Assembly: GCA_937929805.1 (NCBI GenBank)
Contig: CALFUT010000012.1
Location: 1 to 64,000 of the forward strand
DNA: 64,000 bases
DNA from: an uncultured Pirellulaceae bacterium
GTDB taxonomy: Bacteria > Planctomycetota > Planctomycetia > Pirellulales > Pirellulaceae
Reading direction: 5' to 3'
Part shown: one piece after another, positions 1-64,000 of the stretch
Position numbering within the stretch: the first letter of the stretch is position 1
How the letters are laid out: every line of letters starts with the position of its first letter
The notes under the pieces: generated by a model
What the model was told of the DNA's origin: nothing
The model's input: the letters and a program-made list of their open reading frames with translations, nothing else
Database searches by the model: none
Position numbers and translations under genes: made by a program

Positions 1-300
1 ATCGGGAATCTTGATATCAACACCCATCAAACGGACTAGCGAGCGACCGAAACCTTCGGTCTGACGATACGTCAATCGAAACACTTCACGCATCGACAGC
101 AGGCTAAGGATTGCTCCATCACTGTAAACGTACGGTGCACCGACCTTGGGGGCATCGTTTTCGTGTTGCCAGTCAATGATCACATCTTCATCAAGCCAAA
201 GTGTTACGTCGCCACGCCGAACCAATGATTCGTTATACTCCGACCAGTTGCTCACCCTGTCTTTCTTGCCTTCGGTTCGAGTTTTGCTCCGCTTGCCCAT
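1..300 (-). CDS. IS5-family transposase, N-terminal part (truncated by window edge)
   Basis: The reading frame opens with ATG at 300 and stays open for 100 codons to the window edge, so the protein is partial here because of the window. It begins MGKRSKTRTEGKKDRVSNWS and contains the blocks NWSEYNESLVRRG, YSDGAILSLLSMREVF and RQTEGFGRSLVRLMGVD. These are typical of the N-terminal region of IS903-type transposases (DDE_Tnp_1_5-like), which cut and paste the element using a DDE catalytic triad located further downstream. A GGAG ribosome binding site lies about 7 bases before the ATG. Whether the remainder of the gene is intact cannot be judged. Confidence 0.8.
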   Translation of the reverse strand, partial: MGKRSKTRTEGKKDRVSNWSEYNESLVRRGDVTLWLDEDVIIDWQHENDAPKVGAPYVYSDGAILSLLSMREVFRLTYRQTEGFGRSLVRLMGVDIKIPD

Positions 301-380
301 CGTGCGCTCCTTCAAATTCAATCGAAATATCCATTCGAGCAACTCTTACGAAGCAAAATAGGGAATTGTTCGACAAGGCC
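1..380 (-). mobile_element. IS5-family (IS903-like) insertion sequence, 5' end only
   Basis: The end of an insertion sequence runs off the left edge. It holds the N-terminal third of a DDE transposase read leftwards. Outside the start codon, at 361-380, is a terminal sequence that on the minus strand reads GGCCTTGTCGAACAATTCC, close to the IS903 terminal inverted repeat (GGCTTTGTTGAATAAATC). If this is the true tip, the target duplication should begin at 381. The other end is outside the window. Confidence 0.72.
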
Positions 381-489
381 GAAAAAGCCGCTAACACGAA
401 CTTCAGTCTTAAATGCTCTCGAGCATAACCCATTCTGCGAGTCGTTATTGAAAGTTTGATTCGTGTGGATTGGTGGTTCCAAAAGTCGG

Positions 490-1482
490 CTACTTCGACG
501 ACGATTCCAAGCGTTCCAAGAAACGTCGCATGTCGGCTGGCCATGGCGTTTGAAAATGTAAGGGCTTCCCAGAAGTTGGATGTTCGAAGCGTAGTTCGGC
601 TGCGTGTAAGGCAAGTCGTCGGATTTTGCTGCGGTCGGTGACCGGTGGCTTGCCAAACGGGCCTCGGTATTTGATGTCGCCGCAGATAGGATGCCCAAGC
701 TCGGCTAGGTGGATGCGAATTTGGTTGGTGCGGCCGGTTTCTAGGCGGCACTCAAGTTCGCTGAACCCTTTAATTCTTCGCAACGTTTCAAAGTGCGTTA
801 CCGCTCGTTGGCTGGAATCGTTATCGGCGGAGTTGTCCGAAATGCTTCCTCGTAGTCCATCACCTCGGTCACGAACCAAGTGCGAAGTGACGGTTTGATT
901 CTTGATTGCGCCGGGGACTAAGGCAAAGTACTTTCTGACGGCCGCGTGATCTGAAAACTGTTGGATGATTTTGGTTCGCGATTCTTGGTCTCGAGCAAAA
1001 GCTATCAACCCACTGGTGTCTCGATCGATCCGATGCACCGGGAACAGTTGCGGCAATCGTTGTAGTGATCGTTGTTTGCCTCTTCTTCCGGCCGCATGTT
1101 GTCCGATCAGCCGAGGAACACACTCATCCAAAGTCGGTTGCAGGTTTTTTCGAGCCCACGACCAATTCAGATCCGACTTGCGCCGCAGCGTGACCATGCC
1201 TGAAGGTTTTTCCGCCACGACCACGTCCGCATCGACGTATGTGATTCTAACGTCACCGTCGTTGGGGGGCGGAGGCAACGGATGGTCCCAGACGGTGACG
1301 ATATCGCCTTGAGATAATTGTCGGCCTTCGTCGACGCAAACCACGCTGCCAATGGCCACGCGTCTGGCCCGAAAGATTTTTTTCACTGCCGTCCAAGACG
1401 GGCTGTCGGGAAGATGCTGACGCAACGCCGCCAGAATCATTTGCCGGTCGTCGGAAATGGTAAACGTCTGGATGGGCTGCAT
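490..1482 (-). CDS. RluA-family RNA pseudouridine synthase
   Basis: This 330-residue protein is predicted to isomerise uridine to pseudouridine in rRNA or tRNA. An S4-like RNA-binding segment lies at about residues 28-66, followed by the catalytic domain. The signature HRIDRDTSG is at residues 150-158, with D153 the expected catalytic aspartate, and the C-terminal block GRTNQIRIHLAELGHPI is also typical of the family. Length fits RluC/RluD-type enzymes, but the exact target base cannot be assigned. It stands alone, next to the IS end on one side and the J-domain gene on the other. Confidence 0.9.
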   Translation of the reverse strand: MQPIQTFTISDDRQMILAALRQHLPDSPSWTAVKKIFRARRVAIGSVVCVDEGRQLSQGDIVTVWDHPLPPPPNDGDVRITYVDADVVVAEKPSGMVTLRRKSDLNWSWARKNLQPTLDECVPRLIGQHAAGRRGKQRSLQRLPQLFPVHRIDRDTSGLIAFARDQESRTKIIQQFSDHAAVRKYFALVPGAIKNQTVTSHLVRDRGDGLRGSISDNSADNDSSQRAVTHFETLRRIKGFSELECRLETGRTNQIRIHLAELGHPICGDIKYRGPFGKPPVTDRSKIRRLALHAAELRFEHPTSGKPLHFQTPWPADMRRFLERLESSSK

Positions 1483-1603
1483 GGGGGCGGTCAGCGATCA
1501 AGGATGAACATGATCTGGCATTGTAACGACAACCGAACGTATCGCGACCGCCGGGCTTGTGCCGACCGCTGGATGCCCGATGTTGGCAGCGAGGATTCGG
1601 ACG

Positions 1604-2176
1604 CTATGCGGGGACCATTGTGCCTTGAGCAGTTGTGCTTGAGCCGGCTGAAGCGATACGAAGTTGATTGCTCGCCATTCGCAATTCAGTTGCATCGATT
1701 TGGTCAACACCTTCGGCCGTGATGGTGTAACCTCCGCTCTCCCAGCGAGCGATCCAACCTTTTTCTTTGAAGTACCAAAGGTGGAACTCGATCACATGCT
1801 CTTCCAAATTCAGCGTTTTCTGGATAGCGATTTCACCCAACGCGGGTGATGACCCCTGCTCACGCCGACGAGCGTAAAACAGGCACAACAGTTCGTGTCG
1901 GAGAGCGGCATCAGGCCCCGCTTGTTTTGAATTTTCAACCAAGCGAGAAATCTCTTGGGTTTCGCGGATCAGTTCTTGGTCGTAGGCGGCACGTGTGTCC
2001 GGATTACGTAAAGTATCGAAGGCTTGGACTAATCGGTTGAACGTTGCCTTGTCGCCGCCTGCATCTGGATGATGCTTGGTTGCCAGATGTCGAAACATTC
2101 TCTCGATGGCGTCGTTGGAAGCGTTTCGGCTGACTTCGAGCGTATCGTAGTGAGTTGAGCTAGTTGAGTTCGGCAT
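1604..2176 (-). CDS. J-domain (DnaJ-like) protein with unrelated C-terminal region
   Basis: The first ~65 residues form a J-domain: HYDTLEVSRNAS, then the essential HPD motif in KHHPDAGGD, then AFDTLRNPDTRAAYD. J-domains stimulate the ATPase of Hsp70 partners. The remaining ~110 residues lack the Gly/Phe and zinc-finger regions of true DnaJ and include a stretch (EEHVIEFHLWYFKEKGWIAR) that may be a small winged-helix-like fold; this last point is inference. The start at 2176 is preferred to in-frame codons further upstream because GGAG lies at proper distance. It encodes 190 residues. The partner Hsp70 is unknown; the Hsp70 genes in this window are over 40 kb away. Confidence 0.82.
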   Translation of the reverse strand: MPNSTSSTHYDTLEVSRNASNDAIERMFRHLATKHHPDAGGDKATFNRLVQAFDTLRNPDTRAAYDQELIRETQEISRLVENSKQAGPDAALRHELLCLFYARRREQGSSPALGEIAIQKTLNLEEHVIEFHLWYFKEKGWIARWESGGYTITAEGVDQIDATELRMASNQLRIASAGSSTTAQGTMVPA

Positions 2177-2397
2177 CAATTTCTCCAAGTTCTGGGCGGA
2201 CAAAGGGATCTTTTGCAACTGGCATGCCAGAGTGGGTTTGTGACTCAACTCCTGCGAATAGCAAGCAGAACCTCACTGAGCCGCTGCACGCGTTTCCGGG
2301 GCTCAACGTCGATGTTGATTTTCGACAACATCTGTCGGTCAAAGCAGCATGTTGCCCACGAGAGCTCACACGAGGTCTTCATGGGCGGCGCCGAAAT

Positions 2398-5300
2398 TCA
2401 GCGAATTAGCTGACTGCGGTCCGTGCTGCGTCCAGAAAAATTTCGAAAGGTTGGTTTTCTAGGCAAGGCATTAGGGGTGGCGGTCGCAACTCTTTGAGGC
2501 CCGGTTGCCGAACTAGATTGAAATAGCTGGCGTAGCGAATCATTCAGTTGCGGCAGAACGTTTCGAGTCATTTTTGGGTCGTCGAGTGTTCCGTTGACCT
2601 TGATCCACATCGCCTGTTGGCTACCGGCATGAACCAAGTCGCTAATAACGGGAATGTTGAACCGGTTGCGCCCCACGATCGAGTAGAAGTTCAAGTCAAG
2701 CTTTCGATCCATGTTCAAGTGGCCGTTACCGATCAGAGAAATTGCGTCTCCCAATAGCTCGATCCGGTTCATGTCAATCGTTTCGCCCGAAATCGTAAAA
2801 TTGACGTTGCTAGAATCGAACGCCGACCGATCCGATCGTCCAAGACGTAGATTTTTTAGCAAAGCCAACACTGGCGGAAGTTCGTAAATCGTTGCATCCC
2901 GCAGTTGCACCGTCCCGTCGCCTCGATAGGTATGAGTCCCCGTGCAGTTGCCCGCTAGACGAAAGGCTGCGAACGTACGCCCGGCGACATCGTCAATTGA
3001 CGGACATACTTCGCGGCAAATCGCTTCTAGTTTCGCCTCTTGCAGCGTCGACTGAACATAGAACTCGCCCAGTTTTCCTGAACTGATTTGCGAGTCCAAG
3101 TGAATTTTGCCACCGTAAAATGTTCCCTCAAGCGATCGAGGTTGATCGGTTTGCAGAGGACTGGATTCCGATTTCGGGTTCGGATTTTTTTGAGCGAACA
3201 GCCCCGCAGCGGCTCGGTCGTTGTCCAACCAAATCGGTCCTTTGACCGCCGTCACTTGGTTGTCGTAAATGGTTAGAGAATCAATGTCCAACTCGCCACG
3301 GCATTCTGCCAGTTGGCCATCGTACTGCCCGACCAGTTTCACCGCGCCGAAGACGTTTTCGATCGGCATGCCCACCATCATGCGAGCACCTGTCATGTCA
3401 AGCTGAACGTCCCATGCCAAACTGAAGGTCGAACTATTCAGGCCATTGGGCGTTGGTGCGAATCGGTCCAATGGCTGCGGCTGACCCTGTCCGGGTTTCA
3501 GATAACGCCCGGCGAGTGTCATTTCACCTCGCGCGTTGACTCTGCCGTCGTACTGAAGATTCCTGACCTGAGGAGCCAGCGAGGCGGGGACGGCGTCAAT
3601 CAAATCATCATCGACCGAAAGGCTGAGAACCAGCATGTCGTTTAATCGAATGAACCACTCCTCGTCCGAGTACTGGCCATCGCCATTGCACTTGAGCCAG
3701 CTTCGGCCATGATGCCCTTCGATGTCGGTCAGCGACACGCGACCGTCGCCGATTTTGATCACGCCCGTTAGGTCCTCGATTTCGTATGGGAACCAAGTCG
3801 GTTGAATCGAGACCGAACCAATGTCGGCCAAATGATTTCGTTTGGGCAGGTTGGCTTGGATCGTGACACTACACTCTGGCTGCCCAATAGGCATCCGCAG
3901 TTTGGCGAACAATTGATCGACCGTCCCGCGAGGCCGAAAGCCTTGCCAGATTTCTCGTAGCGACGGTTTCAAAGCGACTCGCAGTTGATCGTCCAGCGGC
4001 AATGCACCACAGACGAGGTCCACGTTGAGCCCATCGCGAGGAGTCCAGTTGCCCTCGGCGGCGACTTGGCAATCACCATTGTGCCCTCGCAAATTCACGA
4101 AGCGATGTTGGTCATCGCGTGACTGAATGAGCCCAGTCACATTACGAATTGGGTACGGGAAACTGTTATGTCGAATGTCTACATTTTTTAAATGAGCGTC
4201 AACGTGCTTGTGAACAGGGCCGTGAGCAACGGTTCGCTCAAAATGAGCCGTTCCGCCTGCCTGTCCGACCGGGTTGAATGACGAGATAACGCGAGACAGA
4301 CTTGGGAGCTTCTGAATCGCTTTGAACATCTTTTCATCGAGTGGCAACGCTCCCGGAACAGAAATGTCGCACGTGAACGTAGAGCCTTCGCCCATCCCGG
4401 TGACCGTTCCTTTGACGTCGATAGGTTGTTCGCCCTCAATGGCACGAACTTGAAATCGGCAATCATGGTCCACAATATTCACGATGCCGGCCGTGTTGGT
4501 GACTTGGTAGGGAAGGCCGATAAAGGTGAAAGCCATGTCCTTCAGTTGAGCCTTGACTAGGCGGTGCAGTTGAACTCCATCGAAGTTTAGGTCGAACCCG
4601 ACATCACAGATTCCTCGAGGTTTGAAGTCTTTGCAAAACTTGGTGCAATAGCCCGGGAGCACCGTTCCCAGTCTGCGGTCGGGCCGATGTTCGTAGTCTT
4701 GGACTTGCCCCTTCAGATGCCATCGACTGCGGTTTTGCCAGCCGGTTTGCCCGTAGGTTACCTCAAAGTTGCCCTTGCCGATCTTGCCGGTTGCCGACTG
4801 GACCGAGAAACCCATGTTGTTCACATTGAACTCAAAATCAGTGTCTTCAATGGTCCACGGCAGCCGAGCGTCACTGACGGCAATTCCGGTGCAACGACCA
4901 GTAATTGCAATATCGGGCGTATTGACCAGGTCCGTATCGCCCGACACCGAACCCTTGAAAGAAACGTGACCCTCCAAGCGACGCAACGAGTTCACGTTGG
5001 AAGCAAATGACGGCGGCATCAGCATTAACGAGTCGCGGTTGAGTCGCAGATCATCCGCGTCGAGGTTTGCTTTCCACTTGCCGCTGGCCGAGTCAATCCA
5101 AGCAGTAAAGTGCACATCCGAAACCTCGCTGCACGAAAACTGCCCACTTACCTGAGTCAGTTCGTGTCCTTGGTGATCGATTGGCATCACGCTAAGCGTT
5201 AAATTGGATACTCGAACTTGTCGCTGTTGATTGGGATCTGACTGGTCCACCAGTTCGATTTGGCAGTCTCGAAGAATGACCGGCACGTTTTTTTTACCGG

Positions 5301-5775
5301 CCGGTTTTAGATTCCGCAAAGCTTCAATCAGCGTTTCGATATTCCATGTCCCATTGGCGTTTTTCACTAGGTTCAGGCGGGCTCGGCGTATTTCTACCGA
5401 TCGAATCGGCATGTTGCCGGCAACCAGTTGTGGCAGCGAGACGGGCGATCGAACAAACGCTTCATAGATTTCGATCACGGAGTCCGTTGATGCCAGCGAA
5501 GACTGCGACGCTTCAGTTCCGATCGAGACGTTTCGCAGTTCTAGGCCATGACCGTCAATAAACGACGCGTGCCGAATGCTGGCGTGGATGTTCGTACCGG
5601 CCAGCAATAGGTCGACACGATCCTGAACTTTTTGGCTCAGCTGGTTTTGGACGGTCCGCTGAAAAAGTAACCAACCCGCGCATGCGATTGCGAACAAGAA
5701 CACAATCGTTTTGATTACGCTCCATCCGGAGTAACGGGGTTGGCGAGCGACATAACGCAACGGTAGCAGTGCCAA
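2398..5775 (-). CDS. Large AsmA-like membrane-anchored protein
   Basis: This 1125-residue protein has one N-terminal membrane segment at about residues 20-39 followed by a very long region of beta-rich repeats predicted to lie outside the cytoplasmic membrane. The C-terminal third (RLAGNCTGTHTYRGDGTVQL, then the segment with GETIDMNRIELLGDAISLIG and GHLNMDRKLDLNFYS) resembles the AsmA/TamB-type C-terminal module, in which repeated beta segments build a groove for lipid or outer-membrane-protein transport. Planctomycetes commonly carry such large AsmA-like proteins. The function in envelope biogenesis is inferred from the family; no specific substrate can be named. It is monocistronic as far as the neighbours show. 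Confidence 0.68.
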   Translation of the reverse strand: MALLPLRYVARQPRYSGWSVIKTIVFLFAIACAGWLLFQRTVQNQLSQKVQDRVDLLLAGTNIHASIRHASFIDGHGLELRNVSIGTEASQSSLASTDSVIEIYEAFVRSPVSLPQLVAGNMPIRSVEIRRARLNLVKNANGTWNIETLIEALRNLKPAGKKNVPVILRDCQIELVDQSDPNQQRQVRVSNLTLSVMPIDHQGHELTQVSGQFSCSEVSDVHFTAWIDSASGKWKANLDADDLRLNRDSLMLMPPSFASNVNSLRRLEGHVSFKGSVSGDTDLVNTPDIAITGRCTGIAVSDARLPWTIEDTDFEFNVNNMGFSVQSATGKIGKGNFEVTYGQTGWQNRSRWHLKGQVQDYEHRPDRRLGTVLPGYCTKFCKDFKPRGICDVGFDLNFDGVQLHRLVKAQLKDMAFTFIGLPYQVTNTAGIVNIVDHDCRFQVRAIEGEQPIDVKGTVTGMGEGSTFTCDISVPGALPLDEKMFKAIQKLPSLSRVISSFNPVGQAGGTAHFERTVAHGPVHKHVDAHLKNVDIRHNSFPYPIRNVTGLIQSRDDQHRFVNLRGHNGDCQVAAEGNWTPRDGLNVDLVCGALPLDDQLRVALKPSLREIWQGFRPRGTVDQLFAKLRMPIGQPECSVTIQANLPKRNHLADIGSVSIQPTWFPYEIEDLTGVIKIGDGRVSLTDIEGHHGRSWLKCNGDGQYSDEEWFIRLNDMLVLSLSVDDDLIDAVPASLAPQVRNLQYDGRVNARGEMTLAGRYLKPGQGQPQPLDRFAPTPNGLNSSTFSLAWDVQLDMTGARMMVGMPIENVFGAVKLVGQYDGQLAECRGELDIDSLTIYDNQVTAVKGPIWLDNDRAAAGLFAQKNPNPKSESSPLQTDQPRSLEGTFYGGKIHLDSQISSGKLGEFYVQSTLQEAKLEAICREVCPSIDDVAGRTFAAFRLAGNCTGTHTYRGDGTVQLRDATIYELPPVLALLKNLRLGRSDRSAFDSSNVNFTISGETIDMNRIELLGDAISLIGNGHLNMDRKLDLNFYSIVGRNRFNIPVISDLVHAGSQQAMWIKVNGTLDDPKMTRNVLPQLNDSLRQLFQSSSATGPQRVATATPNALPRKPTFRNFSGRSTDRSQLIR

Positions 5776-6297
5776 ATATGGGTGAATTTGGGGCGAAACG
5801 GAGCGCGATCGTAGGAAAACGCGGTGGTTTTACCTAGGCGAGTTTAAAAGCAGGCTCGGGTGCGTTTTTTGAACTTGCGGTCGTACAAGCCCGACGCGCA
5901 ACCGAGCGGAGTTTTCGTGGGCTTCCCGGTCATCTCGCTTGCGCGTTGGGCTTGTATTTGGAAAGCTCGGATAAACGCGTTTAGCTCGGATTTTGCGGTG
6001 CGACCATGCGTAAGATGGAAAAGTGCGCAACTTCAAAAGGTCAGCCTCCGAGTGGCGTCATGGCAATTTGCATAGGTCAGAGAATCAGTGCGGTGTTTGT
6101 CGATAGAGCAGCCGCCGATGTCCGTCGCAACTCGATGCCAGCAAGAATGTGATAGCATTTTCTGCTTGGCTCAATTAACCTTATCGTTCGGCGTTCGTGC
6201 ACAAGTCTTATTGGGTCCGTGATAATTCGGGAACCTACAAGGCGGGGGCACCAAGCCAACCACTTTAGCCATTTGATTCTTGGAGGCCACCACAACG
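5776..6297. other. Intergenic region between divergent genes
   Basis: About 520 bases between the AsmA-like gene and the MFS gene. It contains the palindromic repeat at 5884-5956 listed separately; the rest shows no convincing gene. Short open frames here run across the palindrome and have no ribosome binding site or family resemblance. Confidence 0.6.
5884..5956. repeat. REP-like palindromic element
   Basis: Two inverted arms of about 23 bases, 5884-5906 (begins TACAAGCCCGACGCGCAA) and 5934-5956, match with only two differences and are separated by 27 bases. The arms would form a strong hairpin. The same TACAAGCCC(G/A)ACGCGCAAG motif is, to my recollection, frequent between genes in Rhodopirellula-type genomes, so this is likely a dispersed REP-like element. 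Confidence 0.65.
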
Positions 6298-7887
6298 ATG
6301 TCTGAAACGACCAGTCCTGCAATCAGTCAGAAGCCCTCTCAGTTAATGTTCTGGGGCTGCTTTATTGCATTGATCACGACATCTTTTGCATTTATCACTC
6401 GTGCGTTCATGGCAACCAACCCCGCCATGTGGCCGGCGGATTTCGGTTTGGACAATGTTCAAGCGCAGACTTTGTTTGGGCATGGAATCTGGCCCTTTGC
6501 GATCAGCATCATTCTGTTCAGCTTGGTGATCGACAAAATCGGATACCGAGTGGCGATGATTTTCAGCTTTGTCTGCTACGGCGTTTACGCCGCGCTTGCG
6601 TTGTGGGCGCACTCGAGTGTCGTCGGCACCGGTTTAGAAGGCGAGGCGTTGGCTGCTGCTCAAGCGAAGGGTTTGAAACTGCTGACCTTTGGCTCCATTA
6701 TTTTGGGGTTAGGGAACGGAACGGTGGAAGCATTCATCAATCCGGTCGTCGCGACGATGTTTCATCAAGCCAAAACCAAATGGTTGAATATTCTGCATGC
6801 CGGTTGGCCGGGCGGCTTGGTTCTGGGCGGTTTGATTTCACTGGGCTTGGGCGATCGAGCAACCGAAGATTGGCGTTTGTTGATCTACATCATTGCCATT
6901 CCGGCGGTCGTTTATCTGCTGATGTTGATTGGTGCGAAGTTTCCAGTCAGCGAGCGAGTGGCAGGCGGAGCGACCTATCGCGAAATGCTTGCCGAGTTCG
7001 GCATCGTCGGTGCGGCCATTGCGTCTTTTCTGGTGCTGAAGCAGCTTGGGATGGTGTTTGGATTTAGCGATACGATTGTTTACATCCTGTTGGGTGTGGC
7101 TGTGTTGGCTTACGGAATCTATTGTCGATCGCTTGGACGCCCGATGCTGATCCTGTTGTGCCTGATCATGATGCCGCTGGCGACAACCGAACTTGGAACT
7201 GATGGCGCAATTACTGGCATCATGGAAGAGCCGATGACCAAGGCTGGATACAATCCGCTGTGGGTCTTGATCTACACGTCGGCCATCATGATGGTACTGC
7301 GATTCTTCGCGGGACCGGTCATTAAGGCGCTGACTCCTCTGGGCCTGCTGGCCACTTGTTCGGTCGGTGCAATCGTTGGCTTGTACTGTTTGTCGTTCAC
7401 CCAGACGATGGTCACCATTTTTGCGGCGGCTACGTTGTACGGAGTAGCGAAAACCTACTTCTGGCCCACGATGCTGGGCGTTGTCGCCGAACAGTTCCCA
7501 AAAGGTGGCGCGTTGACGCTGAATGCGATCGCGGGCATCGGCATGTTGACCGTCGGAATCATCGGTGGTCCGCTGATCGGTCAAATGCAAGAAGATTCGG
7601 CCAAAGTGGCATTGAATGAGGCGAAGCCGGGGCTCTACGAAACAGTTTCGAAGCCCGATTCCTACATCTTGGGCGATTATACGGCAGTCGATGATCCAAA
7701 ATTGGATTCGCTTGGCGAGTCGGAAGCAACGGAAGTTCGCAGCATCGTCAAAGAGGCTAAGCAAGGCGCGTTGGCAAAGATCACCGTTTTTCCATTGGCC
7801 ATGCTGATTGGTTACTTGGTGCTTCTTGCTTACTTCAAGTCCAAAGGTGGCTACAAACCAGTCACGATGGGAAGCGAAAGTCACTGA
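6298..7887 (+). CDS. MFS transporter
   Basis: This 529-residue protein is a hydrophobic secondary transporter with about 12 membrane segments. It has the MFS-type loop after helix 2 (DKIGYRVAMIF) and a loop rich in charged residues near the C-terminus (residues ~445-495) before the last helix. The ATG at 6298 is chosen because TTGGAGG lies about 10 bases upstream; a TTG at 6280 is in frame but lacks a site. The substrate cannot be read from sequence; similarity in layout suggests sugar or nucleoside symport, which is only a guess. It converges with tilS, whose stop lies 6 bases beyond. Confidence 0.85.
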   Translation: MSETTSPAISQKPSQLMFWGCFIALITTSFAFITRAFMATNPAMWPADFGLDNVQAQTLFGHGIWPFAISIILFSLVIDKIGYRVAMIFSFVCYGVYAALALWAHSSVVGTGLEGEALAAAQAKGLKLLTFGSIILGLGNGTVEAFINPVVATMFHQAKTKWLNILHAGWPGGLVLGGLISLGLGDRATEDWRLLIYIIAIPAVVYLLMLIGAKFPVSERVAGGATYREMLAEFGIVGAAIASFLVLKQLGMVFGFSDTIVYILLGVAVLAYGIYCRSLGRPMLILLCLIMMPLATTELGTDGAITGIMEEPMTKAGYNPLWVLIYTSAIMMVLRFFAGPVIKALTPLGLLATCSVGAIVGLYCLSFTQTMVTIFAAATLYGVAKTYFWPTMLGVVAEQFPKGGALTLNAIAGIGMLTVGIIGGPLIGQMQEDSAKVALNEAKPGLYETVSKPDSYILGDYTAVDDPKLDSLGESEATEVRSIVKEAKQGALAKITVFPLAMLIGYLVLLAYFKSKGGYKPVTMGSESH

Positions 7888-7893
7888 TCATTT

Positions 7894-8919
7894 TCAATTC
7901 GGCTCAATCTTCAGCAACGTACCCGCTCGCTCGGCGCGGATGTTGCCGGGCAAGTTGATAACTTGACGTAGATCGCTGTCCGAACGGATCAACTGCGCGA
8001 CTTGATGCCATGTCGCGCGGTTGATGTTGCCTCGGGACCAACCAAGCCGATCCCAGTGATCGATCAGCGAATCAATGATGACCGTGTCGGGGAATTCGCT
8101 GATCAAGTCGCAGTCGATTTGCAACTGCGTATCGCCTGACGGCTTTTCAGAAGTTGAAATGGACTCGCTGGCGGCGGCGACCAATTGAGGAATCGTGCTT
8201 TGATGATCATTGGCCGCTTCGGCTAACCGGGCGATGGCTCGATCGATGTCTGGGAACTTTGTGCGAGCCAGCGGCAGTAGTTCGTTTCGAAGAAAGTTAC
8301 GAGTGTAACGCGAGTCATCGTTGGACGCGTCGACTCGGTGGTTTTTCCCGATTGCTTCGACGTATGCATGAGTCTGAGCGCGGCTGACCGTCAGCATCGG
8401 TCGGACCAGCGTCAGTTGGTCACTAAGTTTTCGAAACGTTGGGATCCCCGTCAGGCCTCGTAGGCCAGTGCCGCGAAAGATCCGGAACAAGATCGTTTCA
8501 ATTTGATCGTCAAGCGTGTGCCCGGTAACAAGGTATCGCGCACCATGTGTTTGAGCGGCTTTTCGAAGGCACCGATACCGAAGCTCGCGCAGGGATGACT
8601 CCGAGGGGGCCCCAGCGGTGGTGGTTTGGTTTGATCCGCTGCCTAGAAAAAACGGCAGCGACAGCCTTTGCGCTTCCTCCTTCACAAACTGAGCGTCGGA
8701 TGCCGAAGCTGGCCCTCGGACTCCATGATCGACGTGAGCAACGACCAGCCTTGACCGGGTTTCGGAACCGCTTAGCCGTGCCATCGCGTGCAGCAACGCG
8801 ACGCTATCTGCTCCGCCGGATACGGCAACGATGGTGGTCGTGTCACGCCAACGCTCGACCGGCCACGTAGATTGAATCTGATTCTCGACGAATTCTATTG
8901 CTTTTGTTGTCAATTTCAC
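7894..8919 (-). CDS. tilS: tRNA(Ile)-lysidine synthetase
   Basis: TilS attaches lysine to C34 of the tRNA-Ile(CAU) anticodon, changing its decoding from AUG to AUA. The PP-loop ATP-binding motif SGGADS is near the N-terminus, followed by HVDHGVRG, and by GHTLDDQIETILFRIFRGTG, all diagnostic of the family. The start is uncertain: GTG at 8919 gives a normal leader of about 35 residues before the PP-loop, TTG at 8913 is close by, and a TTG at 9003 would add 28 residues with no clear ribosome binding site. The protein is somewhat shorter than E. coli TilS, as in many bacteria lacking the full C-terminal domain. Confidence 0.88.
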   Translation of the reverse strand: MKLTTKAIEFVENQIQSTWPVERWRDTTTIVAVSGGADSVALLHAMARLSGSETRSRLVVAHVDHGVRGPASASDAQFVKEEAQRLSLPFFLGSGSNQTTTAGAPSESSLRELRYRCLRKAAQTHGARYLVTGHTLDDQIETILFRIFRGTGLRGLTGIPTFRKLSDQLTLVRPMLTVSRAQTHAYVEAIGKNHRVDASNDDSRYTRNFLRNELLPLARTKFPDIDRAIARLAEAANDHQSTIPQLVAAASESISTSEKPSGDTQLQIDCDLISEFPDTVIIDSLIDHWDRLGWSRGNINRATWHQVAQLIRSDSDLRQVINLPGNIRAERAGTLLKIEPN

Positions 8920-9003
8920 TTTCTCGGAAATTTGTCGGCGGGTTATGACCAGCGACAACGATTGAAATTGCCGACAATCGGTCGTTGGGAAAATGACCGC
9001 CAA

Positions 9004-9583
9004 GGCTCAGCTTACGGGAGTGGATTGTGATTGTACTTAACGCGGATATTGTTAAACTAAGCTTCCGCAGCTTGTTTTTGAACTCCCTGTCAAGGGCGAC
9101 ATGGAACTGGCTGCGTCTTTTCAATATGACAATGCGAGGCAGTCTGACTGTAATCGTTGGTCGATTTGAGTGAAAAAGTTGTTTTTGATTTGAATGTTTT
9201 GAATTTGCCTGACGCTAGTTGAGTCGTGGGTTGGAAATCGTGTTTTCTTTATTCCTCATTTTGTGCGTGCTTTTGCGAGTGATCGGTTTGCCGATGGCTG
9301 TGCTGAGGCTGCCTGCACGAGGAATTTCTGTTTTTGATCTAGGTTCGTTTTTCGCGTCGGCTGCGATGCCGATTTGTCCGGACCGGTCAAACAACGGCCA
9401 ATTGACGATTCAACCCTGCTTGGTTTCGGGCTGGCCGCCAACGCCAAAGCCGCCGTTGATCGGGGATAGCCCCTGCAATGACTGGCCGCGGTTTTCATCA
9501 GAACGCTTCTCGATCAGAACCTGATTTTCTCTCAAATCGAAGCTGCGATTTGACTGCCCTGCACATTCGGATAAAGGTGTGCG
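9004..9583. other. Intergenic region upstream of rny
   Basis: About 580 bases between divergent tilS and rny. A plus-strand open frame at 9219-9524 (101 codons, weak start, hydrophobic beginning) exists but shows no family resemblance and is not called. The region presumably holds both promoters; I see no clear motif. Confidence 0.4.
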
Positions 9584-11131
9584 ATGGGACAAGTGGAACT
9601 TTTATGCGGGCTTGGCGGGCTGCTGCTGGGGATCGGGGCGGTAATCGGTTACTCGCTGCTGATCGGGCGCGGAGCGAAAGCAAAGGCTCAAGCCATCATC
9701 GATGAAGGGCAACGCAAGGCTGAGTTGAAGGTTCGCGATGCGGAGTCAGCCATCAAAGAGATGGAACTCAAACGCGAAGCCGAAGCGGAACGCATGCTCA
9801 GCAAATCACGCGAGAAAATTCATCAACGCGAACGGGCTCTGGATAAGCGCGAAACCTTGCTCGATCAGCAAGGAGAAGGCATCAAGAAGCAGGAGCAGTT
9901 TATCGAGTCGACTCAGAATCGGCTAAAGGTAAAGCTGGACCAGATTTCTCAGACCGAAAAAGATTTAGATTCGGTTCTGCAGAAGCAACGCACTCAGTTG
10001 CATGAGGTGACGGGCTTGAGCAAAGAAGAAGCGTCAACTCAGCTTTTGAAATTGCTTGAGGATGAGCTTTCCGACGAAGTGGGCGGGCGTATTTTGCGTC
10101 ATGAGAAGAAGATGCAAGAAGTTTGCGAGGAAAAATCTCGCGAAATTCTGCTGATGACGATGCAACGCTACGCCGCAGAGCAAACTTCCGAGCACACGAC
10201 CAGCACGGTTGATATTCCGGGCGACGAGTTGAAAGGGCGCATCATCGGTCGCGAAGGCCGAAACATCCGTGCGTTCGAGAAGGAAACCGGGATCGATGTC
10301 ATCATTGACGATACACCAGGGGTGGTTATTGTCAGCGGTTTCGACCCCGTTCGGCGGGAGATCGCTCGGCGTTCCCTTGAACAGTTGATCAATGACGGCC
10401 GAATTCACCCGTCAAGAATCGAAGAAGTTGTTCGAGAGAACGAAAAAGAGATTGCCAAGATTATTCACCGCAAGGGAACCGAAGCGGCCGAAGAAGTTGG
10501 TGTCTCCGGATTGAAAAAACCTGTGATCGAGCTGCTTGGGCGTTTGCATTTTCGTACTAGCTATAGCCAAAACGTGCTGCGGCACAGTGTTGAAGTCGCA
10601 TTTTTGTCCGGCATGCTGGCCGAGATGATGGGGATGGATGGCGATCTTGCTCGCCGTGCCGGACTGTTACACGACATCGGAAAAGCGGCCGACCACGATA
10701 TGGAAGGCGGGCATCCGAAGATCGGCGCAGATTTGCTGAAGCGGCACGGTGAGGGCGAAGAAGTGGTTCACGCGGCGTTCGGCCACCACGATGAAATTTT
10801 GGTTGAGCATCCCTACACGGTGATCGTTGCGACGGGGGACGCTTGCAGCGCGTCGCGACCTGGTGCGAGACGTGAGTCGCTTGATCGGTACATCAAACGA
10901 ATGGAAGAATTGGAAACGATTGCCAAAGAGTTCAAAGGAGTTCGACAGGCGTTCGCGGTTCAAGCAGGGCGCGAAGTTCGTGTGATCGTTGGGGCGGGTG
11001 AAACCGACGACAATCACGCGGCAAAAACGTGTCGCGACATCGCTGAAGCGTTCGAGGAGCGGTTGTCGTACCCGGGCGAGATCAAAGTCGTCGTGATCCG
11101 CGAGTCTCGCTTCACTGAATTAGCCAAGTAG
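9584..11131 (+). CDS. rny: Ribonuclease Y
   Basis: RNase Y is a membrane-anchored endoribonuclease that initiates mRNA decay. The 515 residues show the expected order: an N-terminal membrane helix (residues ~5-27), a long charged coiled coil (~30-190), a KH RNA-binding domain with [12 protein letters not shown] (~225-236), and an HD metal-dependent phosphohydrolase domain with the HD pair in [12 protein letters not shown] and the second site FGHHDEI. Length is right for the family. It is followed closely by the YmdB-type gene; in Firmicutes rny and ymdB are also adjacent, which supports both calls. Confidence 0.96.
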
Positions 11132-11227
11132 CGGCCGAATCGAAGAAGCGCGGCGTTAGTGGAATGCCCTTTGCAAGCCTTTTGTAATAAACGAAGCAAT
11201 CAAGCAAATCAACAAAGAAAGCAAACG

Positions 11228-12043
11228 GTGCGAATTCTTTTTACCGGCGACATTGTCGGCAAGCCCGGCGTGGAGATCATGCTGCGGGCCCTACCCGGCA
11301 TCCGCATGGAAGAGTCAATCGATCTGATCATCGCCAACGGTGAAAATTCGGATGCGGGATCAGGTATCAATTCGACGATCTATCGAAAATTGATTTCTGC
11401 GGGAGTCGACTGTATCACCTTGGGCGATCACATCTACCGCAAGAAGGAAATCATTCCGGTTCTCGAGGAAAAAGATAACATCATCAAGCCTGCCAATTAC
11501 CCGGGCGATTCGCCAGGGCGAGGCTGGACGGTCGTCAAAGCTGCCAATGGAGTGAAAGTGGCGGTGTTCAGTTTGATGGGGCGCGTCTTCATGCGTCCTG
11601 TCGATTGTCCGTACAAGGCGGCCGAGCGGGTACTGGAGGAGATCCCGGAAGATGTGGTGGTGCGTTTCTGTGACTTTCATGCAGAAGCGACCAGTGACAA
11701 ACAATTGATGGGCCGATTTCTTGATGGGCGAGCCACCGCGGTTTGCGGCACACATACGCATGTTCCTACGGCGGACGAACGAGTGTTGCCTGGCGGCACG
11801 GCGTTCATATCAGACGTCGGGATGACCGGGCCGCACGAGAGCATTCTCGGTCGCAAGATCGAGAAGGTCATGGAAGCAACGATCACTTTTCGCCCGGTTC
11901 CATTCGATGTGGCCAAGGGGGACGTTCAAATTTCGGGCGTCATCATTGACGTCGATCGGAAGTCGGGAAAGGCCGTTGGCATTCGGCGTATCAAAGTCGA
12001 CGAGCGTCAGGCTCATGCGTACGAGGATTCGTTTGAGGAGTGA
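11228..12043 (+). CDS. YmdB-type metallophosphoesterase (TIGR00282 family)
   Basis: This 271-residue protein belongs to the calcineurin-like phosphoesterases of the YmdB family, which act on 2',3'-cyclic nucleotides in Bacillus. Metal-binding motifs are visible: GDIVGKPG near the N-terminus, ANGENSDAGSG, LGDHIYRKKEI, and CGTHTHVPTADE. The GTG at 11228 is chosen because family members begin (M)RILFTGDIVG; the upstream frame to 11159 would add 23 residues without resemblance. It sits 96 bases after rny in the same direction and is probably cotranscribed, consistent with a joint role in RNA turnover. Confidence 0.9.
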   Translation: MRILFTGDIVGKPGVEIMLRALPGIRMEESIDLIIANGENSDAGSGINSTIYRKLISAGVDCITLGDHIYRKKEIIPVLEEKDNIIKPANYPGDSPGRGWTVVKAANGVKVAVFSLMGRVFMRPVDCPYKAAERVLEEIPEDVVVRFCDFHAEATSDKQLMGRFLDGRATAVCGTHTHVPTADERVLPGGTAFISDVGMTGPHESILGRKIEKVMEATITFRPVPFDVAKGDVQISGVIIDVDRKSGKAVGIRRIKVDERQAHAYEDSFEE

Positions 12044-12090
12044 GTGTTCGGTTTTCGGTGTGCGGTGTGCGTTGTGCGGTGTGCGTTGTA
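12044..12090. repeat. Low-complexity GTGTGCG/GTGTGCGTT repeat
   Basis: Immediately after the stop codon of the YmdB-type gene the sequence becomes a run of degenerate short units (TTTTCGGTGTGCGGTGTGCG, then GTTGTGCGGTGTGCGTTG). It resembles the low-complexity tracts near tgt (37347-37397) and beside groES (57018-57046, 57465-57554). Confidence 0.7.
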
Positions 12091-12231
12091 TATAACCCTG
12101 ATTCCCTGAACCCTGCCTGCTGTCACTTTTCTGATCTTGATAGCATCGTTTTGGATCGCTAACGTCTCCGTGCCTATGCCGAAATCCACGCGGATTGTCG
12201 GCTAAATTTCACGCAAAAACGGACGACCACA

Positions 12232-12897
12232 ATGCATACCGCCATCACGCGATTTTTCTCGGCGACCGGTTTGGCGCTGTTGATAGCTGCCTTGATTGCG
12301 AGCACAGGTTGTATCGGTGCGCTTTCGCAGTTGATCTACGTTGTCAAAGGAACGAACGTCGAGCCCTCGTACAAAGGGCTGGAAGACTCGACCGTCGCAG
12401 TGGTTTGTGTTTCCGACGCGTCTGCCTATGGCCCTGATATTCTGACCACGACTGTCGCTCAGGCGGTCGCCATCAAAATGCAGCGGACTGGTCGTAGTAT
12501 TAATGTCATCCCGTCAAACACCGTCAACGACTGGATCGACCGAAACGGGTGGGATGAACGTGACTTTGCCAAACTGGGTGAAGGTGTAGGAGCCGAAAAA
12601 GTCGTCGCGATTGAGATTGGAGCCTACTCGATTCATGAAGGATCGACACTTTACAAAGGTCGGACCGATTTGAGTGTGACCGTGTACGACATCAATAACG
12701 GCGGAACGATTGATTTTCTGTACGGACCCACCGAGTATTCTTTTCCCAAGAACGGACGTCCGGCAATTCAGACCAGCGACCGGCAGTTTGAAGCATTCTT
12801 TCTTGCGAACCTGACCGAGAATATCGCTCACCAGTTCTGCCCGTATGATCGAGTCGATCAAGTGGCACGTGATGCGATCTCATTGGATCATCTGTAA
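12232..12897 (+). CDS. Predicted lipoprotein of unknown function
   Basis: A 221-residue protein with a lipoprotein signal: a hydrophobic segment at residues ~8-25 ending in ASTGC, the cysteine being the likely lipid-modified residue. The mature part contains a segment such as VAVVCVSDASAYGPDILTTT and EKVVAIEIGAYSIHEGSTL, resembling proteins that assemble with outer-membrane or periplasmic complexes, but I cannot name a family. No operon partner is obvious; the gene stands apart from its neighbours. Confidence 0.75.
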   Translation: MHTAITRFFSATGLALLIAALIASTGCIGALSQLIYVVKGTNVEPSYKGLEDSTVAVVCVSDASAYGPDILTTTVAQAVAIKMQRTGRSINVIPSNTVNDWIDRNGWDERDFAKLGEGVGAEKVVAIEIGAYSIHEGSTLYKGRTDLSVTVYDINNGGTIDFLYGPTEYSFPKNGRPAIQTSDRQFEAFFLANLTENIAHQFCPYDRVDQVARDAISLDHL

Positions 12898-13270
12898 TCG
12901 CTGCGGAATATCAATCGCTGTTTTCTGCGATGCACGGGATCCCCCTTCTGTCACCACCGTTTGACACCCAGCGAACTGGGAAAAAACCAAGAAAGGCACT
13001 GCACTGTTCGGCAATGCGCGCTAAAATCGTTTTTGTATGGGTGCTTTTGATCCTTAGGATCTGCGGATCAATACGTTACTTGATGGAGATGCTTTATCGT
13101 CGGTATTCCCGAATGATTTGGATCTGAATCAGGTATTTTATTGTTGGGCAAATCCTTAGCACTCGCCAAGAAGTACGTGATGGGTTTGAGTACTCGAAAA
13201 CCATGTGTTTCACGGCCGTATCGTCTTACAAATCCCCAAGTTATTGTTTCGCGAGTGCGTAGGTGCGACT
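12898..13270. other. Intergenic region, nothing recognised
   Basis: About 370 bases between two plus-strand genes. A 65-codon open frame at 12930 has no ribosome binding site or family resemblance. No clear terminator or promoter is seen. Confidence 0.4.
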
Positions 13271-14509
13271 ATGAACTTTTTTGTGTTTGATCGAGTTGTT
13301 TTTTGCTTTCTGTTGCTCGCGGTGGCGGGGTGGACGGTTGGCGATGCGTCATCGTTTGGCCAGATTCCAGATTTTTCGAATCCGCCGGACGTGAAACGGC
13401 CTCGCGAAAAGACGCCGGCTCGACCAAAAACGACTCGGCAGACGCCGCCAGCCAGACCTTCGTCGGCCAAAAAGAGTAAGTTTCCTGCTCCGGAAATGGT
13501 GGAGCTAGAAACAAAGGATGGCATCACACTGACATGCACTTGGTTTGCTCCCGAAGGAGCCGAGTCACCGGCCAAACCCGGCGCGAAGGCGACAACCGTC
13601 GCGGCTCAGGTTGTTCCAAAAGGTAAAACGACTTCGCCGTTCATTCTGTTGCACGATTGGGATCGATCACGCGAAGATTTGCTTAATTTGGGACGCTATC
13701 TGCAAGTTGCCGGGCACGCGGCGATCGTACCAGATCTTCGTGGCCATGGTGACAGTTTAAAAGTTGAAGGTTCGGACAAGCCAATCGATCGGGCTCGGAT
13801 TCGTAAGAAAGACCTCCCTTCGGTGCTGGCTGATGTGGAAGCTTGCAAGAAGTTTTTGATCCGAAAAAACGATGCGGGCGTCGTGAATATCGACCTGTTG
13901 AATGTTGCTGCGGTGGGACAGACTGCGGTATTGGCGATGCAATGGGCAGTTAGCGACTGGAGTTGGGCCCCGGTGGGATCGATCAAGCAGGGCCAAGACG
14001 TGAAGTCGCTTCTTCTGATCGCTCCTTCGGAAAAATTTAAAGGCATTTCGATTAAGCCCATGCTGAAGCATCCGCTGTTTGTTGGCGGTGCTGCCGACCC
14101 CCTGCCCTTATTGGTTTTGTACTCTGAGTCGCACGCTCAATCGGCGGAGGACGCATCCAAGATCTACGCAGGGATCGCGAAGGGGCGGGAACGCTACGCG
14201 AAAGCATGGCGTGAACGGGCGGCCGAGGAGAAAAAACGGGCGACCGAAAAAGCAAAGCTAAGAGAAAATCAGGCGGAAGACTCTGAGCAGGCCGATCAGG
14301 AAGAACAGCCGGAATCTTCGCCACCGCCTGCGATTGATCCAATGGAGACGCTTGCCGACGCCCTCGTTCCTGGCAAAAACACCTCGGGGTCGAGGCTGAT
14401 CGCCTCGCGTGAGTCAGTTGCCGTTTTTCGCTACATCGATCGGTTTGTGAAGCGATCCGTGCTTAGTCGGCAGGCTGCCTACCCGTGGCAGAAGCGGTTG
14501 GATCAGTAG
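13271..14509 (+). CDS. Exported alpha/beta-hydrolase-fold protein, probably non-catalytic
   Basis: A 412-residue protein with a signal peptide (residues 1-~28), a proline-rich linker (~35-70), and an alpha/beta-hydrolase fold: the oxyanion-type segment FILLHDWDRSREDL, then DLRGHGDS, then NVAAVGQTAVLAMQWA. At the nucleophile elbow, where G-x-S-x-G is expected, the sequence is VGQTAVL with no serine, so ordinary esterase activity is unlikely. A charged helix (AKAWRERAAEEKKRATEKAK) and an acidic stretch follow. ATG at 13271 is preferred because the signal peptide starts there; an upstream in-frame start at 13205 adds 22 residues. Role unknown; perhaps a binding or scaffolding protein at the cell surface. 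Confidence 0.72.
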   Translation: MNFFVFDRVVFCFLLLAVAGWTVGDASSFGQIPDFSNPPDVKRPREKTPARPKTTRQTPPARPSSAKKSKFPAPEMVELETKDGITLTCTWFAPEGAESPAKPGAKATTVAAQVVPKGKTTSPFILLHDWDRSREDLLNLGRYLQVAGHAAIVPDLRGHGDSLKVEGSDKPIDRARIRKKDLPSVLADVEACKKFLIRKNDAGVVNIDLLNVAAVGQTAVLAMQWAVSDWSWAPVGSIKQGQDVKSLLLIAPSEKFKGISIKPMLKHPLFVGGAADPLPLLVLYSESHAQSAEDASKIYAGIAKGRERYAKAWRERAAEEKKRATEKAKLRENQAEDSEQADQEEQPESSPPPAIDPMETLADALVPGKNTSGSRLIASRESVAVFRYIDRFVKRSVLSRQAAYPWQKRLDQ

Positions 14510-14686
14510 TAGACCATTTTCAAAGCAAACGAGGCACGACGTGAATACCGTACACCGATGGAGTCCTTGGGCCTGAAGTTCAGCCCGGTAGTGCGGGAAT
14601 AGTTGTGCGGATAGCGCCGTCAAAGTTGCACTCAATTGCGGAAACGCGGTTCCTGTTTGCTCAAGAAAGAACTGTTGTGTCAAAAA

Positions 14687-14717
14687 AAATGCCCAATGAA
14701 TTTTTCATTGGGCATTT
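14687..14717 (-). terminator. Rho-independent terminator of the PEP-CTERM gene
   Basis: A perfect 14-base stem (AAATGCCCAATGAA and its complement) with a three-base loop is followed, on the minus strand, by a run of Ts. It lies about 35 bases downstream of the minus-strand gene ending at 14753. Confidence 0.9.
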
Positions 14718-14752
14718 GGTTTGCAATTGGATCAACACGCGGTTGAAGGGTT

Positions 14753-15715
14753 TTACTTACGGCGACGAACAAGTCCCATCGAAACCAAACCGGTGAGCAA
14801 CAAGGTTGCGGTTCCGGGTTCAGGAACTGCCGTTGGTGTAAACACGACATTGATGTTGGTGAAATCAATTCCGTTATCAGGATCCCCAGCTGAGCTTGAA
14901 CTTCCGAACTGATTGCTGTTCACGTGAAATCCAAGAAAACCGAAGCTGTCTGACGTGAAAGTATCGTCGGTGATTGAGTAAGAAACTCCATCAAGAGTAC
15001 CTGTCAGTTCAAGTTCCGTTGTGCTGATTCGTTCAATCTCGAACGAACCGGTGTAGCTCGTATTCGCGAGAAACGCGTAGCCTTCTGAGGGCCCTGATGT
15101 AAACGAGGAAAAGCTGCCGGAACTTGTGGTGGCGTACAGCCTTCCAGTAGCAGAATTCACGTTATGCGCTCGAAAGTTCAGGTCTGCATCAGCTCCAGAG
15201 TTAACATCATAGTCAAGCAAATAGCCCGGCAGCCCAAGAGTTCCGGAGCCACCGTTAGCAACACTACGTCCGTAAGCTACTTCGTTAGGCGTTCCCGAAG
15301 AAGCACTGACATCTGCATCCAACTCAGGCCGCCCGAGCGTGTCGAACAGGCCAACTCTGAAAGAACTGCTTCCTGTCCCGATAGTAGCCGGGGTGGTAAA
15401 CGTGTAGGTCGCAGTTAGCGTATCGCCGATGTCATCCAACGTTTGCGTCGCAAAAACGGTGTGGATGCCGCGGCCTGAAGAGCCTGTCACTAAGCCTAGC
15501 ATGTTGGGGGGGCCTAGGACGAGTTCATCACCCGAGCTTGAACTTGATGTCCACCAGCTGGTGTCGTTTTCACCTCCGGTGTTTGTCTCTGCTCGATCAC
15601 CGTCCGCAAAACTGTCATCGAAAACAATAACTTGCCCAAAAGTGGGTGCTGCAAACATCGCCATCGCCACTCCGGCGCATAGCGAAAGCATGCAGTTAAA
15701 TCGCTTAATCTTCAT
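14753..15715 (-). CDS. PEP-CTERM sorting-domain protein
   Basis: A 320-residue secreted protein: a signal peptide (MKIKRFNCMLSLCAGVAMAM, cleavage near TFG-QV), a beta-rich body, and a C-terminal sorting signal consisting of VPEPGTA, a hydrophobic helix (LLLTGLVSMGLV) and the basic tail RRRK. Such tails are recognised and cleaved by exosortase, which is expected elsewhere in the genome. The body resembles surface or matrix proteins of planctomycetes and has no catalytic motif I can recognise. It is monocistronic, ending at the strong terminator at 14687-14717. Confidence 0.88.
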   Translation of the reverse strand: MKIKRFNCMLSLCAGVAMAMFAAPTFGQVIVFDDSFADGDRAETNTGGENDTSWWTSSSSSGDELVLGPPNMLGLVTGSSGRGIHTVFATQTLDDIGDTLTATYTFTTPATIGTGSSSFRVGLFDTLGRPELDADVSASSGTPNEVAYGRSVANGGSGTLGLPGYLLDYDVNSGADADLNFRAHNVNSATGRLYATTSSGSFSSFTSGPSEGYAFLANTSYTGSFEIERISTTELELTGTLDGVSYSITDDTFTSDSFGFLGFHVNSNQFGSSSSAGDPDNGIDFTNINVVFTPTAVPEPGTATLLLTGLVSMGLVRRRK

Positions 15716-16139
15716 TAGGTTGTCTCTCTCAAATGTTGAAGGAAGCTAGGAAATTAGGCGTTTGTGTTTATCTAAGGTTGAACAACGGCACGCAATCTGA
15801 CCAACGAAGGATCAAATCGCCAGTATGACCGTGCTTTTCTCAACCGCCAGCTAATTTTGCTGGTTTTACTATATTTGCTGACAATTTCTCGGGTCGTAAA
15901 AACCAGAATGATTACCTAAATGGACGGATCGGAAATACACTCCCCGCTGAATTGGGTTTGGCTGAGCCTCTTGGACAGCCAGTATCAGCAACGCAAACGA
16001 CCGCCCAACGCCGAGGGACGTCGGGCAGTGTTTCTTATTTCAGCTGATGGTTCATCAGCGTTGTCTGACGAAGCAATGCTCTGCTCGCAACTGTTCTGCC
16101 GCGAGCAAAGCTTTACCGATTCGCCAAATGAAGTTTCGA
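15716..16139. other. Intergenic region, nothing recognised
   Basis: About 420 bases. It must contain the promoter of the PEP-CTERM gene. An 85-codon plus-strand frame at 15920 overlaps the end of the next gene antisense and is not supported. Confidence 0.4.
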
Positions 16140-17507
16140 CTATTGGTTGGTGTTTCCAAGATTCGCAACAAGAGTAAACGCGTCGCCTAGAACGTTGACC
16201 ATCCCATCGAAGTTCAAGTCGCCTGCCGCATAAGTGGTAACGGACGAGTTTAAATTCGCAACCAGAGGAAATGCATCCCCAAGAACGTTGACGGTTCCGT
16301 CGCAGTTCAAGTCGCCAGGGAAAGTACCTGCTACTCCACCGGCGACGACAAGGGTCGTGATGACCGAGTCAGCATCCGTTTGGTTAAGGAATCCATCGCC
16401 ATCGAAGTCGAGAGCCGCCAGTGCTCCAGTTGCAGCAGCACCGATGTTGCCGACGTAACCATCTAGGTCAGCACAATCTACGACGCCATCTCCGTTGAAG
16501 TCGCCAAGAACTGGGGCATCTGACGCCTCGATATCGGCCCCCGTTCGCAGAACAATGTTGTCCATGTCGTAATCGGGAAGCGTATCCGAGTTACTACTGC
16601 CGACCAAGCCGAAACGGCCAAGCCCGTCGTCAGCGAAATAGCTTGTAGATCTTTCCGTGTGGAATTGCAATCCATTGGCTTCATCGGGTCCCGTGTCGTC
16701 GTTTACCAGTACTCCATTGATGTACACATCATAATGCAAACTATGAAGCGTTCTTGTCTGACCGAACAAAGTGTATGTGTAGTCTGCCACTCCCTCCAGC
16801 GGAGTAATCAAATCCGCGGCCAATGCGACGTTACCGTTGGCGACAATCGTCACTGTTTGCACTCCGACTAGCACATCGGTAAAGATGGTGTCGACGTCGT
16901 TTGGATTTGGAGCAGGATCGCCATTTGCATCGAGATCACCGAGGCCGCTGTATTTAATCGACATCCTGCCATCGGCTTGGAACGAAACTGAAAATGCTGA
17001 CCGAGATTCGCTGGTAATACTTTGGCCCGAGTTGGCCATGCGAAAGCGAATCGCATGATTGCCGTCTGTGTCAGTTTCGCTTGAGGGTACGTAAACGTTG
17101 TTGTTGTGGACGTCCATGTCAATTCGGAAAGGCTCCATTAAGGGAGCGCTGGTGAATACAGGAGGGTCCGCCATGTCGAAGTCACCAACCTCGCCTTGAA
17201 CTTCAGGCTTTTCATCGGGAGCGAGATCAAAGATTCGCATCGCGTTGCCAGTGCCAAACGGGCTGTTCACCGCGTCAACGAGTGTGATTCCGTAGTCCGT
17301 CATCAAGGCTGAATTCCCACCCGGGTCAAAACCCGCGTTACCGGATACGTTCCTCCAGTTTTCGAAGGCACCGCCGGCGGTTTTATCGAACGGTGTTTGT
17401 TCACCGTCAAACAGAACCAGTTCGTCGGCCTGTGCGACAGTCGTGGTCAAGGCAATCGCAGCGCATGCACTCAGCGACGCCCAAAAGGATTGTTTTAAAA
17501 TTTTCAT
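16140..17507 (-). CDS. Secreted protein with C-terminal dockerin-like (EF-hand-like) repeats
   Basis: A 455-residue exported protein with a signal peptide ending near AQA-DE (residue ~27). The body (~30-330) is beta-rich and resembles LamG/concanavalin-type surface proteins; no catalytic motif is seen. The last ~125 residues hold calcium-loop repeats: GDFNGDGVVDCADLDGYVGN, then a segment with DFDGDGFLNQTDAD, then two close copies of GDLN(C/F)DG(T/M)VNVLGDAF-LVANL. These resemble dockerin repeats but carry a VLGDAF core also found in the lyase at 25267-26538. The module probably anchors the protein at the cell surface; that is inference. Confidence 0.78.
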   Translation of the reverse strand: MKILKQSFWASLSACAAIALTTTVAQADELVLFDGEQTPFDKTAGGAFENWRNVSGNAGFDPGGNSALMTDYGITLVDAVNSPFGTGNAMRIFDLAPDEKPEVQGEVGDFDMADPPVFTSAPLMEPFRIDMDVHNNNVYVPSSETDTDGNHAIRFRMANSGQSITSESRSAFSVSFQADGRMSIKYSGLGDLDANGDPAPNPNDVDTIFTDVLVGVQTVTIVANGNVALAADLITPLEGVADYTYTLFGQTRTLHSLHYDVYINGVLVNDDTGPDEANGLQFHTERSTSYFADDGLGRFGLVGSSNSDTLPDYDMDNIVLRTGADIEASDAPVLGDFNGDGVVDCADLDGYVGNIGAAATGALAALDFDGDGFLNQTDADSVITTLVVAGGVAGTFPGDLNCDGTVNVLGDAFPLVANLNSSVTTYAAGDLNFDGMVNVLGDAFTLVANLGNTNQ

Positions 17508-17921
17508 AGTTGCCTCTTTCCTGCTCTAAGATTCGAATTTTATGAAGTTGTGAATTTGCGGGGGCTCGCAAGAGGGAGTTGTTCACGTTACCCAACGTGT
17601 CATTCAGAAAATAAATAACTACTGATGTTGAACGCTTGTTCTCGTGGAGCAATGGTCTACGGAGCTTTGACACGTCCGAAAACACGGGGTTTGAACCGTT
17701 GGGGGGCCAAATGACCGGTAAATGTGGTCGTGTTGGCCGTGAATTACCCGACAACGAGTCAGGCTTCAGATTAACACGCTTGAAACCGATGTCAAGATGA
17801 TGTTATAATGTTTTCCGTTGCGTGTACTTTAAAGGCTTATGCTTTCACCTTTGAGCGTTTTTTATCCGACTTTTAATCTGGTGATTAGCCGTACTTTTTA
17901 TCGTTTTTAGAGGTCAATATC
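17508..17921. other. Divergent intergenic region
   Basis: About 410 bases between two divergent surface-protein genes. It contains the sigma-70-type promoter at 17780-17809 for the rightward gene. No other element is recognised. Confidence 0.5.
17780..17809 (+). promoter_or_regulatory. Sigma-70-type promoter of the DUF1559 gene
   Basis: TTGAAA at 17780-17785 and TATAAT at 17804-17809 are 18 bases apart, near consensus. Transcription would begin around 17816, leaving a leader of about 105 bases before the ATG at 17922. Confidence 0.6.
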
Positions 17922-19019
17922 ATGAAATCCCATTCTCGTACAGGTTTTACGCTGGTCGAATTGTTGGTTGTGATTGCCATCATTGGAATCCTCATCGGGA
18001 TGCTCCTCCCTGCCGTCCAGCAGGTTCGTGAAGCAGCTCGTCGATCAGCATGTCAAAACAACGTTAAGCAACTCGTATTGGCATGTCACAACTATGAAAG
18101 TGCACGTCAGCATTTTCCGCATGGATTGAACCACACGTATGATCCAAACGCTGATCCCGGCTCTCCACAGTCTGCGAGAGGTGCCCCGATGTTTGACCGT
18201 CCCGGCTCGACTTCGGCAGTTAGATTCGGTTGGGGAACTTTCCTGTTGCCGTTCCTCGAACAGGGGAACCTGTACACGCAGATGGAGTCAGATACAAATG
18301 GTTTTGTAGACGATCCTTTTAACGATGCATTGGTTGGGACCAACCTGATGTCGGAAGTACCGTATACCGCAGTACCCGTATTTATTTGTTCCAGTGACAA
18401 CAACCCAAACGGCGACTTCAATTCGTATTACACTAACCGTTCAGTGGTCAGGCGGACTGATCGACTGGCCGGCAAGTCAAACTATGTCGCGAACATCGGG
18501 GCTGTACGCTTTTTCGGTCAATCGAGCGATCCAGATTTTAGCGTCTTGTGGGGGCCATTTGGCAGGAACTCAAAAACAAAATTTTCGGAGATTGTGGATG
18601 GCTCCAGTAACGTAATTTTGTTTGGCGAGCGCTCCAGTTTGAGTCTTCCTCCAGTTGACGATCCGGCACAAGCCGTCCCATATGGTGGTGTTTGGGCTGG
18701 CCGTTGCAATCGGGGTAACTCGTTTAAGGATGGGGGTGACGATGAAGTGTGGAACTGGTCCGAGGGTATTGGGATAATGGCTAGGATGGGTGTGCCTGCC
18801 GAATTCACAAACTTTTCAGATGCCGGAGAGGAGTCGGCCATCGAAAGAGGGGTCAACGGAACGGAACAGGCGATGAGCCTTATTTCCAGCTTCCACCCGG
18901 GTGGCGGTAACGTCGGCGTGGGCGACGGTTCAGTAAGATTCGTCACCGATACCTTGGCTTACGAAACGTTAGGGCGTCTTGCGATGATGAGCGATGGAGG
19001 CGTCATCGGCGAATTCTGA
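17922..19019 (+). CDS. DUF1559 domain-containing prepilin-like protein
   Basis: A 365-residue protein of the DUF1559 family, which is hugely expanded in planctomycetes. It begins with a type IV pilin-like signal: basic leader, then GFTLVELLVVIAIIGILIGM, where a prepilin peptidase would cut before the phenylalanine. The conserved LLPAVQQVREAARR and QNNVKQLVLACHNYES segments follow, and the C-terminal signature FHPGGGNVGVGDGSVRF is intact. Function is not established; a pseudopilin or surface role is inferred from the signal. It ends before a terminator at 19091. Confidence 0.93.
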   Translation: MKSHSRTGFTLVELLVVIAIIGILIGMLLPAVQQVREAARRSACQNNVKQLVLACHNYESARQHFPHGLNHTYDPNADPGSPQSARGAPMFDRPGSTSAVRFGWGTFLLPFLEQGNLYTQMESDTNGFVDDPFNDALVGTNLMSEVPYTAVPVFICSSDNNPNGDFNSYYTNRSVVRRTDRLAGKSNYVANIGAVRFFGQSSDPDFSVLWGPFGRNSKTKFSEIVDGSSNVILFGERSSLSLPPVDDPAQAVPYGGVWAGRCNRGNSFKDGGDDEVWNWSEGIGIMARMGVPAEFTNFSDAGEESAIERGVNGTEQAMSLISSFHPGGGNVGVGDGSVRFVTDTLAYETLGRLAMMSDGGVIGEF

Positions 19020-19090
19020 TCTGAAACGCGAGTAGGCGATGGTGGTTCGGTGGCCCAAGGCCGTCCACTATCGCTAGTTCCGTGTTTAAG

Positions 19091-19118
19091 CCGGTCACAC
19101 AGCGTGTGCCCGGTTTTT
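19091..19118 (+). terminator. Rho-independent terminator after the DUF1559 gene
   Basis: The stem CCGGTCACAC / GTGTGCCCGG (one mismatch) with a three-base loop is followed by TTTTT. It separates the DUF1559 gene from the small lipoprotein gene 35 bases further on. Confidence 0.8.
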
Positions 19119-19152
19119 GTCAACCCATTCTGCTACAGCTGGCTTATATCAA

Positions 19153-19644
19153 ATGAAATTATGTTTTGAGTTTCCTGTCGTGGCTCTGATTTGCTCTTTT
19201 GCTCTTCTGACAGGTTGCGGGAAAGGTGCTTACGATTCTGTTTCCGGGACCATCACCGTCAATGGACAGCCAATGGAAAACGTGCAAGTTGTTTTCGCAC
19301 CCATAGCGTCAGCGACAACCAACAGCCCCGGTCCACCGTCTCTAGCAGTTACCGATGCGACGGGACACTACGAACTAAAAACGCGGGATGGTGCATTGGG
19401 GGCAATAAGTGGTACCCACAGGGTCAGCTTCAAGTATGCTGATCTCAAAGATGTCGCCGACTTAAAATTCGCGCTTGGCCGAGCTGACTCCAAGGAGATG
19501 GCTGCGGAATATAAGGCAAAGATTGCTCACGTTGAAAGCGAAATGAAAAGGCGTGGAGCGATTTCTCGAAAGGCGATGACAACCTTTGTTGTTCCCGAAG
19601 GCGGTGTTGATAACGCGGATTTCGAAATTGGCGAACAGAAGTAG
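19153..19644 (+). CDS. Small lipoprotein with carboxypeptidase-regulatory-like domain
   Basis: A 163-residue lipoprotein. The signal peptide ends in LLTGC at residue ~20, followed by the transthyretin/carboxypeptidase-regulatory-like pattern: VSGTITVNGQPMENVQVVFAP, VTDATGHYELKTRDGALG, and GTHRVSFKY. A charged helix lies before the C-terminal strand. Genes of this type very often follow a DUF1559 gene in planctomycetes, as here, although a terminator lies between the two. ATG at 19153 is preferred over an upstream TTG because the signal peptide begins there. Role in the envelope is unknown. Confidence 0.82.
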   Translation: MKLCFEFPVVALICSFALLTGCGKGAYDSVSGTITVNGQPMENVQVVFAPIASATTNSPGPPSLAVTDATGHYELKTRDGALGAISGTHRVSFKYADLKDVADLKFALGRADSKEMAAEYKAKIAHVESEMKRRGAISRKAMTTFVVPEGGVDNADFEIGEQK

Positions 19645-19742
19645 TCACGTTTCGAAATTACTGCGGGTATTGTTTCAGGGTGTACCGAATCGTTTTGCTG
19701 CAGAGGGAGTTTAAGGAAACGGCCTTTTTCTCCGCAGTTTGA

Positions 19743-21206
19743 ATGATGAAAGTAAATTCCGTGCAAAAGTATCTATTGAACGCACTCGTTCTATCCGTCC
19801 TGGTAGTTGCAATAGTTCACGCTGAAGAACATCGAGTCACCCCCGAAACGGATTTAGACCAGCTTTGTGAAAAGGTGGGCGCTGGTGATTCGATCGTGCT
19901 GGCCAATGGCACGTGGGCCGACGCCGAACTTGATTTTTTAGGCCTAAGGGGAACGGCTGAGTCGCCAATCACGATCACCGCTGAAACGGCGGGTGGTGTC
20001 GTCCTGACGGGCAAGTCTGAATTTCGAGTTGCCGGCAATCATGTGGTTGTCTCGGGGTTGGTGTTTCGAGATTGCGTGAACGTCGACAACGTTTTGGAAC
20101 TACGAGCCAAAGTAAACGGTGCCCTTCAGCAGTGCCATCATTGCCGAGTCACCGCCTGCTCGTTCGAGCAGAGTGCGGTAGTTGATACGCCCAAAGAAAC
20201 GACTTGGCTGGCGGTATATGGTGCGAACAACCGAGTCGATCATTGCTACTTCGGTGGCAAGCGGACTCGGGGTGCGACGATCGTGATATGGGTCGGCGAA
20301 GAACCAGAAAACCATCGGCTCGATCACAACCATTTTGGACCTCGACCTGAGCTAGGCCAGAACGGTGGCGAAACGATTCGCATCGGCTCGAGCAAGGATT
20401 CGGAATTCGCTTGTCGGACGACGGTGGAGAACAACTATTTCCACCAGTGCGATGGCGAGGCAGAGTTAATCTCCAACAAGTCGTGTGAGAACGTCTATCG
20501 CCATAATGTTTTTGACGAATGCCGGGGAACCTTGACTTTGCGACATGGGCATCGGTGTGTTGTCGATGGGAACGTTTTTCTTGGCAACGAGACGTCACGA
20601 ACGGGCGGTGTCCGAATTATCGGTCAAGGTCATCGCGTCACGAACAATTATTTTGAAGGTTTGCGTGGCGACAAAGAACGGGCGGCGATCAGCTTGATGA
20701 ACGGAATTCCGGACGGTCCGCTCAATGGCTACGCTCCGATAAAGAACGCTTTGGTGGCTCATAACACTTTGATTGACTGCAAAGTCTCGATGGAGTTTGG
20801 CGTTGGGGCCGGAAAAAAACAGTCGGTTGCACCGGCCGATTGCCGGTTCATCAACAACGTGTTTTCTCCGGGTAAGTGGGGGCTGTATCGCGTCCATGCG
20901 GAGCCCGTTGGTTTCGTGTGGCAGGGGAACAAGTTGCAGGTCGGACGAGAATATGAGCTGGATCTAGTCAAAGTGGATCGAGTCGCTTTGCGATTGAAGC
21001 GGGCCGAAGATGGCCTGATGCGACCGACCAAATTGTCGGAGCTTCAGTCACAGGCCTCCGTTCCGGAAGAAGTGAAATACGACATTGATGGACAGGCTCG
21101 TGGCGAGTCTGTCATCGCGGGCTGCGATGAACCGGGTACTTCCTTGGGTGAACTTGCGTCTCCCTTGGACACTGGCCCCAAATGGCGGCGTGACGCGGCC
21201 GAGTGA
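19743..21206 (+). CDS. Polysaccharide lyase family 6 (alginate lyase / chondroitinase B type)
   Basis: A 487-residue secreted parallel beta-helix lyase. The signal peptide is residues 1-~27. PL6 enzymes cleave alginate or dermatan sulfate by beta-elimination with a calcium ion, lysine and arginine. The expected residues are all present: NNGGETIRIG-type block NGGETIRIGSSK, calcium ligands E239 and E241 in GEAELISNKS, catalytic K246, and R267 in LTLRHGH. These match the arrangement of Lys250 and Arg271 in chondroitinase B. It is followed by a paralogue in the same direction, and by enzymes that could process uronate products. Confidence 0.9.
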   Translation: MMKVNSVQKYLLNALVLSVLVVAIVHAEEHRVTPETDLDQLCEKVGAGDSIVLANGTWADAELDFLGLRGTAESPITITAETAGGVVLTGKSEFRVAGNHVVVSGLVFRDCVNVDNVLELRAKVNGALQQCHHCRVTACSFEQSAVVDTPKETTWLAVYGANNRVDHCYFGGKRTRGATIVIWVGEEPENHRLDHNHFGPRPELGQNGGETIRIGSSKDSEFACRTTVENNYFHQCDGEAELISNKSCENVYRHNVFDECRGTLTLRHGHRCVVDGNVFLGNETSRTGGVRIIGQGHRVTNNYFEGLRGDKERAAISLMNGIPDGPLNGYAPIKNALVAHNTLIDCKVSMEFGVGAGKKQSVAPADCRFINNVFSPGKWGLYRVHAEPVGFVWQGNKLQVGREYELDLVKVDRVALRLKRAEDGLMRPTKLSELQSQASVPEEVKYDIDGQARGESVIAGCDEPGTSLGELASPLDTGPKWRRDAAE

Positions 21207-21315
21207 TCACTCTGAGAAACAAGGTTCTAAGTTTGGGTAAGGCTATGTTGGCAGGTGTCATAGGTTTGGGGCCATCAGGCTAGGCAATTTTTTCTTGGCG
21301 ATTTGTAAATAGACA

Positions 21316-21455
21316 GCGTTAATTTTCATCGTTGTTTTAAGGCGGCGTGTTGTCGGGAGGGCGAGGCTCCGTCCGAGCCGTGCGGAGCAAAAAGATCAAC
21401 CATCGAAGGGGGCGGACGGAGCCTTCCCCTCTCGGATATCAGTTTCATTCAGCTA
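21316..21455. repeat. Dispersed composite palindromic repeat, copy A
   Basis: The core (21354-21435) has a left arm GGGAGGGCGAGGCTCCGTCC and a right arm GGACGGAGCCTTCCCCTC that pair with few mismatches. Flanks TTTCATCGTTG-TTTAAGG and GTTTCATTCAGCTAAA are shared with copy B at 29763-29913, so the mobile or amplified unit is about 140 bases. Confidence 0.85.
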
Positions 21456-21516
21456 AACTCGTGCTGTCCAGCCAAGCTTGTTTAAGTATTCCATTATCCG
21501 TTCCAAGGAAACAATA

Positions 21517-22995
21517 TTGAGATTTGCCGCCCCAGAGTTTTTGTCGCTGTGCTTCTGTTTGTTCGCGATTGCGGCGACAGCGAACGCGGATTCTCCCGTG
21601 CACGAGGTTGCATCTGCGGATGAGGTTGAGGCATTGATTGAAGCTGGGGCATTGGCTCCCGGGGACTCAATCGTCTGGTCTAACGGTGTCTTTGAAGATG
21701 TCGAGCTGGATATTGAAGGCGCGGACGGCACCAAAGACGCGCCGATTACTCTGCGGGCTGCAACGCCGGGCGGCGTGGTCCTGAGAGGCGAAACGCAATT
21801 CAAAGTCGGGTCGAAATGGTGGATCGTCGAAGGGTTTCACTTCGACGGTGACGAAAGCGGGATCAACAACTACAACACGTTCCAGTTTCGTAGCAACGGC
21901 GGAACATCTGCCCAGCACACATGTTTAAACAATTGTGCGTTCACCAACTTGAAAACGGATGGTGAGACTTCGAAATGGGTGCTGATGTTCGGTCGCTACA
22001 ATTCGATCAATCGTTGTCACTTTAGTGGAAAGAGCAGCAAAGGTGCTTTGCTCACTGTCGAATTGGGATGCCTTCCTGAACACGCCACAGCTGGCCACGT
22101 TATCAGCGGCAACTACTTTGCAGACGTCGCTCCTCAGCCGGGGACGGACAACGAAACGATCCGAATTGGCTCCAGCAATGACCAAAACAAACGGGCGGCG
22201 TGCGTTGTTCGAGACAACTACTTTTTGCGTTGCAATGGCGAGAACGAAATCATTAGCAGCAAGTCAAGTTACAACGTGTTTGAACGCAACACGTTTTGGC
22301 AGTGTGACGGAGCGTTGGTGTTGCGACATGGTCATCACGCCACGGTCGCAGGAAATTTCTTTTTCGGAGACGGTGCTAAAAACGCGGGCGGGATACGAGT
22401 CGTCGATAGTCACCATAGGATCATCAACAATTATCTTCAGGATCTTACAGGAACCAGTTGGAACGCTGCTTTCTCAATTCTCGGTGGAAAGAAACCATCT
22501 GGTGGGAACGACAATGGTTACCAAGTCGTCAATGGAATCGTCGTGGCTCATAATTCGATTTTCAACTGTCGGCAAAGCATTCTGCTGAACAAATCGAAGG
22601 GATCGCGGGCTCCGAGCGGACTGTTTGCGAACAATCTGATCTCAAGTTCTTCTGGTCCGTTGATTGCGGGCGACCTCTCAAGGGAAGATTTGCAGTGGCA
22701 GGGGAATCTAATGCATGGCGCGGCGATTGGTGCTGATGTCGATGCATTGGATGCCGATCCTAGACTTGAAAAACAAAACGGCTTGCTTCGCCCTGGTATC
22801 GATGGTCCGGCGGCTGATGCGGCAGTCAAATGTGTTATAAAGATAGCGACGGATATTGATGGACAAACGCGGCCTGAGACTGGTGCCGACGTCGGCGCTG
22901 ACGAAGTTTCAGGCGCAATTGGAGAGGTAGTTTCCATTCCGCTTGACTCGTCCGCGGTTGGAGCCAGTTTTCTTCGCGGTGATGGCTCAAGATGA
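21517..22995 (+). CDS. Polysaccharide lyase family 6, second copy
   Basis: A PL6 paralogue of the preceding gene (about 492 residues). The TTG at 21517 is chosen because AAGGAA lies 6 bases upstream and the encoded MRFAAPEFLSLCFCLFAIAA is a good signal peptide; an in-frame TTG at 21478 would add 13 residues. In this numbering the calcium ligands are E242 and E244 (GENEIISSKS), the catalytic lysine K249 and the arginine R270 (LVLRHGH), nearly identical positions to chondroitinase B. The fold is a secreted parallel beta-helix acting on alginate or a related uronate polymer. Two non-identical copies suggest different product ranges (endo and exo), which is inference. Confidence 0.9.
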   Translation: MRFAAPEFLSLCFCLFAIAATANADSPVHEVASADEVEALIEAGALAPGDSIVWSNGVFEDVELDIEGADGTKDAPITLRAATPGGVVLRGETQFKVGSKWWIVEGFHFDGDESGINNYNTFQFRSNGGTSAQHTCLNNCAFTNLKTDGETSKWVLMFGRYNSINRCHFSGKSSKGALLTVELGCLPEHATAGHVISGNYFADVAPQPGTDNETIRIGSSNDQNKRAACVVRDNYFLRCNGENEIISSKSSYNVFERNTFWQCDGALVLRHGHHATVAGNFFFGDGAKNAGGIRVVDSHHRIINNYLQDLTGTSWNAAFSILGGKKPSGGNDNGYQVVNGIVVAHNSIFNCRQSILLNKSKGSRAPSGLFANNLISSSSGPLIAGDLSREDLQWQGNLMHGAAIGADVDALDADPRLEKQNGLLRPGIDGPAADAAVKCVIKIATDIDGQTRPETGADVGADEVSGAIGEVVSIPLDSSAVGASFLRGDGSR

Positions 22996-23114
22996 ATTGA
23001 TTTCCAGCGTGGCTTGGTCACGCTGATCCGAATAGTAATTTGCAAGTGCTTTGATGGCCTCAGTTTTTTGCGAGGTGAATCGGTAGCCATAAGATGATTT
23101 TGTTAGGAAGAATA

Positions 23115-24059
23115 ATGACCTTTGATCGACGCAGGTTCTTGAAAACAGTTTCCGCTGGTGCTCTTGGTGCCGGTGTTGCTTCTCCGATGATGATGTCCAG
23201 CGCGGCGATTGCTTCACCTTTGCAGAAGAAGATGCAGACGGCTGACAGCCCCGTCTTCAATCTGGGGCTTGCCGCTTACTCTTTCAAACCGCACTTCGCT
23301 TTTTACAAAGGGAAGCCAGTTGAGCCGCTTGATGGTAGGTCGATCGACATGTTTCAGTTCATTGACTACTGTGCCGATCAAAACTGTGCAGCAGAGCTGA
23401 CCAGTTACTTCTTTCCCCCTGACGCCGACGAAGCATACTTTCGAAAGATCAAACGTTACGCGTTTGTGAATGGAGTCCCCATCGTGGGGACGGCGATCGG
23501 CAACAATTTCACGCTTGAAAAGGGTGAAAAACTGGACCAGCAGATCGCCGACGCGAAACTCTGGATCGACCGAGCCGTTCAAATGGGTGCGCCTCATATT
23601 CGATTCTTCGCTGGCAAACGAAAGGAAGTGGAAGAGGCTCCCGAAAGAATGAAGAACGCGATTGAAGCGGTTCAAGAATGTGTCGATTACGCTGCGAAAG
23701 CGGGTGTCTTTATCGGTGTCGAGAATCATGGAAATCTGACCGCTGATCACGTGATCCAGATTATTAGTTCGATCGACAGCGAGTGGCTGGGAGTCAACTT
23801 GGATTCTGGGAACTTTGTTACGGGTGACGTCTATGACGAGATGGCTCGATGTGCTCCGTACGCAATTAACGTACAGATCAAAGTTAAAATGAAGACGGAA
23901 ACCAAGGGTGTTAAAATCGATTGCGACATTCCTCGGGTCGCGAGCATCTTCAAGGAATCAAATTATCGCGGCTTCGTCGTGATGGAGTATGAAGAAGAGA
24001 ATCCGTTTGAAGAGGTTCCGAAAGCGATGGACGTTTTGCGAAAGAACTTTACCCTGTGA
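23115..24059 (+). CDS. Tat-exported sugar phosphate isomerase/epimerase-like TIM-barrel protein
   Basis: A 314-residue AP-endonuclease-2/xylose-isomerase-like TIM barrel. It begins MTFDRRRFLKTVSAGALGAG, a twin-arginine signal, so it should fold in the cytoplasm and be exported. Barrel features include FAGKRKEVEEAP, GVFIGVENHGNL, and GVNLDSGNF, which place the acidic metal ligands at the strand ends (E in ENHGN, D in LDSGN) as in the family. The ATG at 23115 follows TAGGAAG. The gene lies between PL6 lyases and another isomerase-like gene, suggesting action on lyase products; the actual substrate is unknown. Confidence 0.82.
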   Translation: MTFDRRRFLKTVSAGALGAGVASPMMMSSAAIASPLQKKMQTADSPVFNLGLAAYSFKPHFAFYKGKPVEPLDGRSIDMFQFIDYCADQNCAAELTSYFFPPDADEAYFRKIKRYAFVNGVPIVGTAIGNNFTLEKGEKLDQQIADAKLWIDRAVQMGAPHIRFFAGKRKEVEEAPERMKNAIEAVQECVDYAAKAGVFIGVENHGNLTADHVIQIISSIDSEWLGVNLDSGNFVTGDVYDEMARCAPYAINVQIKVKMKTETKGVKIDCDIPRVASIFKESNYRGFVVMEYEEENPFEEVPKAMDVLRKNFTL

Positions 24060-24130
24060 CGGGGCAAGACGTTTGCAGTTCTTAATTGTTTGCCATCTTT
24101 TTTGCCGAATAAGAAATTTTGGAGATCGAA

Positions 24131-25072
24131 GTGAGTAAGTTTCAATTGAATCGTCGTTCGTTCGTTGCTGGGGCGTCTGCTGCTCTAGCGTCAACGGCTT
24201 TGCCAACTTTTGCAGCAAGTTCTGCCTCAGCTGCGGGTCAAAACAAACCTTACGAGTATTGCACTTTCATTAAGTTCCTTCAGGATCTGTCGTATGAAGA
24301 ACTTGCAACAACGCTCACAGGCATTGGCTTTGACGGCGCAGAAGTGACCGTGCGGAAAGGGGGCTACATTGCTCCGGAAGCAGCCACCGACGAGCTACCG
24401 AAACTGGCAGAAGTTTTTGCCAAGCACGATTTGAAAATCAATATCCTGACAACTGATATTGTCGATGTTGAATCTCCCAACGCTAAGGCGATCGTCAAGT
24501 CGATGGGCGATCTGGGGATCAAACATTATCGGATGGGGTTTTGTCGTTACGACATGAAAGCGCCAATCTTGCCGCAGATTGAAACGATTAAGCCCAAGTT
24601 CAAGGAACTTGCCGCGTTGAATCGCGAATCGGCGGTTACTGCGGTCTACCAAAACCATGCGGGCGCAAAATACATGGGGGCGACCTTCTGGGATCTGTTG
24701 CAGATATTGGAGGGCATTCCCAAAGAGGAAATCGGTTCGATCTTCGACATTCGTCACGCCGTGGCGGAAGGAAGCGGTGCTTGGCCGTTGTACTACGACA
24801 TCATCAAGCCGCACATCGTTGCTCTATCGGTCAAGGATTTCAATTGGGGATTCAAGAAAGAGAAAGACACGCGACTTTCGCCACTGCATAGCCCGTTGGG
24901 CGAGGGGCAGGTTGACCTGAAAACGTTCCTCAAGACTTTTAAGACTGATTTTGAAAGCGCTTTGATTACGTTGCATGTCGAATACCTGCCGAAAGACGGG
25001 CTCGATGCCAACATCGCAGCCCTCAAGCGAGACTTTGGCGTGCTTCAGAAAGCCATGGGCGACGAGGGTTAG
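24131..25072 (+). CDS. Exported TIM-barrel (sugar phosphate isomerase/epimerase-like) protein, second
   Basis: A 313-residue protein of the same broad TIM-barrel group as its neighbour but clearly divergent. The GTG at 24131 is preferred: GGAG is 7 bases upstream and the N-terminus MSKFQLNRRSFVAGASAALA is a Tat signal. Barrel motifs include FDGAEVTVRKGGYI, YQNHAGAKYMG, IFDIRHAVAEG, and ALSVKDFNWGF; the acidic residue usual in the third segment is replaced by QNHAG, so metal binding may differ. It lies 71 bases after the first isomerase-like gene and is likely cotranscribed. Substrate unknown. Confidence 0.8.
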   Translation: MSKFQLNRRSFVAGASAALASTALPTFAASSASAAGQNKPYEYCTFIKFLQDLSYEELATTLTGIGFDGAEVTVRKGGYIAPEAATDELPKLAEVFAKHDLKINILTTDIVDVESPNAKAIVKSMGDLGIKHYRMGFCRYDMKAPILPQIETIKPKFKELAALNRESAVTAVYQNHAGAKYMGATFWDLLQILEGIPKEEIGSIFDIRHAVAEGSGAWPLYYDIIKPHIVALSVKDFNWGFKKEKDTRLSPLHSPLGEGQVDLKTFLKTFKTDFESALITLHVEYLPKDGLDANIAALKRDFGVLQKAMGDEG

Positions 25073-25266
25073 CGATTTTCCCAAGCCGGACTCAGACTCC
25101 ATTAGTGCAAGAAACCTGATCGGCGGCTCCGGAATCGCCGCCGGAGTGCTATCGGCTAACACCGTCTTCGCGTCTGGGTAGTTAGCGAGAAGATGCATCG
25201 GCTTCGAGCAGCCAATCGGTAAGTTGCTCGCGGGCAAGCCGATTGTTGCGGCCAGTGTGCCGCACT

Positions 25267-26538
25267 TCAATTGCTGTTGCTGCTACCTAGGTTTGCAATC
25301 AGGGCGAATGCATCACCGAGAACATCGACAGTTTCGTCGCCGTTGATATCGCCTTGGGCCCAACTTGTGGCAGGGTTTCCGAGGTTGCCTATCAATGCAA
25401 AGGCGTCGGCCAACACATCGACTGTTCCATCCAAATTCAGGTCGCCAGCAAACGTCCCAGTTTCACCGTTGGAAGTTCCGACAAGCTGCGTGTAATGCTG
25501 AATCATATCATTGGCGTCGATATCGTTATCTGAGTCCAGGTCCAGATCTAGCAAAGCACCCGCAGGCGACGCGCCGATGTTGCCGTTGTATTGATCAAGG
25601 TCAACTAAGTCGACTTCGCCGTCGAAATCAAAATCGCCCAGCTGCCCAAGGGCCGTGATTTTGAAATCATCAAAGAAAGCGACTTCGTCTTTGGAGGTTG
25701 CCCAAATGGCTGATCCGCCACCAAAGAAAGTGCTGAAGAAAAACTGATCGATTTGCAACGATGCGACATCTCGGAACCGAATGTCGTCGACATCCAAAAC
25801 TTGAACTCCATCCAGCCACGCCTGCACAACGCCATCATGCAGTCCTTGGCCACCGTTGACGCCGGGCGTGTTCATAATGATTCTGTGGCGAACGTGGTAC
25901 CAACGATCCGACTCGAACACTCGCCATACGCCCGATGGTCCGTCGTCCCAATCCAAGTCGTCGCCATTGACGCCATTGTTGGTCGTTTGATCCGGGTGGT
26001 AAACGTATTGAGCGATATTGGCTCTGTCTGTTTGACTTGAGTTTAGCGGAGAGCCAGACGAACGGTTGGTTCTCCAGTGCATTCGCGCGCTGAATCCGTC
26101 AGATCCGTTCGGCCTACTTCCTCCTGAGTTCCCGGCTCCGCCAGCGAGTCCCGGCAGTTTGCCTCCGCGAACAAAATCAAAACCATCTTCAAACTTTAGG
26201 CGATACTCAAGCTCAACCGCTTCGTAACCCTGATCGAGAATCATTCTCCATTGGCCACCCGTTCTGTCGTCTCCGCTGCCAAACAAGCCTTCGGGATACT
26301 CGACTCGCAACACCTTGCTTGAACCTTCATTGACGATTGACACACGTCCTTCGTCAACGCCGTTGCTGCTTGAAGGTGACATCCAATCTGCATTGAGGTT
26401 CGATCGCGAGTACTGTCCCAAAGGATCGTCTTCGAAGTCGTTGATAAAGATCACCTGCGAAGTTGCGATGCTGCCGCTGAGGAAAGTCATTGCGACGAAA
26501 ACGAAACAAGTCAGTGAGGGAAGGAAATGGTGGGGCAT
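25267..26538 (-). CDS. PL14-like polysaccharide lyase with C-terminal dockerin-like repeats
   Basis: A 423-residue secreted protein. After a signal peptide (residues 1-~26) comes a jelly-roll domain with LEYRLKFEDGFDFVRGGKLP, GFSARMHWR, AQYVYHPDQ, RHRIIMNTPG and VVQAWLDGVQVLD, a pattern seen in alginate-lyase-like PL14 domains. Beyond residue ~290 lie calcium-loop repeats: GDFDFDGEVDLVDLDQYNGN, then DLDSDNDIDANDM, then GDLNLDGTVDVLADAFALIG and GDINGDETVDVLGDAFALIA. These match the tail of the protein at 16140-17507. ATG at 26538 has GGAAAG upstream. It is on the strand opposite to the PL6 genes but between them and the oxidoreductase, so a shared pathway is likely. Confidence 0.75.
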   Translation of the reverse strand: MPHHFLPSLTCFVFVAMTFLSGSIATSQVIFINDFEDDPLGQYSRSNLNADWMSPSSSNGVDEGRVSIVNEGSSKVLRVEYPEGLFGSGDDRTGGQWRMILDQGYEAVELEYRLKFEDGFDFVRGGKLPGLAGGAGNSGGSRPNGSDGFSARMHWRTNRSSGSPLNSSQTDRANIAQYVYHPDQTTNNGVNGDDLDWDDGPSGVWRVFESDRWYHVRHRIIMNTPGVNGGQGLHDGVVQAWLDGVQVLDVDDIRFRDVASLQIDQFFFSTFFGGGSAIWATSKDEVAFFDDFKITALGQLGDFDFDGEVDLVDLDQYNGNIGASPAGALLDLDLDSDNDIDANDMIQHYTQLVGTSNGETGTFAGDLNLDGTVDVLADAFALIGNLGNPATSWAQGDINGDETVDVLGDAFALIANLGSSNSN

Positions 26539-26790
26539 CGAGTATCTTTCCGTTTTGAGGAGTGTCAACTAGAAAGTCGCAGTGGTGAGAAGCGAGGTCA
26601 TCAAAGCGGCACCTGAATTATAGGCAAAGAACCAACGCCTTGTCACGTTTTATTCACCTGAAATGTGATGTCTCGTACAGGCAAAGTGGGCTTGTGATAT
26701 GCCCTAGGCGGTGCGTACGCGGGCAAGAACGATTACACTGGTCCGACAGTCGAAGTTTATACGAAGTTTCAAAAAAATGAGGGCGTGAGC

Positions 26791-28290
26791 ATGCCACATA
26801 GTCAGATTGATCGCCGTACGTTTTTGGCGGGAACTGCGGCAACTGTTTTGAGTTCGGGGGTGTTTGCTGCTTCGGCTCCCGCTCGTTCAACGTTCGTTGC
26901 TGCCAACGAAGAGGTTCGGGTTGCGATCCTCGGCGCGGGTTGGCGAGGCGGTCAGCTTGCCGAAGCTTTCTCCACGGCCAACGGATGCCGGTTGGTAGCG
27001 TTCGCGGATCCTGATGAAACACTCAGCAAAGCACTCGCGGAAAAGTACTCCGCGACGGCTCACTCGGATCTGCGAAAAGTGCTGGATGACCCCAACGTCG
27101 ATGCGGTCGTTATTTCAACATGTAATCATTGGCACTGCCTAGCTACGCTGTGGGCATTGGACGCAGGGAAAGACGTGTACGTTGAAAAGCCGCTTTCTCA
27201 TACCCAGTGGGAAGGTCGACAGGTCGTCAACGCAGCTGCAAAAAGCGATCGCATCGTTGCTTTCGGGACGCAACAACGCAGTGATCCTTTGCAAGCCAAA
27301 GCCAAGAAGTTTCTGCATGAAGAAAAGGCACTTGGCAAGATCAAGTACGTTCAGGCGAACCGCTTGGGAACGCGAGCGAGCGTTGGCAAACGAGCGACAC
27401 CGTTGAAGCTTCCCAAGACAACCGACTACGATCTTTGGCTTGGCCCGGCTGCCGATCAACCTATCTTGCGAGACAAGCTGCACTACGATTGGCATTGGGA
27501 TTTCAATACTGGCAGCGGAGAGATGGGCAATTGGGGTGTTCATATCCTTGATGACATCCGGAACGTCGCGTATCAGGACAGCGTAACGACACCTAAGAGT
27601 ATTGTTGCTGCAGGGGGGCGGGTCGTATGGAATGATGCGGCGAATTCTCCCAACGTCCATTTCGCGTTTTTCGAAACAGAAACTTTCCCAACGATGATTA
27701 CGATTAGCAACCTGCCAAGGACGCCGAATGAGAAGGCGAACAAAAAAGGCAAACAACGCGGCTGGTCTGTGCGGGCCGGGATGCCGGTCGATGGTCCTGC
27801 CAGTGGCTACGTGGTCGTTTGCGAAGGGGGATATTACTTGGGGCAACGTCACAAAGGGCGTGCGGTGGACCTGCAAGGAAAAACGATTCAGACTTTTAAA
27901 GGTGGAGATATCGTTCCTTTGCATGTCCAGAACTTCGTTGATTCAGTACGTGCACGTGATGCAGGAATGTTGAACGCACCTGTCGAGATGGGCCATCACA
28001 GTACCGGCTGGGCGAATCTTGCCAACATCGCATTTCATGCCGGAGCGACGTATAATCGAGGCCAGCTCGATTCCGCTGCATCGCTTGAGGCTTGGCCATT
28101 GCTGATAGATGAAATGGAGCAGCAACTCGCGCCGTTTAATGTTAAACCTGACCAGTTGGTATCCAGCCCGGTCTTGAAACACGATCCAGCCACCGAGCAG
28201 TTCGTTGGCGAACACGCCGAACTTGGGAACCAGTTTCTCAAACGGACGTATCGTGAAAAATTTGTCGTTCCTGAGATCAGCAAGTCGTGA
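26791..28290 (+). CDS. Tat-exported Gfo/Idh/MocA-family oxidoreductase
   Basis: A 499-residue NAD(P)-dependent oxidoreductase. The N-terminus (PHSQIDRRTFLAGTAATVL) is a twin-arginine signal, so it probably acts outside the cytoplasm with bound cofactor. A Rossmann motif VAILGAGWRGGQLAEAF is followed by the family hallmarks VISTCNHWHC and DVYVEKPLSH (EKP motif) and by the substrate-domain segment GEMGNWGVHILDDIR. Such exported members are common in planctomycetes. ATG at 26791 is favoured over GTG at 26785 by spacing to GAGGG. It is followed by the enolase-superfamily gene, consistent with sugar-acid catabolism. Confidence 0.88.
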   Translation: MPHSQIDRRTFLAGTAATVLSSGVFAASAPARSTFVAANEEVRVAILGAGWRGGQLAEAFSTANGCRLVAFADPDETLSKALAEKYSATAHSDLRKVLDDPNVDAVVISTCNHWHCLATLWALDAGKDVYVEKPLSHTQWEGRQVVNAAAKSDRIVAFGTQQRSDPLQAKAKKFLHEEKALGKIKYVQANRLGTRASVGKRATPLKLPKTTDYDLWLGPAADQPILRDKLHYDWHWDFNTGSGEMGNWGVHILDDIRNVAYQDSVTTPKSIVAAGGRVVWNDAANSPNVHFAFFETETFPTMITISNLPRTPNEKANKKGKQRGWSVRAGMPVDGPASGYVVVCEGGYYLGQRHKGRAVDLQGKTIQTFKGGDIVPLHVQNFVDSVRARDAGMLNAPVEMGHHSTGWANLANIAFHAGATYNRGQLDSAASLEAWPLLIDEMEQQLAPFNVKPDQLVSSPVLKHDPATEQFVGEHAELGNQFLKRTYREKFVVPEISKS

Positions 28291-28344
28291 GCCGTGTTAT
28301 GTCACTATCCTTTTAATTAACTAACAATTTTTCTTCGCCATTCA

Positions 28345-29742
28345 ATGCCCAATCCATCTCTCTCCACTGACGCACGCGTCAAAGACGTCGCTCTTTATTT
28401 ACTACCGGTCGAAACGCGGGTCCCACTGAAGTTTGGATCCGAAACTTTGCTCACCGTCACGTGTGCGCGTGCGAAAGTAACGCTGGAAGACCGCGACGGA
28501 AATGTTGGCGTGGGTTGGGGCGAGACACCGCTGTCGGTCCAATGGGTCTGGCCAAGCTCGGTGCCATATTCGGAACGCCATACCGCGTTGATTGATTTTT
28601 GCAAAATCCTGCGAGACGAATGGCTGAAATTTGAAGAGGCGGGGCATCCGGTCGAGCTGTCTCATTCGTTTCAGACGAACGTCTTGCATGAGCGTCAGGA
28701 CCAATTCAACGCGGATCGCGGTGGTGAACCGATGCCGTACCTCGCGGGATTGGTCGCAGCCAGCGTTTTTGACCAAGCCATTCATGACGCGTATGGCGTC
28801 TTGCACGACGTCGACATCTATCAGACATACAACAGCCAGTTTATGTCGCAAGACCTGTCGCAATTCCTCGAACCGGCCAGTGGTTCAGGCGTTTCGTTCG
28901 CGGGGAAATATCCGGCGGATTTCTTGGTTGAGCAAGCTCCGACCGAGCTGCCCGTCTGGCACCTAGTTGGCGGACTTGATCCGATTTCGGAAGACGAGTT
29001 GACCGGAGCCGAGCCGGATGATGGTTACCCTGTGCTTCTGAAGGACTGGATCGAGCGAGACGGGTTGGAGTGTCTGAAGATTAAGCTGCGAGGCAATGAT
29101 TCGGCTTGGGATTACGAACGTTTGTTGGCGATCGGTGAACTGTCATTGCAAACGGGCGTCAAATGGTTGACGACGGACTTCAACTGTACCGTGCAAGATC
29201 CTCAATACGTGAATGACATTCTTGATCGACTGGCGGCTGATCACAAAGCGATTTACGACATCATTCTTTATGTCGAACAACCGTTTCCTTACGACTTGGA
29301 AACGAATCGGATTGATGTGCATTCGGTTTCGGAACGGAAGCCACTGTTCTTGGACGAAAGTGCTCACGACTGGAAATTCGTTAAGCTTGGCTTGGAGCTC
29401 GGCTGGTCAGGCGTTGCATTGAAAACCTGCAAGACGCAAACCGGTGCGTTGCTCAGTTTGTGTTGGGCCAAGGCTCACGGAATGCCATTGATGGTTCAAG
29501 ACTTGACCAACCCGATGCTGGCCCAAGTGCCTCACGTTCGATTGGCGGCTCACGCCGGTACGATCATGGGAGTGGAATCGAACGGAATGCAGTTCTATCC
29601 GGAGGCTTCCGCGCCGGAGCAGGCGATTCACCCCGGGCTTTATCAACGTCGACACGGAAAGCTGGACCTGTCGACGCTCAAAGGGCCCGGTTTCGGCTAC
29701 CGAGTCGACGAAATCGAGCGGGAGCTTGGTGACCCGGTTTAG
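28345..29742 (+). CDS. Enolase-superfamily (mandelate racemase / muconate lactonizing type) enzyme
   Basis: A 465-residue cytoplasmic enzyme of the enolase superfamily, which abstracts a proton alpha to a carboxylate. The C-terminal barrel shows the KxK pair in LECLKIKLRGND, metal ligands in WLTTDFNC (D), ILYVEQPFPYD (E) and PLFLDESAHD (D/E), and a lysine in GVALKTCKTQTG. The N-terminal capping domain has an insert (residues ~95-220) longer than in typical dehydratases. A sugar-acid dehydratase or epimerase role fits the neighbouring lyases and oxidoreductase, but the substrate is not readable from sequence. It starts 54 bases after the oxidoreductase gene. Confidence 0.85.
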   Translation: MPNPSLSTDARVKDVALYLLPVETRVPLKFGSETLLTVTCARAKVTLEDRDGNVGVGWGETPLSVQWVWPSSVPYSERHTALIDFCKILRDEWLKFEEAGHPVELSHSFQTNVLHERQDQFNADRGGEPMPYLAGLVAASVFDQAIHDAYGVLHDVDIYQTYNSQFMSQDLSQFLEPASGSGVSFAGKYPADFLVEQAPTELPVWHLVGGLDPISEDELTGAEPDDGYPVLLKDWIERDGLECLKIKLRGNDSAWDYERLLAIGELSLQTGVKWLTTDFNCTVQDPQYVNDILDRLAADHKAIYDIILYVEQPFPYDLETNRIDVHSVSERKPLFLDESAHDWKFVKLGLELGWSGVALKTCKTQTGALLSLCWAKAHGMPLMVQDLTNPMLAQVPHVRLAAHAGTIMGVESNGMQFYPEASAPEQAIHPGLYQRRHGKLDLSTLKGPGFGYRVDEIERELGDPV

Positions 29743-29762
29743 GGTAACGACTTAGTTGGGCA

Positions 29763-29913
29763 GCGTTAGCTTTTAAGTTTCATCGTTGATTTAAGGCTGC
29801 CTGTCGCTGGGAGGGCGAGGCTCCGCCCGAGCCGTGCGGAGCAAATAGCTTGGGCACCTAAGCGGGGCGGACGGAGCCTTCCCCTCCCGAACATCGGTTT
29901 CATGCAGATAAAG
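29763..29913. repeat. Dispersed composite palindromic repeat, copy B
   Basis: Core arms GGGAGGGCGAGGCTCCGCCC and GGACGGAGCCTTCCCCTCCC, plus the shared flanks TTTCATCGTTG-TTTAAGG and GTTTCATGCAGATAAA, match copy A. It lies between the enolase-type gene and the convergent LysM gene and could act as a bidirectional transcription stop. Confidence 0.85.
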
Positions 29914-30042
29914 TGCCGCCCCTCAATGAAGACCTCTGTCAAAAACCAATTCGCAAGCGAGCTGCAATTTGGCGGCAAGGTTTTGGTTGCGGAGGTCCCC
30001 CTCTCGGCGACTTAGCTTACGCCAACCGATGATACCTTCTAC

Positions 30043-31335
30043 TTAGTCGTACTGCGGGATGCGAAGTTGGATTCCGGCCGGGATCACTGCCGGGTTTCGC
30101 AACGTTCGCTGGTTGGCCAAATAGATGTCCAAGTAAAAGTCTGGTTTGCCGTAGTACTCGGTCGACAAGCTTTGCAGTGTGTCGCCGGATTGAGTCGTAT
30201 GCAGAGAGAATCGCTCGGTTTGCAGATCGATATTCGATTGCTGTTGCCGATTTTGGATGCGCGTTAGTTCTCGCTTGCCTTGTGCATTCAATCCAAACGG
30301 AATTCGACGGTTGGTCCGGGGTTCTGCAGAAGAGCGTGAAACCGAGCGTTCAAAGTCACGGCGATCAAGCACCGATCTGGACGATTCGGTCATGTCGACA
30401 TCGTAGTAAGAATGAATCTGGTTCTTTGCGTGATCGGCGTTGTAAGTTGCAAGTCGGTTTTCCGGTGCGCGGATCGGTTCAGAAAGTTCAGGAATTCTGA
30501 TGTCCAGTTCGGGAACTTCGGGAGTCTGAAACGTTCCATCCGGTTCCGGCGGCGCCAGTGAAATGCGTTTGCCTCGATTCTGATGTTGCACCTCATCGCT
30601 GTAAGGCATCTTGGAGATCACATCTACACCATCGCGTTGGCGTCTGCTGCTGTCCGAAAACAACCGTGGTTGAAAATCCTCTTTTCGAAATGAAGTTGGC
30701 CGTTCACGCAACTGATAGATGTTGGTCGGCGCAGGCGGCGCAACTGGTTCTGGCATTGATCCAACCAATGGACGTTGCCCCGCCCTGCTCTGCTGAGCGA
30801 TGTTCTGCGGCAGTGGAGAAGCAGCGACTGGTGCACGAGTTTCACGTGGTTGCGATTCAGCCGCAGGGCGAATGTAGAATGAACCCGTATGAGTTGCGAT
30901 CGGAGCGCGGCGTGCTGGTGTTTGAGCCGTCGATCTCGGCAACGCAAGGGGCGTGTTTTCGAAGCTGGCAGCTAGCCGAGAAAAGTCGGGAACATCAATC
31001 TTTCGCTCGGTCGGCACGTATTGCTCAATCTTAGCAATGGGCTCAACGCGTTTGACGATGGTTGGGTTAGCGACTGGCTTCGTTTCAGTGTTTCCGGTGG
31101 CCGTCGGAAATCCTGCTGACGGTGCCGGAAGGCGCGGCACAGTTTGAGTGGACAGGAGCTTGCCGGTTGACTCGCCTGTGCGAATGGCGAATTGTGGTGT
31201 CGGTGCCAAAGCAGCCTGTTGCTGGCGTTCCAGTTCCAACGACGTTGGAGACGGATGCGTTCTGATGTAGTGTCCGAGCACGAATGCGGCCACGATGCAG
31301 AATATGCCAAGAATTGATTGTTGAGCTGAACCCAC
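30043..31335 (-). CDS. LysM-domain protein, membrane anchored
   Basis: A 430-residue protein with one N-terminal membrane segment (SILGIFCIVAAFVLGHYI), a long low-complexity region rich in Pro, Arg, Ser and Ala (~30-370), and a single C-terminal LysM domain (SGDTLQSLSTEYYGKPDFYL ... IPAGIQLRIP). LysM binds N-acetylglucosamine polymers such as peptidoglycan, so the protein probably spans the envelope. The GTG at 31335 is chosen because GGAGG lies 5 bases upstream and the membrane segment starts directly after; the frame open to 31500 adds 55 residues with no such features. Confidence 0.83.
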   Translation of the reverse strand: MGSAQQSILGIFCIVAAFVLGHYIRTHPSPTSLELERQQQAALAPTPQFAIRTGESTGKLLSTQTVPRLPAPSAGFPTATGNTETKPVANPTIVKRVEPIAKIEQYVPTERKIDVPDFSRLAASFENTPLALPRSTAQTPARRAPIATHTGSFYIRPAAESQPRETRAPVAASPLPQNIAQQSRAGQRPLVGSMPEPVAPPAPTNIYQLRERPTSFRKEDFQPRLFSDSSRRQRDGVDVISKMPYSDEVQHQNRGKRISLAPPEPDGTFQTPEVPELDIRIPELSEPIRAPENRLATYNADHAKNQIHSYYDVDMTESSRSVLDRRDFERSVSRSSAEPRTNRRIPFGLNAQGKRELTRIQNRQQQSNIDLQTERFSLHTTQSGDTLQSLSTEYYGKPDFYLDIYLANQRTLRNPAVIPAGIQLRIPQYD

Positions 31336-31896
31336 GTTTACCTCCGCAAATGAATTACAACGTTTGTCATAAGTCCTGATCAGGACTGCGTCTTCGATGA
31401 CGCTGACCGTTGCCAATCCATGGCGGAACGATGATGTGTGGCTTGCCCGGATTCTATCAAACCATGCCGGGCAGGCGTTGCACCGGCAAATATGCCACAC
31501 AACCGCACGCTAATACGTAGATTCGGCCACATTCGTTCGCTCGAACGCTATCGAACGGCGGGTTTTACTGTCTGGGTAAAAAAGATGCCTTCTTCGACTG
31601 TGTTTTTTCCACTGTTCGAGGCAAAAACTTTCCGTGAATGAATTGGAGAAGCAGCAGCACGGTCAGTCCAATTTACCCGACAACCACATTCCGCACGTGA
31701 CTTCCGTTGGTTGATCGCACGATGCGCGGGCCTGCTGCGAGTAGACGCAGTTCAAAAAAGAGCCGTTCCTAACGTACGATCGCGAATATTGCGGTCGATC
31801 CAAGAATGTGGGCACAAAAAAAGAGCGTTCGGATCAATCCGAACGCTCGTTTGGAGCTTGGTTCATGGCCGGCTTGGATGCGGCCATTGGGCCGTG
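31336..31896. other. Intergenic region
   Basis: About 560 bases between the LysM gene and the end of secDF, both on the minus strand. The secDF terminator is at 31816-31848; the LysM promoter is presumably nearer 31350-31450 but I see no consensus. No gene is recognised. Confidence 0.5.
31816..31848 (-). terminator. Rho-independent terminator of secDF
   Basis: A 12-base perfect inverted repeat (GAGCGTTCGGAT) is followed on the minus strand by seven Ts. It lies about 50 bases beyond the secDF stop codon. Confidence 0.9.
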
Positions 31897-34800
31897 TTAC
31901 TCAGCAGCCGGATCAACGACGCCGGGGTTTAGTCCGACGGTGTTCATCAACCACAGCAATGCCGGTGAAGCGATGAAGATCGAGCTGTAGGTACCGACGA
32001 TGACGCCGACGACCAACGCGAATGCGAAGCCGTGAATCGCGTCACCTCCAAACCAATACAGAATAAAGACCACGATGAACGTCGTGAGCGAGGTCAGAAT
32101 CGTTCGGCTGAGTGTTTGAGAAATACTGTCGTTGATCATGTCGGCAGTGATCTCAGTCCGTTTACCGCGAACTTCACGGATCCGGTCGAACACCACGATC
32201 GTATCGTTCAGCGAGTAACCGATGACGGTCAGCAAAGCGGCAACGATCTCTAGGCTGATCTTGAATTCGTCGATCTTCAAGAAACCTAAGGCTCCCGCTA
32301 CCCAATGGCTGATCGCAATGGCACCCAGAACGATCAAGACGTCGTGAATCAACGCAATCACAGCCGCGAGGCCGAATGCGATGTTTTGGAATCGAATCCA
32401 AATGTAAGCGATAATTCCAATCAGGCTGGCGGCGATCGCTCCAAGAGCCTGAAGCTGAGTCTTGCGAGCAATCTGCCCACCGACTTTGCTTGCGGCTGGA
32501 AAGTAAGGTTTCTTGTTGAAGTTCTCGGACCATCGATTAACGATCTGCCCAGCGTCTGCCTTACGTTGAACATCCATCGTGACGCTCCATGTTTTAGACA
32601 GGGTCGAGAGCGGCGAGTCGTCGGGAAGGATGTCTGGTGAATCCAAGTCGATCTGAGTTTCTTCTAGGTCCAGTTGGACATCACGTGAGGCATCCACCAA
32701 CAACGATCGAACCGTTTTGCCCGTGATGGGCTGATTGAAGGACAACTCCGTTGTAACTTTTTGCTCGTTTGGAGCTTCGGCTTGGGGTTCGGCAAGATCT
32801 TCCGGGCTGGCCATCGGCGCGGCCGGTTTATCATCAGGAATCGAGTCGGTGTCGAGGGAATCCAGATCCATTTGACCGGGCTCGGAGTCCGACGGTGTTT
32901 CTACTTCGGTTGTTTCTGGTTCAGTTTCCTGATTGGTCGCCGTTTCTGGTGCGGCTACGGCTTCGACTGTTTCAGTAACAGCTTCCTGAGTCGATTCGAC
33001 CGCAGTTTCTGCTGCCGCTTCCACGGTTTCAGTTGCCGCTTCCACAGCGTCTGTTACCGCTTCTTGAACTGGCTCGCCCGCATCCTGCAACAGAAATGCG
33101 GATGCAGCACCCGGGAAGATGAAAGATGCCGGTGCGGCTGACCATTGAGCTCCTTGACGTTTCAGTTGCTCAAGGTTCAGGCGCGGACGTTTTGTCGGTT
33201 GGTAAGAACTACTGTCTGACTTGTCGGCAGCCGATGAAATGCTACCCACGTCAACGTGGTGAAGTTGCAGTTTGTCTTTGAACAAACGCGAAAGAAGTTC
33301 GTCCAGTTGTTCGAAACGAGTTTCCTCATCACCACCCTCCCAAGCTGGAAGGCTGCTGTCGACCTTGAAGACACGATCTTTCAAATCAGGATCGTCGTCG
33401 TTGTTGAACCCGGTGACACTGAAGTCAATCTTTTCATCGTTGTGAACAACTTCCGCATTCTCCAAGGTTTCACGGATTTCTTCGACATCCTGAGCCTCAT
33501 TGAACACCATTCGGACGGTCGATCCGCCTCGCAGGTCATGGTTCAGCAAACGTGAACCGAAGTGGAAGATCGAGAACAGCCCCGCGATGATCAACGCGGC
33601 CGACATGACTCCCGTCAAGCTAACTTTGTTAAGGAAGTTCATTTTGCTCTTCGACAAGATTCGTGTCATGTTCAGCTTGGTTAGATAACGCTTGCGTTCT
33701 GCAATATCAAACAGCAGTCGCGAACAGAAGATCGCGGTGAACATACTCATCAGGATACCCAGAATCAATGTGACCGAGAAACCTTTGATTTGCTCGGTTC
33801 CAATCACGTAAAGCACGATCGCTGTGATCAAGGTGGTTACGTTGGCGTCGACAATTGTGGTGGTCGCTTTGTCGAAACCGTTTCGAATCGCCATCCGCAA
33901 TGCGGCTCCACGATCGAGTTCTTCTCGAATACGTTCGAAAATCAGCACGTTTGCATCGACGGACATACCGACGGTCAGTACCAGACCGGCCAAGCCCGTC
34001 AGAGTTAGCGGCTGCTTGATCGCCATGATCAACGCGAGAATTAGAACCAAGTTCAACACCAACGCGATCGTCGCCACGATACCGGCGAAGCGGTAATAGA
34101 ACATCATGAAAATTAGCACCAAGATTAGCGATACCGAGATCGCCCAGATGCCTTTTTCTTTCAGTTCTTGACCAAGCGTCGATTCGATGAAGTCCTTACT
34201 GATCGGGGCCTTGTTCAAAGCGACTTCCAATTTGCCGCTTTTCAGCTTGATGACCAGATCTTCCACTTCCTGCGTCGTGAACTGGCCTGTGATCTGTCCA
34301 TTGCCGTAGATCGCTTCGTTAATGTTAGGTGCCGAGTGCAACTGATCGTCAACGACGATTCCCATCGGACGGTTCTTGTTGATCGCGGTAAACGAGCCCA
34401 GCATGCTGGTTCCGGCACTGGTGGTTTTGAAATACACACAGCCTCGACCACGTTCGTCGGTTCCGTTGCTGACACTTGCCAAGTGAATACCGTTAACGGC
34501 TTTGTCTTCTGACGGCTCTAGCATCAGAACTTGAAGTGTTCGGATTTTATTTCGCTGACACCAGACGGCCAAGTTGGCGGCACTTTGGTCCGGATCGTTG
34601 GTTAAGACGTTTGCAAACTCCTGAAAGTTAACAATGCGTCCGGTGCTTTTGTCGCGAATTAGGTTGTTTGAGCTTGGGACTTGCTTCAGAGGCATCAGCC
34701 GCGTTGGATCGTTCGGTGGTGCAACAACCGAGGCGATTGACGTCCACTTCGCAACGGTTTTACCTTCCGCGTTTTTGACTTCCCGCTTTCGGCTACCTTC

Positions 34801-35382
34801 AGCCGCCTGTTTACGTGCGAGGTCGAACTCTGCAGCGTTTTTCTGGGCTTCGGCAACGATCCGAAACTCCAATTTCCCGGCCTCGACTAATCGTTTCCAA
34901 ATGTTGTCGGCGTCTTGAAGGTTGGTTGAGGGGATGGTGACCTCAATTTTGTCGGCTCCAAGAGCACGAATCATGATCTCTTTGGTACCCGACGGATTCA
35001 CTCGCTGGACCAAGTTGGGAATGATATCCTTGGCCTGAGGCAGCACGCCTCCTTCGTTATCCCCCAAAGCTTCTAGGTTCAGCGAGCCCACCATATTGAT
35101 GCCGCCTCGCAGGTCGACGCCGAACTTTGGAGGCCAGTTGGTGCCGATGATCAGCGATGCTAAGAGCACTGGGATCAGTACCGTCGCCATCCGTCCGGAA
35201 TAGTCGGGCGTGTTGATTGCCTTGCAAATGACGCCGCTCAGGAACCAACCCAACACGATGGTCGCGATCAGAACGAAGAACACGATCATGCCCGGCGGAA
35301 TCATCGGCTCGGTGGCTTCGGTGCCCCCGGCTTGAACGGCTTGGGCAAGAAACAGGCTTTGGGTGAAAAGGATATCGAACAT
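31897..35382 (-). CDS. secDF: SecDF protein-export fusion with acidic insert
   Basis: SecD and SecF are fused in one 1161-residue protein, an RND-type pump that uses the proton gradient to pull proteins out of SecYEG. The SecD half has a second N-terminal helix, FGVDLRGGINM, and the six-helix block with VGMSVDANVLIFERIREEL. The SecF half has HDLRGGSTVRMVF, VIGYSLNDTIVVFDRIREVR and a final helix set. Between SecF helix 1 and helix 2 there is an extra ~130 residues (about 740-870) rich in Glu, Thr, Ala and Val with imperfect repeats such as EAVTETVEA. ATG at 35382 has AGGA upstream. It follows yajC, in the usual tgt-yajC-secDF order. Confidence 0.95.
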   Translation of the reverse strand: MFDILFTQSLFLAQAVQAGGTEATEPMIPPGMIVFFVLIATIVLGWFLSGVICKAINTPDYSGRMATVLIPVLLASLIIGTNWPPKFGVDLRGGINMVGSLNLEALGDNEGGVLPQAKDIIPNLVQRVNPSGTKEIMIRALGADKIEVTIPSTNLQDADNIWKRLVEAGKLEFRIVAEAQKNAAEFDLARKQAAEGSRKREVKNAEGKTVAKWTSIASVVAPPNDPTRLMPLKQVPSSNNLIRDKSTGRIVNFQEFANVLTNDPDQSAANLAVWCQRNKIRTLQVLMLEPSEDKAVNGIHLASVSNGTDERGRGCVYFKTTSAGTSMLGSFTAINKNRPMGIVVDDQLHSAPNINEAIYGNGQITGQFTTQEVEDLVIKLKSGKLEVALNKAPISKDFIESTLGQELKEKGIWAISVSLILVLIFMMFYYRFAGIVATIALVLNLVLILALIMAIKQPLTLTGLAGLVLTVGMSVDANVLIFERIREELDRGAALRMAIRNGFDKATTTIVDANVTTLITAIVLYVIGTEQIKGFSVTLILGILMSMFTAIFCSRLLFDIAERKRYLTKLNMTRILSKSKMNFLNKVSLTGVMSAALIIAGLFSIFHFGSRLLNHDLRGGSTVRMVFNEAQDVEEIRETLENAEVVHNDEKIDFSVTGFNNDDDPDLKDRVFKVDSSLPAWEGGDEETRFEQLDELLSRLFKDKLQLHHVDVGSISSAADKSDSSSYQPTKRPRLNLEQLKRQGAQWSAAPASFIFPGAASAFLLQDAGEPVQEAVTDAVEAATETVEAAAETAVESTQEAVTETVEAVAAPETATNQETEPETTEVETPSDSEPGQMDLDSLDTDSIPDDKPAAPMASPEDLAEPQAEAPNEQKVTTELSFNQPITGKTVRSLLVDASRDVQLDLEETQIDLDSPDILPDDSPLSTLSKTWSVTMDVQRKADAGQIVNRWSENFNKKPYFPAASKVGGQIARKTQLQALGAIAASLIGIIAYIWIRFQNIAFGLAAVIALIHDVLIVLGAIAISHWVAGALGFLKIDEFKISLEIVAALLTVIGYSLNDTIVVFDRIREVRGKRTEITADMINDSISQTLSRTILTSLTTFIVVFILYWFGGDAIHGFAFALVVGVIVGTYSSIFIASPALLWLMNTVGLNPGVVDPAAE

Positions 35383-35611
35383 CCAAACGATTCCTGGTGG
35401 TAAACAGATAGGGATACGGTTTTGTAATAGTTTCACAATCGAGGCGACTAGCTTCGCAGTTGCTTCGTTGGCCTGCCGTTGGCAGGACTCAAGGGGTGCC
35501 CGTTTGCAGCGTGCAAAATTCGCACTTCACGAAACAGGCTTGATTTAAGAGCAGTTTCCCCGAGCTCAACTCGAAAAGACTGGTCCGATTTCAGAACGAG
35601 TAAGCCGATGG

Positions 35612-36028
35612 TTAGGCAGACTGTTTCGAATCGTCATCGGAAAGCACTCGAGCGATCGAGCTTGCCAGCACTTGCATCCTAGCGTTGGTAGAATCGTCGA
35701 CTCGGATCGTAACGTAATCGTTATCGGAGCGAAGGTTGACGACGGTACCAAGGATGCCTCCAGCTGTGACAACTCGATCGTTCTTTTTTAGTTTCGCCAA
35801 CATGTCGGCCGACTTGTTCTGGCCTCGATCCTGAGGTTTACCCATCATGATCAAGTACAGCACGGTGACCGCCATCATCGCCGGAAGCATGAAACCCATG
35901 TTGTCCCAGAATCCCGGTTGTTCGGGAGCCTGTTGTTTGGCAGCACCTGCAACTCCCTCAACGACTTGCGTCTGAGCGAGCAGCACTTGAATGCCAAAAG
36001 CATGGCAAAGAAAAATCAGTTGTCCCAT
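35612..36028 (-). CDS. yajC: Preprotein translocase subunit YajC
   Basis: A 138-residue small membrane partner of SecDF. It has a leader segment, one membrane helix (MLPAMMAVTVLYLIMM), and the conserved cytoplasmic part LKKNDRVVTAGGILGTVVNL, characteristic of YajC. The N-terminal ~35 residues before the helix include a second hydrophobic stretch and are longer than in E. coli YajC. The gene lies 229 bases upstream of secDF and downstream of tgt, all on the minus strand, as in many bacteria. Confidence 0.92.
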   Translation of the reverse strand: MGQLIFLCHAFGIQVLLAQTQVVEGVAGAAKQQAPEQPGFWDNMGFMLPAMMAVTVLYLIMMGKPQDRGQNKSADMLAKLKKNDRVVTAGGILGTVVNLRSDNDYVTIRVDDSTNARMQVLASSIARVLSDDDSKQSA

Positions 36029-36245
36029 TAATGGAGCCTGTAAAAATGCTCAAAAATCAAGTCGATATCTTAAATGGGTGCCAGAATGCCAACAAGGCCA
36101 CAATTGAAACGATCACCCCAAGGGCAATTAGGCGCGTAATTTCGATCTGGTCGGGTTAGGTCCGGTTGCAATGGCGGCGATGGCGAAGGCTGGGCGGACA
36201 GATCAGACGCGGCGGTTAGGCGCTGAAGGTCGTGGTGGGTGCCGG

Positions 36246-37361
36246 TTAAGCGTTCCAACCAGTCGACTTCTCTTGGTGGAAGTCCATAAAGCAGTCGGCG
36301 GCGATCGCTTCTCTGGCCTGCCGCATCAGATGTTGGTAGTAGTTCAGGTTGTGCAGAGACAACAGGATGGGGCCAAGCATCTCGTCGGCTTTGAAAAGAT
36401 GGCGAAGATACGCTCTGCTCAGGTGAGCGTACGGGCCCGGCAAGCCAGCCTGAAGCGGCTGAGGATCACGCTCGTGGCACAAGTTTCTCAGTTTCAGCTT
36501 GCCTTGATCCGTGAACGCGGTGGCATTGCGACCATTTCTAGTCGGCATCACGCAATCGAACATGTCGACGCCTCGCCGAACACCCTCCAGCAAATCCTGA
36601 GGTGTGCCGACTCCCATCAGGTAGCGAGGCCGATCTGCAGGCAGCAGGGGGCAGGTATGGTCCAGCGTGGCGTACATTTCGGCGGGCGGTTCCCCAACGC
36701 TGAGCCCTCCAATGGCGTAACCCGGAAAATCGAGGTCGATCAGGCCCTCAGCCGATTTTTTGCGGAGATTTTTATCCAAACCGCCCTGAACGATGCCAAA
36801 TTGGATCTGCGATGAAAGCGTATGAGCATCCCGTGAACGCTTTGCCCATCGAGTCGAACGTTCCATGGCGTCCTCGACATCCACCGGAGAAGAGGGCAGT
36901 TCGATCACGTGATCAAGAACCATCGCAATGTCGGATCCCAATTGCTGTTGGATCGAAACGCTTTCCTCCGGAGTCAGCGAAATTTTTGAACCGTTGATAT
37001 GAGAGCGAAACGTGGCTCCTTCTTCCGTGATCTTGGTCAGCCTTGCCAAGCTGAACAGTTGGAATCCGCCGCTGTCCGTCAGGACGGGCTTGTCCCAACC
37101 CATGAACGAACCGATTCCACCCAAGTCAGCCACCACATCCGCCCCAGGGCGCAGGTGCAAGTGATACGTGTTGCCCAGAAGAATTTGAGCGCCGGTCGAT
37201 TCAACGAGTCCGGTCGTTAACCCTTTGACGGTCGCCAACGTTCCAACAGGCATAAAGGTCGGCAGGTCAATCACTCCGCGAGGAGTCGTTAATCGGCCCA
37301 GCCGAGCACCGCACTGTTTGTCGACGTGGAGAAGTTCGAATTGGAAGTTTTCAGTTTTCAG
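36246..37361 (-). CDS. tgt: Queuine tRNA-ribosyltransferase, unusual start
   Basis: Tgt exchanges G34 for a queuosine precursor in tRNAs with GUN anticodons. Motifs include [38 protein letters not shown] (catalytic Asp), GIVQGG and the RNA-binding/zinc region [15 protein letters not shown]; a zinc site near C-terminus is partly visible ([10 protein letters not shown]). The conserved beginning [20 protein letters not shown] is in frame upstream of the first ordinary start (GTG 37274) but has no ATG, GTG or TTG before a stop at 37365-37367. The only candidate is CTG at 37361, giving 371 residues, the normal length. The 5' end lies within a TTTTCAG repeat. Confidence 0.88.
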
Positions 37362-37397
37362 TTTTCAGTGTGAGGTGTGAGGTGTGAGGTGTGAGGC
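37347..37397. repeat. TTTTCAG / GTGTGAG short tandem repeat
   Basis: Three TTTTCAG units are followed by four GTGTGAG-type units at the 5' end of tgt. The same composition occurs after the YmdB-type gene and on both sides of groES. Confidence 0.8.
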
Positions 37398-37549
37398 ACG
37401 CGCCGTTGGTAGTAGAGGCTTCAGTCGCTTGTTTGCGACGAATGAAAAGCCTGAACGCTTTACTACAAACCAAGTGTTCGAAAACCTGCAGTCACAGCCA
37501 ATTGCGGACACTGAGTTTGACACGACAAAACAGACTTGCCAAATAAAAA

Positions 37550-37578
37550 AGCCCGGACAACTTAACGTTCTCCGGACT
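37550..37578 (-). terminator. Probable terminator of the TPR/alpha-CTD gene
   Basis: On the minus strand AGTCCGG, a 15-base loop and CCGGGCT (one G-U pair) are followed by TTTTTTATTT. It lies about 30 bases past the stop codon at 37606. Confidence 0.7.
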
Positions 37579-37605
37579 GATTGAACAATGTTTCGCGATC
37601 GACGC

Positions 37606-38931
37606 TTACTCGCCTCGCAACTTTAATCCCGCTTGGTCCAGTTTCTCACGGACTTCCGTCAGGCTGGTCACGCCGAAGTTCTTACACTCAAGCAAATCAT
37701 CCATCGACTTGCGGACCAATTCACCAATCGTGGTCAAGCCAAGGCGAGTCATGCATTTACGGGCTCGAACGGAAAGGTTCAGATCGGACATTGGGCGATC
37801 AAGCAGCGCAAGTTTGTCGGGTGACAGGTTGCTGGTGTCGACCACGTCGGTTTCGACTTCTTTTTCGTGGGCGAACTGGCCGATTGAGAGGCCCTTGTTG
37901 GCCATCATCTCACGGATTTCCACCAGCGAGGTTTCACCAAAGTTTTTACTGCCCAGCAGCTCGCCTTCGCTGACTTTGGACAGATCGCCAAGCGTTAAAA
38001 TGCCCATCTTCTGCAAGCAGTTGCGGCTTCGAACGGACAGTTCAAACTGAGCGATTGGAATGCTCATGACGCCCGCAATCTGCTGACGCTGCTTCTCGCG
38101 ATCGTGATCGTAGTGCTCGTCCATCGAGGCACACGCATCCGCTCGGTACAACAAAGCTCGCTCGTGCGCTGGGTGCGATTCCAAGATGCGATCGTAACAC
38201 CGAGCCGCACGCTCGTACTGGTCATGGTCTTCGTACAACAAGCCAAGATTCAACAAGGCTCCCACATGAGCCGGGAACACTGCCGCCGCTCGTTGGTAAA
38301 GCTCGATCGCTTTTTCGTCGTTGCCGCGTCGATCGTTCTCCAACGCCAGCCCGAACAAGGCACCCGGGTGATTGTCTTCAATCTCGACTGCACGCTCGTA
38401 CAACTTGTAAACTTCGTCAGGGTTGTCACATGTCGCCGCGATCGTGGCACCCCGTTGGAACAGGTACTCGGCAGTCTGTTCCACTGGACCAAACATGTTG
38501 TCCAAAATCGCCATCGCTCCGGGTAAGTCTAAAGCAAGTCGCTTCGTTTCGGCGACTGCCAGTTGGCAAAGGTCTCCGTTGTAACCAGCTTTTTGAGCGG
38601 ACTCGTAGCATTGCTCAGCCTTCTCATACGCACCAAGTGCAAAGTTGCACTTGCCTTGGTAGAAGTACGCGAGCGCTCCACCGTCAGCGTTCTGGAGGAT
38701 CTCGATCGCTTCGGAGTACCGTCCCAGCATGTACAGACAGATACCGAAACGAACCGCTGCGGCAGGCGTCCGCTCGGTGTGTGTTTCCATCTCCGCTGTC
38801 ACATCTTTCAGCGCTCCCAGCTGGCTATAGTCATTGCAGACTCGCCGGCGGATGAACGAAATTTCATTGGGACCGAATGAACTGTTGGAAAGCAGCACAT
38901 CTTTGAGCTCAAGTTCCGGTGCTTGGGCCAT
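37606..38931 (-). CDS. TPR protein with two tandem RNA polymerase alpha-CTD-like domains
   Basis: A 441-residue protein. Residues ~55-285 form tetratricopeptide repeats (for example AAAVRFGICLYMLGRYSEAI and GALLNLGLLYEDHDQYERAA). Two helix-hairpin-helix domains follow at ~295-352 and ~377-440, each strongly resembling the C-terminal domain of the RNA polymerase alpha subunit. Residues equivalent to E. coli DNA contacts: Arg265 is kept (R301, R389), Asn268 is N304 in the first but K392 in the second, Gly296 and Ser299 are kept (G332/S335, G420/S423), Lys298 is Thr in both. This is not the polymerase alpha subunit, which would carry an N-terminal assembly domain. A DNA-binding or polymerase-associated scaffold role is inferred. 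Confidence 0.88.
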   Translation of the reverse strand: MAQAPELELKDVLLSNSSFGPNEISFIRRRVCNDYSQLGALKDVTAEMETHTERTPAAAVRFGICLYMLGRYSEAIEILQNADGGALAYFYQGKCNFALGAYEKAEQCYESAQKAGYNGDLCQLAVAETKRLALDLPGAMAILDNMFGPVEQTAEYLFQRGATIAATCDNPDEVYKLYERAVEIEDNHPGALFGLALENDRRGNDEKAIELYQRAAAVFPAHVGALLNLGLLYEDHDQYERAARCYDRILESHPAHERALLYRADACASMDEHYDHDREKQRQQIAGVMSIPIAQFELSVRSRNCLQKMGILTLGDLSKVSEGELLGSKNFGETSLVEIREMMANKGLSIGQFAHEKEVETDVVDTSNLSPDKLALLDRPMSDLNLSVRARKCMTRLGLTTIGELVRKSMDDLLECKNFGVTSLTEVREKLDQAGLKLRGE

Positions 38932-39537
38932 GAAGGGACTCCGTAAAGGTTAACACTTGGCGAAATAGGATCATCGAAACCGCGTATTTTGGCATCAATT
39001 CAAAATAAAATCAACCGAAACCCGGTGGTGAGTCGGTGTATCCGAATATTGATCGTGAACTTCCGGGCCTGAATTAAGAGAACATCAACGAAAACCGCGT
39101 TTTGTCCCGTAAACGACCGAAGCCATTGCCCCAATGTGACCAAAAACAACTGGTTCAAGAACTGCCGGCTCCGGCTGCTGGCCCGATTGTTGGATCGCAA
39201 GCTTTCGGGCTGGTCTGTTGCAGAAACTATTTGATCACAACGCTAACGATCACCGGGCCACCCGAAAATTAAGGTGTGACAAAGCACGAGGGTCGTTTCG
39301 GTCCGAATTGAACGGATATGTCAAATAGTCTGGTTGCTTGAGCTAGGTGATCCTTTTTTGGTGCGAGAAGTTTCCATTCGAGCGATGATCTCGAAGTAGA
39401 CTCTCGACGACCCGAGTTCTCGCGTCTTTTGGGCGTTGTCTAGTCGCCAATCGATCTACTTTTCCCCTCCTCAACAAAACTGAACCATGACTCGCTAGCG
39501 CAGCCAGCGAACTGACTTGAGTTCGGTCTCGTTTATC
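38932..39537. other. Intergenic region between divergent genes
   Basis: About 600 bases with promoters expected for both flanking genes. I see no consensus promoter, repeat or gene of confidence in it. Confidence 0.4.
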
Positions 39538-42500
39538 ATGATGATAATTTCAGACGCACGATTTCTGTTGAGGTTCTTTCAAAGCTTTGCTCCTCTGGTC
39601 GCTGTTTTCTTACTGGCTTTGATGCTTCCAAGCGGGTGCGAGGCTCAGCAAGCGGATTTTCGCGACCTGAGCTCGATCCGAAAAATGGAAATTGACAGCT
39701 CTATCGGCATGTTGGTCGACTTTGAGGCAACCGTCACGTTTGTTGATGGGATGCGAGAATTTATTTTTGTGCAAGATCAAGACGCGGCGATCTTTGTGCA
39801 CAAGCCAGACCTGCCAGCGGTAGAGCTGGGCCAGCGAGTCCGTGTGCGGGGCCAGCTAGCCAAAGGTGACTTGCTACCGATCGTCTCCAACCCAACAGTG
39901 ACGGTTGTCAGCGACGGTTCGTTACCCGTTGCCGAAATAGTTTCTCAAATTGGTATCGAACATGACTGTCGCTACATAACGTTCGAGTTTGATATTTTGG
40001 AGACCAGCCTTAGTGCATCGACGGTAAGGCTTTTTGGAACCACCGGCTCGGACAAGGATGTCTGCATCGAGATGCCAAACTCTGAAAGCATCACGTCGTC
40101 CGTTGTTTCCATGTTCGCCGGCAACCGAGTTCAATGCGATGGCGTCCTTGGTCTTCAAATTGAAGGCAGCTTCTACCAAGAGCCCGGGAGCCAACGTCAC
40201 AATATCGCGGGGTATAAAATATTCTGTGAATCTCCGGACGCCATTAGGATCGTTTCAGATGACGATAACACTGACCAGCGAAATGCAGCACGGGTGGTCG
40301 GGCTGTCGTTCCTAGACCAAGACAGTTTTTCACAAGGCCGCTTCGTTACGTTCGCTCAGATTTGCTTGATCGACCATGCGAAGCCGCGTGGGTTTGTGAT
40401 TTCTGACGGACCGACGTTCAAACATTTTAATCTGCATTCGACGCATGGATTGCAACCCGGGTTACTTGTGAGGGTGGGCGGATCAAAAAACACGTCACCT
40501 GATGGGCAGACGCATTTCAAAGTTGACTCTCTACAGCATTTATCGCTTTCTGACTTCCCGCACATGGATCCTGTTTCAGTTGAACGGGCGACTGAAGAGT
40601 TCAGGCCCAACCGACGGATCGTTGTCGAGGGAAGTCCCGTGCGGATTGAAAATCGTGAGGACGGAAGGTATTTGATTCTCGGCGAAGGAAGTTCGACCGT
40701 CGCTGTTCAGTTTCAAGATGCCGCGTTGGATTCTCTGTCGTCTGTCACGCCAGAGATCGCCAGCCGGGTTCAAATTGCCGGCGTGTCTCGCCCTGACGAA
40801 AGTTGTGGCTTCAAACTTGTGGTTGTCCGCCCTGACGATGTGCATTTGGTCGAAAGTCGGACTTCTCTCTCGCGTAGCGTTCTGATTGGTTTGTGGGTGC
40901 TTTTCGCGATTTGCACATTGGCGGCTCTGTGGATCAAAATGCTCAGATCTCAGGTTGCTCAGAAACAACGCTTTGAATCGATTTTCGATAGCGCCGGTTG
41001 CCCGATTGTCGTTTTCAACGGACGGCTCAAGATCGACGACGCCAACCAAGTGGCAGCGGATATGTTGGGCTACTCGAAATCCGAGCTGCGCAATATGACC
41101 GTCTTTGATATCGACAAGAAAATGGACCCGCGGGCAATCAAGCAAATGTTGCTCCGGGTAATGAAAACTCGGGAGGTCGCGGTGTTCCCGACTCAGGTTG
41201 TCACGCGTGACGATCAACACTTGGATGTGGAGGTTCACAGCCGAATTCTTACACCGTCCGAAGATCCTGAAAAAGCAGAATACATCGCTATTTTCCCCGA
41301 CATAACTGCGCGCAATCAGCATGAAAAGGAATTGGAACAGGCTCGTGATGCGGCTATCGAGGCGAACAAGGCAAAAAGCCGATTCTTGGCTTCCATGAGC
41401 CACGAGCTTCGTACTCCTCTTAATGGCGTCATTGGAATGACGCAGTTACTTGAACGGACTGAATTGACTCCTACCCAGGCGGACTACCTAGGGGCGTGTC
41501 GGACCAGCGGCGAGACTCTATTGACCGTGATTGGCGATGTGCTTGATTTCTCAAAAATGGAAGCTGGAAAGCTTGAGCTCAACCCTGAGGAAACGGAGTT
41601 GATTCCGTTTGTCGAACATATCGTTCGGGCGACAAGTCTGCAGCAGGCGACTCGCCATGTTGAACTGGCCAGCTTTGTCGATCCAAAGCTCAGTCGACGT
41701 GTTTTGGTCGACAGCGATCGGTTCCGACAAGTGCTTTTCAATCTCATTGGAAATGCTGCGAAGTTCACGCCACAGGGTAGCATTACCGTCACGGCGAAGT
41801 GTTCTGAAACCACCGACGAACATACGAAAGTTCGCTTCATCGTCTCGGACACAGGAATTGGGATCCACGAAGACCGAATCGAAAGTCTTTTCGAAGCGTT
41901 TGAACAGTTCGATTCATCCACCACTCGCCAATACGGTGGAACTGGATTGGGGCTGACGATTTGCAAACAGATTGTTGACTTAATGGGCGGACGCATTCAT
42001 GCGAAAAGCGTGGAAGGTCAGGGAAGTCAATTCATCGTGGACGTTTGTCTGCCGTTTGTGGAATCAGAAAAATCTCAAGCCGAAGACAGTCAGCCGCAAG
42101 TCACGAACTTTCGACGTTTGGCAGTTGTCGGTATGAGCGAGCCAATTGCTAACTTGCTTCGACAAATGCTTGATGAATTTGAAGTTACCACTTCGTTCAT
42201 TGGAAACAATGAAGTTTTGCCCGTCAACGAATTTGACATGGTAATGCTTAACACGGCAGGAGACCTCGACACAGTGACCGCGTTCATGGATTCGCAGCCG
42301 GTGTTTCTTGCGGACAACGCGCCGGTGCTGGTTCCCGTTGTGCCAGCCAGTTGTTTTGTCGAAGCAGACGAATGGGTCATTGAAGGTGCTCGAAAACCAA
42401 TGTGTAAACCGTTTTCTCAAACTCGAATCTCGGATCTGATTTATTCGCAATCCAACGCAGTTGAGCAAGCGGCGACTGAGAGCTCAGCGATGATTGGTTC

Positions 42501-43287
42501 TGAGGGACGCCCGTTACGAGTCCTGATTTGTGAAGACGTTCCTGTGAATCAAATGTTCGCGAAAGAAATCTGTTCCAAAGCCGGCATCGATTTCGTGGTG
42601 CGGGACAACGGTAGGCAAGGAGTGGAAACGCTTCTCCAAGACACACGATTCGACGTCATTTTCATGGATTGTCACATGCCGATCATGGATGGATTCGAAG
42701 CGGTCGGAATGATTCGCCAGATGAGCGAGCAGGGGTTGATCCCAGAAATACCAGTTGTGGCGCTGACCGCCAATGCGTTAGCAGGAGACCGAGAAAAATG
42801 CCTCGCAGCCGGAATGGACGACTACCTTGCCAAGCCATTTGAGTTTAATGAATTTCTCGAAAAAGTTCACGTTCACGCGAAGTTGTCCGCGGCGGACGAG
42901 TCGCATCAGGGAATGAATGAACATGTGGAAGATGTGAAAACCGATGTTCCTGCATTTGATTTCGAGTGCCTTGTTGATCGTGTTGGCGATCGATCTTTTG
43001 CGATCAGCGTTGCCGAGCAGTTTGCCGCTTCGCTGCCGCAGTACGTGATGGATTTGCAAAATTGCCTAGACGAACAGGACCCGCAGAAAACTCATGCAGT
43101 TGCTCATTCGCTGAAGGGATCGGCCAGCATGGTCGGTGCCACACGTATCAGCAACATTGCGGCCGAAATTGAGTCAATGGCTCAGAGCAATCAGTTGCAG
43201 CAAAACGAAATCCAGTTTGCCGAAATTTTGTCTGAGTTCAACGAATTTGTGGAAGCGCTTCAACGAGAATCGCTTGCCGCGGTTTAA
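39538..43287 (+). CDS. Hybrid sensor histidine kinase with PAS, two receiver domains and HPt
   Basis: A 1249-residue multidomain phosphorelay protein. Order: signal peptide or first helix (~10-35), periplasmic sensor of ~410 residues with repeated OB-like segments (LGQRVRVRGQLAKGDLLPIV), a membrane helix (~447-470), PAS (~485-595), HisKA with H622 in SMSHELRTPLNG, HATPase with NLIGNAAKF and GTGLGLTICK, a degenerate receiver (~860-975) whose phospho-site reads FDMVMLNTAGD (Asn for Asp), an intact receiver with D1044 in FDVIFMDCHMP, and an HPt domain with H1190 in AHSLKGSA. ATG 39538 is one of two adjacent candidates; a TTG at 39517 is also possible. The output partner is not in the window. Confidence 0.9.
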   Translation: MMIISDARFLLRFFQSFAPLVAVFLLALMLPSGCEAQQADFRDLSSIRKMEIDSSIGMLVDFEATVTFVDGMREFIFVQDQDAAIFVHKPDLPAVELGQRVRVRGQLAKGDLLPIVSNPTVTVVSDGSLPVAEIVSQIGIEHDCRYITFEFDILETSLSASTVRLFGTTGSDKDVCIEMPNSESITSSVVSMFAGNRVQCDGVLGLQIEGSFYQEPGSQRHNIAGYKIFCESPDAIRIVSDDDNTDQRNAARVVGLSFLDQDSFSQGRFVTFAQICLIDHAKPRGFVISDGPTFKHFNLHSTHGLQPGLLVRVGGSKNTSPDGQTHFKVDSLQHLSLSDFPHMDPVSVERATEEFRPNRRIVVEGSPVRIENREDGRYLILGEGSSTVAVQFQDAALDSLSSVTPEIASRVQIAGVSRPDESCGFKLVVVRPDDVHLVESRTSLSRSVLIGLWVLFAICTLAALWIKMLRSQVAQKQRFESIFDSAGCPIVVFNGRLKIDDANQVAADMLGYSKSELRNMTVFDIDKKMDPRAIKQMLLRVMKTREVAVFPTQVVTRDDQHLDVEVHSRILTPSEDPEKAEYIAIFPDITARNQHEKELEQARDAAIEANKAKSRFLASMSHELRTPLNGVIGMTQLLERTELTPTQADYLGACRTSGETLLTVIGDVLDFSKMEAGKLELNPEETELIPFVEHIVRATSLQQATRHVELASFVDPKLSRRVLVDSDRFRQVLFNLIGNAAKFTPQGSITVTAKCSETTDEHTKVRFIVSDTGIGIHEDRIESLFEAFEQFDSSTTRQYGGTGLGLTICKQIVDLMGGRIHAKSVEGQGSQFIVDVCLPFVESEKSQAEDSQPQVTNFRRLAVVGMSEPIANLLRQMLDEFEVTTSFIGNNEVLPVNEFDMVMLNTAGDLDTVTAFMDSQPVFLADNAPVLVPVVPASCFVEADEWVIEGARKPMCKPFSQTRISDLIYSQSNAVEQAATESSAMIGSEGRPLRVLICEDVPVNQMFAKEICSKAGIDFVVRDNGRQGVETLLQDTRFDVIFMDCHMPIMDGFEAVGMIRQMSEQGLIPEIPVVALTANALAGDREKCLAAGMDDYLAKPFEFNEFLEKVHVHAKLSAADESHQGMNEHVEDVKTDVPAFDFECLVDRVGDRSFAISVAEQFAASLPQYVMDLQNCLDEQDPQKTHAVAHSLKGSASMVGATRISNIAAEIESMAQSNQLQQNEIQFAEILSEFNEFVEALQRESLAAV

Positions 43288-43440
43288 GAGGTGCCAAAGG
43301 GCACGACTTCAGCGTATTTTCATGGTGCTCTGGCTTGGAACCCGTGAACTCAGAGTTTGTGGAGAGGCGCGAGCCTCTGAGCCCCAATCGGTTTACGAGC
43401 TGAGTCCAAGCCCTGCGATGGCTTTGGCCGCTGCTTCTAC

Positions 43441-45669
43441 CTACGAACTCAGCTTCACGTTTCCGATGCTGCTGACCAGAATCGCGCGTGGGATGCGTTC
43501 GGTGAATCGTTCCATCTGCTGATAAAAGCGGCCTTCCTGACCTTCACGAGGAAGTTCAAACCCAAGGAACACGAACGCCGCGTCTCTTGATTTTTTGCCA
43601 ATCACGTGAATCGGTTGCTCGGACACGAACACCTCGGTTTCCACCTCGATCCGCGAATCGGCCGCCAGAGCCTCCAGATGTTTCAAGACCTCGGTCTTCC
43701 CTTCCTCATTCGGAATGACTCGCATCAATCGGATGGACCGGGACCGCCACGCTCGATGTTGCTTCAGCAAATGAGCCAGCATCAGCATCAGTTCCCCGTT
43801 TTTGTGCCCGCGCCACCACACATCGATCGTGCCCGGTGCCGCCCGATGCGGTTCGATGCCATCGTCGGTCAATCGCGCAATGACAATGTTTCTTCGCAGC
43901 GCGGCAATGATTCGCAAAGATGCAACCAGCGGTTCCGCTTTGGCTTCCGCGTCAGGCCAGCCAAGCAACAACGTGTTTGGACGAAGTGCGCCAAGGCCGC
44001 TGCATTGAACCAGATACTCAATGCCCTCGGTCAACGTCGGCGCCGCAACCACATTCGGAAACGCGGTTAGCTGTTCATCGAGAATAAACTTTTCGAGCAA
44101 TTCCTCTTGGTTGGAGATTCGATCGATGCGATTTTCGACCTCGCCTTGAATGACTTGGCCGAGATTCAGGATGCCATTTCTGGAGGTTAGCCAATTGCCC
44201 AACACGGCCAGATCGATTCGGCTTCGTCCTCCGCCGCACATCGCAAGAATGATCGGTCGCCAGTTTTTTGGGTGATACAACGATTGCTCAAGTCGCAAAA
44301 GATTCTTTCTGGTTCGCTCAAACAAAAGACCGCTGTTCAGATCGCCCCACTGACTTTCGACCTGTTTTCGATACAGGAAGAACCAAATCACGCCCATCAT
44401 CAAGATCGACAGAACGGCCCATTTCGCGTTGATCAACAGCATCACGGTGCCGCAACCGATCGCGCCCAGAAGTGAAAAGCTCCAATGGCTGTAGCGGAAT
44501 GTTGGGCGATACGACGGATTGCGAGTGATTCCTTCGTAGAACGTCGCCAGATTGATCGTGCCATAGGTGATCATGAACGCCATCGTGATCAAAGGAGCAA
44601 TCGTGTTCAGGTCCGCTGCCAGAATGCACAGTGTTGAAATCAAAAATGTCAGAATCGTCGCGCGTCGAGGTTCGGAACTGGCACCGCTGCCCACGCGGAA
44701 TAGTGTTAACCGTGGGAAGATTTCATCGCGTGCCAGCGCCTGAAGAATCCTCGGCGCCCCCATCATGCTTCCAAGGGCACTCGAAAGTGTTGCCGCAAAG
44801 ACTCCGGCAGTGATCAAGAACGGCCAGAGCGAAATGTCGCCGATGATCAAGGTGTTGGTTTGAAGAATCTCGGGCGAACTGCAGCCTGCCAAAAATAGTC
44901 CCATCACGGCGTAGACGATTGCCGTAACCCCGATCGCCCAAAGCGTGCCCGACGGAATACTCTTGCTGGGATCTTTCAAGTCACCGGACATGTTGGCACC
45001 GGCCATGATGCCGGTCACGGCGGGGAAGAACAACGCAAACATGGTGAACATGCTTTCGCCTCCTCCGTAAGAAGGTTTCATGTTCTGAGAAACGTTAATC
45101 CACGAGAACGAATCAACGGCGCCGCTGAAAAAGGAAAACAACGCTAGGACTAAGGTGGCCAGAATGAAGTATTGAACTTTGATGGTCCAACCGGCCCCGA
45201 CATAAACGCAGACGAAAACACCTACGTTGGCCAACACCGCAATCAATTTAAACCAAGGGTCGGCATCCAGTATCGCCACGAGGGCTTCGGTAAATCCGAT
45301 GACGTACATCGCGACGGAGATCGCCTGAGCAAAAAAGAACACGATCCCGATTGCGCCGCCAAATTCGACACCCAATGATCGGCTGATCAGAAAGTAGGCT
45401 CCTCCACCTTCAACTTTTGTGTTGGTCGCGATCGCCGAAAGCGAGATCGCGGTCAGGACGGTGATGATTTTGGCGGCTGCCAAAATCAGTAGCGTATTCA
45501 GCAGACCTGCGTTGCCGACCACGTAGCCGAAACGCAAAAACATGATCACGCCCAAGATCGTCAGCACGCAGGGAGTGAACACACCGCCGAAAGTCCCGAA
45601 ACCGTTTGGACCTGCTTCCGGATTGCGACCACGATTTTGGTTCGGTTCGGCGAATGAAGAGGTGGACAT
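43441..45669 (-). CDS. SLC12-like cation-chloride cotransporter / amino acid permease superfamily
   Basis: A 742-residue APC-superfamily transporter with about 12 membrane segments in residues ~30-450 and a cytoplasmic C-terminal domain of ~280 residues. The first helices (GGVFTPCVLTILGVIMFLRF, then IATNTKVEGGGAYFLISRSL) match the Na-K-Cl cotransporter group (SLC12) more than amino acid permeases, and the C-terminal part (LMLMLAHLLKQHRAWRSRSI) resembles the SLC12 tail. Cation and chloride movement is inferred. The gene stands alone, divergent from the PEP-CTERM gene. Confidence 0.82.
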   Translation of the reverse strand: MSTSSFAEPNQNRGRNPEAGPNGFGTFGGVFTPCVLTILGVIMFLRFGYVVGNAGLLNTLLILAAAKIITVLTAISLSAIATNTKVEGGGAYFLISRSLGVEFGGAIGIVFFFAQAISVAMYVIGFTEALVAILDADPWFKLIAVLANVGVFVCVYVGAGWTIKVQYFILATLVLALFSFFSGAVDSFSWINVSQNMKPSYGGGESMFTMFALFFPAVTGIMAGANMSGDLKDPSKSIPSGTLWAIGVTAIVYAVMGLFLAGCSSPEILQTNTLIIGDISLWPFLITAGVFAATLSSALGSMMGAPRILQALARDEIFPRLTLFRVGSGASSEPRRATILTFLISTLCILAADLNTIAPLITMAFMITYGTINLATFYEGITRNPSYRPTFRYSHWSFSLLGAIGCGTVMLLINAKWAVLSILMMGVIWFFLYRKQVESQWGDLNSGLLFERTRKNLLRLEQSLYHPKNWRPIILAMCGGGRSRIDLAVLGNWLTSRNGILNLGQVIQGEVENRIDRISNQEELLEKFILDEQLTAFPNVVAAPTLTEGIEYLVQCSGLGALRPNTLLLGWPDAEAKAEPLVASLRIIAALRRNIVIARLTDDGIEPHRAAPGTIDVWWRGHKNGELMLMLAHLLKQHRAWRSRSIRLMRVIPNEEGKTEVLKHLEALAADSRIEVETEVFVSEQPIHVIGKKSRDAAFVFLGFELPREGQEGRFYQQMERFTERIPRAILVSSIGNVKLSS

Positions 45670-46003
45670 GGAAGGCTTGGGGCGTCAGGTCTGTGGCAGC
45701 GACATCGCACTCAGGAAGACGTACGACCGAACTGACTGGAAACTGTAGTGAAGCGCTGCGGACCTGCAAACACCTACAAGCACGTAGAAGCTGGCAAAAA
45801 ACCGTTAGAAACGCCCCGGCATTGCATTTTACCGGCGCACGGGGTGTATGCGAGTCTAACGATTACCAAAGAGTTAACGGACGAATCGAAAAAATTAGTT
45901 TCTCTCATTATTTCGGGGCGATCAACCAGATGGATAGCGTTTCCCGTTCACTATCCCTCGTTGAGTATGTTTTCATCACCGAATTTTTTGATGGTCGGTC
46001 GAG
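45670..46003. other. Divergent intergenic region, nothing recognised
   Basis: About 330 bases between the transporter and the PEP-CTERM gene. Short plus-strand frames run through it but have no recognisable starts or relatives. Confidence 0.4.
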
Positions 46004-46726
46004 ATGCAGTTTGGTCCTAGTCCTTTGGTAGCCTGCTCGTTGACCCGGCACATGGTTAGCCTTTTGTTGGGAGGGCTACTGCTAGGGCTGGTTGGTTCAG
46101 CGACTCCAGTTCGTGGAGACCTAGTGGCTATATCGACTTCCGAGCCATCAGGCGTCGGCAATCGAGACAGTAACTCGAACTTTATTGGCATCTTGGATTC
46201 GGCAATTCCAACGACCATCAACTCGCTTGCTGTTAGCTTGCCATCTGCCCCGGCGGGCGAGGGGTTCGCGGTTGGCGATCTTGTGGGACGCGATGTCGAT
46301 GCCTCGGGTGGTGGGCGGATTTGGGATTACGTACTGGATCTACCAAGTAACGCTGTTTTGGGAACCGGTTTTTCCAACATCTCGTTTTCAGGTGACGCGT
46401 TCGAACGCTCGAACAATAACCTTGACGGAGACGACGAACTCGTTTGGGAATTGTTTCTCAATGGCGGCACGGTCGCCGTGGATTCTGCCACGACTGGTGG
46501 CGATGATTTTACTTCCGTCGACATCAGCCTTGCCGACGTAGGTGGCTCCACAATTAACGAAGTTCTCGTTCGGCTTACGGTCAGCGGATTCGACGACGGC
46601 AATGAGTGGTTTGCGACGAGAGGGACTCTGTCAGCGAACTTTGAAACGATTCCTGAACCGAATGCCAGAGCGTTGTTGATTCTCGGTTGCATCGGATTCG
46701 TCCGCAGACGAAGCAAGCGAATCTGA
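46004..46726 (+). CDS. PEP-CTERM-like exported protein
   Basis: A 240-residue protein with a signal peptide (hydrophobic MVSLLLGGLLLGLVGSA, cleavage near VRG-D) and a C-terminal sorting signal: IPEPNARALLILGCIGFVRR, that is PEP, a short hydrophobic stretch, then a basic tail. The proline following PEP in typical signals is replaced (PEPNA), so recognition by exosortase is likely but not certain. The body is beta-rich with acidic loops and no catalytic motif. The start could also be ATG 46052, at the signal-peptide methionine. It converges with the Hsp70 gene at 46789. Confidence 0.78.
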   Translation: MQFGPSPLVACSLTRHMVSLLLGGLLLGLVGSATPVRGDLVAISTSEPSGVGNRDSNSNFIGILDSAIPTTINSLAVSLPSAPAGEGFAVGDLVGRDVDASGGGRIWDYVLDLPSNAVLGTGFSNISFSGDAFERSNNNLDGDDELVWELFLNGGTVAVDSATTGGDDFTSVDISLADVGGSTINEVLVRLTVSGFDDGNEWFATRGTLSANFETIPEPNARALLILGCIGFVRRRSKRI

Positions 46727-46788
46727 TGTCGAAAAAATCCAACAACACCACTCGATGTCCTTAGAAACGGCAGGAACCCTCGGTGAGG

Positions 46789-49680
46789 TCACCTTAGTCT
46801 CAAACCTGCGGGCAGCGAGTCCCCAAAAATTTGCTGTTGGGACGCTGAATCGAATTCTCCACCAATCTGAACCAGCGTTCTCAGCTCGGCCGACGCATCG
46901 GTCTTTTCCAGCCAATTGATGATCTCATCGCGTTGGCGTTTTTCGATGTCGCGGAAACGATCGCCCACCAAGTGACCGATTTGAGCAACCGCCAGATGCC
47001 GCGAGGCAGCCAAGTCTGGCTCGCATTGGATCAGTTTTGCAACCCACGGCGCGATTTGATCTTGTCCCACAATTGTGTTCAGGTTTCCGTACGTCGGTTT
47101 CCTCTGGCCAAGTCGGCCTAGTGCCCAGACTATCGAGCCGTGAAACTTTGTAAACGACTTTTTGTCCAAAAGCTTGACCAGTAAATTCCCCAAATAAACC
47201 TTTTCCGATATGGGCAGTCGTTCCAGCGAGCCCAATAATCGCCACGTTTCAGGAGACTCCTCCGCTTTGATGGCGACGCCTTTGAATCTTTTGCCATCGA
47301 GCTGCAACGCAAGGTTGCGCACGGTCGGCAAGATCTTGCTGGCCAAGGCGGATTGTTGTCCGCGGCTGAGTCCTCCCGACAGCCGCCGCCAAAGAATCAG
47401 TGATTCCTTGCGAATCGCGGGCGTGCCGTGAGCCAGTTTGCCATTGATCGTCCGCCAAGTCTCGGTGACTCGCCAATCGTCTGCCGCGAACCCAAACCCG
47501 GGCCGTAGTGAAAACCCTAGCAAGTTCAGCCATCGTGATTCGTGCTTGGCCGATTTGCGCCGCCCCGTTTCATCCTCCATCAGCGCCTGCCAGATTCGAC
47601 GCAGCACCGACATCGGCCAGTCATCACGCGGCATCTCCAAAATCTCGGCCAAACGATGAACCAGTTCTTTGGGGTCGGCTGAGTTTTCAGAAGCGGATCC
47701 AAACACGTTCACGATCGCCTGCTTGCATTGTTCCCAAGTCGCGTCGTCGATGAACCCTTGAGATTCGCCAGCTCCGGAATGCGCCATAACATCGGTTTGC
47801 ACCGTGCTGCGGACATCAAAATCAAGCTTCCAGCTGCGGCCGGAATCGACCTCGTGGCAGGAAACGTTTAGCGTGCCGATCTCCGTCAGGTCGACTCTCA
47901 GCCGAACCGGCACGTCACGCTTTTCATTTCGACTTTTCGCGTTGATGACGGTCCGAATCGATGGCAGCGGCGAGAACTGTTCAGGGTTGGTTTCGACAAT
48001 TTGGCCGGGCTGGTCGGTTAGTCGTACACTTGATGAGAGCAAGGTGAACGCAACGGGCTGCGAAAGTGTTAGCTGGAACTCGGGCGAATCAAGCACGAAA
48101 CTCTGCCCCGGCTGAGCATCCCCTGGAACGAGGCACACCGCCTTCGGGCTGGCAGTGGTACCGCCTTGGTCGGTCACAATGTAGTAACTGCGTGCAAGCG
48201 ACGCTGCGATTCGCACGCCTTCACCGCGATGCACGTTGCCGTAGTAAGCCGCGCCGCCAGCGACGGCTAGATCCAGTCGGTCACTGTCCAGAACAATCGG
48301 TTTCCATCCGTCGGGCTCGGTGCCTCCAAACCAATCGTCCAGCCGTTCCAGCAAACGTTTGCACAAAACGGGCGAGTCGAAAAAGCCGCCGTTGAACAAA
48401 ACGATATCGGGTCGTGCGGCGGAGCGTGCGTCGTCACTTTCGTCGGCATGAGCCGTTAGAAACGCGGCAAGGTGTCGAGTGATCGCTGGATCCGAAGCGA
48501 AGGGCAAACCAAACTCTTGAAAACCCGACTGATGCTTCTGAGGTTTGTCATCAAGCGAAACGGCTGGCAGGAACCCATCAAGAATCACTTGGTGTGCTTC
48601 GTCACGTGTCAACGCGGCAGTCAGGCTGCCGCCAATCAACTTCGATCCCGTCGAAGGCAGGCTGATCGTGACTTGTTCGGGCGCGTCATCAGCGAGCAAG
48701 GTTTCTTTGGCGTTCCGAGCGGCTCCGACCAACAGTTCCCATTGGTTGGGTTGAAGTTGCTGATCCCCGGTCAGTTTTCCTTCGATGAATTTTGCTAGCG
48801 CGAGGTCGAGGTTGTCTCCGCCAAGGATCAAGTGATTTCCGACCGCCACGCGATGGAATTGAATACTGTCATCGTGGCCGGGCCTTTCAGCCCCAGCCTT
48901 GTTGTTAGGGGGAGGGCTGGGGCTGGAAGCCCCAGTCACATTGATCAGTGTGAAGTCCGTCGTGCCTCCGCCGATGTCGCAAACCAGAATCTTTTGACCG
49001 ACGTCAACTTTGTCCTGCCAAGCATCTCCTTGTCGGTCGACCCAAGCGTAAAAAGCCGCCTGAGGTTCCTCGATCAAAATCACTTTCGGAAGCCCGGCGG
49101 ATCGAGCCGCTTCGATCGTCAGTTCACGCGCCACTTCATCGAACGACGCGGGTAGCGTCAGGACGATGTCTTGCTCTTCCAATGGTTCGTCGGAGAAGTG
49201 GTGGTTCCACGCGTCGCGGATGTGAGCCAAGTATCGTGAACTGGCTTCCATCGGCGACAGCTTTTTGACATCAGCGGCGGCATGCCACGGCAGCAGCGCA
49301 TCTGTTCGATCGACACCCGCATGACAGAGCCATGACTTGGCCGACGCAATGGTCCGTCCGTTGGTTTTGGCGGATTCCGTCCGTGCCATCACACCGACGC
49401 AATATGGTTTCGCTTTTTCGTTGCTCGCGTCCCAAGGCAATTTTAGTGAATCGCCATCGGTCTGACCTTGGGAGGGTTCGAAATGGAATGAGGGCAACGT
49501 TTCACGCGACTCGCTGACTCCCATCGCCGTAATTTGAGGTATCGAGAGGATCTTGATCTCTCGCTTGGCCGCCGCCGTATCGACATAACACACCGCGCAG
49601 TTCGTCGTGCCCAAATCGATGCCGACAAGGTAGCGACTGGGAACTTCGTCTAGCAGAGGGTCGATCGAGTGGTCAGGCAT
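46789..49680 (-). CDS. Hsp70-family protein with long C-terminal (DUF3731-like) domain
   Basis: A 963-residue DnaK-related protein. The ATPase domain has YLVGIDLGTTNCAVCYVD (phosphate 1), ILVCDIGGGTTDFTLINV (phosphate 2) and VLFNGGFFDS (adenosine). A beta-sandwich substrate domain (VPVRLRVDLTEIGTLNV) ends near residue 628, and ~335 helical residues follow without Hsp70 lid features; by memory this resembles PF12531 (DnaK-related, DUF3731). ATG at 49680 is chosen because the frame further upstream is only translation of repeat copy C. It is the last gene of the chaperone block, after another Hsp70. Substrates and co-chaperones unknown. Confidence 0.88.
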   Translation of the reverse strand: MPDHSIDPLLDEVPSRYLVGIDLGTTNCAVCYVDTAAAKREIKILSIPQITAMGVSESRETLPSFHFEPSQGQTDGDSLKLPWDASNEKAKPYCVGVMARTESAKTNGRTIASAKSWLCHAGVDRTDALLPWHAAADVKKLSPMEASSRYLAHIRDAWNHHFSDEPLEEQDIVLTLPASFDEVARELTIEAARSAGLPKVILIEEPQAAFYAWVDRQGDAWQDKVDVGQKILVCDIGGGTTDFTLINVTGASSPSPPPNNKAGAERPGHDDSIQFHRVAVGNHLILGGDNLDLALAKFIEGKLTGDQQLQPNQWELLVGAARNAKETLLADDAPEQVTISLPSTGSKLIGGSLTAALTRDEAHQVILDGFLPAVSLDDKPQKHQSGFQEFGLPFASDPAITRHLAAFLTAHADESDDARSAARPDIVLFNGGFFDSPVLCKRLLERLDDWFGGTEPDGWKPIVLDSDRLDLAVAGGAAYYGNVHRGEGVRIAASLARSYYIVTDQGGTTASPKAVCLVPGDAQPGQSFVLDSPEFQLTLSQPVAFTLLSSSVRLTDQPGQIVETNPEQFSPLPSIRTVINAKSRNEKRDVPVRLRVDLTEIGTLNVSCHEVDSGRSWKLDFDVRSTVQTDVMAHSGAGESQGFIDDATWEQCKQAIVNVFGSASENSADPKELVHRLAEILEMPRDDWPMSVLRRIWQALMEDETGRRKSAKHESRWLNLLGFSLRPGFGFAADDWRVTETWRTINGKLAHGTPAIRKESLILWRRLSGGLSRGQQSALASKILPTVRNLALQLDGKRFKGVAIKAEESPETWRLLGSLERLPISEKVYLGNLLVKLLDKKSFTKFHGSIVWALGRLGQRKPTYGNLNTIVGQDQIAPWVAKLIQCEPDLAASRHLAVAQIGHLVGDRFRDIEKRQRDEIINWLEKTDASAELRTLVQIGGEFDSASQQQIFGDSLPAGLRLR

Positions 49681-49734
49681 GGAACGATAGTTTGGAGGTC
49701 GGAATGAGGGATGAGGAATGCGGAAGAATAGTTT

Positions 49735-49861
49735 GGGAGGGCGAGGCTCCGTCCGAGCCGGTTCGATGGTGACGCTTTCTATCCCGCAAAGCCTGAGCGG
49801 AGCCCATTCCTCTTGGAGCATGTAATGGTGGGTTGGGTGCGGACGGAGCCTTCCCCTCCCG
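49735..49861. repeat. Dispersed composite palindromic repeat, copy C
   Basis: Left arm GGGAGGGCGAGGCTCCGTCC at 49735 and right arm GGACGGAGCCTTCCCCTCCC ending at 49860, with 86 bases between. It fills the gap between the two Hsp70 genes and produces a spurious in-frame extension of the downstream one. Confidence 0.88.
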
Positions 49862-49870
49862 CAGCATGTG

Positions 49871-51688
49871 TTAACTTTCGCGAACGCTAAACTCCAGCTT
49901 CCACTCCCCTTCTCCACCGGTTCCGATGCACCATAACTCGAACATCCCAAGCTCGGTAATACGAGACTCAAAACGGACCGGCACGCAACTCTCTGGAGAC
50001 GTCGTTTCACCGTCTTCCAAGGTAAGATTCAGCGTTGCTTCCAGCGGATCGGTTTCCGAAAGTTCTTCTTCGGTCCATGAGTTCAGCATTGTGCCCGGCT
50101 GATCCTCTTTGCGAGTGTTGGAAACAAAGAAACGAAACGTCGCGGGCTGACCGGTCACCAAACCAATTTCTCCGCCGGGGACTTCCGCTTCGGAGCCCTC
50201 TTCCATACCGAACGGAACGACACATAAAGCTTTCAGCGGGCGGGGCGCACCCGGAATTGCTAACCCTGCCGATTCGATACCCACGTAATAAGACGCCGCC
50301 ACGCCTCCGCGAATTCGAAGCCCGCCGTTTTGTTTGCTCCAGCCGTAGTGACACGCCCCTGTCGCCACGGCATGGTCTAGGTCGTGGACTCCGGAGAGTG
50401 ATTGAACGTTCGATTCTTCATCCGACGAGCCAGTTTCCGAAGAAGTCCAGCCTCGCAAAACATTCAGCAAGCGATCGCGGAATCCGGTTGCTTTGAACAC
50501 GCCGCCGTTGAACAGGATCCACTGCGGTGAGCTGTTTTCAACTGTGCAATGAGTTTCAACAAACTGAGCCACGTGTCGAGTAATACGAGGATCGGACTCG
50601 TAGGCGAGTCCCAGCTCTTGAAATCCCGACGCTGGCTGACGTTCGGGGCGATCCGATTTTTGGCAATTTGGTAGAAAGCCATTCAGTAATAGATCGGCCG
50701 CCTCGCTGCGATTTACGTCGACCGACACGGTGCCGCCAATCAGCTTGCTGCCGCGGCCGAGTACGGAAACTTTGTAAGTATCATCGCCACCTTCGGCAAG
50801 CAACGCTTCCTTCGCGGATCTACAGCTGTGCCACAATGAAACCGATTGCCACGGATTCAGATTCGTGCCCTGCTCTGCGAACTTGCCCGCGACCGAATGA
50901 GCCAGCGTCAAATCCATGTTGTCGCCGCCGACCAAAAGGTGGTCACCGACCGCGGCTCGTTCCAAGACCAAGTCTCCCGATTCGTCTTGCACGCGAACCA
51001 ATGTTAGGTCCGTTGTGCCTCCGCCGATATCGCAAACCAATACGGACTCGCCCGCCTTCAACTGCTTCCGCCAATCATCGCCTTGAGCTGTCAGCCACGC
51101 GTAGAGTGCGGCTTGCGGTTCTTCCAGCAAAATGAAATCGGCAGGTAGTCCAGCCGCGAGTGCCGCTTCGCGCGTGAGTTCTCGGGCGACGGGATCAAAC
51201 GAAGCCGGCACGGTCAGTACGACTTTTTGGTCCGCAATTTTTGCGTCGGGAAACTGCTGCTCCCACGCAGCAATCAGATGAGCCAAATAATACTTCGACG
51301 CAGTGACCGGTGAGATTTTCTTGACTTCGTCCGAAGCCCCAGCCGGCAACACAGGCTGACGCCGATCGACTCGAGGATGACACAGCCATGACTTGGCTGC
51401 GACAACCGTGCGATCAGGAGCTTCAGCACTTCGCTTGCGGGCCCATTCTCCGACAACGTAGCTTCGACCGGTTGCCCACGGCAGATCGAACGCTCCTTCG
51501 GCCGATTCGGATTCGGTTGCCAAGTAGACAAATGACGGCAATGAGGTCCGCTTGTCCAGCGTTCCTGCGGCAACTAGCTGCGGGATCTGTAGCAATTCAA
51601 TCAAAGCAGAATCGGCGTTCAGGTCAGCGTAAGCCAGCACGTTATTAGTCGTGCCAAGATCGATGCCGATGATGTATTGCGCGGTCAT
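49871..51688 (-). CDS. Hsp70-family protein, lidless
   Basis: A 605-residue DnaK-like ATPase. It has YIIGIDLGTTNNVLAYADLN, VLVCDIGGGTTDLTLVRV, and WILFNGGVFKATGFRDRLLN, then a beta-sandwich-like C-terminal region ending with GMFELWCIGTGGEGEWKLEF. The alpha-helical lid and the usual EEVD-like tail of true DnaK are missing, so it is a divergent Hsp70 rather than the housekeeping DnaK. It shares the module with a second Hsp70 (next, downstream) and a DUF2760 gene (97 bases upstream), a trio seen in other bacteria. Its ATPase residues look intact. Confidence 0.9.
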   Translation of the reverse strand: MTAQYIIGIDLGTTNNVLAYADLNADSALIELLQIPQLVAAGTLDKRTSLPSFVYLATESESAEGAFDLPWATGRSYVVGEWARKRSAEAPDRTVVAAKSWLCHPRVDRRQPVLPAGASDEVKKISPVTASKYYLAHLIAAWEQQFPDAKIADQKVVLTVPASFDPVARELTREAALAAGLPADFILLEEPQAALYAWLTAQGDDWRKQLKAGESVLVCDIGGGTTDLTLVRVQDESGDLVLERAAVGDHLLVGGDNMDLTLAHSVAGKFAEQGTNLNPWQSVSLWHSCRSAKEALLAEGGDDTYKVSVLGRGSKLIGGTVSVDVNRSEAADLLLNGFLPNCQKSDRPERQPASGFQELGLAYESDPRITRHVAQFVETHCTVENSSPQWILFNGGVFKATGFRDRLLNVLRGWTSSETGSSDEESNVQSLSGVHDLDHAVATGACHYGWSKQNGGLRIRGGVAASYYVGIESAGLAIPGAPRPLKALCVVPFGMEEGSEAEVPGGEIGLVTGQPATFRFFVSNTRKEDQPGTMLNSWTEEELSETDPLEATLNLTLEDGETTSPESCVPVRFESRITELGMFELWCIGTGGEGEWKLEFSVRES

Positions 51689-51785
51689 GTCGTTCTATTC
51701 AGCGAAGCGATCGGGTTTCTTGTTGGCGGGAGCAAACAGCTTGGCGATGTTTGAGAGAGTTAAAATTGTGCCAAGTCGGTTCTCA

Positions 51786-52328
51786 TCAAAGTTCGATCTC
51801 TATTGGTGCGACGACCTTGGCGGATGACTTGCTGCCGGTCCAGTTGGGTAGTTGGCACTGCTTTGCCTCCCACCCGTGATGAGCCAATTTGCCCCTGTAA
51901 GGAGCTTCGCCCGAAACGTTGCCGGTCAGGTTGTACCGTCCCGTGTCAAAATCGGCAGGCGTTTCGATGGATGACCCGTCTTCTTGATCGGTCAGCGGTT
52001 GCAGGTCGAAAATGCGGTCCAGAACTTTCCCGGTATTCGTCAACACGTCTCGCGCCGCTGCACCGACTTGTTCGTCTGAGAAATTGGCCAAAGGTTCTTT
52101 GACGATGTCGACCAATCGAGCCTCACGCTGCAAAGCCGCCAGCAGACTAATCGCGTCACTGCGAATCGGTTTGGCGGGCGTGGCAGCCGGTTTTTGAGCA
52201 GGCTTGGTTTCGATCTTTGGAGTCGTGGTGCTCACACCGCCCGATTGAGCCCACTCGTTAAAGGCGTTTGAGAGATTTTTGTCAAACAGGAGTTTGCAGA
52301 ACGCTTTGGTGGCGACGATCAGTCCCAT
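51786..52328 (-). CDS. DUF2760 domain-containing protein
   Basis: A 180-residue protein matching the DUF2760 pattern: LLAALQREARLVDIVKEPLA, FSDEQVGAAARDV, and the C-terminal RYNLTGNVSGEAPYRGKLAH. It is cytoplasmic with a variable N-terminal linker rich in Pro, Ala and Lys. Function is not established; its regular placement beside divergent Hsp70 genes, as here, suggests a co-chaperone or client-adaptor role (inference). ATG at 52328 is preferred because the frame upstream is repeat-derived sequence (array D). Confidence 0.85.
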   Translation of the reverse strand: MGLIVATKAFCKLLFDKNLSNAFNEWAQSGGVSTTTPKIETKPAQKPAATPAKPIRSDAISLLAALQREARLVDIVKEPLANFSDEQVGAAARDVLTNTGKVLDRIFDLQPLTDQEDGSSIETPADFDTGRYNLTGNVSGEAPYRGKLAHHGWEAKQCQLPNWTGSKSSAKVVAPIEIEL

Positions 52329-52356
52329 GAGTTTGCTCGATATTGATGTTGGATGT

Positions 52357-52676
52357 CCGGGAGGGCGAGGCTCCGTCCGAGCCGCGCGGGTGGTTGAGCG
52401 TTTTGCTGGTACCGGTGCGGACGGAGTTTTGCCCACGAGGTTGTTTGTTGTTAGTGGGGTGCGGACGGAGCCTTACCCTCCCGCGGTTTGGTTTGTTGTT
52501 GGTGGGGTGCGGACGGAGCCTTACCCTCCCGTGGTTTGCTTTGTTGGTGGTGGGGTGCGGACGGAGCGTTGCCCTTCCGAGGTTGTTTGTTGTTAGTGGG
52601 GTGCGGGCGGAGCCTTACCCTCACGTGGTTTGTTTTCTTGTTGGCGGGGTGCGGGCGGAGCCTTACCCTTCCAGAT
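52357..52676. repeat. Tandem repeat array D (six 46-48 bp units) with one left arm
   Basis: A left arm (GGGAGGGCGAGGCTCCGTCC at 52360) is followed by six copies of the right arm GTGCGG(A/G)CGGAG-CTT-CCC, beginning at 52415, 52459, 52507, 52555, 52601 and 52649, so intervals are 44-48 bases. Spacers are rich in GTTTGTTGTTGGTGGG. It fills the space between the DUF2760 gene and the FmdB gene. Confidence 0.92.
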
Positions 52677-52688
52677 GTTGGTCGGAGG

Positions 52689-53012
52689 TTAGTCTTTTTT
52701 CTTTGGCTTTGAATCAGATTTCGAAGGAGTCTTGCTTTCGGATTTCGATTCGCTTTTCTTGCTGCTGGAATCCGACGAAGAATCGCTGGACGATTTCTTG
52801 TCCTTGTCAGCGCCCTTTTTGTAGCTTTCGCTACGGTAGTCGGTTTCGTAAAAGCCTGACCCTTTGAACATGATCGCCGCGCCGGTGCCGAACAACCGGC
52901 GAGCCTTGCGCTTTTTGCATTCCGGGCAAGACTTGACCGGGTCTTCGGTTATCTTTTGAAACAATTCCCAAGTGTGCCCGCAAGCGTCGCATTCGTAGTC
53001 GTAGGTCGGCAT
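52689..53012 (-). CDS. FmdB-family zinc ribbon protein
   Basis: A 107-residue protein: an N-terminal zinc ribbon with MPTYDYECDACGHTWE and KSCPECKKRKARRLFG (two CxxC pairs, residues 8-11 and 29-32), followed by a hydrophilic Ser/Lys/Asp-rich tail. FmdB-type proteins are putative regulators or zinc-binding chaperone partners of uncertain role. The ATG lies 2 bases after the grpE stop codon, showing tight coupling to grpE and thus to the chaperone block. The charged tail is longer than in the minimal family members. Confidence 0.9.
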   Translation of the reverse strand: MPTYDYECDACGHTWELFQKITEDPVKSCPECKKRKARRLFGTGAAIMFKGSGFYETDYRSESYKKGADKDKKSSSDSSSDSSSKKSESKSESKTPSKSDSKPKKKD

Positions 53013-53014
53013 GG

Positions 53015-53641
53015 TTACTCCTTGTCTTTGGCAGGCCCGGTGCTGACGAAGACCTGTGACGGCCGGATGACTCGATCGTGCAGTTCAAAGCCCGGTCGCA
53101 TGTCCATCATCACGATGTTGGCTTCAAATTCATCGCTGGGCTGCATCTGGATGGCTTGATGTTTGTTGGGATCAAATGGCTGACCGACGGCTTCGATTTT
53201 TTTGCAGCCTTTCTCGGCCAAAGTGGCAGAAATCTGTTGAGCCACCATCTTCACACCATCCAGCAACCCTGCTCCGCCGGGGTCTTGTTCGTGAGCTTCA
53301 ATGGCTCGATCGAAATTGTCCAACGCATCCAAGATCTGACCCATCAACGGCAGCGAAGCGTACTTGAGTGTGTCTTGCTGGTCGCGGCGAGTGCGTCGGC
53401 GGAAGTTGTCTAGGTCCGCGTGAGCCATCAAGACCCGTTTTTCGGCGTCGGCCAGTTTGGCTTGCAGGCTCTCGATGGTGACTTCGTCCGATTTCGATTC
53501 GCTGGATGCTTCGGCAGCGAGGGTGTCATCGAGCGATTGCAAATCTTCGGCAGAAGCGGCTTCGATTGTCCCGGCATCGTCTGCGGCAGGTGCTTGAGCG
53601 TCTATTTCTTCGGGCGTTGGTGAGTTGGATTCTTCGTTCAT
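53015..53641 (-). CDS. grpE: Nucleotide exchange factor GrpE
   Basis: GrpE releases ADP from DnaK. The 208-residue protein has an acidic, disordered N-terminus (~1-55), a long helix (VTIESLQAKLADAEKRVLMA), the conserved DLDNFRRRTRRD block, and the C-terminal beta domain GQPFDPNKHQAIQMQPSDEF followed by VIRPSQVFVSTGP. All are diagnostic of GrpE. It is between dnaJ (upstream) and fmdB, but no canonical dnaK is in this block, so it must serve either the divergent Hsp70s here or a DnaK encoded elsewhere. Confidence 0.95.
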   Translation of the reverse strand: MNEESNSPTPEEIDAQAPAADDAGTIEAASAEDLQSLDDTLAAEASSESKSDEVTIESLQAKLADAEKRVLMAHADLDNFRRRTRRDQQDTLKYASLPLMGQILDALDNFDRAIEAHEQDPGGAGLLDGVKMVAQQISATLAEKGCKKIEAVGQPFDPNKHQAIQMQPSDEFEANIVMMDMRPGFELHDRVIRPSQVFVSTGPAKDKE

Positions 53642-53662
53642 GTTTCTTCGGTGATAGTTTTC

Positions 53663-54070
53663 CGGGAGAGCGAGGCTCCGTCCGAGCCAAATTCAACCTC
53701 ACGGATTTGATTGATGGTTTTAAAAGTGAACCGTGGTTTCCGTTCGAATAGGCGAAATCAGGAAAGGGTGCGGACGGAGCCTTACCCTCCCGTGGTTTGT
53801 TTTCTTGTTGGCGGGGTGCGGACGGAGCCTTACCCTCCCGTGGTTTGTCTTGTTGTTAGCGGGGTGCCGGCGGAGCCTTACCCTCCCGTGGTTTGTTTTC
53901 TTGTTGGTGGGGTGCGGGCGGAGTGTTACCCTCCCGCGGTTTGTCTCGTTGTTAGTGGGTGCGGGCGGAGTGTTGTCTTCCCGTGGTTTGTCTTGTTGTT
54001 AGCGGGGTGCGGGCGGAGCGTTGCCTTCCCGTGGTTTGTCTTGTTGTTGATGGGTGCGGGCGGAGCCGAG
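53663..54070. repeat. Tandem repeat array E (seven 47-48 bp units) with one left arm
   Basis: A left arm (CGGGAGAGCGAGGCTCCGTCC at 53663) is followed by seven right-arm units beginning at 53768, 53816, 53864, 53912, 53959, 54007 and 54054. The unit is GTGCGGACGGAGCCTTACCC plus a 28-base spacer (CTCCCGTGGTTTGTTTTCTT and GTTGGCGG). It fills the space between dnaJ and grpE. Confidence 0.93.
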
Positions 54071-54091
54071 CATTCCGGGCCCGCGACTCGG

Positions 54092-55210
54092 TCAGTCAGT
54101 TGCCGCAAAATACTCAGTCAGACGTGCCAAAAAGTTTTTACGCTCGGGCAGCACGTCCGTCTCTTCAAGGTCGGCCAACTTGCGAAGCAGTTCTTCTTGT
54201 TCGCCCGATACTTTTTTGGGTGTTTCGATAAAGGTTTGAACCAGCAGGTCGCCTGTCCGACCACCTTGAGGATTCGCCATGCCCCGTCCAACAAGCTTGA
54301 ACACTTCACCCGACTGCGTTCCTCGCGGGACCGTGATTTTGTCTGGGCCATCAAGCGTTGGGACTTCGATTTCGGCACCGAGGGCCGCTTGGGTGTAAGA
54401 AATAGGCATCTGCAAGATCAGGTTGCTGCCGTCTCGGTGAAACAGTTTGTGTTTGCGAACCTTGATGAAGCAGTAGCAATCGCCGCTGGGACCGCCACTG
54501 GGGCTGGGTTCGCCTTCGCCCGTAAGTCGGACACGCATTCCGTCGTCGACGCCGGCGGGGATCGAGACATCTAATTCGACTCGTTTTTTGATCTGACCTT
54601 GGCCCCGACAATCGTTGCAAGGATCAACAACGATCTTTCCCTCGCCGCGACAGACCGGGCACGTCGTTTGGACTCGCAGAATTCCGGCCGACTGCAACAC
54701 TTGGCCGCGTCCGCCGCACTGCTGGCAGGATGCAACTTCGCTGCCGGGTTTCGCTCCGCTTCCGTCGCACGTTTCGCACGACTGATGCCGATCGAAATCG
54801 AGCGTTTTGTTGACCCCTTTGGCCGCTTCCTCAAGGGTGAGTGTGACATCGGCCCGGACATCGTTGCCGCGCCGAACTCGGCTGCCACCGCGTCCAAAGA
54901 AATCGCCAAAGCCACCGCCTCCGCCAAACATTTCACCAAACGCGGCAAAGATGTCTTCGGCGGAACCAAATTGTTGTCCTGCTCCATCGACGCCCGCATG
55001 ACCGTGACGATCGTAGCGAGCTCGTTTGTCAGAATCGCTAAGCACCTCGTACGCTTCGGCGGCCTGTTTAAACTTCTGGCCTGCTTCGTCGTCGCCCGGG
55101 TTGGAGTCCGGATGAAACTTCACGGCCAGCTTCCGATACGCCTTGGAGATTTCCCGGTCCGAGGCATTTCGCTCGACCTGAAGAACTTCGTAGTAGCAGG
55201 TTTTGGCCAT
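54092..55210 (-). CDS. dnaJ: Chaperone protein DnaJ
   Basis: Full-length DnaJ of 372 residues: a J-domain with HPD in [10 protein letters not shown] (residues ~33), a Gly/Phe-rich linker, four zinc-binding CxxC repeats ([32 protein letters not shown]), and the C-terminal substrate domains. It stimulates an Hsp70 ATPase and delivers unfolded clients. The gene follows groEL(b) with a terminator in between, and precedes grpE with the repeat array between them. No dnaK lies in the block, which is unusual. Confidence 0.96.
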
Positions 55211-55316
55211 GAATCGATTATTATTTTAGGATCGAGAGTAACGCCAGTTCCTCCGGCGCGTCACGGGTGAGCAGATTCTCGTTGAAAAAGAAGCGGCTCG
55301 GTTAGCGTTGGTTCAG

Positions 55317-55349
55317 AAAAACGGGCCACCCGATGAAGATGGCCCGTTT
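55317..55349 (-). terminator. Rho-independent terminator of groEL(b)
   Basis: On the minus strand AACGGGCCA, a loop of 11 bases, and TGGCCCGTT are followed by TTTT. It is about 30 bases downstream of the groEL stop at 55378, separating groEL from dnaJ. Confidence 0.85.
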
Positions 55350-55377
55350 CGAGTTTTGCACAGCAAAGGTGAATGGG

Positions 55378-56997
55378 CTACGAAATCGCGCCTTCGACCA
55401 TTTGCTTCTTCTTGTCATCATCGTCGAAGGTTGAAACCATCGCGTCGGTCGTCAGCAATAAACCTGCGATGCTGGCTGCGTTGGCCAATGCCGTGCGAAC
55501 GACTTTTACCGGATCGATGACGCCCGCTTTGAGCATGTCAACGTACTCGCCAGTGAACGCGTTGAAGCCGGTGTTGTTTGGCTTGCCATTGACGATGTCG
55601 GCAACGACCGAGCCATCAATGCCGCCGTTGTCAGCAATCTGACGAATCGGAGCATCCAACGCACCCAAGACAATGTCGACACCAATCTTTGCGTCACCCT
55701 TAGCGGATTTGCGAGCGGCTTCGACGGCTTCTTTGCAGCGAAGGAGTGCGACGCCACCACCAGGGAGAACGCCTTCTTCGATCGCAGCACGGGTTGCGTG
55801 CAACGCGTCTTCGACACGAGCCTTTTTCTGCTTCATGTCGGCTTCGGTTTCTGCACCGACACTGACCACGGCAACGCCGCCAGTCAATTTTGCCAAACGC
55901 TCTTGCAGTTTCTCGCGATCGTAATCGCTATCGGTTTGCTCGATCTGCTTGCGGATTTGATCGATGCGAGCTTCGACTTCTTTACGCTTGCCGGATCCTT
56001 CGACAATGGTCGTGCTGCTTTTGTCGATCACGATCTTCTTAGCAGTTCCAAGCTGGCTAAGTTCCAGCTTTTCAAGTTGGATGCCAAGATCTTCGCTGAT
56101 CAGCGTGCCGCCAGTCAGAGTCGCGATGTCGCCCAGCATGGCTTTACGACGGTCGCCGAATCCGGGAGCCTTGACCGCACAGACGTTCAGCGTGCCGCGA
56201 AGTTTATTGACGACCAACAGTGTCAACGCTTCGGCGTCCACGTCTTCGGCAATGATGACCAGTGGCACACCGGCTTGACCGACTTGCTCAAGGATCGGAA
56301 CAATGTCGCGGATGTTGCTGATTTTCTTTTCGAAGATCAACACGCGAGCGTTCTCGAACTCGGTCGTCATCGTGGTCGGATCGCTAATGAAGTAAGGCGA
56401 GATGTAGCCCTTGTCGAACTGCATTCCGTCCACGTACTCCACGGTGGTGTCAGCAGTTTTGCCTTCTTCGACGGTGATAACTCCGTCTTGCCCGACGCGA
56501 TGTAACGCTTCGGCCAGCAAGTCACCGATGACTTTGTCGTTGTTGGCACTGATGGCTCCGACGTTGGAAACTTCTTCCTTGTTCGAGACCTTTTTGGCCA
56601 TCGACTGCAGTTTTTCGACAGCCGCGTCGACGGCAATGTCGATCCCGCGTCGAATGGCGGTCGGGTTGCTGCCTGCCACGATGTTACGAAGACCTTCTTT
56701 GAAGATCGCTCGTGCCAACACGGTCGCGGTGGTGGTTCCGTCGCCTGCCAAGTCAGAGGTCTTTTGAGCGACTTCGACGACCAATTTGGCCCCCATGTTT
56801 TCGAACCGGTCTTCCAGTTCAATTTCTTTGGCAACGGTCACACCGTCTTTGGTGACCGTCGGTCCCCCAAAAGACTTGTTGATGATGACGTTGCGACCGG
56901 TCGGGCCCATGGTTACGGCCACGGCGTCCGCCAGTTTCTCGATGCCGCGAAGCATGCGATTACGGGCATGATCTTCGAAAAGCAATTGTTTAGCCAT
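55378..56997 (-). CDS. groL: Chaperonin GroEL (b)
   Basis: A 539-residue Hsp60. GroEL rings enclose unfolded proteins with GroES as lid. The ATP site is intact: [32 protein letters not shown], and the apical/intermediate segments [11 protein letters not shown] and [12 protein letters not shown]. The C-terminus ends in [15 protein letters not shown] and lacks the usual Gly-Gly-Met tail, unlike the second copy at 57556-59268. ATG at 56997 has AAGGAA 7 bases upstream. It lies 94 bases after groES and is followed by a terminator. Confidence 0.97.
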
Positions 56998-57017
56998 GAT
57001 AAATTCCTTCGGAATAA

Positions 57018-57046
57018 GTGTTCAGTGTGTAGTGTTCAGCTTTCAG
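57018..57046. repeat. TTCAGTGTG-type low-complexity tract, groEL(b) side
   Basis: Between groES and groEL(b) is a short degenerate run, GTGTTCAGTGTGTAGTGTTC, then AGCTTTCAG. It belongs to the same composition class as the tracts at 12044-12090, 37347-37397 and 57465-57554. Confidence 0.6.
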
Positions 57047-57091
57047 ATCCGGTGCGAGTGCGTTTAATGCCTTGCACCTATTGAAAATTGG

Positions 57092-57388
57092 CTAAACAAC
57101 TTTGGCCAAGATGTCTGACTCGCGAAGAATCTTGACGTCCGCGCCATCGACTTCGATTTCCGTTCCGCCGTACTTACCGAAAATCACTTCGTCACCGACA
57201 GAGATCGAAAGCTCGCCACGCTGGCCGCTTTCGAGCAATTTGCCGGGGCCAACGGCGACCACGGTGCCGCGTTGTGGTTTCTCTTGAGCGTTACCCGGTA
57301 GCACGATGCCTCCGGCAGTGGTTTCTTCGGCCTGCATTGGCTCGACAACGATGCGATCATCCAGAGGACGGATTTTGATTTTGGCCAT
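57092..57388 (-). CDS. groS: Co-chaperonin GroES
   Basis: A 98-residue GroES, the heptameric lid of GroEL. Conserved parts: [20 protein letters not shown], then the mobile loop region [20 protein letters not shown], then [20 protein letters not shown]. Its length and motifs are normal. It sits between two groEL genes, all on the minus strand: groEL(a) lies upstream and groEL(b) downstream, so a single lid may serve both rings. Confidence 0.97.
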
Positions 57389-57464
57389 GTTTGAAGTTCC
57401 TTATAGTCTTTTGATTTATTGGTTGTTGAAAGCCGCCGGGAGATCGCCAGCGGAATCATTACTT

Positions 57465-57554
57465 GGTGTGAAGTTTTCAGTGTGAAGTGTGTAGTTTTGA
57501 TCCGTGCAGCTCTCAGCGTTTCTGCACACTGAAATCTGCACACTGCAAACTACG
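57465..57554. repeat. TTTTCAGTGTG low-complexity tract with inverted counterpart
   Basis: AAGTTTTCAGTGTGAAGTG at the left and, inverted, CACACTGAAATCTGCACACT at the right, in the gap between groEL(a) and groES. The arms could pair imperfectly in the transcript. Confidence 0.6.
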
Positions 57555-57555
57555 T

Positions 57556-59292
<1,737 letters not shown>

Positions 59293-59356
59293 TTAGTAGT
59301 GAATTGGCGGGGAAAACCCGTTTTTGTGTTGTTCATGCCGTCAGGTCGCCGCAAAT

Positions 59357-59414
59357 TTGGCAGGCGCACACCGAGGTTGGGGTCTTTAAGGCAATCTGTG
59401 TGCCAAACTGCCAA
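59357..59414. promoter_or_regulatory. Imperfect dyad overlapping the groEL promoter
   Basis: TTGGCAG at 59357-59363 pairs with CTGCCAA at 59408-59414, and GCACAC at 59366-59371 pairs with GTGTGC at 59398-59403. The dyad overlaps the sigma-54-like promoter, so it may be an operator or simply a by-product of the promoter sequence. Confidence 0.4.
59390..59406 (-). promoter_or_regulatory. Sigma-54 (RpoN)-type promoter upstream of groEL(a)
   Basis: On the minus strand the sequence TTGGCACACAGATTGCC matches the RpoN consensus (YTGGCACG-N4-TTGCW): the -24 TGGCAC and -12 TTGC elements are both exact, and the two GG/GC doublets are 12 bases apart as required. The start site would be near 59379, leaving a leader of about 110 bases before the GTG start. 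Confidence 0.6.
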
Positions 59415-59746
59415 CGGAGAAGAATTGATTCCGTGGCCGAGCGGTCGTGGGCACGTTGGGAGTCAAAGCCCGGCGATTAGACCGACTTTTTCGGCACTGC
59501 TTTCTCTCGATGGGGCTCGGTCGCCCCAATTTTGGATGTTTGGCCTCGAGTCCAAGCCCGCGCGTTCCCAGCAAGGCGGCGAATTCGCGAGTGAAGTGGC
59601 TCTCGATTGGCCGTGGTTGCCTCCGAACAAATCGTCAGGCATTTGCCCCTGCGTTCGCAGAGGTGACATCTTGGCACCTCGAAGCTTGCCGGGGTTGCGG
59701 TACCGCTTGCTCGCGGAATGACGTCTGTTCGCTTGGGTTCACCGTA

Positions 59747-59752
59747 TATAAT
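59747..59752 (+). promoter_or_regulatory. -10 box giving a possibly leaderless transcript
   Basis: TATAAT at 59747-59752 lies only 6 bases before the ATG at 59759. No good -35 box is seen at 17 bases. If used, transcription would start at or next to the initiation codon. Confidence 0.45.
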
Positions 59753-59758
59753 TCCAGC

Positions 59759-60373
59759 ATGGATCAGGAGCAAATTGACGACCTTTTGCGTGAGCAAGGC
59801 GGGCCCTACGTTTTCGATAGGATGTTTTCAGCCTTGGAAAAAGTACGTGAACGTTTAGAACGAGCCTGCCAAGCACTTAATTCGGCAGACGTGCCCTACG
59901 CCGTGATTGGAGGGAACGCGGTGGCCGCTTGGGTTGCGACGCGTGATGAGGGAGCCCTCCGGAACACCCGCGACGTGGATATTCTGCTCGACCCGAAAGA
60001 TGCTGATGCGGCGACGGTTGCTTTGGAGGTAGCCGGTTTCCATCGAGTCCTAACGATGGGCGTTACGATGTTTTTAGATGGCGAAGACGGCAAGCCTAGC
60101 GAGGCGGTGCGCGTCATCTGGGCAGGACAGAAGGTCAAAGACAGCTACCCAGTTGCTGCGCCCGAGGTCGGGCAGTCACGGGATATCGAACAGAAAAAGG
60201 TCATCGAGTTGGAAGCCTTGCTGACGATGAAGTTGGTTGGCTTTTGCCGCAAAGACCAAGTCCACGTTCTGGATATGATCGGCGTTGGTTTGATCGACGA
60301 GACTTGGCCAGCGAAATTTGCTCCGCCTCTCGCCAACCGGCTGCAAGAGTTGTTGGAAGATCCTAACGGGTGA
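59759..60373 (+). CDS. Nucleotidyltransferase-fold protein (MNT/AbiEii-like)
   Basis: A 204-residue cytoplasmic protein. The segment VPYAVIGGNAVAAWVATRDE followed by NTRDVDILLDPKD matches the minimal-nucleotidyltransferase pattern: GG-x motif and a DxD pair (D-V-D) for metal binding. Such proteins often act in toxin-antitoxin or AbiE-type systems, but no antitoxin-like partner lies beside it, so the biological role is open. ATG at 59759 is used; the open frame extends further upstream through the divergent control region without a site. A TATAAT lies just ahead of the ATG. Confidence 0.72.
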   Translation: MDQEQIDDLLREQGGPYVFDRMFSALEKVRERLERACQALNSADVPYAVIGGNAVAAWVATRDEGALRNTRDVDILLDPKDADAATVALEVAGFHRVLTMGVTMFLDGEDGKPSEAVRVIWAGQKVKDSYPVAAPEVGQSRDIEQKKVIELEALLTMKLVGFCRKDQVHVLDMIGVGLIDETWPAKFAPPLANRLQELLEDPNG

Positions 60374-60855
60374 GATTGGCATTAAGATTGTGTCGGCCGT
60401 CGTTTCTGAGAGCTGCTGGAGACGGTGGTCTCAGATTCCCCGAAGTGACGTCTTTGACTTTGGCGACCACTTAGCATCTTCGCCTCACGTGGAATACAAA
60501 TCTGGTTTCGTGCAACCATTGGCCGGGGTAAATTTATTGGTGAAGTTGACCTTGGGGAGAAGGCCGCGCTAAAGGTAGCCTTTAAAGGTAGCCTTTAAAG
60601 GTAGCCTTTAAAATTCTGAACAGCGATCTACGATGCGCTCAGGCAGAAGGCAAGTTAAAACCTACCGATAAATAGACCGAAGCCTCGAAGGAATTCCTTA
60701 ATTTGCCGGTGGGTTATATTCTGCCGCTTGCCTAACTTGCTACCTCGATTCCGAAGCCTTTGCTCTGAGCACGCTCGAAACCGTGCTACCCGAAGCGTTT
60801 GGTGGTTGAGTCCAATACGAAAACTCGTGCAAACAATCTGGAGCTAGATATCGAC
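60374..60855. other. Intergenic region with a 13 bp triplet repeat
   Basis: About 480 bases. It contains the three 13-base repeats at 60571-60609. An 84-codon frame to 60572 has no family resemblance. No promoter is clear for the next gene. Confidence 0.45.
60571..60609. repeat. Three tandem 13-bp palindromic units
   Basis: AAAGGTAGCCTTT is repeated three times without gaps. Each unit is nearly palindromic on its own (AAAGG/CCTTT around TAG). Confidence 0.85.
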
Positions 60856-61629
60856 ATGCTCTCCTCAGTCGTTGAACGTCTGCTTTCTCCGTTTGGATAT
60901 TGCCTCCATAGGCAGGTCGATCGCGATTTGTCGCGCAGGTTTATTAGGTCGATGGCTACACACAGTCGGTGCTTCCAGTCGCAGCTTGGGCAGGATCTGA
61001 TGGTGGATACGCTGATGGGCGGAGGAGCTGGTTTCTTCGTCGAGTTTGGAGCACTGGATGGCTTGAATTTGTCCAACACGCAGTTTCTTGAAGCAAGTCG
61101 AAAATGGACCGGCATCCTCGCGGAACCTGCTCGAGGGTGCCACGACGCGCTGCGATCAAACAGGCCCAATGCACGCATTGATACTCGATGCGTCTGGTCG
61201 GCTTCCGGTAAGAAGATGGAATTTGTCGAGACCGAAGAGGTGCATTTCTCGACCCTCGCTGAGTTTGTGTCGGGGGATGCCCACGCTTCAATACGTGAGA
61301 AGAATACGGGGAAATATGAAGTTGAAACAGTCTCGCTGAATCAGCTGCTAAGAGAAAACGAATGTCCGAAGCAGTATGATTTCTTGAGCGTGGACACCGA
61401 GGGGTCGGAGTTTGAAATCTTGGCTGCGGCGGACTTCGACGAGTTTCATCCTCACATCATTGCTGTTGAGCACAACTATCAACCTGCTCGACAAGACATT
61501 TATTCGTTGTTGACGAAACGAGGTTACCAAAGGGTCATGACGGACCTGTCGTGCTGGGACGATTGGTATGTTGACGAAAAGACTCTGGAATCCGCGCTCG
61601 CTCGTTTTAAAGAGTGGGGGTGGCCTTAG
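60856..61629 (+). CDS. FkbM-family methyltransferase
   Basis: A SAM-dependent methyltransferase of the FkbM type, about 257 residues from the ATG at 60856. Family motifs: QSQLGQDLMVDTLMGGGAGF, FVEFGALDGLNLSNT (SAM-binding GxxDG equivalent), ILAEPARGC and DFLSVDTEGSEFEIL. FkbM-type enzymes often methylate sugars in lipopolysaccharide or secondary metabolites. The start is uncertain: in-frame TTG 60799 and GTG 60802 would add about 19 residues, but no clear ribosome binding site distinguishes them. No sugar or export genes lie next to it. Confidence 0.82.
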   Translation: MLSSVVERLLSPFGYCLHRQVDRDLSRRFIRSMATHSRCFQSQLGQDLMVDTLMGGGAGFFVEFGALDGLNLSNTQFLEASRKWTGILAEPARGCHDALRSNRPNARIDTRCVWSASGKKMEFVETEEVHFSTLAEFVSGDAHASIREKNTGKYEVETVSLNQLLRENECPKQYDFLSVDTEGSEFEILAAADFDEFHPHIIAVEHNYQPARQDIYSLLTKRGYQRVMTDLSCWDDWYVDEKTLESALARFKEWGWP

Positions 61630-61751
61630 GGTTCGCGTAGCTCTCGCTTTGATTGAGCATTTGTTTCAGATGGTAAAAGCAATCGCTTGCATCGCTTGCG
61701 AAACCGGACGCAAACCTCGACGAGTCAAAGTTGCCTATCGCTTGCCTGTCC

Positions 61752-62780
61752 TTAGCGAAGTTTCCAAGCGGTCAGCCAGCGAGTGCCGCCGCGCTTCATG
61801 CCGAAGTCGCTCAGCAGACGCTGCTCCATGTCGGCTAAGTGCCCTGCCCCGTAAAAGATCGCCAAGTTTCGCTTGCCCGAGTCGATTTGCTCTTTCAAGA
61901 CCGACATGCACTTCGCGTTGCGATGATCAATGATGGTTGATCCATTCTTACCTTCGAACATGATCATGCCGGCTCCCATGTCGACCATTTGCTTGGCCAT
62001 CGATCGTCTCAAGCGAACCGCTTTGTTCTTAGAGAACAGAGCCATCAGCATCCCGATTTCTCCGCCGCCTTTTCCGGCCGCCTGCAACGCCATGCCCTGA
62101 CCGATTCCTTTGAGCGCGTAGCCAGTGAGGCTTTCGTCGTTCTCTTCCATGCTCTCGCCATACTCTTCAGGGCTCATGTCGGCGTGGACGAAGTTGTCTT
62201 TCGTGTAGTCGATTAATTCCAGCTGAAAATCCAGTTCCAGCACCGACTTCATCCCCATTTGCAAAGCTGCGACTGGGCTGGTCGGAACGCCCGATTCGCC
62301 GGGATCGCGGCCGCCTTTGGGAATGACGGTGCCCTCGGGGGCAACTAGTTCGTACAGCAAGACCTCGTATTTTTCAAATTGCTTGTTCAGCTGTTTGTAG
62401 TATTCCGCGTGGCCGACATGAACGGCTCCGATCAGGTCCACGGTGATCCGGGTATTGTCCTTTGTGACTTTTTCGTAGCGAACGATTGAGGTTTCCAACG
62501 CCATGCTGCGATCACGCTCGTCCTTGCGAATGCGGAGAAAGCGATCGTGGTTTAGCTTGGTTTTCGTTGGTGGTGTCGCTGCGTCGTTCGCGGATTGCGT
62601 TGCCTCTGGTTGAGCGGCAACTTCTGCTTGCTGCGCGAATGTCGGGTGAGGCGTGAACAGGTTCGCACCTGCAACTACAATGAGCGTTGGGAGAAAAACG
62701 CGCCCAAGAAAGCAGCCGCGCAGACAAATCCGTGAAGTCGACAACTTTACTGGCGATGCAATGGCGGGTTCTTTTGTCAT
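61752..62780 (-). CDS. TraB/GumN (TIKI-like) family protein, exported
   Basis: A 342-residue protein with an N-terminal signal or anchor (GRVFLPTLIVVAGANLF, residues ~26-45) and a TraB/GumN domain. Its marks are VDLIGAVHVGHAEYY near the start, a conserved VLLYELVAPEG, SMAKQMVDMGAGMIMFEGKN, and NLAIFYGAGHLADMEQRLL near the end, giving the two GxxH motifs and conserved acidic residues of the family (metal-dependent hydrolases or proteases in relatives). Function in bacteria is largely unknown. It is divergent from the HAD hydrolase. Confidence 0.8.
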   Translation of the reverse strand: MTKEPAIASPVKLSTSRICLRGCFLGRVFLPTLIVVAGANLFTPHPTFAQQAEVAAQPEATQSANDAATPPTKTKLNHDRFLRIRKDERDRSMALETSIVRYEKVTKDNTRITVDLIGAVHVGHAEYYKQLNKQFEKYEVLLYELVAPEGTVIPKGGRDPGESGVPTSPVAALQMGMKSVLELDFQLELIDYTKDNFVHADMSPEEYGESMEENDESLTGYALKGIGQGMALQAAGKGGGEIGMLMALFSKNKAVRLRRSMAKQMVDMGAGMIMFEGKNGSTIIDHRNAKCMSVLKEQIDSGKRNLAIFYGAGHLADMEQRLLSDFGMKRGGTRWLTAWKLR

Positions 62781-62934
62781 AATCGTGCCTGTTGTGTTTG
62801 CAACTCTTTCCCCGGATTGGCGAATGTTTCGCGTCCGTCATCATAACCGTTCCGCACGCTCTGAGGAAACGGATGTTGTGCTGGGTCGCCGCCAAATTGA
62901 TTGCGTGATAACTCCAACAGAAACCAGTAACAAC

Positions 62935-63606
62935 ATGTTGACTTTGCTATTTGATATCGATGGAACGCTAGTCCGGGCAGGTGGGGCTGGGTTGATGGCG
63001 ATGAAGCAAGCGATGAAGGATTTGCATGGCATCGACCAGCTTCCGGACGTGACGGTCCACGGGCGAACGGACCACAGCATCGTGTCTGATCTTTTTGCGC
63101 CGTTGCCGATTGAGGTCGATCAGGCAAGAGATGCCTTCACGAATCGCTACTGCGAACTGCTTCAGCAGACGCTGCCAAAGTGTGACGGACATGTTCTGCC
63201 AAACGTGGTCGAGTTGCTAGAGTACCTTTCCGGGCGAGAGGACGTTTCGTTGGGGCTTTTGACGGGGAATATGAAGCGGGCTTCGGACGCAAAAATGGAC
63301 TACTTCAAGTTGAACCATCATTTTGCGTACGGAGGGTTTGGTGACGCGCATCCGCACCGCAATGACGTCGCCCGGATCGCCAAGGAAGCCGCAGCAAATC
63401 ACTTGGGCGATCGGTTTATCGAAGGCAACGTATGGGTGATCGGCGACACGGTGAACGATATCACGTGTGCTCGGTCGATTGGTGCGAAAGTGGTGGCTGT
63501 CGAAACCGGCGGCGGCAGCAGAGCGGAGCTGGTGGCGTCGGATCCGGATCTGATCTATCAAACGTTGCCGGAGCCAAGCTCGTTTCTTGAACGCTTGTTG
63601 GGTTAG
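62935..63606 (+). CDS. HAD-superfamily hydrolase
   Basis: A 223-residue haloacid-dehalogenase-type phosphatase. Motif I is LLFDIDGTLVRAGGAGLMAM (nucleophile Asp in DIDGT), motif II LLTGNMKRAS (Thr), and motif IV VIGDTVNDITCARSIGAKVV (GDTxxD). Similar to phosphoglycolate phosphatase-like enzymes, but the cap residues do not fix the substrate. ATG at 62935 is chosen; the frame to 62653 extends into the divergent TraB gene. Nothing nearby indicates a pathway. Confidence 0.88.
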   Translation: MLTLLFDIDGTLVRAGGAGLMAMKQAMKDLHGIDQLPDVTVHGRTDHSIVSDLFAPLPIEVDQARDAFTNRYCELLQQTLPKCDGHVLPNVVELLEYLSGREDVSLGLLTGNMKRASDAKMDYFKLNHHFAYGGFGDAHPHRNDVARIAKEAAANHLGDRFIEGNVWVIGDTVNDITCARSIGAKVVAVETGGGSRAELVASDPDLIYQTLPEPSSFLERLLG

Positions 63607-64000
63607 ACCAAGGTTGACTTGGCGAGCCATTTCGACGTGCCACCGAGTTCTTTGGGTCGCGAAACCTCAGCGATTGCCAAGGTATAATGTGGCTTTGGGT
63701 GTGCTTATGCGCCCGTCCGTCATGTTTTTGACGGAAACTTTTTTGAAAAACTACATACCGTGTGATTTCGCTCACTGGGGCGAGAATGAGGCGGGGCCAG
63801 CCCCATTTGTTCCCTTTAAGGTGGTTTTCGGTGCCGCGAACGCTGTTTGGGGGTAGCTAGTCTGCGGTGAATGGGTGGTCGGTACTCGATGATTTTTTTC
63901 GTTTTCCGCGTGACACAGCCATACATGCGGCAGGACTGGAATAAATGGTTGAATGGCACGCTTTTGTCCATTAAACTCCTTCGAGTTATTTGACTATTTG
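63607..64000. other. Right-end intergenic region, nothing firm
   Basis: About 390 bases. A TATAAT at 63683-63688 and a hairpin CCGTCA / TGACGG near 63716-63735 are visible; without more downstream sequence neither can be assigned. A 90-codon frame is not supported. Confidence 0.35.

Follow-up and report, generated by a model that had tools for sequence, protein, structure and literature searches.

The gene at positions 37606-38931 (minus strand) of the window, the 64,000-nucleotide stretch of DNA from an uncultured Pirellulaceae bacterium analysed here, encodes a 441-aa protein in which tetratricopeptide repeats (TPRs) are followed by two tandem domains, CTD1 and CTD2, whose sequence and predicted fold are those of the C-terminal domain of the RNA polymerase alpha subunit (alpha-CTD). 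The reading that we favour, with a probability of about one half, is that of two alpha-CTDs cut off from polymerase and mounted on a TPR scaffold, which would bind in trans to AT-rich promoter DNA, close to sigma region 4.

Domain organization of the TPR-CTD protein

The open reading frame starts with ATG, and its product is matched in two stretches by the alpha-CTD family of Pfam (PF03118, RNA_pol_A_CTD), with an E value of 4.9e-40 and 135.5 bits for the whole protein and 73.9 and 71.1 bits for the single domains (cut-off 23.8). From the Pfam and PDB matches and the predicted fold, CTD1 spans residues 288-352 (37876-38070, minus strand; PF03118 match at 37900-38085) and CTD2 residues 376-440 (37612-37806, minus strand; match at 37636-37821). 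Entropy and pLDDT delimit a variable, low-confidence linker between them (residues 353-371; 37819-37875, minus strand). The TPR region, at residues about 51-256 (38164-38781, minus strand), is recognized by TPR_1 (58.8 bits, cut-off 27.8), TPR_2 (58.2 bits, cut-off 27) and further TPR models above their cut-offs, and a long helix, apparent from both the AF2 model and conservation (residues 257-289; 38065-38163, minus strand), connects the TPRs to CTD1. The arrangement described in an earlier note on this DNA, TPRs followed by two tandem alpha-CTDs, is thereby borne out.

The protein is distinct from the polymerase subunit itself. In its own genome (a draft of 74 contigs and 4.2 Mb, 95.6% complete), PF03118 gives three matches at E <= 0.001, namely RpoA and the two CTDs. 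The RpoA frame exceeds three RpoA cut-offs (358.2 bits with TIGR02027), whereas the TPR-CTD protein is matched by the RpoA models in two stretches, best in the CTD region, and stays below all cut-offs (120.2 bits with TIGR02027 vs 227.8). Among the 25 of 28 Pfam families listed for it, there is no model of the alpha N-terminal domain (NTD) nor, at E <= 1, of a DNA-repair helix-hairpin-helix (HhH). Over 61 genomes, PF03118 matches exactly three times in 49, which fits RpoA plus two CTDs, more often in 11 and twice in one.

Predicted fold

A full-length AlphaFold2 (AF2) model was built with an alignment of 47 family sequences. It has a mean pLDDT of 88.6 and a pTM of 0.61, and orders the chain into TPR helices, the 33-residue helix 257-289 and two small helical domains with a low-confidence linker between them. 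The 50 Foldseek matches listed for this model are TPR or similar helical-repeat proteins, and because of this dominance the C-terminal tandem was folded separately. The tandem model alone, built with 54 sequences, has a pLDDT of 80.4, with block means in the linker down to 51 and 62, and its pTM of 0.43 means that the relative placement of CTD1 and CTD2 is not reliable.

Searched against the PDB with this tandem model, Foldseek returned 45 rows at E <= 0.001, all 45 of which are RNA polymerase or alpha-CTD entries as classed by entry title; they include 9zum, in which an alpha-CTD sits on AT-rich DNA, and 3n97, a complex of alpha-CTD, sigma region 4 and UP/-35 DNA. VIA-align placed CTD2 on 8y5l (Z 13.3, 1.0 A over 67 residues) and CTD1 on 9zum (Z 13.2, 2.6 A over 77 residues) and 8y5t (Z 13.0, 0.9 A over 67 residues), with 36-42% identity in these three rows. 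Note that Z values below about 13 can be unspecific for helical proteins, so that the low rmsd and the identity weigh more. In the PDB sequence search, the best matches of CTD1 (E 6.4e-12) and CTD2 (E 1e-12) are alpha subunits, which we take to be proteobacterial and mycobacterial. Rather than the different HhH fold that the earlier note had named as a possible outcome, the predicted model is an alpha-CTD by both Foldseek and VIA-align, and a common repair HhH was set aside as the probable origin of the domains: no such model is among the 25 of 28 Pfam families listed, though absence from a list falls short of proof, and the 45 Foldseek rows are those of RNA polymerase or alpha-CTD.

DNA- and sigma-contact residues

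In excerpts of the literature, R265 and N294 are the residues inserted into the minor groove in E. coli, with K291/K298 forming bridges to the phosphate backbone (PMC7822876), R265 and N268 are important for binding DNA (PMC11434276), R265, N294 and K298 may contact UP DNA (PMC5101437), and D259/E261 support UP function via R603 of sigma70 (PMC5511352). The window protein carries R301, N304, C305, N330, G332, T334, S335 and E338 in CTD1, and R389, K392 (the N268 position), N418, G420, T422 and S423 in CTD2. The arginines, glycines and serines pointed out in the earlier note (R301, R389, G332, G420, S335, S423) are all present as named, and the Asn268 equivalent is indeed kept in CTD1 only (N304 vs K392); the Asn294 equivalents N330 and N418, also present, had been overlooked. 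That Lys298 is Thr in both domains is right by letter (T334, T422) but not special, since Thr is also what 53 of 56 RpoA sequences of the phylum have at this position, and for the same reason the notion that Thr at 298 marks a loss of function was discarded.

Family-wide counts come from an alignment of 61 sequences (loci L063-L122 and the window protein; L005-L062, which crowd a few families, were left out). In CTD1, R265, N294, G296, S299 and E302 are each found in 61/61 sequences, C269 in 59/61 and N268 in 58/61; of the UP-element contact set R265, N268, N294, G296, K298 and S299, it keeps all but K298. CTD2 has R265 in 60/61 and both N294 and G296 in 58/61, with Lys (35/61) or Arg (18/61) at position 268. 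Thr occupies position 298 in 61/61 CTD1 and 56/61 CTD2, which in view of the RpoA of the phylum is no departure from the local polymerase. The K291 position of CTD1 is mostly Ser/Ala; with both K298 and K291 replaced, its DNA affinity may be low, though RpoA shares the Thr at 298. As for the polymerase itself, the RpoA of the phylum has Ser at 299 in 37 sequences and Thr in 19, besides Thr at 298 in 53/56, so that its own UP-element recognition may differ from that of E. coli.

On the sigma-contact face, position 259 of CTD1 is acidic (Asp/Glu) in 57/61 sequences and 261 is Glu in 58/61; the window protein itself has Gln in place of Asp at 259. Of three sigma-70-type proteins in its genome that were inspected at their ends, two presumably carry the R603-equivalent Arg, judging by eye from an alignment to the E. 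coli letters; all three stay below the RpoD_Cterm cut-off.

Conservation compared with the polymerase

The mean column entropy (bits, n = 61) is 0.99 in CTD1, 1.58 in CTD2 and 1.80 in the long helix, where D265 and D275 are present in 60 of 61 sequences; it amounts to 2.05 in TPRs 166-256, 2.79 in TPRs 51-165 and 3.30 in the linker (352-371), the C-terminal repeats being better conserved than the N-terminal ones. Three short members (L108, L109 and L113; 341-348 aa) are matched only from residues 158-179 onward, from which the core seems to consist of the last TPRs, the helix, CTD1 and CTD2.

The comparison with RpoA covers 56 of the 61 genomes (no RpoA there in G326, G138, G202, G130 and G154), RpoA being identified by RpoA models in 10 and by frame length and domain in the rest. 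Mean pairwise identity is 0.688 for CTD1, 0.552 for the alpha-CTD of RpoA and 0.503 for CTD2; identity is higher than in RpoA for CTD1 in 1382 of 1540 pairs and for CTD2 in 489 of 1540, the pairs being non-independent.

The conserved residues would be consistent with DNA or polymerase binding in trans, and conservation of this strength would suit a face that binds protein no less than one that binds DNA. CTD1 has conserved residues where RpoA is variable, namely R/K at 267 (61/61), Met at 273 (56/61), Glu at 297 (56/61) and Lys/Arg at 310 (55/61), and it lacks the backbone lysines; both features would suit a mimic of alpha-CTD whose CTDs compete for activators or sigma, and which would act as a co-regulator or brake with DNA binding as an option. 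However, CTD1 never departs from the minor-groove residues R265 and N294, and CTD2 hardly ever does, and we hold this alternative to be rather unlikely. Against the trans-acting, DNA-binding factor that we favour, it must be said that CTD2 mostly lacks N268 and that its conservation falls below that of the alpha-CTD in RpoA.

Distribution in the phylum

Among 292 genomes drawn evenly from the phylum, with five candidates scored per genome and the match places partly listed, 287 match the family at E <= 1e-20 (weakest 2.3e-36), with one match each save G330 and G334, which have two. Co-occurrence in planctomycetes, which the earlier note had raised as a question, is therefore near-universal, and a local oddity or a recent gain is rejected on these counts. 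Of the five misses, G186 has a clear family fragment in the profile search, starting at base 3 of its contig, G210 an 85-aa CTD2-like frame and G088 a 73-aa alpha-CTD frame not separable from RpoA; G165 and G290 have RpoA-like and TPR matches. In a separate set of relatives, the family protein is found in 54 of 60 genomes, the own genome included, in pieces or in part in G014 and G043 and with an internal stop in G020; the matches in G006, G010, G016, G023, G032 and G053 come only via RpoA or other alpha-CTD/TPR proteins.

A degenerate DNA pattern of the CTD1 motif, run over GTDB genomes, hit at least 119 stretches, and 117 of the 119 listed match the query at 100 bits or more. L126 holds only 62 residues of alpha-CTD, with the protein elsewhere in the same genome, and L205 matches with 77 bits over 142 residues. 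The 80 titles listed presumably comprise 72 planctomycete names, 6 'bacterium' and 2 Proteobacteria labels. One of the latter, L146, was rejected as proteobacterial since its contig number, coordinates and scores are those of G211, which is sorted in this phylum; the other, L134, is labelled Alphaproteobacteria. From the genome counts the family looks phylum-wide and, as far as the pattern matches listed go, largely phylum-specific; so strict a pattern would miss divergent relatives.

Origin of the two domains

A FastTree tree of 186 alpha-CTD domains over 65 columns places CTD1 in one group (61/61, support 0.947) and CTD1 together with CTD2 (122/122) apart from all else (support 0.846). CTD2 is split in this tree, with 54 of 61 together (support 0.605); 2 of 57 RpoA domains fall outside the RpoA group (support 0.778), which the mycobacterial outgroup failed to join. 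When seven viral domains (below) are added, CTD2 becomes whole (61/61, support 0.895). Both CTDs probably stem from one duplication before the sampled lineages split, within the resolution that 65 columns allow.

Viral copies and other free alpha-CTDs

Scans of IMG/VR found 13 loci with the family alignment and 10 with CTD2-like sequences, on partly shared contigs. Eight contigs score best with the CTD2 or CTD1 model (L302, L303, L304, L305, L306, L320, L321 and L322), a viral locus being counted only at a score margin of at least 11 bits; L304/L305, for instance, reach 97.2 bits with CTD2, 82.7 with CTD1 and 76.4 with RpoA. Left uncounted were L308-L311, where CTD1 scores highest, 3 to 5 bits ahead of CTD2, and L312, L313 and L323, where the lead of CTD2 is 0.2 to 3 bits, together with L307, L314 and L324, whose highest score is with RpoA. 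The three domain models sort their own kind in 61/61, 61/61 and 57/57 cases, all of them training members. In the tree, where repeated sequences or contigs (L315, L317, L319, L320, L321, L322) were entered once, six of the seven viral domains belong with CTD2 (support 0.895) and the seventh with CTD1 (0.967). R265 is retained in the viral copies, as is N294 in those of the CTD2 type.

L302, L304 and L306 would encode small proteins of about 70-76 aa if an internal ATG is used; on the other reading, the domains lie within longer frames, of 72 to 143 aa. The protein of L322, on a 198-kb contig, is 375 aa long and contains four alpha-CTD-like units; of these, the second is CTD1-like (90.2 bits vs 71.4 and 60.1) and the fourth CTD2-like (71.8 bits vs 60.8 and 59.9), the other two being weak; a viral scan with this four-domain protein found only itself. 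Long collagen-like (GXY-repeat) proteins, recognized from translation, are encoded on the same contig (L322:110-3651).

A gene for the terminase large subunit lies past the domain gene at about 1.4 kb in L302 and 1.0 kb in L305, and for L306 the phage signs are limited to weak matches and a dUTPase at a distance of about 4 kb. For L320-L322 viral status is given by presence in IMG/VR, and PHROGs applied to the neighbours of L306 and L320-L322 gave mostly unknown families or no match. We infer that the viral contigs belong to planctomycete phages that took the domain genes from their host.

Other alpha-CTDs occur outside RpoA. The viral frames of L308-L314 (159 to 302 aa) carry an alpha-CTD behind longer N-terminal parts, and a 'DNA binding protein' of Microbacterium phage Mazun (MT657337.1, 15179-15358) resembles the alpha-CTD region with an E value of 1e-4. 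Proteins of 98-107 aa with just one alpha-CTD are encoded at L298 (G033:C1:4285348-4285533), L300 (G057:C7) and L301 (G046:C279), in genomes of the window's family or order; they make up a separate group in the tree, with support 1.0, and the RpoA model gives them their highest scores. With body-less alpha-CTDs in both relatives' genomes and viral contigs, the earlier statement that free-standing alpha-CTDs are rare was too strong.

Gene neighbourhood

Downstream in the window, on the minus strand as well, lie tgt, for tRNA guanosine(34) transglycosylase (36246-37274; TIGR00430, E 2.7e-133), yajC (35612-36028; TIGR00739, E 3.1e-12) and secDF (31897-35436; TIGR01129 and TIGR00966). Upstream and divergent, a large hybrid sensor histidine kinase is encoded at 39517-43287 (plus strand; best match BarA, below cut-off), for which we found no evidence of a link with the TPR-CTD gene. 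Over 60 family loci, the same-strand downstream genes include a ruvA cluster in 24, directly next in 22, followed in frequency by SpoIID/LytB-like (12), tgt (11), yajC (10), secDF (8) and ruvB (5), the cluster names being those of scanned members of L073. There the order is the family gene, ruvA, ruvB, a 193-aa protein with no NCBIfam match, SpoIID/LytB-like, tgt, yajC and secD(F), and the cluster order is shared by L067. A DksA-like gene, below the DksA cut-offs, lies directly upstream of the family gene in L073 (5339-5824) and forms no recurring cluster among the 60 loci.

This neighbourhood points to an old gene position and, weakly, to a link with DNA processing. The frequent ruvA cluster and the gene-ruvA-ruvB order would suit a recombination or replication helper working with RuvAB, its alpha-CTDs serving as generic helix-hairpin-helix DNA holders. 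The ruvA/ruvB/tgt/yajC/secDF row is, however, common in bacteria, so that adjacency to ruvA says little for such a role; ruvA was not seen in the other 36 of the 60 stretches (6 of the 60 have fewer than two downstream genes), the 24 ruvA sequences have no match at 1e-3 in the 64-kb window, and the domains are specifically alpha-CTDs with the sigma-contact face kept, which makes this role improbable. Also improbable is a tether of polymerase outside initiation, in elongation or in coupling to translation or another machine via its TPRs, which are partner-binding scaffolds, with the alpha-CTDs docked on NusA-like or other partners: the coupling and antitermination complexes among the Foldseek rows are there only because they contain an alpha-CTD, and nothing specific speaks for it. 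The neighbours ruvA/ruvB/tgt/yajC/secDF include no transcription genes, which counts against the trans-acting factor that we favour.

Discussion

In polymerase, the alpha-CTD is familiar as a tail on a flexible connection. On the reading that we favour, the family protein would be a phylum-wide transcription factor made from a duplicated alpha-CTD freed from RNA polymerase, for which we infer DNA binding, a sigma contact, a TPR partner and an effect on transcription. CTD1 as the main and CTD2 as the auxiliary domain would hold the minor groove of AT-rich DNA on the upstream side of the -35 element, and the acidic 259/261 face of CTD1 would touch sigma region 4, as the polymerase alpha-CTD does. 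The TPR scaffold and the long helix would recruit a partner, either polymerase itself or a regulator, and UP-element-like promoter contacts could in this way be added in trans at chosen promoters. It is also possible, though doubtful, that the whole phylum uses the pair as a second, trans-acting unit of promoter recognition beside RNA polymerase, and that its phages captured this unit to take over or block host transcription; the captured form would then be CTD2 on its own, or else an array of several domains that combines CTD1-like with CTD2-like parts.

Compared with the alpha-CTD of RpoA (PF03118; PDB 1lb2, 3n97, 3k4g), the family protein shares the fold, the residue pattern R265/N268/C269/N294/G296/S299/E302 in CTD1 and, in most CTD1, the acidic 259/261, but has no alpha NTD and carries two tandem copies after TPRs and a long helix; it differs from the E. 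coli domain in the replacement of N268 by Lys/Arg in 53 of 61 CTD2 and in Thr at 298. Proteins of the PRK07758 type (NF005841, 95 positions, 'hypothetical protein') are likewise alpha-CTDs without the polymerase body, and NF005841 matches the TPR-CTD protein at E 8e-13 (48.5 bits vs a cut-off of 115); unlike the family protein, however, they and L298/L300/L301 have one domain and no TPR. AfsR, as presented in excerpts of PMC10936776, is a TPR-containing transcription factor too, a SARP activator with NOD and TPR domains, whereas in the family the TPR protein itself carries the alpha-CTDs. No paper describing TPRs with tandem alpha-CTDs was found among the open-licence papers searched, and an excerpt on PVC signature proteins (PMC3444138) names another protein, not this architecture.

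Transposon essentiality data are published for Planctopirus limnophila; excerpts of the paper do not name the TPR-CTD gene (PMC10632474). From the distribution in the phylum, P. limnophila is expected to have this gene, and it is an organism where the candidate role could be tested. Near-universal presence, a CTD1 under stronger constraint than the RpoA tail, and copies on viral contigs together suggest an overlooked core transcription factor in a phylum with divergent cell biology.
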